The notes below the pieces were generated by a model, which had not been told where the DNA came from, searched no databases, and saw only the letters and a list, made by a program, of their open reading frames with translations. A DNA stretch of 34,764 nucleotides from Acidimicrobiia bacterium (GTDB taxonomy: Bacteria; Actinomycetota; Acidimicrobiia; Spongiisociales; ZC4RG35): positions 1 through 34,764 of the forward strand of contig WFOA01000078.1 of NCBI GenBank assembly GCA_015488325.1, given 5' to 3'. This document shows positions 1 through 34,764 of the stretch, in pieces. The translations under genes and the position numbers were made by a program. Each line of letters starts with the position of its first letter. The stretch's first letter is position 1.

Positions 1-65
1 ACGTAAAGGTGGGGCCGAGCTCCGGGCGCTCTGGCAGGCGACCGGGCCCGGCCCCACCTTCACGT
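1..65. terminator. Long inverted repeat at the 3' end of the lacI-type gene
   Basis: Positions 1-17 and 49-65 are inverted copies: ACGT, one unpaired base, then a perfect 12-bp arm (AAGGTGGGGCCG pairing with CGGCCCCACCTT). The spacer is about 31 nt and GC-rich. The right arm covers the stop codon (60-62) of the minus-strand repressor gene, so it probably acts as that gene's terminator or 3' stabilising hairpin. There is no clear U tract. The repeat begins at the window edge and may extend beyond it. Confidence 0.5.
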
Positions 66-1076
66 AGAGCCCCGGATCACGAGTTCGGGCTCCCACAGCC
101 GCACCTCGCCGTCGGCGGGCCATTGTCCGTGGATGCCGGCGTAGAGGGCGTGGTAGGCCTCCCGGGCCATCCCGAAGGCATCCTGGACGACGGTGGTCAG
201 CGGCGGGTCGACGACTTCACCGAAGGGGATGCCGTCGTATCCGGCGACGGCGACGTCTCGGGGGACGTCGAGGCCGAGGTCCTTGCAGGCCTTGAGGGCG
301 CCCATCGCCATCATGTCGTTGAAGGCGACGATGGCATCGGTGTCGGGATGGCGGTCGAGGAGGGTGGCGGCTGCGACCTGACCACGGGGGATCGTCGGCC
401 GGTCGGCGACCACGGGGGGCTCGGTGACGCCGGTGGCGGCGGCGATCGCCTCCCGCAGGGCCAGGTACCGGTCGTGGACCACGTCGGGGAACATCTCGTT
501 CATGAGCAGACCGATCCGCCGCCTCCCCCGGGTGTGGAGGTGGCCGACGAGCTTGCGGGCCGCCTCCCATTCGTCCAGGGCGATGGAGATGACGTTGGGG
601 ATCCGGGCGGCACGGGTGATCATCACGACGGGCCCGCCGAACCGGCCGGCGAAGGCGGCGACGTCTTCGTCGGCGAGGATCGACGGGAAGACGGCGATCC
701 CGTCGACGCCGAGGCTCACCAACGTCTCGAGGGTCCCCATGCCCCGGTCGTCTCGCCGGTCCAGCTCGGCGACCACCAGTGAGTACCCGTGTTCGCGCGC
801 TGCTTCCTGCATGGCCGAGCAGGTGTCGGAGAAGAGCTGGTTGCGCATGTCGACGGAGGCGATCCCGAAGGTTCGGGACCGGCGGGTGACGAGGGCACGG
901 GCCATACGATTGGGGCGGTAGCCGAGCTGTTCGATCGCCTGTTCGACTCGCCGACGGGTCTCGGGGGCGACGCTGGGATGGTTGGCGATCACCCTCGAGA
1001 CGGTCTGCCGGGAGACCCCGGCGAGGTCCGCCACGTCGAGGATGGTGGGCCGGTCCGGTCCCCGCCGTCGGGCCAT
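60..1076 (-). CDS. LacI/GalR-family transcriptional repressor
   Basis: A DNA-binding repressor of about 338 residues, the usual LacI-family length. The N-terminal helix-turn-helix and hinge are plain (TILDVADLAGVSRQTVSRVI, then YRPNRMARAL). The rest is a periplasmic-binding-protein-like sensor domain, including AFNDMMAMGALKA and VAVAGYDG near residues 250-285. I chose the ATG at 1076 because GAGGAGG lies a few bases upstream; an in-frame start at 1118 lacks this support. It is divergent from the ABC importer starting at 1211, and two palindromes between them look like its operators. It therefore probably represses the importer, and itself, until a ligand binds. The ligand cannot be read from the sequence; a sugar, polyol or glycerophospho-compound is likely from context. 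Confidence 0.93.
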   Translation of the reverse strand: MARRRGPDRPTILDVADLAGVSRQTVSRVIANHPSVAPETRRRVEQAIEQLGYRPNRMARALVTRRSRTFGIASVDMRNQLFSDTCSAMQEAAREHGYSLVVAELDRRDDRGMGTLETLVSLGVDGIAVFPSILADEDVAAFAGRFGGPVVMITRAARIPNVISIALDEWEAARKLVGHLHTRGRRRIGLLMNEMFPDVVHDRYLALREAIAAATGVTEPPVVADRPTIPRGQVAAATLLDRHPDTDAIVAFNDMMAMGALKACKDLGLDVPRDVAVAGYDGIPFGEVVDPPLTTVVQDAFGMAREAYHALYAGIHGQWPADGEVRLWEPELVIRGST

Positions 1077-1128
1077 CGGGTTCCTCCTCGGTCGCGAAAA
1101 ATTTCCTTCACGATCCACGACTGCGCGT

Positions 1129-1172
1129 GTGAACGTTCACTATAAGTTGTCGTGTGATCGTTCACATACGAT
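1129..1172. promoter_or_regulatory. Divergent promoters with two LacI-type operators
   Basis: GTGAACGTTCAC at 1129-1140 is a perfect 12-bp palindrome. GTGATCGTTCAC at 1154-1165 is the same element with one mismatched pair. Their centres are 25 bp apart. A minus-strand -10-like TATAGT (1144-1139) abuts the first, and a plus-strand -10-like TACGAT (1167-1172) follows the second. Each operator would thus cover the core of one divergent promoter. The palindromes are directly visible; binding by the adjacent repressor is inferred. Confidence 0.75.
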
Positions 1173-1210
1173 CATCCGTCCCAGGACGGGAGAGATCGAG
1201 GAGGAGTGTC

Positions 1211-2647
1211 ATGCCCAAGCGGACGATGCTGTTGATCGGGGCCTTCGCCCTCGTCGCGGCGGCGTGTGCCACCGACTCGCCCCAGGCGACATCGGCGACA
1301 CCGGAGACGACCGTGGCGACGACGCAGCCCCCGGTGACCGTCACCGTCGAAGTGCCCACCGGCGGCGAGCTCGTCACCCTCACCGCCCGATGCAAGGCCG
1401 GAGCCACCGAGACGGGGCGGTGCAACAACCTGCTGAAGGCGGTCGCCGCCGCCAACCAGGCGTTGGAAGCGGCAGGTGACACCCGTCGGGTCGTCGTCGA
1501 GACGATCCAAGACAACGCCGACTGGGGCGACTACCGCACCGAGTTCGAACTGGCGTCGGACTCGGGCCAGGCCCCCGACATCATCGTCTCCGGCCACGAA
1601 GACATCGGGGCGTGGGCCCCGGCCGGACTGATCATCGACCTCACCGACATGATCGCCCAATACCCGGAATTCGACGACGTGATCCCGTCGCTGTGGTCGG
1701 CGGTCGAGTTCGAAGGGCGTCGCTGGGCCATCCCCCAAGACACCGAGGCCCGTCCCCTCTACTTCAACAAGACCCTCCTCGCCGAGCTCGGCTGGAGCCA
1801 AGAGGAGATCGACGGGCTCCCCGCCCGGATCGAATCGGGCGAGTTCACCTGGGAGGACATGATGGCCACCGCCAAAGAGGCGGTCGACGCCGGGATCGTC
1901 CCGCCCGGCAACGGCTTCTGGCACCGTCCCAAGAACGGACCGGACTTCCTGGCCTTCTACTACGGGGCCGGCGGCGAGATCGGAACCGGCACCACCCTCA
2001 CCTTCGACGTCGACGCCGCCCGCCGCGTCTACCAGATGCTGGACGACGCCGTCGAGTCGCAGGTGCTGTCGTCGAGCCGCCTCGACGGCGACTGGACCGG
2101 CTGGCACACCGGCATCACCAGCGGACAGGTGCTCTTCTGGCTGGGCGGCACCTGGCAGTGGAGCGAATGGGCGACCCAGTACCTGGCCGAAGTCGGCGGC
2201 GAGGAATACCAGTTCGAGAACTGGGGTTTCGGCCTGCTCCCGGCGATGCCGGGAGGTGACGGTCCCCTCACCTTGAGTCATCCGCTCGCCTACATGGTGT
2301 CGAGCCAGTCGGAGAACCCCGACCTGGCGGTCCTGCTCATCGCCAAGGCGACCACGACCGAGCTCAACACCGAGTACGCGGTGGAGAGCGCCCACCTCGG
2401 CATCCTGCAGTCGCAGGCGGACTACGAGCCCTACACCTCGGCGAAGTTCCTCTCCGAGGCGTTGCCGCTGCTCGACTACACGACCTTCCTGCCCAACAGC
2501 CCGGCCTTCAGCGCCTGGTCGGAGGCGTACTACCTGGGGATCCAGGCGGTCGAATCCGGCGAGCTGGAACCCGACGAGGCCGTTGAAGTGGTCGTCGGAC
2601 AGCTCCGCAACGAACTCGGGGACAGCATCGAGATCATCGGGGCCTAG
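1211..2647 (+). CDS. ABC importer substrate-binding lipoprotein (family 1 type)
   Basis: An extracytoplasmic solute-binding protein of 478 residues that captures the substrate for the permease pair encoded just downstream. It starts at ATG 1211, preceded by a GAGGAG ribosome site. Residues 1-19 form a lipoprotein signal ending in AAAC, so it should be lipid-anchored at Cys19. A Thr/Pro/Val-rich linker follows. The body resembles family 1 sugar-binding proteins: DNADWGDYRTEF, then APDIIVSGHEDIGAWAPAG, PLYFNKTLL and a WTGWHTGITSG segment. The cluster ends with a glycerophosphodiesterase, so glycerol-3-phosphate, glycerophosphodiesters or another polyol/sugar phosphate are candidate substrates. 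The binding-site residues do not settle this by eye. Expression is probably controlled by the divergent LacI-type repressor. Confidence 0.9.
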   Translation: MPKRTMLLIGAFALVAAACATDSPQATSATPETTVATTQPPVTVTVEVPTGGELVTLTARCKAGATETGRCNNLLKAVAAANQALEAAGDTRRVVVETIQDNADWGDYRTEFELASDSGQAPDIIVSGHEDIGAWAPAGLIIDLTDMIAQYPEFDDVIPSLWSAVEFEGRRWAIPQDTEARPLYFNKTLLAELGWSQEEIDGLPARIESGEFTWEDMMATAKEAVDAGIVPPGNGFWHRPKNGPDFLAFYYGAGGEIGTGTTLTFDVDAARRVYQMLDDAVESQVLSSSRLDGDWTGWHTGITSGQVLFWLGGTWQWSEWATQYLAEVGGEEYQFENWGFGLLPAMPGGDGPLTLSHPLAYMVSSQSENPDLAVLLIAKATTTELNTEYAVESAHLGILQSQADYEPYTSAKFLSEALPLLDYTTFLPNSPAFSAWSEAYYLGIQAVESGELEPDEAVEVVVGQLRNELGDSIEIIGA

Positions 2648-2662
2648 GGTTCCTCCCATGGG

Positions 2663-2696
2663 GTCGGAGGATCGGGCTTCGGCCCGATCCTCCGAC
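2663..2696 (+). terminator. 15-bp TTCG-loop hairpin between binding protein and permease
   Basis: A perfect 15-bp stem (2663-2677 with 2682-2696) closed by a TTCG tetraloop, 15 nt after the binding-protein stop and 29 nt before the permease start. No U tract follows. In ABC importer operons, hairpins here commonly stabilise the binding-protein mRNA or partly terminate transcription, so that the binding protein is made in excess. That role is inferred. Confidence 0.8.
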
Positions 2697-2725
2697 GGGA
2701 ACCCACCGAGACGGGACGATCGGAG

Positions 2726-3664
2726 ATGGTGGCGGAGACCAGAGGACGTCCACGGCGCCGGAGGAGGAGGCTCACCGCCTTCGGGTTCCTCGCTCCGGCG
2801 CTGGTGCTCGTCGTGGCCTTCTACCTCATCCCGGCGGTCCTCACCCTCGTGCTCAGCCTCACCGACCTGTCGAGCGCCAACTTCACCAAACCCTGGAACT
2901 TCATCGGCCTGGAGAACTATCGGAGGCTCTTCTCCGACGCCTTCTTTCCCAAGATCCTCCGCAACACGCTGTTCTACGTCTTCGTGACGCTCGGGTTGTT
3001 CAACGTGGGCCTCGCCCTCGTGCTGGCGTTGACGTCCACCGCGATCCCCCGGCGTGCCGGCTTCCTGTTCCGCATGCTGTGGCTGCTGCCCCGCATCACC
3101 CCGTCGGTGATCTACATCATGATGTGGGTGCGGATCGCCCAGCAGCCCCCCTTCGGGATCATCAACCAGCTCCTCGGCCCCTTAGGGGTCGAAGGCAAGA
3201 ACTGGCTGTTCGAGACGCCGTGGCTCTTCGTCATCCTCACCAACGGGTTCGTCGGGGCGTCGTTCGGGATGATCATCTTCACCTCCGCCCTCGAGGCGAT
3301 CCCCCGGGACGTCCTCACCGCCGCCCGGGTCGACGGGGCGTCCCGCTGGCGGCTCATCCGGGACATGCAGATCCCCCTCATCAAATGGCCGCTCCTGTTC
3401 GTGGCCACCTACCAGACGATGTCGCTGCTCACCTCCTTCGAGTACATTCTCCTGCTCACCGAAGGGGGACCGGGCCTGTTCACCACCGAAGTGTGGGCCC
3501 TCACCTCCTACAAGCGTGCCCTCGGGACCTACTTCGGGAACAACCAGTGGGGATACGGCGCCGCCTGGGGGTTCGTGCTCGTCGTCATCGGGTTCGTCTT
3601 CTCCCTCATCTACGTGCGGATCTTCCGCTTCAACCAGCTCGTCAGGGAGCCGTTGATCGAATGA
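2726..3664 (+). CDS. ABC importer permease, UgpA/MalF-like
   Basis: An inner-membrane subunit of the importer (312 residues). An Arg-rich cytoplasmic N-terminus (9-15) precedes six predicted membrane spans, roughly at 18-44, 80-103, 113-135, 165-187, 222-245 and 278-300. The cytoplasmic EAA loop, which docks onto the ATPase, is clear at about 190-221 (EAIPRDVLTAARVDGASRWR, then IPLIKWP). The GGPG motif at 247-250 is also typical. GGAG lies directly against the ATG at 2726, which is close for a ribosome site; the GTG at 2729 is an alternative start. The stop overlaps the next permease start as ATGA. Confidence 0.93.
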   Translation: MVAETRGRPRRRRRRLTAFGFLAPALVLVVAFYLIPAVLTLVLSLTDLSSANFTKPWNFIGLENYRRLFSDAFFPKILRNTLFYVFVTLGLFNVGLALVLALTSTAIPRRAGFLFRMLWLLPRITPSVIYIMMWVRIAQQPPFGIINQLLGPLGVEGKNWLFETPWLFVILTNGFVGASFGMIIFTSALEAIPRDVLTAARVDGASRWRLIRDMQIPLIKWPLLFVATYQTMSLLTSFEYILLLTEGGPGLFTTEVWALTSYKRALGTYFGNNQWGYGAAWGFVLVVIGFVFSLIYVRIFRFNQLVREPLIE

Positions 3665-4557
3665 GCGTCGCCGTTGGGGACCTCCGCCGCCGGCGTCGCC
3701 GGGCCATCCTCGGTGGGTGGCTCGGGTACGGGCTGTTGGGGGTGTCGGTCCTTCCCATCCTGGTGGGGTACGCCTGGCTGGGTATCGCCTCGTTCTCCCG
3801 CCGCACGCAAGGCCTGATCCCCACCACCATCGACGGCCGGGCCGGGGGCTGGACCCTGGACAACTGGAGCTTCCTGTTCGACGGATCCGTCTACCGGGCC
3901 ACCGTCAACTCCCTGCTCATGGCCCTCGGCATGGTGGTGGGTGTCGGGTTCGTCTCCACCCTGGGCGGGTACGCCATCTCCCGGATCCGCTTCCCGGGCC
4001 GCAAAGGGGTGCTCTCGATGACGCTGCTGCTCAACGCCTTCAGGGCCGACATGCTGCTCATCGCCATCTTCTTCGTGCTCCGGGAGCTGGGGACCATTCC
4101 CGGCCTGGGACGCTTCATCGGGTTCGACACGGTCGGAGGGGTGGCCCTGGTGATGGTCAGCCTCGAGCTCCCCCTGGGGCTGTGGCTGATGAAGGGCTTT
4201 TTCGACTCGGTGTCCTGGGACATGGAACGGGCCGCCCTCATCGACGGCGCCTCCCGGTTCCGGGCTTGGTGGGAGATCGTCCTCCCGCAGGTGACGCCGG
4301 GGCTGGCGGCCCTGTCGGTCTTCACCTTCATCTCGGGTTGGAACGCCTACCTGATCCCCTTCACCTACACCGTCGGCACCGGCGTGTCGAACCTGCCCGT
4401 CTACCTCAACGAGCTCATCGGCGAGACAGCCCCGACGAACTGGAACCAGGTGGCGGCGGTGGGGCTGTTCCAGCTCCTCCCCATCTTGGCCTTCTACCTG
4501 GTGATGCAGGAGAAGCTGCTGAACATCTACAGCGGCGGGACGAAGGGCGGCACGTGA
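3661..4557 (+). CDS. ABC importer permease, UgpE/MalG-like
   Basis: The second membrane subunit (298 residues). It starts at the ATG inside the ATGA overlap with the upstream permease, which implies translational coupling. A basic N-terminus (RRRRRR at 9-14) is followed by six predicted spans. The EAA loop is at about 189-209 (ERAALIDGASRFRAWWEIVL). The C-terminal part contains the SGWNAYLIPFTY segment, similar to the SWNEF/NNFL segment of MalG-type permeases. It pairs with the preceding permease as a heterodimeric channel driven by the ATPase encoded next. Confidence 0.93.
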   Translation: MSVAVGDLRRRRRRAILGGWLGYGLLGVSVLPILVGYAWLGIASFSRRTQGLIPTTIDGRAGGWTLDNWSFLFDGSVYRATVNSLLMALGMVVGVGFVSTLGGYAISRIRFPGRKGVLSMTLLLNAFRADMLLIAIFFVLRELGTIPGLGRFIGFDTVGGVALVMVSLELPLGLWLMKGFFDSVSWDMERAALIDGASRFRAWWEIVLPQVTPGLAALSVFTFISGWNAYLIPFTYTVGTGVSNLPVYLNELIGETAPTNWNQVAAVGLFQLLPILAFYLVMQEKLLNIYSGGTKGGT

Positions 4558-4572
4558 ACGGGAGACGACACG

Positions 4573-5646
4573 GTGGAGATTGAGCTGCGAGGGGTCACGA
4601 AGAGGTGGGGAGAGGCAGTGGCGGTGGAACGCCTCGACCTCGACATCGCCGACGGCGAGTTCGTCGCGTTCCTCGGTCCGTCGGGATGCGGGAAGACGAC
4701 CACCCTGATGATGATCGCAGGGATCTACCAGCCGACCTCGGGCGAGATCGTCTTCGACGGGGAGGTCGTCAACGACCTCGCACCTCGGGACCGTCGGGTC
4801 GGGATGGTGTTTCAGAGCTACGCCCTGTATCCGCACATGACGGTCGCCGAGAACATCTCCTACTCCCTGAAACTGCAACGGGTGGACAAGGCGACCCGGC
4901 GGCGACGGGCCCAGGAGATCGCCGACCTGATGGGCATCGGCCACCTCCTCGACCGCCGCCCCGCCGAACTGTCGGGCGGCCAGCAGCAACGGGTCGCGGT
5001 GGGTCGTGCCTTGGTGAAGGAACCCAACGTGCTCCTCTTCGACGAGCCCCTCTCCAACCTCGACGCCCGACTCCGGCTCACCATGCGCTCGGAGATCAAG
5101 AGGATGCAGACCGAGTTGGGTATCACCTCCATCTACGTCACCCACGACCAGGTGGAGGCGACGACGATGGCCGACCGGATCGCCGTCATGCGGGAAGGGC
5201 GGCTGGAGGCGTACGCCACCCCCGACGAGCTGTACCAGCGACCGAAGACCCGGTTCGTCGCCGGGTTCGTCGGCAACCCCCCGATGAACCTGTTCGACGC
5301 CGAGGTCCTCCAACGAGACGGACAGTACGTCGCCCACGCCCTCGGGATCGAGATCGTCGTCCCCGCCGAACGGGGCCGACACGCCGCCGGACGGGGGACG
5401 GTGACGATGGGGGTCCGCCCCGAACACGTCCTCCCCGGTACGGGCCGCCACCGGGGCGAGGTCGTGATCGTGGAGCCGCTGGGGCGAGAAGACCTGATCG
5501 ACATCGACGTCGGTGCGGGGGTGCTGCGGGCCCTCGCCGACAAGACCCTGGGGCTGCGGCCCGGAGACGTCGTCGCCTTCGACGTCGACACGTCGGAGGT
5601 CCAGTTCTTCGCCTCGGAGACGGAGCGGTCACTGCTGTGGGATTGA
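4573..5646 (+). CDS. ABC importer ATPase, UgpC/MsmK/MalK type
   Basis: The nucleotide-binding subunit (357 residues) that powers the importer from the cytoplasmic face. All motifs are intact: Walker A GPSGCGKT at 35-42, Q-loop Gln81, signature LSGGQQQR at 133-140, Walker B LLFDEP at 153-158 and switch His191. The extra ~120 C-terminal residues form the MalK/UgpC-type regulatory (TOBE) domain, including GVRPEHV. The start is GTG 4573 with GGGAG eight bases upstream. ATPases of this subfamily can serve several importers, so it may not be exclusive to this one. Confidence 0.95.
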   Translation: MEIELRGVTKRWGEAVAVERLDLDIADGEFVAFLGPSGCGKTTTLMMIAGIYQPTSGEIVFDGEVVNDLAPRDRRVGMVFQSYALYPHMTVAENISYSLKLQRVDKATRRRRAQEIADLMGIGHLLDRRPAELSGGQQQRVAVGRALVKEPNVLLFDEPLSNLDARLRLTMRSEIKRMQTELGITSIYVTHDQVEATTMADRIAVMREGRLEAYATPDELYQRPKTRFVAGFVGNPPMNLFDAEVLQRDGQYVAHALGIEIVVPAERGRHAAGRGTVTMGVRPEHVLPGTGRHRGEVVIVEPLGREDLIDIDVGAGVLRALADKTLGLRPGDVVAFDVDTSEVQFFASETERSLLWD

Positions 5647-5668
5647 GAGGAACCTTGGAGATCCGGAG

Positions 5669-6373
5669 ATGACCACCGAGGACGGCGCCACCGGGTGCGA
5701 AGTGATCGCGTTCGCCCATCGGGGAGCGCGGTCCCAGGCACCGGAGAACACGATCGAAGCGTTCCTGTTGGCGTTGGAGCTCGGAGCGACCGGACTCGAG
5801 TCCGACGTCTGGCTCACCGCCGACGGCGTCGCCGTCCTCGACCACGACGGGCAGGTGGGGCCGCGTCGGATGCCGATCGGCACCCTCGAGCATCGGGACC
5901 TCCCCGGCGCGATCCCGACCCTCGGGGACCTCTATGCAGCATGTGGGACCGACTTCGAGCTCTCCCTCGACCTGAAGGACCACCGGGCGATCGCCGAGGT
6001 GGTCGCCGTGGCGGAGACCCACGGCGCGGTCGAACGTCTCTGGGTCGTCCACGAGCTGGTCGACGTGCTGGCCGAATGGCGACACAGGTGGCCCGGTCTC
6101 CGGCTGGTGCACACCACCAGCGTCGGGGCGATGGTGGAGGGGCCCTCCGAACACGCTTCCAAGCTGGGTGAGGTCGGGGTGGAGGCCGTGAACCTCCGGT
6201 CCGACGAATGGAGCCCCGAGTTGGTGGCCCTGTTCCACTCCCGGGGACGGCTCTGCTTCGCCTGGGACGCCCAGGATTCGGAGACGATGCACGCGCTGCT
6301 CCAGATGGGAGTCGACGCCCTGTACAGCGACCACGTCGGTGAGCTGGTCCGGGCGGTCGCCGCCGGACCCTGA
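5669..6373 (+). CDS. Glycerophosphodiester phosphodiesterase (UgpQ-like)
   Basis: A 234-residue GDPD-family enzyme expected to hydrolyse glycerophosphodiesters to glycerol 3-phosphate plus an alcohol. It lacks a signal peptide and so should be cytoplasmic. Visible motifs are FAHRGARSQAPENT (catalytic His-Arg and Glu-Asn), LESDVWLTADG, VLDHDGQV (second catalytic His) and LSLDLKD (metal ligand). The start at ATG 5669 has GGAG just upstream, 22 nt after the ATPase stop, so it is probably the last gene of the importer operon. Its position parallels E. coli ugpBAECQ. It supports, but does not prove, a glycerophosphodiester substrate for the importer. Confidence 0.9.
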   Translation: MTTEDGATGCEVIAFAHRGARSQAPENTIEAFLLALELGATGLESDVWLTADGVAVLDHDGQVGPRRMPIGTLEHRDLPGAIPTLGDLYAACGTDFELSLDLKDHRAIAEVVAVAETHGAVERLWVVHELVDVLAEWRHRWPGLRLVHTTSVGAMVEGPSEHASKLGEVGVEAVNLRSDEWSPELVALFHSRGRLCFAWDAQDSETMHALLQMGVDALYSDHVGELVRAVAAGP

Positions 6374-6431
6374 CGGCGCAGGGGCCTTCCGTCCCTCCCC
6401 GGGGGCTGTCCGGGTGCGCTATGTATGGGGC

Positions 6432-7088
6432 ATGAGGAGATACGCCGATCGTGTCCAGGCGGGGCGGGTCCTCGCCCGGGAGATGGCAGCCGGCCCGTTC
6501 GCCGAACCGGTCGTTCTGGGCCTGCCCCGTGGCGGCGTGGTCGTGGCGGCCGAAGTCGCCACCGCCCTCGCCGCCCCCCTCGACGTGCTGGTGGTACGCA
6601 AACTCGGCGTTCCCTGGCACCCCGAGCTGGGGATGGGCGCCATCGCCGAACGGGGCGTCGTGCTCCTCAACGACGAAGTGGTTCGGGCCACGGGTGTGAG
6701 CGCCGCCGACATCGAACGTGTCCGTCGTCGGGAAGAAGCCGAGCTGCGTCGACGGGCCGAGACCTACCGGCAGGGCCGCCCTCCCCGCGACCTCGCCGGA
6801 GCCACGGCGATCCTGGTGGACGACGGGTTGGCGACCGGTTTCACCGCCCGGGCCGCCATCGAGTCGGCCCGGCGGGGCGGGGCGGAGCGGGTCGTGCTCG
6901 CCGTCCCCGTCGGTGCCGCCGACACCGTCCGGGAGCTCCGTCGGATGGCCGACGAGGTCGTGTGCCCGCTCACCCCCAGGGACTTCGTCGCCGTCGGTGT
7001 CTGGTACGACGACTTCCGCCAAGTCGGGGACGGAGAGGTCGTCGAGCTGCTGCGGCGGTCCGCCGACAGCCTGTCAGGAGGGTCGTGA
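6432..7088 (+). CDS. Phosphoribosyltransferase-domain protein
   Basis: A cytoplasmic protein of 218 residues with a type I phosphoribosyltransferase fold. The PRPP-binding loop is ILVDDGLATGFTARAA near residues 128-143. The N-terminal half has GLPRGGVVVAAEVA and VRKLGVPWHPELGMGAI, typical of the COG1926 group, whose substrate is generally unknown. ATG 6432 lies seven bases after a TATGTA sequence (6420-6425), so a leaderless transcript is possible. It is not obviously part of the importer operon, since 58 bp and its own promoter separate it from the GDPD gene. I cannot name a substrate. Confidence 0.85.
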   Translation: MRRYADRVQAGRVLAREMAAGPFAEPVVLGLPRGGVVVAAEVATALAAPLDVLVVRKLGVPWHPELGMGAIAERGVVLLNDEVVRATGVSAADIERVRRREEAELRRRAETYRQGRPPRDLAGATAILVDDGLATGFTARAAIESARRGGAERVVLAVPVGAADTVRELRRMADEVVCPLTPRDFVAVGVWYDDFRQVGDGEVVELLRRSADSLSGGS

Positions 7089-7138
7089 CCGCTCGGGGAA
7101 GGCATCGGCCCGTCGAGGCGGGTTCCGTTCGATCCGGG

Positions 7139-7144
7139 TAGCGT
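7139..7144 (+). promoter_or_regulatory. -10-like element TAGCGT for the DUF3237-like gene
   Basis: TAGCGT fits the TANNNT pattern seen before many genes here. It would start transcription near 7151, leaving a leader of about 24 nt that contains the GGAGGAG ribosome site. Confidence 0.5.
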
Positions 7145-7174
7145 CGTGGCCGCAACCGAACGACGGAGGAGACG

Positions 7175-7582
7175 ATGCCTCAGCTCGAAGAGTTCTGCAC
7201 CATCCGCGTCTCGATGACGCCCCGCCTGCTGGGCCAGATGCCCGGAGGCACCAGGATCGACTTCCCCTTCGAAGGGACGGCGACCAGTCCCCACTGGGAG
7301 GGTGAGCGCCCGGTACGGGGTGTCGACTACGTGACGGTGCGGTCCGACGGCAACATGGACCTCGACATCCACGCCACCATCGGGGAGAAACGCGAGACCG
7401 TCGCCTATCGGGGCACCGGCGTGTCGATCGTCAAGTCGAAGACGGAAGCGATGCCGCAGGAGCTCATCACGTTCCAGACCGGCAACGAAGAGCTCGCCTG
7501 GCTCAACGAGGTGGTCGGTGTCGGCCTGGGTTCGGGTGAAGGAGCCGACCTCTCCCTCACCATCTACGTCGTACGCCCCTGA
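7175..7582 (+). CDS. DUF3237-like small beta-barrel protein
   Basis: A 135-residue soluble protein with no signal peptide. The pattern of a bounded beta-sheet protein with PFEGTATSPHWEGERPVRGV, then YVTVRSDGNMDLDIHATI and YRGTGVSIV, resembles the DUF3237/UPF0311 family. Members are about this size and of unknown function. ATG 7175 has a strong GGAGGAG ribosome site. No operon partner is evident: the next plus-strand gene is 322 bases away with its own promoter. Confidence 0.65.
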   Translation: MPQLEEFCTIRVSMTPRLLGQMPGGTRIDFPFEGTATSPHWEGERPVRGVDYVTVRSDGNMDLDIHATIGEKRETVAYRGTGVSIVKSKTEAMPQELITFQTGNEELAWLNEVVGVGLGSGEGADLSLTIYVVRP

Positions 7583-7589
7583 CCTCCGG

Positions 7590-7780
7590 TCAGACGCCGA
7601 GGAGCCACAGGGCGATCCCGGCCAGGTATCCGAGCATCGCCCCTCCGAGGGTGGCCACACCTCGGCGGGGGGCAGCCAGGGTCCCCGGCTCCGTTGGGAC
7701 CATCCCCGTTCCAGGGCGATGTCGTATGCGGCCGTGACGCCGGCCCAACCCAACACGAACAGCGTGGTCGTTGCCTCCGA
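7590..7780 (-). pseudogene. Frameshifted small two-helix membrane protein
   Basis: Two overlapping minus-strand frames each look like part of a real protein. The upstream one encodes TTTLFVLGWAGVTAAYDIAL and then ERGW. The downstream one encodes RRGVATLGGAMLGYLAGIAL followed by WLLGV and a stop at 7590. They are out of register by one base across a run of six G at 7667-7672 (plus strand); one extra base there would fuse them into a peptide of about 57 residues or more with two membrane spans. No good start or ribosome site was found; GTG 7756 is possible. It could be a pseudogene, a sequencing error or a slippage site. Otherwise the 7583-7904 interval holds only the promoter of the next gene. 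Confidence 0.4.
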
Positions 7781-7870
7781 ACGTCTCTCGCCTCCCCGAC
7801 AGCACGGGCCGGTGACGTTCCGCCGTCGGGCGGGGGTCCCCCGGCGTGCCCGGCCGGTCCTTTCGGCCGG

Positions 7871-7876
7871 TACGAT
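7871..7876 (+). promoter_or_regulatory. -10-like element TACGAT for the adenosine deaminase gene
   Basis: TACGAT predicts a start site near 7883, with a leader of about 22 nt that carries the GGAAGGAGGGG ribosome site before GTG 7905. Confidence 0.5.
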
Positions 7877-7904
7877 TCGCCGACGCGACGCCGGAAGGAG
7901 GGGT

Positions 7905-8888
7905 GTGGCGGCGAGGCCTTCGCGGTTTCTCGACATGCCGAAGGTGGAGCTCCACCTGCACCTGGAGGGTGCGGTCCCTCCGGCGGCGATGCTCGAAGCG
8001 ATACGTCGGCACGGCGACGACGAGGTCGACGCCCGGGTGCTGGCCGACCGGTACGTGTTTCGGGACTTCGCCGACTTCGTCGACACCTGGGTGTGGAAGA
8101 ACCGGTACCTCGACTCGTTGGCGACGATCGAATACGTGGCCGAGGCCGTCGCCGCCGAGCTCGTCGCCCACCGGGTCGTCTACGCCGAGGCGTTCTTCTC
8201 CCCGACCGACTTCGCCGAACACGGGCTCGCACCCCAAGAGCTGGCCCTCGCCTGGCGTCGCGGCCTCGATCGGGTGCCGGGATCCGACGTGGCGCTCATC
8301 GTCGATCTCGTGCGGGACACCGGACCCGACCGGGTCGCCCGCACTTTCGATCAGGTCCGGGAGGTGGCGGAGGAGGCCCGGATCGTCGGTGTGGGCATCG
8401 GCGGCACCGAAGACCGGTTCCCGCCGGCTCTGTTCCAGCCGGTGTACCGGAGGGCCCGTTCGGCCGGATTCCACCTCACCGCCCATGCCGGGGAGACGGC
8501 CGGTCCCCCGTCGGTGTGGAGCGCTCTCCGGGACCTCGGGGTGGAGCGGATCGGTCACGGCGTACGGGCGGTGGAAGACCCCGACCTGGTGCGCTTCCTG
8601 GCCGACACCCGGGTTCCTCTCGAAGTCTGCCCGACCTCGAACCTCCGCACCGGGGTGGTGTCCCACCTGGACCGACATCCCGTCTGGGAGCTGATCGCCG
8701 CCGGCTGTGCGGTCACCGTCAACACCGACGATCCCGCCATGTTCGGCTGCACCCTCGACGGCGAATACGAACTCCTGGCTTGCCGTCTCGACGACGGGGC
8801 GATCCGGGAGGTGGCGGGCGCGGCGATCGAGGCCTCCTGGGCGGCGGAGCCTCGACGGGTCGAACTCCGCCGGCTCCTCGAAACGTAG
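7905..8888 (+). CDS. add: Adenosine deaminase family protein
   Basis: A purine-salvage amidohydrolase of 327 residues that should deaminate adenosine (possibly adenine or another aminopurine) in the cytoplasm. The zinc and catalytic residues are all present: HLHLEG near residue 17, LTAHAGET (zinc His and catalytic Glu), ERIGHG (catalytic His) and VNTDDPAMF (the Asp pair). SNLRTG follows the usual CPTSN motif. I chose GTG 7905 because GGAAGGAGGGG precedes it; an internal Met at 7935 would cut close to the HxH motif. It seems to be a single-gene unit with a promoter at 7871. The adenine versus adenosine specificity is not decided by eye. Confidence 0.9.
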   Translation: MAARPSRFLDMPKVELHLHLEGAVPPAAMLEAIRRHGDDEVDARVLADRYVFRDFADFVDTWVWKNRYLDSLATIEYVAEAVAAELVAHRVVYAEAFFSPTDFAEHGLAPQELALAWRRGLDRVPGSDVALIVDLVRDTGPDRVARTFDQVREVAEEARIVGVGIGGTEDRFPPALFQPVYRRARSAGFHLTAHAGETAGPPSVWSALRDLGVERIGHGVRAVEDPDLVRFLADTRVPLEVCPTSNLRTGVVSHLDRHPVWELIAAGCAVTVNTDDPAMFGCTLDGEYELLACRLDDGAIREVAGAAIEASWAAEPRRVELRRLLET

Positions 8889-8906
8889 TGGAAGAGCCGG
8901 GGTTGC

Positions 8907-8912
8907 TAGCCT
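8907..8912 (+). promoter_or_regulatory. -10-like element TAGCCT for the amino-acid importer operon
   Basis: TAGCCT predicts a start near 8919, giving a leader of about 25 nt with GGGAGGG before ATG 8944. It lies immediately after the adenosine deaminase stop, so the importer probably has its own promoter. Confidence 0.5.
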
Positions 8913-8943
8913 CGGCGTCGGCGGATTCGAGATGGGAGGGACG

Positions 8944-9804
8944 ATGCGAATGCGAACGGTGGTAGTCCTGGCACTGGCGGTCGGTTTGGTCGCCGCCGCC
9001 TGCGCTGCGGGCGAAGAGACGGCGACGACGCCCGCGGCCGGTGCCGAGGCGTGCACGCCGGAGAGCCTCCAGACCGTCGAACCCGGCGTGCTCACCATCG
9101 CCACCGGGGAGCCGGCCTTCCCGCCCTGGGTCGAAGACGACGATCCGGCCTCCAAGCGCGGATTCGAAGCGGCAGTCGCCTACGCCGTGGCAGGGAAGCT
9201 CGGCTACTCGGACGACCAGGTCAAATGGATCCGCACCGGCTTCGACGAGGTGATCGCCCCGGGTCCCAAGGACTTCGACTTCAACATCCAGCAGTACTCG
9301 ATCACCGCCGAACGGGACGAAGTCGTGGACTTCAGCGTCCCCTACTACATCACGACCGAGGCGTTGGTGGCGTTCGCCGACTCGCCGGTCGTCCAGGCGG
9401 AGACCTTCGGCGACCTCAAGGGCTACAAGCTGGGGGCGGCCATCGGGACCACCAGCCTCGACTTCATCGAAGAGGTCATCCAACCCGATGAACCGGCGGC
9501 CGTCTACGACACCACCGCCGACGCCAAGGCGGCCCTCGACGCCGGTCAGGTCGATGCCCTCGTCTTCGACCTCCCCACCGCCTACTACATCACGGCCGTG
9601 GAGATCCCCGAGGCCACCATCGTCGGCCAGCTCGAAGCGCCTCCCGGGAAGTCCGATCAGCTCGGGTTGCTCATGGCCGAGGGCAGTCCCCTCAAGGCCT
9701 GCATCGACGACGCCCTCGAGGAGCTGAGGGCGGACGGCACCCTCGCGCGCCTGGCCGACGAATGGTTGACCCTCGGCGGTCAGATCAAGACGCTCACCCC
9801 TTGA
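8944..9804 (+). CDS. Amino-acid ABC transporter substrate-binding lipoprotein
   Basis: A family 3 solute-binding protein (286 residues) for a polar amino acid or similar small molecule. The first 20 residues form a lipoprotein signal ending in VAAAC, so the protein is anchored outside the membrane. Typical family 3 features are LTIATGEPAFPPWV, FNIQQYSITAERDEVVDFSV and YYITTEALVAF, then the second lobe with LGAAIGTTSLDFI and ALDAGQVDALVFDLPTAYY. ATG 8944 has GGGAGGG upstream. It heads an operon with a His/Glu-type permease and ATPase. The specific ligand is not readable. Confidence 0.92.
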   Translation: MRMRTVVVLALAVGLVAAACAAGEETATTPAAGAEACTPESLQTVEPGVLTIATGEPAFPPWVEDDDPASKRGFEAAVAYAVAGKLGYSDDQVKWIRTGFDEVIAPGPKDFDFNIQQYSITAERDEVVDFSVPYYITTEALVAFADSPVVQAETFGDLKGYKLGAAIGTTSLDFIEEVIQPDEPAAVYDTTADAKAALDAGQVDALVFDLPTAYYITAVEIPEATIVGQLEAPPGKSDQLGLLMAEGSPLKACIDDALEELRADGTLARLADEWLTLGGQIKTLTP

Positions 9805-9817
9805 CCGGATCCGTCGA

Positions 9818-10678
9818 GTGACGCGAGCGTCGCGTATCGGACGCCGGGGACCCGGACTGTTCCGGCCCCGGCGTCCAGGGCGGGAAGAGGGGGCACGAGC
9901 CGCCCTGGTGGCGTTCGTGTCCACGGTCGTCTTCCTGGTCGTCGTCGGCTGGCTGATCCTCACCTCGGAGGCGTGGCCCGCCGTCCAACGTCAGTTCTTT
10001 TCGTGGGAGCACCTGGTGGCGAGCTGGCCGGCCGTCGTGGGTGGGTTCTGGCTCGACATGAAGATGTTCCTGGTCGCTGAAGTGTTGATCCTCGCCATCG
10101 CCCTCGTGGTGGCGATGATCCGGTCCCTCCGCGGGCCGGCGTTCTTTCCACTCCGGGCGTTGGCGGTGGCCTACATCGATTTCATCCGCGGAGTGCCGAT
10201 CATCCTCCTCATCCTGCTGTTCGGGTTCGGCGTGCCCGCCCTCCAGCTCCCCGGCGTCCCCAACAGCCCGCTGTTCTGGGGTCTCGCCGCCCTGGTGGTG
10301 AGCTACAGCGCCTACACGGCCGAGGTGTACCGGGCGGGGATCGAGTCGGTCCACGAGAGTCAGCGGATGTCGGCACGTTCGCTGGGGCTCACCCAGATGC
10401 AGACGATCCGATACGTGCTCGTCCCCCAGGCGGTCCGCAACGTCGTCCCCGCCCTCTTGAACGGGCTCATCTCCCTGCAGAAGGACGTGGCGCTGGTGTT
10501 CGTCCTCGGGATCCGCGAAGGGGTGCGGGAAGCCCAGATCTACACGGCCCGGACCTTCAACTACACCCCCTACATCGCCGCCACCATCCTCTTCCTCCTC
10601 GTGAGCATCCCGGTGGCCCGCTTCACGGACTGGTACACGGAGCGGGACCGCCGCCGCAAGCAGGCGGTGGGAACGTGA
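9818..10678 (+). CDS. Amino-acid ABC transporter permease (HisM/GlnP family)
   Basis: An integral membrane subunit of 286 residues. After an Arg/Pro-rich N-terminus of about 28 residues come spans near 29-49, 80-102, 110-135, 150-170 and 235-270. The family hallmark is clear: YIDFIRGVPIILLILLF, then AYTAEVYRAGIESVHESQ, SARSLGLTQMQTIRYVLVPQ and LNGLISLQKDVALV. Only one permease gene is present, so it probably works as a homodimer. The start is GTG 9818, 13 nt after the binding-protein stop, without a strong ribosome site. It ends in a GTGA overlap with the ATPase gene. Confidence 0.92.
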   Translation: MTRASRIGRRGPGLFRPRRPGREEGARAALVAFVSTVVFLVVVGWLILTSEAWPAVQRQFFSWEHLVASWPAVVGGFWLDMKMFLVAEVLILAIALVVAMIRSLRGPAFFPLRALAVAYIDFIRGVPIILLILLFGFGVPALQLPGVPNSPLFWGLAALVVSYSAYTAEVYRAGIESVHESQRMSARSLGLTQMQTIRYVLVPQAVRNVVPALLNGLISLQKDVALVFVLGIREGVREAQIYTARTFNYTPYIAATILFLLVSIPVARFTDWYTERDRRRKQAVGT

Positions 10679-11424
10679 CGGTCCCGAAGCTCGAACTGCG
10701 GGGGGTCTACAAGGCCTTCGACGGGACCCCGGTGTTGCAGGGCATCGACCTGGTGGTGGGGGCGCACGACGTGGTCTGTCTCATCGGGGCGTCGGGCTCG
10801 GGCAAGTCCACCCTCCTGAAATGTGTGAATCTCCTCGTCCCCATCGACGCCGGAGAGATCCTCTTCGACGGGGTCGACATCGCTGCACCCGGTGTCAACC
10901 CCAACGAGGTGAGGGAGCGGATGGGGATCGTGTTCCAGCGTTTCAACCTGTTCCCCCACATGACGGTCCTCGACAACATCACCCTCGCGCCCCGCAAGGT
11001 CCACGGTGTCTCCCGGGACGATGCGGAGACGCAGGCCCGTGCGCTCCTGGATCGTTTCGGTCTGGGCGACAAGGCCGACGAATACCCCGACCGGCTGTCG
11101 GGGGGCCAGCAGCAGCGGGTGGCGATCATCCGGTCCCTCGCTACCGAACCCGAGCTCATGCTGTTGGACGAGGTGACGTCGGCGCTCGACCCGGAACTCA
11201 TCGCCGAGGTACTGGACGTGATCAGGGACCTCAAGTCGGCGGGCATGACGATGATCGTCGCTACCCACGAGATGGGCTTCGCCCGGGACGTCGCCGACCG
11301 GGTCTGTTTCCTCGACGGAGGGGTGATCTTGGAACAGGGTCCGCCCGAGGAGATCTTCGCTCGTCCCCGCCGGGAGCGGACCCGACAGTTCCTGCAGCGG
11401 ATCGTCGAAGCGGGACGGCTCTGA
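10675..11424 (+). CDS. Amino-acid ABC transporter ATPase (GlnQ/HisP family)
   Basis: The ATP-binding subunit (249 residues) of the polar amino-acid importer. Walker A GASGSGKS is at 38-45, Q-loop Gln88 in VFQRFNLFPH, signature LSGGQQQR at 141-148, Walker B LMLLDE at 161-166 and switch His198 in ATHEMGFARDVADR. The D-loop SALDPEL is normal. The length matches the GlnQ group, with no extra regulatory domain. GTG 10675 overlaps the permease stop as GTGA, which implies translational coupling. Confidence 0.95.
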   Translation: MTVPKLELRGVYKAFDGTPVLQGIDLVVGAHDVVCLIGASGSGKSTLLKCVNLLVPIDAGEILFDGVDIAAPGVNPNEVRERMGIVFQRFNLFPHMTVLDNITLAPRKVHGVSRDDAETQARALLDRFGLGDKADEYPDRLSGGQQQRVAIIRSLATEPELMLLDEVTSALDPELIAEVLDVIRDLKSAGMTMIVATHEMGFARDVADRVCFLDGGVILEQGPPEEIFARPRRERTRQFLQRIVEAGRL

Positions 11425-11491
11425 CTCCCGACGTCTCCGCTTGGGGGCCGTCGTCGTCGACCGTCCGGTCCGGTCGTCGAGACGGGGTCGG

Positions 11492-12271
11492 TCAGGTCAC
11501 CGAACGGAAGTCGGCGGGCCGCTTCTCCAAGAACGCCTTCATCCCTTCGAGGTGGGCGGGGGCTGCGCCCAGCTCCGCCTGGGCGAACCGCTCGGCGGCG
11601 AGGGCAGCGGTGAGGTCCGAGGCCGAAGCCTGGTGGAGGAGACGCCGGGTGGCGGCGTAGGCGGGTGGATGGCCGTTCGCCAGCTCCGAAGCCCATTCCA
11701 CCGCCTCGGCGACGACTCGGCCTGCCGGTACCACCCGGTGGGCCAGCCCCAGCTCGGCGGCTTCGGCGGCCCCGAGGCGGCGGTTCGTGAAGGTGAACTC
11801 GATCGCCCGGGACAGCCCGAGATGCCGGGGGAGGAACCACGTCGATCCTGTGTCGGGGACCAGGGCGAGGCCGATGAACGCGGGGAGGAAGAACGACTCG
11901 TCTGCCATCACCCGCAGGTCACATGCCAGGGCGATGCCCATCCCCGCCCCGGCCGCGACGCCGTTCACGGCGGCGATCGTCGGGACCTCCACGTCCACCA
12001 ACGCCTCCACGATCGGGTTGAAACGCCGGTCGATCACCGGGCCGAGGTCGGGTCCGCCGGCCTCGTACTCACCCATCAGGTCCGACAGGTCGGCGCCGGA
12101 GCAGAAGGCCTTCCCGGCACCGGTGATCACCGCCGCCCGGGCTTCGTCGGCTGCCCGTCCCAGCCCGGCGACGAGCTCGTCGCAGAGCTGTTGGGAGATG
12201 GCGTTGTACCGGTCGGGGCGGTCGAGGGTGAGGACGGCGACGTCGCCGTCGAGGCGGTAGGTCACGGCCAT
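11492..12271 (-). CDS. Enoyl-CoA hydratase/isomerase family protein
   Basis: A crotonase-fold enzyme of 259 residues acting on acyl-CoA double bonds in fatty-acid or related catabolism. Visible motifs are GAGKAFCSGADLSDL (CoA and oxyanion-hole region), VNGVAAGAGMGIALACDLRV (second oxyanion glycine) and FIGLALVPDTGSTWFLPRHL. The Asp in PDTGS recalls PaaG-type isomerases/hydratases, so the exact reaction is open. ATG 12271 has GAGGAG seven bases upstream. A minus-strand -10-like TAGGCT lies at 12304-12299. It is divergent from an acyl-CoA dehydrogenase, which suggests a shared beta-oxidation role. Confidence 0.9.
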   Translation of the reverse strand: MAVTYRLDGDVAVLTLDRPDRYNAISQQLCDELVAGLGRAADEARAAVITGAGKAFCSGADLSDLMGEYEAGGPDLGPVIDRRFNPIVEALVDVEVPTIAAVNGVAAGAGMGIALACDLRVMADESFFLPAFIGLALVPDTGSTWFLPRHLGLSRAIEFTFTNRRLGAAEAAELGLAHRVVPAGRVVAEAVEWASELANGHPPAYAATRRLLHQASASDLTAALAAERFAQAELGAAPAHLEGMKAFLEKRPADFRSVT

Positions 12272-12298
12272 CACGGAACTCCTCGTCTCGGGCTCATC

Positions 12299-12335
12299 AG
12301 CCTACGAGAGCAGGAGCTCGTTCGCCGGGTATCGT
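12299..12335. promoter_or_regulatory. Divergent promoters between enoyl-CoA hydratase and acyl-CoA dehydrogenase
   Basis: On the minus strand, TAGGCT (12304-12299) predicts a leader of about 21 nt with GAGGAG. On the plus strand, TATCGT (12330-12335) ends exactly seven bases before ATG 12342, so that transcript should be leaderless. Confidence 0.6.
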
Positions 12336-12341
12336 GACCCC

Positions 12342-13529
12342 ATGGTGGACGCGTTTCGTGCCGAGGTGCGGGCCTTCCTCGAAGCAGAGTGGGATCCCGA
12401 CCGGTACCCCGAGGAGCGGGGACCCCTCGCCGGGGGCGACACGGTGGGTTCGTGGCACCGTCGCCTTCAGGAGGCACGCCTGGTCGCCCCCCACTATCCC
12501 GAAGCGTACGGGGGGCGGGGGCTGGGGATGGCCGAACGGCTCGTCGTCACCGAAGAGCTGGTGCGGGTGGGTGCTCCCGGTCCCGGCAACGTCATCGGGA
12601 TCGGCTGGGCCGGCCCGGCGATCCTCGCCCACGGCACCGACGACCAGAAACGGCGGTTCCTGGAGCCGACGCTGTGGGGGGACGTGATCTGGTGTCAGCT
12701 CTTCAGCGAACCCGACGCCGGTTCGGACCTGGCGGGCCTGCGGACCCGGGCCGAGCGTGACGGGGAACGGTGGATCGTGAACGGCCAGAAGATCTGGAGT
12801 TCGGGGGCCGCCGAGGCCGACCGGGGCATCCTGATCGCCCGTACCGATCCCGACGTCCCCAAACATCGAGGGCTCACGTTCTTCCTCATCGACATGCACC
12901 AGCCCGGGATCGAGGTCCGTCCGATCCGCCAGATGACCGGGGAGTCCCACTTCAACGAGGTCTTCTTCACCGACGCCGTCGTGTCCGACGACGACCGGGT
13001 CGGTGAGGTGAATGAGGGATGGCGGGTGGTGGTCACCACGCTGATGCAGGAGCGGATCAATCTCTCCGCAGGCAGAGGCCTCCTCTGGGGCGGCGGCAGG
13101 AGCTTCGAGGAGTTCTGGGAGTGGGCGCGGGCGGCTGCGCCCCGCGACCGGGTCGAACGAGACCGGTGGGCGGAGTTGTACGTCCGCCACCGTGTGATCG
13201 AGCTGATGAGGACCCGGGTGGTCGCCGGGCTGGCGGCAGGTGGCTCCCCCGGACCGGAGGCTGCGGTTCTCAAGCTGCTCACCGACTCCTTCGGCCAGGA
13301 CACCTACGAGGCGGTCGTCGACCGTCTGGGTCCGACGGGGATGCTCGGACCCGGAGACGTCGACGACGACGTGGCGGGCTGGCAGCTCGGGTTCCTGTTC
13401 AGCCAGGCCCTCACCATCGGCGGGGGTACCACCAACATCCAGAAGAACATCCTGGGTGAACGGGCCCTGGGGTTGCCGGGGGACATTCGGGTGGACACGG
13501 GGCCTCCCCGGGCCTCGACGTCGGCGTGA
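12342..13529 (+). CDS. Acyl-CoA dehydrogenase
   Basis: An FAD-dependent dehydrogenase of 395 residues that introduces the alpha-beta double bond into acyl-CoA. The family core is visible: CQLFSEPDAGSDLAGLRTRA, then WIVNGQKIWSSGA, the middle beta domain with FNEVFFTDAVV, and the C-terminal helical bundle ending in GGGTTNIQKNILGERALGLP. The length is normal. ATG 12342 is preceded at the right distance by a -10 TATCGT and has no ribosome site, consistent with a leaderless mRNA. The divergent enoyl-CoA hydratase could use its product. The acyl substrate is not known. Confidence 0.93.
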   Translation: MVDAFRAEVRAFLEAEWDPDRYPEERGPLAGGDTVGSWHRRLQEARLVAPHYPEAYGGRGLGMAERLVVTEELVRVGAPGPGNVIGIGWAGPAILAHGTDDQKRRFLEPTLWGDVIWCQLFSEPDAGSDLAGLRTRAERDGERWIVNGQKIWSSGAAEADRGILIARTDPDVPKHRGLTFFLIDMHQPGIEVRPIRQMTGESHFNEVFFTDAVVSDDDRVGEVNEGWRVVVTTLMQERINLSAGRGLLWGGGRSFEEFWEWARAAAPRDRVERDRWAELYVRHRVIELMRTRVVAGLAAGGSPGPEAAVLKLLTDSFGQDTYEAVVDRLGPTGMLGPGDVDDDVAGWQLGFLFSQALTIGGGTTNIQKNILGERALGLPGDIRVDTGPPRASTSA

Positions 13530-13553
13530 CGGGTGACGACGCCGGGGGTCACG

Positions 13554-14744
13554 ATGGCCCGTGACCGCTGCTCGTTCTGTGACAAGCCCCGGGTCGAAGT
13601 CGACCATCTGGTCGGCGGACCCCGCGGGGTGTCGATCTGTGCGGAGTGTGTGGGGATCGCCTACGAGGTGGTGCGGGCGTCACGGAGGCCCGCGTCGACG
13701 GACCGGGTCCTCACCGGTATCGGGATGCTGGTCACCAACGACCGGCGGCGTCCGGGTCGGCTCGGCGTCGTGGAGGAGGCGGCGGTGGCGATCAGGGTGG
13801 GCAAGGTCACCTGGGTGGGGGAGGAACGTCGGATCCCCTCCCGGTACCGGGCGCTCCCCGAGGTGCCGTGTGGCGGCCGGATGGTGATCCCCGGGTTCGT
13901 GGATGCCGCCACCCATCTGACCGGCTCCGGGGTCGACGGCAGGCCCCAACCCGAGGTGGCGGCTGCGGAGACCACCGACCGTGCCGCCCGTTCCCTCGCC
14001 CGGGGCACCACGACCATCGACATCGCCGCCGGCGGCAGTGGGGATCCGATCACCGACACGTCGCTGCTGGCGGTGGCGAGGGTGGTGGGGGAGCGGATGC
14101 CCTGTCGGGTGGACGTCACCTGGCGGACGGCCTCAACGTGTGCGACCACCGCCGTGACGGCGGGGATGGTGGAGACCGCTGCCAGGCTCGCGTCCCAGGT
14201 GGAGATCCCGGCGCCGGTCCCGCCTGGCGTCCTGTCGACGATGCGGCGAGCCCGTCTGCGGATCAGGTTGGTGGAGCCGCCGCCGGGGTCGCTCTCGGAG
14301 GGCGTGGAGGTCGACGCCGTGGGCCGGCTCGCCGCGCCGAGCGAGGACGACCTGGCCGCCCTCGCCGGATCCGACGTCCCGGTGATCCTCACCGTCGCAG
14401 ACCTGCTGGCCGGACGCCCCTGGCCGGGTCGCCAGGTCCTCGACGCCGGCGTGGCGCTCGCCGTGGCGACCGGGTCGGATCCCGAAGGGACGGAGGTGGC
14501 AGGTCTGGGACTGGGGGTGGCGTTGGCGGTGGCCTTCGGGGGACTCACCGCCGAGGAGGCGTTGTGGGCCGTCACCAGGGGTGGGGCGTTGGCGTTGGGC
14601 GCTCCGGAGCTCGGATGGATCGGTCCCGGGGCGGCAGGTGACCTGGTCGTGGCCGACGCCGCCGAACCGGCGGATCTGGTCGGCCGGCCCGACGGGGACA
14701 CCGTCTTCCGGGTGGTGGCCGGCGGGGAGCTGATCCCCGTTTGA
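13554..14744 (+). CDS. ClpX-type zinc finger fused to a degenerate HutI-like amidohydrolase
   Basis: A 396-residue protein with an unusual architecture. Residues 6-32 form a four-cysteine zinc finger (CSFC, then ICAEC, with a GGP turn between) very like the N-terminal domain of ClpX, but no AAA+ domain follows. From about residue 50 the sequence follows imidazolonepropionase (HutI): LTGIGMLVTND, VVEEAAVAIRVGKVTWVG, MVIPGFVDAATHLTGSG, ARGTTTIDIA, LTAEEALWAVTRGGALALG and a GAAGDLVVADA tail. Key residues are lost: the metal-binding HTH is ATH, the KSGYG loop is absent, and TDFNPG is replaced by TGSDPEG. It therefore looks like a pseudoenzyme. ATG 13554 has a weak GGGGG upstream; GTG 13533 is an alternative. 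HU follows downstream on its own promoter. The function is unknown. Confidence 0.85.
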   Translation: MARDRCSFCDKPRVEVDHLVGGPRGVSICAECVGIAYEVVRASRRPASTDRVLTGIGMLVTNDRRRPGRLGVVEEAAVAIRVGKVTWVGEERRIPSRYRALPEVPCGGRMVIPGFVDAATHLTGSGVDGRPQPEVAAAETTDRAARSLARGTTTIDIAAGGSGDPITDTSLLAVARVVGERMPCRVDVTWRTASTCATTAVTAGMVETAARLASQVEIPAPVPPGVLSTMRRARLRIRLVEPPPGSLSEGVEVDAVGRLAAPSEDDLAALAGSDVPVILTVADLLAGRPWPGRQVLDAGVALAVATGSDPEGTEVAGLGLGVALAVAFGGLTAEEALWAVTRGGALALGAPELGWIGPGAAGDLVVADAAEPADLVGRPDGDTVFRVVAGGELIPV

Positions 14745-14768
14745 CACGGTTTTTCGGGTGTGTTCGGT

Positions 14769-14774
14769 TACCGT
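14769..14774 (+). promoter_or_regulatory. -10-like element TACCGT for the HU gene
   Basis: TACCGT predicts a start near 14781 and a leader of about 47 nt ending in GAGAGGGAGGA before ATG 14828. A perfect TTGACA at 14741-14746 overlaps the upstream stop codon, but it is 22 bp from this -10, longer than the usual 17-18 bp. Confidence 0.45.
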
Positions 14775-14827
14775 TGGATGCCGGATGGGCCCAGGGGGGA
14801 CGTCCGACACCCAGAGAGGGAGGACCG

Positions 14828-15121
14828 ATGAACAAGACCGAGATGGCGCAGAAGCTCGCCAAGAAGACGGACCTCACCGTCGCCAAGGCCTCCGAGGTGA
14901 TCGACGCGATCTTCTCGACGAAGCCGGGTGAGGGCATCATCGCCGTCGAGCTCGACGCCGGTCGCAAGGTGTCGATCGCCGGATTCGGCACGTTCGCCAC
15001 GAAGAGCCGCGCTGCTCGCAAGGGTCGGAACCCGGCGACCGGCGAGACGATCGACATCCCGGCCCGCAAGTACGCCAAGTTCACGCCGGCGAAGGGTCTG
15101 AGAGAACGCGTCGAGCAGTGA
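14828..15121 (+). CDS. hup: HU family nucleoid protein
   Basis: A histone-like DNA-bending protein of 97 residues that binds the chromosome as a dimer. The start MNKTEMAQKLAKKTDLTVAK and the DNA-arm region FGTFATKSRAARKGRNPATG followed by PARKYAKFTPAKGL are classic HU. It lacks the long Lys/Ala-rich tail of mycobacterial HupB, so it is the short form. ATG 14828 is preceded by GAGGGAGGA. A strong hairpin after the stop (15141-15170) makes it a single-gene unit. Confidence 0.96.
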   Translation: MNKTEMAQKLAKKTDLTVAKASEVIDAIFSTKPGEGIIAVELDAGRKVSIAGFGTFATKSRAARKGRNPATGETIDIPARKYAKFTPAKGLRERVEQ

Positions 15122-15140
15122 CATCGATCGAGTCGTGCAG

Positions 15141-15170
15141 AACGTGGGGCCCTTCGAAGGGTCCCACGTT
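15141..15170 (+). terminator. Terminator hairpin after HU
   Basis: AACGTGGG pairs with CCCACGTT, followed by one G-T wobble and a self-complementary CCCTTCGAAGGG apex. The hairpin begins 19 nt after the HU stop. A short CCGTTT follows but no real U tract. It directly precedes the promoter of the second GDPD gene. Confidence 0.8.
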
Positions 15171-15175
15171 CCGTT

Positions 15176-15181
15176 TACCCT
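15176..15181 (+). promoter_or_regulatory. -10-like element TACCCT for the second GDPD gene
   Basis: TACCCT ends eight bases before GTG 15189. There is no ribosome site, so a leaderless transcript starting at or next to the start codon is likely. Confidence 0.55.
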
Positions 15182-15188
15182 GGGCGGT

Positions 15189-15983
15189 GTGACCCGCCCG
15201 ATCTTCGACGAGCCGCCCCCGTACGCCATCGCCCACCGGGGGAGCCGGGTGCTGTGGCCCGAGAACACCCTCACCGCGTTCCGCGGCGCGGTGGAGCTGG
15301 GGTTCCGGTGGCTGGAGACGGACCTTCATCAGACCCGTGACGGGACGATCGTCTGCATCCACGACGACACCGTCGACCGCACCACGGACGGCACCGGCAG
15401 GGTTGCCGACTTGACCCTCGCCGAGGTGAAGGCCCTCGACGCCGGATACCGGTTCCGCCGGGACCACGACCATCCTTTCCGAGGTCGGGGGGTTCGGGTG
15501 CCCACCCTGGAGGAGGTGGTGTCGGAGTTCTCCGACGTGAAGCTCGTCGTCGACCTGAAACAGGACGGGATGGAGCGGGGTCTCGCCGACCTGATCACCC
15601 GGTTCGACCTGTGGGACCGGCTCATCGTGGGGAGTTTCAGCGGCGAGCGGTTGGCACGGTTCCGTCGGGAGACCGACGGCCGGGTGGCGACGTCGACCGG
15701 CCCGAAGGAGACGTTCCGGGTGTGGCTGCGTTCGTGGATCGGGACGCCGCTGCACGTCGCCGACGCCCTCCAGGTCCCCCGGTTCTATTGGGGTCTCCCG
15801 GTGGTGACGAAGCGGACCGTGGCGGCGGCGCATCGGGCGGGGATGCAGGTCCACGTATGGACGGTGAACGAACCCGACGTGATGGGCGAGCTGTTGGATT
15901 GGGGGGTGGACGGGCTCATCACCGATCGTCCGGACCTGTTGAAGACGGTGCTGGAAGGCCGGGGGATCTGGCAGGGCGCCTGA
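15189..15983 (+). CDS. Glycerophosphodiester phosphodiesterase family protein
   Basis: A second GDPD enzyme (264 residues), distinct from the one at 5669. The motifs are intact: AIAHRGSRVLWPENT (His-Arg and Glu-Asn), LETDLHQTRDG (metal Glu and Asp), VCIHDDTVDRTTDGTG (second His), VVDLKQD, and the C-terminal VWTVNEPDVMGELLDWGVDG. It is closer to the canonical GDPD consensus than the operon-linked copy (ETD versus ESD). No signal peptide is seen. I chose GTG 15189 because a -10 element lies eight bases upstream; an ATG at 15135 would put the terminator hairpin inside the gene. It is probably transcribed alone. Confidence 0.92.
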   Translation: MTRPIFDEPPPYAIAHRGSRVLWPENTLTAFRGAVELGFRWLETDLHQTRDGTIVCIHDDTVDRTTDGTGRVADLTLAEVKALDAGYRFRRDHDHPFRGRGVRVPTLEEVVSEFSDVKLVVDLKQDGMERGLADLITRFDLWDRLIVGSFSGERLARFRRETDGRVATSTGPKETFRVWLRSWIGTPLHVADALQVPRFYWGLPVVTKRTVAAAHRAGMQVHVWTVNEPDVMGELLDWGVDGLITDRPDLLKTVLEGRGIWQGA

Positions 15984-15989
15984 TCCGCT

Positions 15990-16012
15990 GCCCGCCCGGC
16001 GTCACGGCGGGC
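15990..16012. terminator. Hairpin between convergent GDPD and methyltransferase genes
   Basis: GCCCGCC (15990-15996) pairs with GGCGGGC (16006-16012) around a 9-nt loop, in the 44-bp gap between two convergent stop codons. It could serve both strands. No U tract is visible on either side. Confidence 0.5.
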
Positions 16013-16027
16013 CGACCGGGCACGATG

Positions 16028-16642
16028 TCACGTCTGGCCGAACACCCAGCGCCGGATCCAGGTGTGCATGGCGATCCCGGCGGCGACCCCGGCGTTGATC
16101 GAACGGGTCGACCCGAACTGGGTGATGTGGCACACGTCCACCGACGCCTCCCGGGCTGCGGGGGAGAGTCCGGGGCCTTCCTGGCCGAACAGGAGGACAC
16201 ATCGGCGGGGGAGCGGGTAGGTCTCCAACGGGATGGATCCGGGGAGGAGGTCGATGCCGATCACCGGGAGTTCCTCTCCCACGGCCCATTCGCGCAGTGA
16301 GGCCACGTCGGGATGGTGGTGGATGTGCATGTAGCGGTCGGTCACCATCGCCCCCCGCCGGTTCCACCGACGTCGACCGACGATCCTGACTCCGGCGGCG
16401 TTGAAGGCGTTGGCGGTGCGGACCACCGTGCCGATGTTGAGGTCGTGGCGCCAGTTCTCGATCGCCACCCAGAAGGGATGACGTCGAGCGTCCAGGTCGG
16501 CGACGATCGCCTCCACCTTCCAGTACCGGTACCGGTCGACCACGTTTCGGCGGTCCCCTTCCCGGAGCAGATCGGGGTCGAGTCGGGGATCGTCGGGCCA
16601 GGGCCGGGGATGGGGTCCCACCCCCACGTCGGGTTCGGTCAT
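16028..16642 (-). CDS. TrmH/SpoU-family RNA 2'-O-methyltransferase
   Basis: A 204-residue SPOUT-fold methyltransferase that probably methylates a ribose 2'-OH in tRNA or rRNA using S-adenosylmethionine. The three SpoU motifs are clear: NWRHDLNIGTVVRTANAF, LLFGQEGPGLS and GSTRSINAGVAAGIAMH. The N-terminal ~55 residues are charged and may help bind RNA. ATG 16642 has no ribosome site but a minus-strand TAGCAT (16656-16651) lies nine bases upstream, so the mRNA is likely leaderless. The RNA target cannot be named from the sequence. Confidence 0.92.
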   Translation of the reverse strand: MTEPDVGVGPHPRPWPDDPRLDPDLLREGDRRNVVDRYRYWKVEAIVADLDARRHPFWVAIENWRHDLNIGTVVRTANAFNAAGVRIVGRRRWNRRGAMVTDRYMHIHHHPDVASLREWAVGEELPVIGIDLLPGSIPLETYPLPRRCVLLFGQEGPGLSPAAREASVDVCHITQFGSTRSINAGVAAGIAMHTWIRRWVFGQT

Positions 16643-16650
16643 GGCACAGG

Positions 16651-16656
16651 ATGCTA
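16651..16656 (-). promoter_or_regulatory. -10-like element TAGCAT for the SpoU methyltransferase gene
   Basis: The minus-strand TAGCAT ends nine bases before ATG 16642. The upstream terminator hairpin at 16663-16698 sits just behind it, which separates this unit from the beta-propeller gene. Confidence 0.5.
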
Positions 16657-16662
16657 CGCCCG

Positions 16663-16698
16663 GGGCTCCCCCGGGTGGAGGGGAACCCGGGGGAGCCC
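16663..16698 (-). terminator. 14-bp hairpin after the beta-propeller gene
   Basis: A perfect 14-bp stem (16663-16676 with 16685-16698) with an 8-nt loop, starting 7 nt after the beta-propeller stop codon. The stem is nearly all G-C and has no U tract. Confidence 0.8.
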
Positions 16699-16705
16699 GC
16701 AGGGG

Positions 16706-18724
16706 TCAGAACTCGGCGTACGTGACCCGTTCGAGGGTGTCGACGTCGAAGACGGCGATGCCGCCGCTGGTGACGGTGAAGATCCGGTCGCCGATCACGA
16801 CGGTCCGCCGTGGACTCCACCGCCACGGTTCTTCACCGCCGAAGTCGTCGACGGGGACCGGTCCGTCGGCGGCCGGGCGCAGCACCCGTTCCAGGCTGAG
16901 GGTGTCACCTTCGACCCGGGCGGCGATCACGCCGGCGTCGTACCGTTCGGTCTCGTGTTCGGGCAGCCACTCCCATCCTTCGTACGGCACCAGCACCAGG
17001 CCGTTCCAGTAGGTGAAGGCCCGGTGGTCGACCTCGGCCTGGGAGTAGCCGCCGTCGAGGGTGATCTGGTCGATGCGCCGTGGGTCGGTCGGGTCGGAGA
17101 CGTCGAACAGCGAGAGCTGGGTGCCCTTCACCCGTCCTTCGTCGTCGGCGTCCTGGCCGACCCCGAGGATCCGGCCGCCTGTGAGGGGGTGCAGGTACGC
17201 CGAGTACCCGAGGATCTTCAGCTCGCCGGCCACCCGGGGGTCCGTCGGGTCGGACAGGTCGATCGTGTACAGGGGGTCGGTCTGTCGGAACGTCACCACG
17301 TAGCCGACGTCGCCGAGGAACCGGACGGCGAAGATCCGTTCTCCTCGGCCGAGCCCTTCCACCCGGCCCAGTTCGACCAGCTCGTCGCCGCGGCGCTGCA
17401 GGGTGGTGACGAGGCTCTCGGAGTCACCCGACCACCACCGTCCTTCGGGGGCGGTGGTGGATGCCACCCGCAGCACACCCTGGTATTCGTCCATGGCGAA
17501 CTGGTTGAGGAGGAACCCCTGCACCTCGCCCGACGCCAGGTAGGCGGGCGCGCCCGGGTCGGAGGTGTCGAAGAGGTGGATCTGGCTGCGGTACCGCTTC
17601 GCTTCGTCCCGAATGTCGTCTTCCGACTCGAACATCGACCAGTCCTGCCAGGGGTGGGTGGCGACGTAGAGCCGGTCGGCGGTGGCGTACACGGTGGAGC
17701 CGTCGGCGACCACGCCGGCGTCGGCCCACGAAGCGATCCCTTCGGTCAGGTCGAAGGTGAGCACCGACAGGGTGTTGAGGCCCGAGAAGGTTCTCGGCGC
17801 CAGCACCGAGGTGCAGTCGAGGGCACGACCTTCCCGCACCGACCCCGTCGTCTCGTCCTCCAGCACGTAGTAGGGGAGCCAGTTGTCGAGGGTGGAGTTC
17901 TTCACGACCTCCCGGTTACGGCGGGTCGCTTCCCGTTCGGCCCGCAGGCCGTCACCTTCGGGGTATTCCCATTCGAACCCGACCGGGGTGGAGGACAGGA
18001 CGATCCGGGCGACCCCGTCGGTCAGCCGGGACGACACGTACGTCCCGTCGATCCACAGTCGTCGCAGGATCCGTGGCCGGTCGACGTCGGTGACGTCCAC
18101 TTCGACGATCCTGACGACCCCGCTGCCGCCGTATGCCGGCCCGGCGACGCGGGATTCGGCCAAGGGCACCGGGCCGCCGTCCCCGGACCAGTCCTGGCCG
18201 ATGAGGACCACGGTGTCGCCGAACAGCAGCATCTCCGACGGCCACCAGTCGTCGAAGCGGAGCGAACCGTCGAAGGCGACACCGTCTTCGGTGGGCCGGG
18301 CGATCCGCAGCCGTCCGTCCACCAGCACGAAGATCCGTTTCCCGTCGGTCTTGACGATGTCTGCTTCGTCGACGCCGGCGACCTGGACGTTGGTTCCCGA
18401 ATACTCGACACCTGCCTCCGCGGCGGCGCCCTGGGGGGCTTCGGCTGCGGCGCGGCGGACCATGTCCGCGTCCGCGGCGACGGTGAGATAGGGCCCGCCG
18501 CCGGGCAGCCCGTAGGGCCCGACGAGGGGGAGGGCCTGGTCGATGTAGTAGCGGAGGAGGTCGTCGCAGGCGGCGAAACCCTGGACGTACGCCGACGCGA
18601 AGACTCCGGGGGTGGTCGCACCCGGGTCCCGGCCGGGCCGGCTGGTCGGCGGCGTCTCGGCGGTGGTGGCGCAGGCGGCGGCCACGAGTCCCAGGCCGGC
18701 GATGAGGGCGATGAGGCGTCGCAT
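16706..18724 (-). CDS. Secreted beta-propeller lipoprotein
   Basis: A large surface-anchored protein of 672 residues. The start MRRLIALIAGLGLVAAAC is a lipoprotein signal with Cys18 as anchor, followed by a Thr/Pro/Arg linker. The body resembles the beta-propeller-domain family: repeated blade-like strands such as VDEADIVKTDGKRIFVLVDG, VRIVEVDVTDVDRPRILRR, LHPLTGGRILGVGQ, LSLFDVSDPTDPRRI and VIGDRIFTVTSGGIAVFDVD. No enzyme motif is evident; such proteins are generally uncharacterised. ATG 18724 has GAGGAGGAG six bases upstream. It is flanked by hairpins on both sides, so it is probably monocistronic. Confidence 0.85.
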   Translation of the reverse strand: MRRLIALIAGLGLVAAACATTAETPPTSRPGRDPGATTPGVFASAYVQGFAACDDLLRYYIDQALPLVGPYGLPGGGPYLTVAADADMVRRAAAEAPQGAAAEAGVEYSGTNVQVAGVDEADIVKTDGKRIFVLVDGRLRIARPTEDGVAFDGSLRFDDWWPSEMLLFGDTVVLIGQDWSGDGGPVPLAESRVAGPAYGGSGVVRIVEVDVTDVDRPRILRRLWIDGTYVSSRLTDGVARIVLSSTPVGFEWEYPEGDGLRAEREATRRNREVVKNSTLDNWLPYYVLEDETTGSVREGRALDCTSVLAPRTFSGLNTLSVLTFDLTEGIASWADAGVVADGSTVYATADRLYVATHPWQDWSMFESEDDIRDEAKRYRSQIHLFDTSDPGAPAYLASGEVQGFLLNQFAMDEYQGVLRVASTTAPEGRWWSGDSESLVTTLQRRGDELVELGRVEGLGRGERIFAVRFLGDVGYVVTFRQTDPLYTIDLSDPTDPRVAGELKILGYSAYLHPLTGGRILGVGQDADDEGRVKGTQLSLFDVSDPTDPRRIDQITLDGGYSQAEVDHRAFTYWNGLVLVPYEGWEWLPEHETERYDAGVIAARVEGDTLSLERVLRPAADGPVPVDDFGGEEPWRWSPRRTVVIGDRIFTVTSGGIAVFDVDTLERVTYAEF

Positions 18725-18766
18725 CGGTTCTCCTCCTCTGACGGTGTCGCCGGTTGGACGACGGCT

Positions 18767-18796
18767 CGGCGTCGGCGGTTCCCGGCTCCGACGCCG
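18767..18796 (-). terminator. Hairpin after leuD
   Basis: A 9-bp stem, CGGCGTCGG (18767-18775) with CCGACGCCG (18788-18796), and a 12-nt loop that can form a small inner stem. It lies 2 nt beyond the leuD stop on the minus strand and would end the leuCD transcript before the beta-propeller gene. Confidence 0.6.
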
Positions 18797-18798
18797 TG

Positions 18799-19401
18799 TC
18801 AGGCCGACGGTTCGGCCAGGGATGGGAGGTACGACGGTCGGCCCTGTTCGAAGGCGGCGATCTCGTCGACGTGTTCGAGGGTGAGACCGATGTCGTCGAG
18901 GCCTTCGGTGAGGCGCCACTTGGTGTGAGGGTCGATCTCGAAGGTCGCCTCGAACCCGTCGGCGGTGACGGTCTGGGCGGGGAGGTCGATCGTCACCTCG
19001 GCGGTCGGGTCCGCCTCGGCGAGCTCCATCAGCCACTGCACCTCTTTGGGGGACAGCTCGACGGGCAGGAGACCGATCTTGGTGCAGTTCGTCCGGAAGA
19101 TGTCGGCGAACGACGGGGCGATGATCGCTTCGAACCCCCAGTCCTGCAGGCCCCACGGGGCGTGTTCCCGGGACGAACCCGACCCGAAGTTGGGTCCGGC
19201 GACCAGGATCCCCGCGTCGGCGTATTCGGGTCGGTTGAGGACGAAATCGGGATCGGCCTGGCGCCAGGCGTGGAAGACGAACTGGCCGTAACCGGTCCGT
19301 TCGACCCGTTTGAGGAACTGCTTCGGCATGATCTGGTCGGTGTCCACGTTGGCCCGCGGCAGCGGCGCCAGGGTGCGGGTGATCACGGTGACCGCCTTCA
19401 T
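18799..19401 (-). CDS. leuD: 3-isopropylmalate dehydratase small subunit
   Basis: The small subunit of isopropylmalate isomerase (200 residues), which with LeuC converts 2-isopropylmalate to 3-isopropylmalate in leucine synthesis. Clear features are [20 protein letters not shown] near the N-terminus, [20 protein letters not shown] near residues 70-90 and [13 protein letters not shown]. The length is normal. ATG 19401 overlaps the leuC stop as ATGA, so the two subunits are translationally coupled. Confidence 0.97.
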
Positions 19402-20813
19402 CGGGTCACCTCGAAGGCACGCACGTCGGTGAGGTGCCCCGTCACCGCCGCCGCCGCCGCCATCTCGGGGGACATGAGGTGTGTCCGCCCTCCCGGGCCC
19501 TGTCGACCTTCGAAGTTCCGGTTGGAGGTCGACGCGCAGCGTTCCCCGGGGGCGAGGATGTCGGGGTTCATCCCGAGGCACATCGAACAGCCCGCATCCC
19601 GCCACTCGAAACCGGCTTCGGTGAAGATCCGGTCGAGCCCTTCGGATTCGGCCTGCAGCTTCACGAGGCCCGAACCGGGCACCACCATCGCCGACACCCC
19701 GTCGGCTACCCGCCGCCCCGCCACGATCCGGGCGGCGGCTCGGAGGTCTTCGATCCGGGCGTTCGTGCAGGAGCCGATGAAGACCCGGTCGATGCGGATC
19801 TCGACGAGGGGCGTGCCCGGGGTGAGATCCATGTATTCGAGGGCCCGGGCCACCGACTCCCGTTCGTCGGGGTCGTCGAACTGGTCGGGGGAGGGCACCG
19901 CAGCCGAGATCGGCAGGGTCTGGCCCGGGTTGGTGCCCCAGGAGACGTGGGGTTCGAGGGAGGCGGCTTCGAGGTGGATCTCGGTGTCGAAATCGGCGCC
20001 TTCGTCGGTGGGGAGGGTGCGCCATTCGTCCAGGGCCCGTTCCCAGTCGGCGCCCTTCGGCGCGTAGGGACGTCCTTCGAGGAAGGCGAAGGTCGTGTCG
20101 TCGGGGGCGACCATTCCCGCACGGGCCCCCGCCTCGATCGACATGTTGCAGATCGTCATCCGCCCCGACATGTCGAGGTTGCGGATCGTCGAGCCGCGGT
20201 ACTCGATCACGTGTCCGGTCCCTCCGGCGGTCCCGATCGTGGCGATCACCGCCAGGATGACGTCCTTGGCGGTCACCCCGGTCGGGAGGTCCCCGTCGAC
20301 GGTCACCGCCATCGACTTCGGCTTCGCCTGGGGGAGGGTCTGGGTCGCGAGGACGTGCTCCACCTCCGATGTGCCGATCCCGAAGGCGAGGGCCCCGAAC
20401 GCGCCGTGGGTGGCGGTGTGGGAGTCGCCGCAGACGATCGTCATGCCCGGCTGGGTCACACCCTGTTCGGGTCCGATCACGTGCACGATGCCCTGGCGGG
20501 GGTCGTCGAGGCCGAACAGGGTGATGCCGAACTCTTCGCAGTTGCGGACGAGCGTCTCGATCTGGGTTCGGGAGAGGGGGTCGGCGATGCCTTGGTCACG
20601 TCCGGCGGTGGGGACTCCGTGGTCGATGGTGGCGAGGGTGAGGTCGGGCCGTCGCACCGTGCGGCCGGCGAGACGGAGAGCGTCGAAGGCCTGGGGCGAC
20701 GTCACCTCGTGGACTAGATGGAGGTCGATGTAGAGGAGGTCGGGCTCGCCGGGAGCGGACCGCACCACGTGGCGGTCCCAGACCTTTTCGAAGAGGGTTC
20801 GAGGTGTCGTCAT
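19398..20813 (-). CDS. leuC: 3-isopropylmalate dehydratase large subunit
   Basis: The iron-sulfur large subunit (471 residues) of isopropylmalate isomerase. The [4Fe-4S] cysteines are visible in [16 protein letters not shown] and [10 protein letters not shown], and the active-site region in [20 protein letters not shown]. The end is of normal length. ATG 20813 has GGAGG upstream, and a -10-like TACCCT sits at 20839-20834. It forms a two-gene unit with leuD; no leuB, leuA or leader peptide is seen here. Confidence 0.97.
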
Positions 20814-20833
20814 CGGATCCTCCGGAGGGAGCG

Positions 20834-20839
20834 AGGGTA
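20834..20839 (-). promoter_or_regulatory. -10-like element TACCCT for leuCD
   Basis: The minus-strand TACCCT predicts a start near 20827, leaving a leader of about 14 nt that contains GGAGG. That is too short for an attenuator or T-box, so no leucine-responsive RNA leader is present. Confidence 0.5.
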
Positions 20840-20870
20840 GCGTTCACGCCGACCCTCGGCATCCCCGAAG

Positions 20871-21392
20871 TCAGGTCCCGTCGACGGCCCGGCGGAAGGC
20901 GTCGGCGGTCGTGGCGTCGAAGCCGACGAGGAGCACCGTCCGGAGGGTGTCGGGATGGAGGTCGATCCAGTCCCGGATCGCCGAGACGATCACCCTGGTC
21001 GCTTCGTCGGTCGGATACCCGAAGATCCCGGCGGAGATCGCCGGGAACGCCACCGAGTCGGCCCCGACGTCGGCGGCGGCGTCGAGGGCGGCCGTCACCG
21101 CCCGCCGCAGCAGCCCTTCGTTGTCCTGGCCTTCGCGGTAGCGAGGTCCGACCACGTGGATGACCCATCGGGCGGGGAGGGCGCCACCCGACGTGACCGC
21201 CGCCTGTCCGGGGCGGAGGGGCCCGTGACGACGGACCCAGGCGTCCGATTCGTCTTGGATCACCCGGCCTCCGGCCCTGACGATGGCGGCGGCGACGCCA
21301 CCTCCGTGGGCCAGGCGCTCGTTGGCGGCGTTGACGACGGCGTCGACCTGCTGGGCGGTGATGTCGCCCTGCACCACATCGAGGTACGTCAC
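20871..21392 (-). CDS. Macro-domain protein (ADP-ribose/O-acetyl-ADP-ribose hydrolase type)
   Basis: A stand-alone macro domain of 173 residues that binds ADP-ribose and probably removes ADP-ribosyl or O-acetyl-ADP-ribose groups. The key motifs are VVQGDITAQQVDAVVNAANE, HGGGVAAAIVRAGG, VIHVVGPRY and VAFPAISAGIFGYP, which match active YmdB/MacroD-type enzymes. I chose GTG 21392 because a minus-strand -10-like TAGCCT (21405-21400) lies eight bases upstream; longer in-frame starts run into the divergent gene. No ADP-ribosyltransferase partner is visible nearby. Confidence 0.9.
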   Translation of the reverse strand: MTYLDVVQGDITAQQVDAVVNAANERLAHGGGVAAAIVRAGGRVIQDESDAWVRRHGPLRPGQAAVTSGGALPARWVIHVVGPRYREGQDNEGLLRRAVTAALDAAADVGADSVAFPAISAGIFGYPTDEATRVIVSAIRDWIDLHPDTLRTVLLVGFDATTADAFRRAVDGT

Positions 21393-21399
21393 GGGGCGA

Positions 21400-21432
21400 A
21401 GGCTACCCGGCGTCGAGGCGACCGGGTACATT
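21400..21432. promoter_or_regulatory. Back-to-back leaderless promoters
   Basis: TAGCCT on the minus strand (21405-21400) ends eight bases before GTG 21392. TACATT on the plus strand (21427-21432) ends seven bases before GTG 21439. The whole intergenic space is 46 bp and neither gene has a ribosome site. Confidence 0.6.
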
Positions 21433-21438
21433 GCCCGT

Positions 21439-21954
21439 GTGCGGTTCATCGCCTTCGCCCTCCTCGCCACCGTCGAACTGGGCGGCGTGTTCGGCGCCGC
21501 CGGGGTGTCGGGGCGTGCCGTGACGGCGGCGACCTTGGAGATCGACCTGCAGGTGGAGGCCCCTGCCGCCGCCACCGTGGTGGCCCACCTCATCGAACCC
21601 GGCGGCAGGCAACGGACGGTCGCCCTCGCCGAGAGGTCGCCTGGGGTGTACGGCGGGATCGTCGAGATCCCGGTCGTCGACTATCTCGTCGTGTTCGAGG
21701 TCGTCGGGTCGACGGGCGTGCAGTCCCAGCCGTTGCGTCTCACCGAGTTGGGGCTCGACCCGGCGCTGCTGGGTCGTGTCCCGGTCGCGCCGCCGGTCTC
21801 CGAGCCGGGGCTGAGCGCCGACACCCGGCGGTGGGGATGGCTGGGGCTCGCCCTCGGTGCCCTCGCCCTCGCCGCCCTGGCGGTGTGGGCCCTGGGCGGT
21901 CCGGACGAAGACGACACCGCCGACACCCCCGAAGCGGTCATCCCCGACGGCTGA
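21439..21954 (+). CDS. Membrane-anchored protein of unknown function
   Basis: A 171-residue protein that I do not recognise. It has a hydrophobic signal-like N-terminus (RFIAFALLATVELGGVFGAA). A predicted extracytoplasmic beta-rich domain of about 95 residues follows (LEIDLQVEAPAAATVVAHLI, then YGGIVEIPVVDYLVVFEVVG). One membrane span lies near 135-155 and the tail is short and acidic. The layout suggests an Ig-like or copper/FixH-like sensor or carrier domain held outside the membrane, but this is speculative. GTG 21439 is exactly seven bases after a -10 TACATT. The next gene is 20 nt downstream with its own -10. Confidence 0.75.
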   Translation: MRFIAFALLATVELGGVFGAAGVSGRAVTAATLEIDLQVEAPAAATVVAHLIEPGGRQRTVALAERSPGVYGGIVEIPVVDYLVVFEVVGSTGVQSQPLRLTELGLDPALLGRVPVAPPVSEPGLSADTRRWGWLGLALGALALAALAVWALGGPDEDDTADTPEAVIPDG

Positions 21955-21962
21955 ACACCCTC

Positions 21963-21968
21963 TAGCCT
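21963..21968 (+). promoter_or_regulatory. -10-like element TAGCCT for the GNAT gene
   Basis: TAGCCT ends seven bases before ATG 21975 with no ribosome site, again fitting a leaderless transcript. Confidence 0.6.
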
Positions 21969-21974
21969 TCCGGC

Positions 21975-22535
21975 ATGCCGGTGGTGCGGGACGCCCTCTT
22001 GGCCGACGCCTCCGCGCTCGCGGAGATCCATGTGCGGAGCTGGCAGGTCGCCTATCGGGGGATCCTTCCCGACGAGTTCCTCGACGGCCTCGACGTCGGG
22101 CGGAGGCAACGTTGGCGGGTGGCGCGCCTGCAGAACCCGCCGCCCCGGACGGCCACGCTCGTCGTCGAAGCGGAAGGCACACCGGTCGGGTTCGCCGACC
22201 TGGGTCCGGCGGTGGGTGTCGCCCGTGCCTCGGAGATCTACGCGATCTACCTCGACCCCGACCATTGGGGTCTCGGGTTCGGGCGGGCGCTGATGACGTC
22301 GTCGGTGCGGCGCCTCGGCCAGTTGGGATACGGTGAGGCGGTCCTGTGGGTGGTCGAGGAGAACCTTCGGGCCCGGCGCTTCTACGAGGCAGCCGGATGG
22401 GGTTTCGACGGGACCCGTCGCATCGAGGAGATCGGCGGCGTGCAGGTGAACGAGGTGCGTTACCGGCGCCCGCTCGCGGTCACCGGTTCGTCCACCCCTT
22501 CGGGCTCCAACGTCGGGCCAGGTCCTCGGCGGTGA
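21975..22535 (+). CDS. GNAT-family N-acetyltransferase
   Basis: An acetyl-CoA-dependent acyltransferase of 186 residues; the acceptor is unknown. The N-terminal half has LAEIHVRSWQVAYRGILPDE, common in GNATs of this size. The acetyl-CoA pyrophosphate loop is YLDPDHWGLGFGRALM, followed by LWVVEENLRARRFYEAAGW. The last ~19 residues (Pro/Ser/Gly-rich) are encoded over the 3' end of convergent ispD, a 56-bp overlap, so the native C-terminus may simply have lost an earlier stop. Confidence 0.9.
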   Translation: MPVVRDALLADASALAEIHVRSWQVAYRGILPDEFLDGLDVGRRQRWRVARLQNPPPRTATLVVEAEGTPVGFADLGPAVGVARASEIYAIYLDPDHWGLGFGRALMTSSVRRLGQLGYGEAVLWVVEENLRARRFYEAAGWGFDGTRRIEEIGGVQVNEVRYRRPLAVTGSSTPSGSNVGPGPRR

Positions 22536-23181
22536 AGAAATCCTCGACGAAGGTGACTTTCAGGTTGGCGGGGTCCCCGGGGACGACCCGCACGTCGAGG
22601 TCGGAGAACCGGCCGACCGTCTCCGCCGTGTCGACCCCTTCGAAACCGACGTCGCCCGCCCGGTGATACGCCTCCCGGAGGGGTCCCGCCCGGAACACCT
22701 GCGGGGTCTGCATGCGACGCAGCCGACTCGTGTCCGCCGGCCGCAGCATCCCGTCGGCTCCGATGCGTTCCAGCGGCCCTTCGATGGGGAGACCGGGGAC
22801 GGCTCCGCCGTGACGGGCGGCGGTGGAGAAGAGACGTTCCAGCAGCTCCAAGGTGAGGAACGGCCGGGCGCCGTCGTGGATCGCCACGAGGGCGTCGGCG
22901 GGTGCGTCGACGGCGTCGATCCCCGCGGCCTCGCTGGCGTGGCGGGTCGGGCCGCCGGGCACCAGCGTGGCGGTGACGCCGACCCGCTCGAGGGCGTCGA
23001 CCGCTCGTGCCCGGTCTTCGGGGCGGATCACGACGATGAGGCGCTCCACCGGTTCGAAGGCGGCGAAGGCGGCGAGGCTGTACGACAGCAGAGGGCGTTC
23101 GCCGACCGGCAGGTACACCTTGTTGACTTCTCTGCGGACTCGACTGCCGCTGCCTCCGGCCAGCACGATGGCGGTGTGCAT
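22480..23181 (-). CDS. ispD: 2-C-methyl-D-erythritol 4-phosphate cytidylyltransferase
   Basis: The MEP-pathway cytidylyltransferase (233 residues), which makes CDP-methylerythritol from CTP and MEP. The nucleotide loop is IVLAGGSGSRVRREVNKVYL with its essential Arg and Lys. Other landmarks are VAIHDGARPFLT, RMQTPQVFR and the C-terminal NLKVTFVEDF. The start is ATG 23181; a minus-strand -10 TATCGT (23194-23189) ends eight bases upstream, so the mRNA is likely leaderless. IspF is not adjacent. A degenerate IspD-like gene starts head-to-head 38 bp away. Confidence 0.95.
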   Translation of the reverse strand: MHTAIVLAGGSGSRVRREVNKVYLPVGERPLLSYSLAAFAAFEPVERLIVVIRPEDRARAVDALERVGVTATLVPGGPTRHASEAAGIDAVDAPADALVAIHDGARPFLTLELLERLFSTAARHGGAVPGLPIEGPLERIGADGMLRPADTSRLRRMQTPQVFRAGPLREAYHRAGDVGFEGVDTAETVGRFSDLDVRVVPGDPANLKVTFVEDFFTAEDLARRWSPKGWTNR

Positions 23182-23188
23182 GGGGGAG

Positions 23189-23208
23189 ACGATAGGGGCA
23201 GGTAACCT
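23189..23208. promoter_or_regulatory. Divergent promoters for ispD and the IspD-like gene
   Basis: TATCGT on the minus strand (23194-23189) serves ispD. TAACCT on the plus strand (23203-23208) predicts a start near 23215, five bases before ATG 23220. The two -10 elements are only 8 bp apart, so the promoters overlap and could be mutually exclusive. Confidence 0.5.
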
Positions 23209-23219
23209 CGCTGGTCGTC

Positions 23220-23717
23220 ATGCTGTCGCCGCATCTCCTCCGCCCCTATTCGGGCAGCCAGCTCGGCCTCGTCGAAGCCGGGCTCGGGGTCCTCGTGTTG
23301 GCGGCCGCCGGCAGTCGGTGGGTTGGCCCCACCCTCCTCGTCCACCGCCCCACCCTCGAGCATCGGGTCTCCCAGTCGGACGCCACCTGGGTGGTGGTGG
23401 TCGGCGAACCGGTCCCCGAACCTTCGACCGTCGCCCAGATCGACGACATGCTCGCCGTCGTCACCGACGACCTCGACGGGTTGGTCGCCACGGCCCCGTT
23501 CACCGAGGCGGTGAAGGAGGTGGAGGGTGACCGGGTGGTGCGTCCGGTGGACCGGACGACCCTGGTGCGGATCCGTCCCCCGGAGGTGCTCCGGAGGTCG
23601 GCGCTGACCGCGGCCCTCGGCGGGGTCGAGGATCTGTGGGTGAACGCCGCCCACCTCGTCCTCGCCGCTGGTGGAACCGTCGCCCCCTACCGGCGGGCCA
23701 CGTCCCGGACGGTGTGA
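23220..23717 (+). CDS. Degenerate IspD-like protein, probable pseudoenzyme
   Basis: A 165-residue protein that can be aligned by eye with IspD but lacks its catalytic residues. The clearest match is ATAPFTEAVKEVEGDRVVRP then VDRTTLVRIRPPEV, which parallels the substrate loop and the TPQ segment of IspD (here RPPEV). WVVVVGEPVPEPST takes the place of the HDGARP loop. The N-terminal LVLAAAGSRW recalls the nucleotide loop, but the conserved Gly-Ser-Gly and Lys are missing and about 50 residues appear deleted. It starts head-to-head with true ispD. It may be a regulatory partner of IspD or a decaying paralogue. The ATG 23220 start is tentative. Confidence 0.7.
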   Translation: MLSPHLLRPYSGSQLGLVEAGLGVLVLAAAGSRWVGPTLLVHRPTLEHRVSQSDATWVVVVGEPVPEPSTVAQIDDMLAVVTDDLDGLVATAPFTEAVKEVEGDRVVRPVDRTTLVRIRPPEVLRRSALTAALGGVEDLWVNAAHLVLAAGGTVAPYRRATSRTV

Positions 23718-23726
23718 CGGGGCGGT

Positions 23727-24533
23727 TCAGCCGACCCGTCGCCGAGCCTTCACCGCCCACACGGCCAGGGCGGCGGCGATCCCTCCGGCGACCGCCGCCC
23801 CCGAGATGATCGGCACCGGCTTCGGCACCGTGGCGAGGCGGGTCCGCAGCGTCACCGGCCGCTGGAACTCCATGATCTGCCAGTCGCGTTCTTCGGCGAC
23901 CGCCCGGAGGTCCTTGTCGGGGTTGACGGCGACGGGATGCCCGACCGCCTCCAGCATCGGCAGGTCCGTGTAGGAGTCCGAATAGGCGAAGCTGTGCTCC
24001 AGGGAGATCCCTTCCCGCTCGGCGATCTCCCTGATCGCTTCGGCCTTGCCTTCCCCGTAGGCGTAGAACTCGAGCCGTCCCGTGTATTTCCCGTCGGCGT
24101 CCACTTCGGGCCGTGTCCCGATCACCTCGTCCACCCCGAGGAACCTTCCGAGGGGCTTCACCACCTCGACGGGGCTGGAGGAGATCACCACCACCTTCCG
24201 GCCTGCTCGATGGTGTTCGTCGATGATGGCGAGGGCTTCGGCGTACACGAGGGGGGAGACCACTTCGTCCACCGTCTCCTCGATGAGCTGCTCGATCTCC
24301 GCCTTGTCCCAGCCTTTGGTGAGTTCGGACAGCTCCTCCCGCACCTTCTCCAACTGGTCGTGGTCGGCACCGAACATGGTGTAGTAGGCCTGGCCGATGG
24401 CGGCTTTGAGGAGCGCCCGCTTCGACAGGAAACCCGCCTTCGACAGGGTCCCGGCGAACGCCAGCGTCGACGATTTGGCGATGATCGTCTTGTCGAGGTC
24501 GAAGAACGCGGCGGCTGCGGGGGCGTCGTCCAC
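23727..24533 (-). CDS. HAD-IB family phosphatase (SerB-like) with a C-terminal membrane anchor
   Basis: A haloacid-dehalogenase phosphatase of about 268 residues acting on a small phosphate ester. The HAD motifs are AFFDLDKTII (nucleophile Asp), VVISSSPVEVV (Ser/Thr motif) and YSDSYTDLPMLEAVG (metal Asp pair). The C-terminal ~25 residues (IISGAAVAGGIAAALAVWAV, then basic residues) look like a membrane span, as in other actinobacterial members. A minus-strand TACAAT (24546-24541) covers the ATG at 24542 and ends eight bases before GTG 24533, so I prefer the GTG as a leaderless start. The substrate is unknown; phospholipid- or serine-related esters are possible. Confidence 0.9.
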   Translation of the reverse strand: MDDAPAAAAFFDLDKTIIAKSSTLAFAGTLSKAGFLSKRALLKAAIGQAYYTMFGADHDQLEKVREELSELTKGWDKAEIEQLIEETVDEVVSPLVYAEALAIIDEHHRAGRKVVVISSSPVEVVKPLGRFLGVDEVIGTRPEVDADGKYTGRLEFYAYGEGKAEAIREIAEREGISLEHSFAYSDSYTDLPMLEAVGHPVAVNPDKDLRAVAEERDWQIMEFQRPVTLRTRLATVPKPVPIISGAAVAGGIAAALAVWAVKARRRVG

Positions 24534-24540
24534 GCACGCC

Positions 24541-24643
24541 ATTGTACGGGTGGTCTCCCGCCGTGCCGCGGTTTCGTGGATCCCCCGGCCTCGACCGGAC
24601 GGCGAACGAAGGGCTTCCACGATGGATGGTGATGCGATACGTT
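24541..24643. promoter_or_regulatory. Divergent leaderless promoters: HAD phosphatase and tad operon
   Basis: TACAAT on the minus strand (24546-24541) drives the HAD gene. TACGTT on the plus strand (24638-24643) ends eight bases before ATG 24651, the first tad gene. I see no ribosome site at either start. Confidence 0.55.
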
Positions 24644-24650
24644 GCGTCGC

Positions 24651-25193
24651 ATGTCGATCGTTCTCGGTCTTCGATGCCCCGGCGATGCCGTGCTCCACAC
24701 CATCGCCCCGCTCGGCATGGGCGCCGCCGCCGGTCACTGTCTCGTCGTCGACCTGGATCCGTGGTCGCCTCCCCTCCCCGGGGAGCGCTCTTTGGCGGTC
24801 CTCATCGAGGACGGACCCCGCCGGTCCGACCTGGACGTCGCGCGACGGGGCGTGGCCGTTCTCCCCAACGGGGGTGTCGACTGGGAGACGGCGGCGCCCC
24901 TCGTGACCGAGCTGTGTTCCCGGTGGGAGCGGGTCGTGGTTCGAGTCCCGCCACGGTGGGACGACCCGCCGTGGCCGGTGGTGCCGGTGGAGTTGCTCGT
25001 CCCCGAATTTCCTGCTCCGTCGGGTCCGGCGGTGTTCCAGGCGCTTCTCCGCGGCACGCCACGGCCGGGCCCCGGGGTGCTCCTCCCCCCGGTGTCGCGG
25101 GCGATCATCCGGTCGATCCTCCGGGGTCGGGTGGAGCCACGATGGGGATGGGTGCGGGCCTGGCGGCCGGTGTGGGAGGCCCCGTGGGGGTGA
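24651..25193 (+). CDS. Degenerate TadZ/CpaE-like protein heading the tad operon
   Basis: A 180-residue protein at the position usually held by the TadZ/CpaE (MinD-like) pilus-localisation ATPase. Fragments match that group: an N-terminal beta strand, CLVVDLDPWSPPLPGE and GVAVLPNGGVDWETAAPLV, then WERVVVRVPP. The Walker A lysine loop is absent (AAPLGMGAAAG-like sequence instead) and the protein is under half the usual length. It is therefore unlikely to hydrolyse ATP. Its stop overlaps the TadA start as GTGA, so it is co-expressed with the pilus genes. The assignment is by context and weak similarity. Confidence 0.6.
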   Translation: MSIVLGLRCPGDAVLHTIAPLGMGAAAGHCLVVDLDPWSPPLPGERSLAVLIEDGPRRSDLDVARRGVAVLPNGGVDWETAAPLVTELCSRWERVVVRVPPRWDDPPWPVVPVELLVPEFPAPSGPAVFQALLRGTPRPGPGVLLPPVSRAIIRSILRGRVEPRWGWVRAWRPVWEAPWG

Positions 25194-26221
25194 TCGACCG
25201 CCTGGCCGAGCGCCTCGTCGCCTCCCCCGTGCCCCTCGAACGGGAGGCGCTGGAACGGGCTCTGCGTCGCCTCGCACCCGTGGAGGCGCCCCTCGCCGCC
25301 CCCGCCACCCTCACCGGCGTGGTCGATTCGCTGGTCGGTCTCGGTCCCATCGAGGTGCTGTTGCGAGACCGGGACGTCACCGACGTGCTCGTCAACGGCC
25401 CCGAGGACGTCTGGGTGGAGCGGAAGGGGAAGCTGGAACGGACCTCGGTCACCTTTCCCGGGCCGGAGGCGATCCGAGCAGCCGTCGAGCGGGTGATCGC
25501 TCCGCTGGGGCTCCGCCTGGACCGGGCATCCCCGATGGTGGAGGCACGCCTGGCCGACGGCAGCCGGCTGCATGCGGTGATCCCCCCCGCCGCCGTTCCC
25601 CACCCGGTGGTGGCGATCCGGCGTTTCACCGCCGCCGTCCGTGACCTCGACGACCTTGTCCGGGTCGGCACCGTCACCGCCGGCGAGGCCGAAGTGCTCG
25701 CCACGGCCGTCGCCGAGCGGCGCAACCTGGTGGTTTCGGGAGGCACCGGTGCGGGCAAGACGACCCTGCTGAACGTGCTGTCGGGTCTCATCCCCCCGAC
25801 GGAGCGCGTCGTGGTCGTCGAAGACGCCTCCGAGTTGGCGCTCCGGGGTCACGTCGTCCGGTTGGAGGCGAGCCCGCCGAACGCGGAAGGGGTGGGGGAG
25901 GTCACCCTCGCCGAGCTGGTCCGGTCGGCGTTGCGTCTGCGGCCCGATCGGATCGTCGTCGGCGAGGTTCGAGGCCCGGAGGCCCTCGACCTGGTGGCGG
26001 CCCTCAACACCGGCCACGACGGCTCCATGTCGACGGTCCACGCCAACAGTCCCGAAGAGGCCCTGTGGCGGTTGGAGACCCTGGCGTTGTCGGGTCGGCG
26101 TCGGGTTCCCGCCGAGGCGGTGCGGCGACAGCTCGAGGCCGCGATCGACGTCGTCGTGCAGCTCCGCCGTGAGGATGGGCATCGGCGGGTGGTGGCGATC
26201 CACCGGGTGGGACCGTCGTGA
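25190..26221 (+). CDS. tadA: Tad pilus secretion ATPase
   Basis: The cytoplasmic hexameric motor (343 residues) of the Flp/Tad pilus, of the CpaF/VirB11 class. All boxes are intact: Walker A VSGGTGAGKTTLLN, the Asp box VVVVEDASELALRG, Walker B RPDRIVVGEVRGPEALDL and the His box TGHDGSMSTVHANSPEEAL. The N-terminal domain includes GPIEVLLRDRDVTDVLVNGP. I chose GTG 25190, which overlaps the preceding stop as GTGA; GTG 25184 and ATG 25142 are alternatives. It ends in another GTGA overlap with the TadB gene. Confidence 0.95.
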   Translation: MIDRLAERLVASPVPLEREALERALRRLAPVEAPLAAPATLTGVVDSLVGLGPIEVLLRDRDVTDVLVNGPEDVWVERKGKLERTSVTFPGPEAIRAAVERVIAPLGLRLDRASPMVEARLADGSRLHAVIPPAAVPHPVVAIRRFTAAVRDLDDLVRVGTVTAGEAEVLATAVAERRNLVVSGGTGAGKTTLLNVLSGLIPPTERVVVVEDASELALRGHVVRLEASPPNAEGVGEVTLAELVRSALRLRPDRIVVGEVRGPEALDLVAALNTGHDGSMSTVHANSPEEALWRLETLALSGRRRVPAEAVRRQLEAAIDVVVQLRREDGHRRVVAIHRVGPS

Positions 26222-26862
26222 CCTGGCTGGCGTTCACCGTCGGGATCGTATTGGGGGCGCCCGCCGTGCCGTTGGCGGCGGCAGCCGTCGTCGTCTACGC
26301 GCCCACCTTGGCGGCGCCTCTCCTCCTCGCCGTGGCGGTGGCGGGGCGACGCAGCGCCGCCGCCGGCCCGGTGCCGATCGCCGTCGAGATCGCCGCTCAG
26401 CTTCGAGCCGGCCACACCCTCCGTCAGGCGGTGACCGTCGCCGCCCGGACGTCGGGGATGGCCCGGGTGGCACGTCTGGCCGCGGCGGGGCTGCCGATGG
26501 ACCGGGTGGCGGCGGCGCTCGGCGACGGGGGCGACGAGGCGACCTTGACGGCGGCGGCGGTGAGGATGGCGGCACGGTCGGGAGGGCGGTCGGCTTCGGT
26601 GTTCGACGCCTTGGGGGCGGCGATGCTGGACGCCGAGGCTCTCCGCCGGGAGCGTCGGGCGGCCGCAGCCCCGGCGGTGCTGGCCGCCTGGATCGTCGGC
26701 GGGCTCCCCGTCGGGTATCTGCTGTTCCTCGCCGTCGACGGACGGCTCGTGTCGATCCTCACGTCGGGTGGGCCGGTCGCCGTGCTCACGGGTGCCGGGT
26801 CGGCGCTGGTGCTCGTAGGTGTGGCGGCGGTGGTGGTGCAAGCCCGCGGGGTGGACCGGTGA
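26218..26862 (+). CDS. Tad pilus inner-membrane platform protein TadB-like
   Basis: A membrane protein of 214 residues with a type II secretion F-like domain. Two hydrophobic segments open the protein, followed by IAAQLRAGHTLRQAVTVAA, a cytoplasmic helical region and two C-terminal spans (LAAWIVGGLPVGYLLFLAV and AVLTGAGSALVLVGVAAVVV). It forms the membrane base that the TadA motor acts on. The GTG start at 26218 overlaps the tadA stop, and its own stop overlaps the next gene as GTGA. Confidence 0.88.
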   Translation: MTWLAFTVGIVLGAPAVPLAAAAVVVYAPTLAAPLLLAVAVAGRRSAAAGPVPIAVEIAAQLRAGHTLRQAVTVAARTSGMARVARLAAAGLPMDRVAAALGDGGDEATLTAAAVRMAARSGGRSASVFDALGAAMLDAEALRRERRAAAAPAVLAAWIVGGLPVGYLLFLAVDGRLVSILTSGGPVAVLTGAGSALVLVGVAAVVVQARGVDR

Positions 26863-27452
26863 CGGTGAAGTCCCGTTCGTTGTCCGCAGGGTTCGTCCTG
26901 GTCGTGTTGGTGGCGGTGCCGTCGCCGTGGTGGCCGGTGGTGGGAACCGTCGGGGCGGGAGCGTGGCTGTCGCGGTGGTGGCGCCGCCGCCGGGAGGTGG
27001 CGCGCCGGGCCCAGGTCGACGTCGAGATCCTGGCGAGGAGCCTCATGATCGCCTTCGCCGGCGGCTTGTCGCTGCCGGTGGCCTTGGAGGAGGCCCGTTC
27101 CCTCCTCGGCGACGCCGTCGGCGGCGAGGTCGAGTCGCTGATGCGGGCTGCCCGGCGGTCGGGGTTCGGCCCGGTCCTCGCCTCCCGCGGTGGCCCCCAC
27201 ACCTCCGAGCTGTTCCTCCGTCTCGCGGCAGCCCAGGCGTCGGGTGCGCCCCTGGCCCGGGGGGTGGAGGCGTTCCTCGAGCGGAGGAGGATCGAAGACC
27301 GGGCTCGGATGCTCACCCGAGCCCGCACCCTGCCCACACGGCTCATCGTCCCCGTCGCTCTCCTCATCTTGCCGGGCCTGGTCCTGTTGATGCTCGGTCC
27401 GCTGTTCGTGAACCGTCTGGGAGGTCTGGTGGGGCCACTGGTCGGTGGATGA
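26859..27452 (+). CDS. Tad pilus inner-membrane platform protein TadC-like
   Basis: A second F-domain membrane protein (197 residues). Hydrophobic segment 1 lies near 9-35, followed by WRRRREVARRAQVDVEILAR, the F-domain helix with AFAGGLSLPVALEEA, and a C-terminal hairpin (RLIVPVALLILPGLVLLMLG). It pairs with the preceding TadB-like protein. GTG 26859 overlaps the TadB-like stop. A 54-bp gap then separates it from the pilin gene. Confidence 0.88.
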   Translation: MTVKSRSLSAGFVLVVLVAVPSPWWPVVGTVGAGAWLSRWWRRRREVARRAQVDVEILARSLMIAFAGGLSLPVALEEARSLLGDAVGGEVESLMRAARRSGFGPVLASRGGPHTSELFLRLAAAQASGAPLARGVEAFLERRRIEDRARMLTRARTLPTRLIVPVALLILPGLVLLMLGPLFVNRLGGLVGPLVGG

Positions 27453-27506
27453 GTTCCCGCGCTTCCCCCGTGCCGGCCGGACGCCGGTTGAGTGGAAGGA
27501 GAAGGA

Positions 27507-27710
27507 ATGCTCGCAGCCTGGACGTGGTTGCTCACCCGGGTCCACCGGGATGAGCGTGGCCAGGGGACGGTCGAGTACGTGCTGGTGATCCTCGCCGTCA
27601 CCGCCGTCGCCCTCACCCTCATCTCGTGGATCAGGGGCTCGGGCGGTGGTCTGCTGGGGAGCCTCTTCAGCAGGATCATCGGGTTCGTCACCGGCCGGGC
27701 TCGGTTCTGA
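27507..27710 (+). CDS. Flp-family type IVb pilin
   Basis: A 67-residue pilin precursor. The leader of about 19 residues ends in DERG, and the mature part would begin QGTVEYVLVILAVTAVAL, with the required Glu at +5 and Tyr at +6 after the prepilin-peptidase site. A single hydrophobic stem and a short Gly-rich, basic tail complete it. ATG 27507 has AAGGAG at good spacing, stronger than in the neighbours, as expected for the most abundant pilus subunit. The prepilin peptidase gene is not in the window. Confidence 0.9.
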   Translation: MLAAWTWLLTRVHRDERGQGTVEYVLVILAVTAVALTLISWIRGSGGGLLGSLFSRIIGFVTGRARF

Positions 27711-27711
27711 C

Positions 27712-28074
27712 ATGACCGGGGAGCGGGGCTCGGCCGTCGTCGAGACCGCGTTGGTTCTGCCGGTGGTGCTGTTGGTGCTGCTGGCGGGTCTGGAAGTGGT
27801 CGCCGTGGCCCGAACCCAGCTCCACCTGGTGGCGGCCGCCCGGGAGGGGGCCCGGGTGGCCGCCACCGTCGCCGACCCGTCCCGGGCGGTGGCGGCGGTC
27901 CGTGGAGCCCTCGGACCGGAAGAAGGGTCGCGGGTGGGGGTCACCGTCACCCGCGGCGGTCCCGGGTCGTCGGCGACGGTGACCGTGCGGCTCCGTCATC
28001 GGCTGGTGTCCCCGTTCCTCGGGGGCTTCGCCGTCGAGCTCAGGTCCCGGGCGGTGATGCGGGTGGAGCGATGA
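27712..28074 (+). CDS. TadE-like pseudopilin
   Basis: A 120-residue TadE-family protein. The N-terminal ERGSAVVETALVLPVVLLVL gives a prepilin-like site (Gly, then Ser-Ala-Val-Val-Glu-Thr) with Glu at +5 and a hydrophobic stem. The ~85-residue extracytoplasmic part has many beta strands and includes LVAAAREGARVAATV, the conserved region after the stem. It starts one base after the pilin stop and its own stop overlaps the next gene as ATGA, so translation is coupled. Confidence 0.88.
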   Translation: MTGERGSAVVETALVLPVVLLVLLAGLEVVAVARTQLHLVAAAREGARVAATVADPSRAVAAVRGALGPEEGSRVGVTVTRGGPGSSATVTVRLRHRLVSPFLGGFAVELRSRAVMRVER

Positions 28075-28574
28075 GGGGTTCGATGTCGGTGCTGGGTGCG
28101 GTGGTGGCGGCGCTTCTCGCCGTCGTCGCGTTGGCGACGGCTGCGGCCGGCCGGATGCTGACGGCCGCCGCCCAGGCCGACACGGCAGCCGACGCCGCCG
28201 CGTTGGCGGCGGCCCCGGCGACCTTCCCGGCGGTCGGCCGTCCGCTTCCGGTCGTGGAGGCACGGCGGGTGGCAGCGTCGAACGGGGCACGGCTCGTGGT
28301 GTGCCGGTGTCCGGTCGTCGACACCTTCGCGCTCCGTGTCGTCGACGTCGAAGTGGTGGTGGTCGTGGAGGCGCCGCCGTTCGGGACGGTGGAGATCCCG
28401 GGGAGGGCCCGGGCGGCGTTTGATCCGGTCGCGTGGCTCGGTGGTCGCCGGGGTGCACGGTCGACGCCGCTGCCACGAAGACGGAAGGGGCCTCCGGAAC
28501 GGAGGCCCCTTCCGCCGTGTCGAGAGGTCTCGATCAGAACTCGCCTTCGAAGGCGCCGCACACCGTCTCGGTGA
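28071..28574 (+). CDS. TadG-like secreted protein, C-terminus read through a terminator
   Basis: A 167-residue protein with an N-terminal hydrophobic stem (MSVLGAVVAALLAVVALATA) and the ADTAADAAALAAA segment typical of TadE/TadG-like or Rv3657c-like pilus proteins. The globular part ends sensibly near FDPVAWLGG (about residue 123). After that the frame runs through a 15-bp terminator hairpin (28482-28514) into the 3' end of convergent glnII, adding some 40 Arg/Pro-rich residues. The last part may be non-native, reflecting a lost stop codon. The ATG at 28071 overlaps the TadE stop; ATG 28083 is an alternative. Confidence 0.75.
   Translation: MRGSMSVLGAVVAALLAVVALATAAAGRMLTAAAQADTAADAAALAAAPATFPAVGRPLPVVEARRVAASNGARLVVCRCPVVDTFALRVVDVEVVVVVEAPPFGTVEIPGRARAAFDPVAWLGGRRGARSTPLPRRRKGPPERRPLPPCREVSIRTRLRRRRTPSR
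28482..28514. terminator. 15-bp bidirectional hairpin between tad operon and glnII
   Basis: A perfect 15-bp stem (28482-28496 with 28500-28514) around GAA. It lies 20 nt beyond the glnII stop on the minus strand and inside the 3' part of the TadG-like frame on the plus strand. There is no U tract on either side. Confidence 0.85.
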
Positions 28575-29541
28575 TGAGGCGGGTGACGACGTAGGGATCC
28601 ATGTTGGCGTTGGGTCGACGGTCCTCGATGTACCCCTTCCCTTCTCTCGCCACCTGCCAGGGGATGCGCACCGACGCCCCCCGGTCCGACACCCCGTAGC
28701 TGAAGTGGGTCCACGGGGCGGTTTCGTGGAGTCCGGTGAGGCGGTGCTCGATCTCGGCGCCGTAGTTCTTGATGTGCAGATCGTGGCGCTTACCGAGGGC
28801 TTCGCAGGCGGCGATGATGGCGTCGTAGCTCTCCCGCATCTCCTTGGTGGAGAAGTTGGTGTGCGCCCCCGCCCCGTTCCAGTCGCCTTTGACGGGCTTC
28901 GGGTCGAGATGGGCGGAGATGTCGTAGTCCTCGGCGGTGCGGTAGAGCAGCCAGCGGGCCAGCCAGATCTGGTCGGCCACCTCCACCGGCCCGAGGGGTC
29001 CGATCTGGAACTCCCACTGGCCGATCATCACTTCGGCGTTGGTGCCGGAGATCGCCAGGCCTGCCTTCAAGCAGTAGCTGGTGTGGTCTTCGACGATGTG
29101 GCGTCCGAAGATCTCGTCGGCTCCGACACCGCAGTAGTAGCCGCCCTGCGGCGCCGGGAAGCCCGTCGCCGGGAACCCGTAGGGCCGCCCGTCCTTGAAG
29201 AACGTGTACTCCTGTTCGATCCCGAACCACGGCTCGTGCGATGCGTACTTCTCGGCGGTCTCCACACAGGCGGCCCGGGTGTTGGTCGGGTGCGGTTCCA
29301 GGTCGACGGTGAGGACTTCGGCGAGGACGAGGACGTCGTCGCCGCCCCGGATCGGATCGGGGATGATCTTCACCGGGCGGAGCACACAGTCCGACTCGTT
29401 GCCCGGCGCCTGGTTGGTGGACGACCCGTCGAACCCCCAGATCGGCGGCTCCTGGCCGTCGGGGACGATCTTCGTCTTCGAGCGCAGCTTCTGGGTCGGT
29501 TCCGACCCGTCGATCCAGATGTATTCGGCTCGGTACGGCAC
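28534..29541 (-). CDS. glnII: Glutamine synthetase, type II (eukaryotic-like GSII)
   Basis: A GSII enzyme (335 residues) that makes glutamine from glutamate, ammonia and ATP in the cytoplasm. It opens with YRAEYIWIDGSEPTQKLRSK, typical of GSII rather than the ~470-residue GlnA type. Other landmarks are WGFDGSSTNQAPG, WFGIEQEYTFF (metal Glu), GQWEFQIGP, GAGAHTNFSTKEMR, DRGASVRIP and DRRPNANMDPYVV. GTG 29541 is chosen because AGGAGA lies six bases upstream; an ATG at 29565 has no such site. A GlnR-like box upstream suggests nitrogen control. Confidence 0.95.
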   Translation of the reverse strand: MPYRAEYIWIDGSEPTQKLRSKTKIVPDGQEPPIWGFDGSSTNQAPGNESDCVLRPVKIIPDPIRGGDDVLVLAEVLTVDLEPHPTNTRAACVETAEKYASHEPWFGIEQEYTFFKDGRPYGFPATGFPAPQGGYYCGVGADEIFGRHIVEDHTSYCLKAGLAISGTNAEVMIGQWEFQIGPLGPVEVADQIWLARWLLYRTAEDYDISAHLDPKPVKGDWNGAGAHTNFSTKEMRESYDAIIAACEALGKRHDLHIKNYGAEIEHRLTGLHETAPWTHFSYGVSDRGASVRIPWQVAREGKGYIEDRRPNANMDPYVVTRLITETVCGAFEGEF

Positions 29542-29568
29542 CAGTGTTCTCCTCTCGACGTCCATGAC

Positions 29569-29585
29569 AGCCCCGAGGTGGGGCT
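29569..29585 (-). other. Small hairpin in the glnII leader region
   Basis: AGCCCC and GGGGCT form a 6-bp stem with a 5-nt loop, 28 nt upstream of the chosen glnII start. Direct repeats of TGACAGCC lie at 29565-29572 and 29605-29612. Their role is unknown. Confidence 0.4.
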
Positions 29586-29627
29586 CTTCGATCTGCGGTC
29601 ACCGTGACAGCCTCCCTTTTCTCTCCG

Positions 29628-29654
29628 GTTGCGCGATTGTGAACATCATGTTTC
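29628..29654 (-). promoter_or_regulatory. GlnR-like binding site upstream of glnII
   Basis: Read on the minus strand, GAAAC, six bases, TTCAC, six bases, GCAAC fits the spacing of the actinobacterial GlnR consensus (alternating GTnAC and GnAAC half-sites every 11 bp). It lies about 90 nt upstream of the glnII start. The fit was made by eye and binding is inferred. Confidence 0.45.
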
Positions 29655-29706
29655 GGGGTGGGGGGAGCCGGTGCCGGTCGGGCCGGTGATCTGGCACCAT
29701 GGCGCG

Positions 29707-30186
29707 ATGGCTTCCGACGTCACCCCCGCCACCCGGGAGCTGACCCGGTCCGGTGTCTCTTTCACCGCGCACCACTATCAGGTGGACGACCGACGGGACG
29801 TCTCCTACGGCGAGGCGGTGGCCATCTCGCTGGGTGTCGATCCGGAGCGGGTGTTCAAGACGCTCGTTGCCATGGCGGACGGGGCGCCGGTCGTCGCCGT
29901 CGTCCCCGTCACCTCCACCATGTCGTTGAAGCGCCTGGCGAGGGCGGCCGGTGCGAAACGGGCGGTGATGGCCGAACCCCGTGACGCCGAACGGCTCACC
30001 GGGTATGTGGTGGGGGGCATCAGCCCGTTCGGGCGGCGTCGCCGCCTTCCGGTGTTCTGCGACCGTTCGGTGACCCGTTTCGACACGGTCTTCGTCAGCG
30101 GCGGGCGGCGGGGCATCCAGCTGGAGGTGGCGGCCGACGATCTGCTGCGCCTGACGGGGGCGGTGTTGGCCGACTTGGCGACGTGA
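29707..30186 (+). CDS. ybaK: Cys-tRNA(Pro)/Cys-tRNA(Cys) deacylase YbaK
   Basis: A trans-editing enzyme (159 residues) that hydrolyses Cys-tRNA(Pro) and related mischarged tRNAs. The family residues are HYQVDD, YGEAVAISLGVDPERVFKTL (the key Lys), VVPVTSTMSLKRLARAAGAK and GYVVGGISPFGRRRRLP. ATG 29707 has no ribosome site; CACCAT at 29695-29700 is at the leaderless -10 distance, a weaker match than elsewhere. It is divergent from glnII and convergent with the helicase gene (10-bp gap). Confidence 0.94.
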   Translation: MASDVTPATRELTRSGVSFTAHHYQVDDRRDVSYGEAVAISLGVDPERVFKTLVAMADGAPVVAVVPVTSTMSLKRLARAAGAKRAVMAEPRDAERLTGYVVGGISPFGRRRRLPVFCDRSVTRFDTVFVSGGRRGIQLEVAADDLLRLTGAVLADLAT

Positions 30187-30196
30187 AACCGTCGGC

Positions 30197-32464
30197 TCAT
30201 CGGCGCCGTTTTCCGGTGTCGGCGGACAGGATCGTGTCGAGGAGACGGACGGCACCGTCCTTGGAGAGGGGCTCGTTGAAGTTGCCGCACTTGGGTGACT
30301 GGACGCAGGAGGGGCAGCCGCTCGTACACGGGCACCGCCGGATCGCTTCGACGGCGGCTCGGAGGAGGTCGGCTCCGACGGTGAAGGCGACCGGGGAGAT
30401 CCCCGCCCCGCCCGGGTAGGCCTCGTAGACGAAGATCGTCGCCTGACCGGTGTCGGGATGCCACGGGGTGGACAGCCCTCCGACGTCCCACCGGTCGCAG
30501 ACGGCGGCGAGGGGGAGCATGGCGATCATGGCGTGTTCGGCGGCGTGGAGGGCGCCGGGAAGCTCCCCGTCGTCGACGGTCACCAGCCCGTCGGGGACGG
30601 TGAGCCAGAACGACTGGGTCACGAAGGCGGTGGGGGGCAGGTCGAGGGGGATGGTGTCGAGCACTTCCCCGGAGCCGATCTTCCGCTGCTGGTAGGCCAC
30701 CACCCGGGATTCGACCCGCACCCGGCCGAGACGCAACGGCGCCCTGCCCACCGTCCGGTCGGCCTCTTCGTCGAGGATCTGGAGGTCCTTTTCCTGTTTC
30801 GGCTGGGTGTAGAACCCGACGTCTTCGGCCCGTACCCGCACCTCTCCGGCTCGGGTGTCGAGATGTTCCACCACGTAGGTGTCGCCCTGGTGGAGGTACA
30901 CCGCACCCGGGTGGGCGTCCCGGAACGCCCGAGCTTCGTCCAACACCCCCAACGGTCGCCCGTCGGCCAGGATCGTGTACCGGCGGCCGCCGGCGGTGCG
31001 GATGTCGATCGCCCGGGCCGGCCGGTGCCGTCGGGCCCAGTGGAGTTTCCCGTCCCGGAGACGGAGATCCCCACGGTTGACGAGCCGGGCCGCCGCCTCT
31101 TCCAGTTCCGGTCCGAACAGGTCACGGTCGTCGAGACTGAGGGGCAGCTCGTAGGCGGCGCAGCCGACGTGGGCTTCCAGCACGAAGGGGTTGGACGGGT
31201 TGACCACCACCTGTTCGGGGGGCCGGTCGAACAGTTCGTCGGGATGGCTGATGAAGTACTGGTCGAGGGCGTCTTCTCCGGCGACGAGGACGACCAGGGA
31301 GTCGTGGCGCCGTCGGCCGGCCCGTCCGGCCTGCTGGCGGAACGCCGAGATCGTCCCGGGGAACCCGGTGAGGATGGCGGCGTCGAGGTCGCCGACGTCG
31401 ATGCCCAGCTCGAGGGCGTTGGTGGCGACCACCCCTTTGAGTTCGCCGGAGAACAGCCGCCGCTCCACGTCCCGTCGTTGGGCGGCGAGGTACCCGGCCC
31501 GATAAGGGGCGACGAGGTCTCGCCCCTGCGGACCGAGGCGGTCCGCCGCCCAGCGGTAGATCAGCTCGGTGGCTTTGCGGCTGCGGGTGAACACGATCGT
31601 GTGCACGCCCCGGCGGACCAGATCCACCCACAGGTCGGTGGCCATCGTCGTCGCCGAACGTCTCCGTCCTGCCTCCTGGTCGGTGAAGGGCGGCTCCCAC
31701 AGAGCCACCCACTGTTCGCCCCGGGGCGAGACGTCCTCGTCCACCACTTCGACGGGACGGCCCGCCAGCGAGGCGGCCAGCTCGGCCGGGTTCCCGATCG
31801 TCGCCGACGTGAACACGAAGGTGGGGTCGGAGCCGTAGTGGGCGCAGAGGCGCCGCAGCCGCCGGAGGATGAAGGCGACGTGGGTGCCGAAGATTCCCCG
31901 CAGGGTGTGCATCTCGTCGACGACGACGTAGCGGAGCCGGTGGAGGAAGTCGGCCCATCCGCCGTGGTGGGGGAGGATGCCGACGTGGAGCATGTCGGGG
32001 TTGGTGAGGACGACGTTGGCCCGGCGGCGGATCCGCGCCCGTTCGTCGGTGGGGGTGTCCCCGTCGTAGGTGTGGGCCCGCACGTCGGGGATGGCGAAGT
32101 CCCGGAAGCTGCGGAGCTGGTCCTGGGCGAGGGCTTTCGTCGGGTAGAGGGCCAGGGCGGTGCCGTCGCCGGCGAGGACCGCCTCGACGACGGGGATCTG
32201 ATAGGCGAGGGTCTTCCCGGAGGCGGTGCCCGCCACCATCACCGTGTCGGTGCCTCGCCGCAACAGGTTCACCGCCCGCACCTGATGCCGGTAGAGGCGG
32301 GGGATGCCCTGCTCGGCGAGGCGGGTGGCCAGGACGGGAGGTGGCGGCGGGTCCAGGTCGGCGTGGACGGCTCCCCGTTCGGGAAGGCAGCGGAGGTCGG
32401 CCAGCTCCCCGTCGATGTCGGGGTCGGCCTCCCATTCCCGGGGGATCTCGGCGAGGTCGGTCAC
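30197..32464 (-). CDS. MrfA/YprA-type DEAD/DEAH helicase with C-terminal DUF1998
   Basis: A superfamily 2 helicase of 755 residues related to Bacillus MrfA (YprA) and yeast Hrq1, which act in repair of crosslinked or alkylated DNA. Motif I is AGTASGKT (78-85), motif II DEMH (183-186), motif III SAT (220-222), and motif VI QQAGRAGRRRH. The C-terminal domain carries the four-cysteine cluster CPCTSGCPSCVQSPKCGN typical of MrfA. GTG 32464 starts 16 nt after the ftsH stop, so the two genes are probably co-transcribed. A mitomycin-type repair role is inferred from the family. Confidence 0.93.
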   Translation of the reverse strand: MTDLAEIPREWEADPDIDGELADLRCLPERGAVHADLDPPPPPVLATRLAEQGIPRLYRHQVRAVNLLRRGTDTVMVAGTASGKTLAYQIPVVEAVLAGDGTALALYPTKALAQDQLRSFRDFAIPDVRAHTYDGDTPTDERARIRRRANVVLTNPDMLHVGILPHHGGWADFLHRLRYVVVDEMHTLRGIFGTHVAFILRRLRRLCAHYGSDPTFVFTSATIGNPAELAASLAGRPVEVVDEDVSPRGEQWVALWEPPFTDQEAGRRRSATTMATDLWVDLVRRGVHTIVFTRSRKATELIYRWAADRLGPQGRDLVAPYRAGYLAAQRRDVERRLFSGELKGVVATNALELGIDVGDLDAAILTGFPGTISAFRQQAGRAGRRRHDSLVVLVAGEDALDQYFISHPDELFDRPPEQVVVNPSNPFVLEAHVGCAAYELPLSLDDRDLFGPELEEAAARLVNRGDLRLRDGKLHWARRHRPARAIDIRTAGGRRYTILADGRPLGVLDEARAFRDAHPGAVYLHQGDTYVVEHLDTRAGEVRVRAEDVGFYTQPKQEKDLQILDEEADRTVGRAPLRLGRVRVESRVVAYQQRKIGSGEVLDTIPLDLPPTAFVTQSFWLTVPDGLVTVDDGELPGALHAAEHAMIAMLPLAAVCDRWDVGGLSTPWHPDTGQATIFVYEAYPGGAGISPVAFTVGADLLRAAVEAIRRCPCTSGCPSCVQSPKCGNFNEPLSKDGAVRLLDTILSADTGKRRR

Positions 32465-32480
32465 GGCCGGGACGTCGCCG

Positions 32481-34436
32481 TCATTCCGCGTCGGGTTCGT
32501 GTCGGGGAACCCCGGCGATCTCGTAGGCCTCTTCCTCCTCCAGGGTCTCTTTCTCCAGGAGGGCTTCGGCGAGGGCGTCGAGGCGGTGACGGTGCTCTTT
32601 CAGCGTCGCCACCGCCGCCGCGTAGCATTCGTCGACGATGCGGCGCACCTCGGTGTCGATGAGCTCCTGGGTGCGGGGGGAGATCTGGTTGTTCCAGGGG
32701 AAGGGGTCCCGGTCGTCGTCGGCGAGGACGCTGACCGGTCCGATCTGGTCGGACATGCCCCAGCGACCTACCATCTGCCGGGCGATGTTGGTCACCTGCA
32801 CGAGGTCGTTCTCGGCGCCGGTGGTGACCGTCCCGTAGACGATCTCTTCGGCGGCCCGTCCTCCGAGGGCCCCGATGATCCGTCCCCGCAGGTATTCGAC
32901 GTCGTAGGCGTACCGGTCGGCGTCGGGTGACTGGAGGGTGACGCCGAGGGCCCGGCCCCGGGGGATGATCGAGATCTTGCGGACCGGGTCGGCACCGGGC
33001 TGCAGCATGCCGAGGAGGGCGTGACCCGACTCGTGGTAGGCGGTCCGTTCCCGCTCCTCTTTCGACATCATGATCTGGCGTTCGGTTCCCAACACGATCT
33101 TTTCCAGGGCGTCGAGGAAGTCGGACTGGTGGACCTGGTCGTGGTTGCGGCGGGCGGCGGTGAGGGCGGCCTCGTTGACCAGGTTGCGGAGGTCGGCGCC
33201 GACCATGCCCGGGGTGGAGGCGGCGATGGCGTCGAGGTCGACATCGTCGGCGAGGGGCACCTCCCGGGTGTGTACTTCGAGGATCTTGCGCCGTCCCGCC
33301 CGGTCGGGGGGACTGACGAACACCTGCCGGTCGAACCGTCCCGGGCGGAGCAGGGCCGGATCGAGGACGTCGGGGCGGTTGGTGGCGGCGATGACGATCA
33401 CGCCTTCCGACCCGGTGAACCCGTCCATCTCGGTGAGGATCTGGTTGAGGGTCTGTTCCCGTTCGTCGTGTCCGCCCAGGGACATCGCCCCGCCCCGAGC
33501 CCGGCCGATGGCGTCGATCTCGTCGATGAAGATGATCGACGGGGCCACCTTCTTCGCTTCTTCGAACAGGTCCCGCACCCGGGCGGCTCCGACCCCGACC
33601 ACCATTTCGATGAATTCGGAGGCGGACATGGAGAAGAAGGGGACGTTCGCCTCTCCGGCGACGGCCCGGGCGAGGAGGGTCTTGCCGGTGCCGGGAGGCC
33701 CGGCGAGGAGGACCCCCCGGGGGATGGTTCCGCCCAGGCGGGTGTATTTGGTGGGGTTCTGGAGGAAATCCACCACTTCTTCCAGTTCCTGTTTGGCGTC
33801 TTCGATTCCGGCGACGTCTTCGAAGGTGGTGCGTTTGCCGCCTTCGGGTTCGTAGCGTTTGGCGCGGGAGCGGCCCAGGCCGGACAGTCCCCCGACGGCG
33901 TTGCCCATCCGCCGGAACATGACGAACAGCAGCCAGATGAGGAGGATGGAGGGGCCGAGACCGAACACGATCTGCTGCCACAGCGGCGGCGGCTGGTCGG
34001 CCGGTTCGGCGTTCACCACCACCCCGTGTTGTTGGAGCAGGGTGAGCAGGTCGTCGGTGGCGAAGGTGGGACGTTCCGTCTCGAAGGAGGTGGCGGTGAC
34101 GGTGGGGTCTTCGGGGGAGGGCACCGGGTTCTTGAACTCACCCTGGATGGTGTCGCCGGTGGCGGTGACCGAGGCGACGTTGTCGGCTTTTACCTGGGCG
34201 ATGAAGGTGGTGTAGGGGACGGGGATCCGGGGTTCGGGTCGGGTGAGGACGTTGAAGATCAGCAGGTTGAAGACGAACAGCGCGGCGAGCAGCAGGAACC
34301 AGGACCAACGGTTCCCTGGGAGCCCGGGGACGGGGGGTCGGGTCCGGTCGCCATCCTCCCGGTCGGGCATGCCTTCCACCCGCCACCCGGGCGGCCGGCG
34401 GGTCGGGTCGGTCTCGGAGGAGGTGCGGGAAGTCAT
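32481..34436 (-). CDS. ftsH: ATP-dependent membrane zinc metalloprotease FtsH
   Basis: A membrane-bound AAA+ protease of about 651 residues that degrades misfolded membrane proteins and some regulators. Two spans (about 44-63 and 153-175) flank an extracytoplasmic domain. Walker A GPPGTGKT is at 246-253, Walker B IIFIDE at 301-306, the second region of homology ends RPGRFDRQ, and the zinc site is HESGH (468-472). The pore loop [16 protein letters not shown] has Ala for the usual Ser. A minus-strand TAGAGT (34472-34467) predicts transcription starting near 34460. That puts ATG 34463 outside the mRNA, so I prefer ATG 34436. No strong ribosome site is seen at either. Confidence 0.95.
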
Positions 34437-34466
34437 GGGCGGGGCGACACCGGTGCTGCCCATCCG

Positions 34467-34472
34467 ACTCTA
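34467..34472 (-). promoter_or_regulatory. -10-like element TAGAGT for ftsH
   Basis: The minus-strand TAGAGT predicts a start near 34460 and a leader of about 24 nt to ATG 34436. It lies just outside the sigma-like frame that begins at 34476 on the other strand. Confidence 0.45.
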
Positions 34473-34475
34473 CCG

Positions 34476-34739
34476 ATGGGCCGCCGGTACGGGCCGCAGC
34501 GAGGGTTGGCCGGTCCCGTCGGGGAACACGTCGCTGTGTTGTTCCGTGTCGTCGAAGCATCCAGCTATCCGAAGGTCATCCGGCTTCTGAACTGCAGCGA
34601 AGCCGCCGCCCGCCGACGCGTCTCACGAGGCCTGAGACGGCTCCGAGCAATCTTCGTAGCCGACGACCTTGGGGTGCCGGAGCGTCATCTTGTCAGTCGG
34701 CGCGACACGATCCCTGAACCTGTTCGGCCAGCTCGATGA
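34476..34739 (+). CDS. Sigma-70 region-4-like fragment (candidate truncated sigma factor)
   Basis: An 87-residue open frame whose middle matches region 4 of ECF-type sigma factors: HVAVLFRVVEASSYPKVIRL then LNCSEAAARRRVSRGLRRLR. That is a helix-turn-helix with the usual Leu-Arg-rich end. Region 2 and the linker are missing, so it cannot be a complete sigma factor. It has no good ribosome site and its base use is less GC-skewed than its neighbours, suggesting decay or transfer. The stop overlaps an ATG at 34736 (ATGA), as in sigma/anti-sigma pairs, but only ten codons of that frame are visible. A minus-strand tail ending at 34693 competes for the same DNA. Confidence 0.35.
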   Translation: MGRRYGPQRGLAGPVGEHVAVLFRVVEASSYPKVIRLLNCSEAAARRRVSRGLRRLRAIFVADDLGVPERHLVSRRDTIPEPVRPAR

Positions 34740-34764
34740 ACGCTCTCTCGATCTCCGGTACCTC

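Follow-up and report, generated by a model that had tools for sequence, protein, structure and literature searches.

The window is the whole stretch of DNA that was analysed (34,764 nucleotides, contig WFOA01000078.1); it belongs to a 2.9-Mb MAG made of 162 contigs. The gene under study encodes a protein of 396 aa that joins a ClpX-type zinc finger to a decayed HutI-like amidohydrolase. It starts with an ATG at 13554, 24 bases past the stop codon of the acyl-CoA dehydrogenase gene that precedes it; a GTG further upstream, at 13533, is a possible alternative start. Nothing close to the gene was found in the promoter scan. The features used below are given with their coordinates in the window, their strand and, where applicable, the basis of the assignment.

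11492..12274, minus strand: enoyl-CoA hydratase, divergent neighbour conserved at the locus of the fusion in family f1.
13554..14744, plus strand: whole gene, ClpX-type zinc finger and decayed HutI-like amidohydrolase, 396 aa (ORF, Pfam, NCBIfam, model).
13566..13673, plus strand: ClpX-type C4 zinc finger, residues 5-40, Cys 6, 9, 29 and 32 (PF06689, model match to ClpX ZBD structures).
13698..13931, plus strand: beta-sandwich of the HutI fold and start of the barrel, residues 49-126 (model, alignment).
13908..13916, plus strand: former HxH metal motif, now ATH, residues 119-121 (alignment).
13931..13932, plus strand: site of a 30-residue deletion, after residue 126 (alignment to complete finger-HutIs).
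13932..14741, plus strand: TIM-barrel and C-terminal part of the HutI fold, residues 127-396 (overlay on 2bb0).
14469..14489, plus strand: former TDCNPG metal/substrate motif, now TGSDPEG, residues 306-312 (alignment).
14828..15121, plus strand: HU-type DNA-binding protein, also found beside the fusion in most f1 genera.
15135..15983, plus strand: glycerophosphodiester phosphodiesterase (GDPD), neighbour conserved in f1, f3 and f6.

Finger-HutI: protein carrying both the finger and the HutI-like part. Families f1, f3, f5 and f6 belong to one order of Acidimicrobiia. At 14742-14827, ahead of the HU gene, the stop region of the fusion is overlapped by a TTGACA, which was not called by the consensus scan. 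Going by this motif, the HU gene may have its own promoter.

Domains, fold and catalytic site

The zf-C4_ClpX domain (PF06689) is matched by residues 5-40 with 48.4 bits (cut-off, 27), and its four zinc cysteines are present. The protein is also matched by Amidohydro_3 (PF07969; 44.6 bits, cut-off 29.7) and Amidohydro_1 (PF01979; 36.1 bits, cut-off 25), and no Pfam match to an AAA+ unfoldase module is found in it. The score obtained with the hutI model of NCBIfam (TIGR01224), 91.4 bits, is far under the cut-off of 298. In the AlphaFold2 model (pLDDT 93.1, pTM 0.86), residues 49-396 are superimposed on the HutI of Bacillus subtilis (2bb0) with Z 42.6 and an rmsd of 2.1 over 345 residues. The finger modelled alone matches the crystals of the ClpX ZBD (2ds5-2ds8, including the ZBD-XB complex) with a probability of 1.00, an rmsd of 0.7-1.0 and 45% identity. 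A ClpX-type finger, a remainder that follows imidazolonepropionase and the lack of an AAA+ domain had been proposed by the sequence-only reading; all three are upheld by these matches. The true ClpX of the genome is encoded separately (contig C18), and an intact finger-less HutI adjoins HutU on contig C86.

The catalytic site was aligned to this intact HutI and to complete finger-HutI orthologues. ATH is found for HTH, KSGYG is replaced, and TGSDPEG is found for TDCNPG (TDxNPG), as had been noticed from the letters. At HxH, H249 and D324 (B. subtilis numbering), the protein has A, H, V and G; one of the four metal ligands thus remains. The second-shell histidine is gone as well. The 30-residue deletion takes out the substrate residues aligned with R89 and Y102 of B. 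subtilis, and three shorter segments are also deleted. The metal histidines and substrate residues are intact in all 39 sampled finger-less HutIs. Judged from its residues, the protein is a HutI fold without its active site, from which imidazolonepropionase activity appears to have been lost.

Distribution, grades and history of the fusion

The fusion is carried by 40 genomes (finger, HutI and model searches added up) of families f1, f3, f5 and f6, among the 138 searchable genomes of the order. Outside the order, none of the matches listed for a class sample of 395 genomes and a phylum sample of 396 genomes spanned both the finger and HutI; rarer cases may exist there. In a scan of genome contigs with the back-translated protein, the sole match was the congener, a MAG (G001) whose protein is 76% identical. 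An assembly join, against which the sequence-only reading had cautioned, is rejected because of these 40 genomes of four families and of the congener protein; the fusion is conserved in related genomes. Grouping of all finger-HutIs as a single clade is not rejected (p-AU 0.56, with a slightly higher likelihood), so that a single fusion event is plausible.

Residue-by-residue scoring of 33 finger-HutIs at 13 positions distinguishes three grades. Complete: all 13 positions are kept by eight proteins, from the f1 genera g4 and g15 and from f3. Metal-only: the proteins of f5 genus g22 and of f6 members keep HxH, H249, H272 and D324 and have lost most substrate residues. Dead: the metal site is wholly or partly lost in eight genera, seven of f1 (including that of the window) and one of f5. 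The other seven of the 40 fusions, all from f6, were graded as altered from their hutI scores alone (210-247 bits, under the cut-off). The site is thus altered in 32 of the 40 genomes, window included. The dead proteins cluster in the tree (95/89), several of them on long branches, and their genera differ from one another in the residues found at the former metal-site places. The metal-only proteins of g22 and f6 (L024-L029, L031, L062 and L137) may be enzymes with a new substrate.

The dead fusion described by the sequence-only reading is therefore characteristic of the clade of the window and not of the layout as a whole, which in eight orthologues goes with every checked catalytic residue. 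Complete metal sites in close homologues had been named by the sequence-only reading as a refutation. They are absent from the congener and from the dead clade and present in sister genera and families, at 37-40% identity. This distribution bears on the history of the pseudoenzyme and does not refute it.

The fusion occupies one shared locus in f1, f3 and f6, where it adjoins GDPD and, in most of f1, also HU and the divergent enoyl-CoA hydratase gene. In G025 and G035, HutH and HutU are encoded at this locus and the complete finger-HutI lies downstream of HutU. HutU is present in all eight genomes with a complete fusion, and the finger-HutI is their sole HutI. Among the 32 altered genomes, 23 encode a second, finger-less HutI and HutU (the second HutI of G050 is a fragment at a contig end), and eight have neither HutU nor any other HutI; these 31 are counted in favour of the pseudoenzyme history. 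The remaining one is the congener (a fragmented MAG), where HutU is present and a second HutI was not found; it is counted against this explanation. The second HutIs are spread over several distinct branches of the tree. On the simplest reading, the fused HutI formerly served as the working hut-operon enzyme and was relieved when another HutI arrived or when the pathway was lost, an origin that the sequence-only reading had not foreseen. The association of catalytic loss with a second HutI amounts to one to two independent contrasts, too few for significance, in a tree whose root is not fixed.

In one branch of second HutIs (L124 in G003, L125 in G016, L126 in G030 and L134 in G038), the metal-ligand Asp is replaced by Asn, TDCNPG being changed to SNCNPG or TNCNPG. 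Their other checked residues are intact; they are finger-less and found in genomes with HutU.

Selection and conserved residues

dN/dS values are simple Nei-Gojobori estimates, with some dS near saturation. Between the window and its congener, dN/dS is 0.18 overall and 0.06 in the finger (neighbour genes: 0.03-0.18). It is 0.07-0.14 within genus g10, where the finger is nearly unchanged, and 0.12 within g3. By part of the protein, the values are 0.00-0.11 for the finger and 0.08-0.27 for barrel segments. With 76% identity to the congener, against 84-98% for its neighbours, the protein evolves faster than they do.

The finger is the most conserved part: the four cysteines, the phenylalanine of CSFC and a central glycine are kept in all 31 distinct fingers of the family. 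D63, G71, R81, W87, P95 and C106, in the beta-sandwich, are common to the dead and complete finger-HutIs that were compared and variable in finger-less ones, which suggests, from the alignment, that the finger and the beta-sandwich form one functional unit. A function limited to the finger is unlikely because the barrel is also under purifying selection. The protein is best read as a retained pseudoenzyme.

Proposed role and its alternatives

Adaptors and substrates dock on the finger of ClpX, which is dimeric. In Escherichia coli, F16 and I46 belong to the hydrophobic pocket used by trigger factor and are required for its effect; the same region also binds SspB, RssB and lambda-O (PMC7804408). 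The isolated ZBD, supplied in trans, inhibits adaptor-dependent (RssB-dependent) turnover by ClpXP (PMC7226468); a finger borne by another protein could thus be a decoy or a second platform. The equivalent of F16 is F in 31/31 family fingers and that of I46 is V, I, L or M in 28/31; the former is one of the CSFC residues, and its conservation may have a structural reason. Compared with ClpX fingers, those of the family have one residue more, and neither the VYIC tyrosine nor the fifth ClpX cysteine is present in them, so that docking may differ. The extra residue and the other differences are common to all family fingers, which makes a recent copy of the finger of the genome's own clpX unlikely.

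The preferred reading, given a rough probability of 0.45, is that of a retained pseudoenzyme that would work by binding through its ClpX-like finger and would compete with or feed ClpXP. The ancestor would have been a working imidazolonepropionase with an N-terminal ClpX-type finger, encoded in a hut operon placed between the enoyl-CoA hydratase gene and the HU and GDPD genes. In the lineage of the window, the enzymatic job falls to a finger-less HutI beside HutU, and the old locus no longer holds hutH and hutU; the metal site and a segment of the substrate site have been lost from the fused HutI, which has stayed under selection. Its present work would be binding rather than catalysis. Through the retained hydrophobic residues, the finger might dock ClpX adaptors or substrates, or the N-domain of ClpX itself; this docking would compete with, or feed, ClpXP. 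The dead barrel would be a scaffold or a ligand-sensing body. The role of competitor or adaptor, also put forward by the sequence-only reading, is compatible with these findings and is an inference. A bolder version, in which capture of a ClpX docking finger by an enzyme was followed by loss of catalysis and by a new task as dedicated ClpXP regulator (decoy or delivery platform for adaptors and substrates of ClpX) within one order, is tentative and rather improbable as a whole; in its terms, the complete, metal-only and dead stages would survive side by side.

A sensor or scaffold role without ClpX is a serious rival, though unlikely in its full form: the finger would be a mere dimerisation or stability module, and the decayed barrel would sense a metabolite or a protein. 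The barrel is indeed nearly as constrained as the rest (dN/dS 0.08-0.27), family-specific conserved residues occur in the beta-sandwich as well as in the finger, and elsewhere in the phylum ClpX-type fingers accompany HTH or Clp_N domains in unrelated proteins. Such a role fits less well with the finger being more conserved than any other part and having retained counterparts of the ClpX docking residues. Quite unlikely is that the finger tags its own protein for regulated turnover by ClpXP through pairing with the ClpX N-domain, on a working HutI first and on a dead one now. ClpX fingers do dimerise (PMC7226468), and turnover of a catabolic enzyme would make sense for the complete hut-operon enzymes that bear the finger; the retention of a dead protein in genomes without HutU or another HutI is left unexplained, and mixed dimers are not assured with a finger consistently unlike those of ClpX.

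Conversion into an enzyme acting on another substrate without the standard metal site is very unlikely for the protein of the window. New substrates are suggested in g22 of f5 and in f6, where metal residues are kept and substrate residues lost, whereas the window protein combines the loss of three of four metal ligands and of the second-shell histidine with the 30-residue deletion, and the residues at the metal places differ among dead-clade genera. A decaying pseudogene without function is hardly credible and is rejected by dN/dS. The loss of catalytic residues and an evolution faster than that of the neighbours (76% vs 84-98%) would agree with decay; stop-free frames in eight genera, dN/dS of 0.07-0.18, an intact finger and a confidently predicted fold oppose it.

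Each half of the protein has known relatives. HutI (TIGR01224; 2bb0, 2gok): the likeness lies in the fold of residues 49-396 (Z 42.6) and in the descent from a hut-operon HutI; the window protein differs by its additional N-terminal finger and by the missing metal and substrate residues and 30-residue segment. ClpX ZBD (PF06689; 2ds5-2ds8, 1ovx): C4 finger fold, CSFC motif and hydrophobic pocket residues in common; the window protein has no AAA+ module and its finger is joined to an amidohydrolase. SspB, RssB and trigger factor: the likeness lies in the proposed action through the docking surface of the ClpX N-domain. These adaptors bind the ClpX finger by a tail or a domain, whereas the window protein bears the finger itself, as a putative decoy or second platform.

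ClpX-type fingers also occur outside ClpX with other partner domains: actinobacterial HTH or Clp_N fusions, cyanobacterial sigma factors and possibly an SHMT fusion. HutI was not seen as a partner outside the order. In the open-access literature, zf-C4_ClpX is named only for the cyanobacterial sigma factors (PMC11119718), and imidazolonepropionase, ClpX and zinc finger were not found together; no described system with this layout was found there, in agreement with the sequence-only reading. In three actinobacterial proteins (L153 in G007, L157 in G414 and L159 in G434), HTH-like helices and/or Clp_N domains accompany one or two ClpX-type fingers; these proteins are possible Clp-linked regulators. 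L160:234-1643 (G397) encodes a serine hydroxymethyltransferase of full length whose N-terminal C4 finger is weakly ClpX-like (16.9-20.9 bits, under the cut-off); it may parallel the finger-HutIs as a metabolic enzyme that bears a finger.

ClpX-type fingers outside ClpX were already known; their fusion to HutI, and the retention of the fused protein as a pseudoenzyme, came up in no paper of the open-access text searched. Finger-HutI genes of this order should not be called imidazolonepropionase by homology alone. If the binding role is true, the family shows how the capture of one docking domain can turn a metabolic enzyme into a regulator of ATP-dependent proteolysis. The steps are open to testing, since the orthologous gene survives in complete, partly altered and dead versions. 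Even without ClpX, the family is a clear natural series from enzyme to pseudoenzyme under selection.
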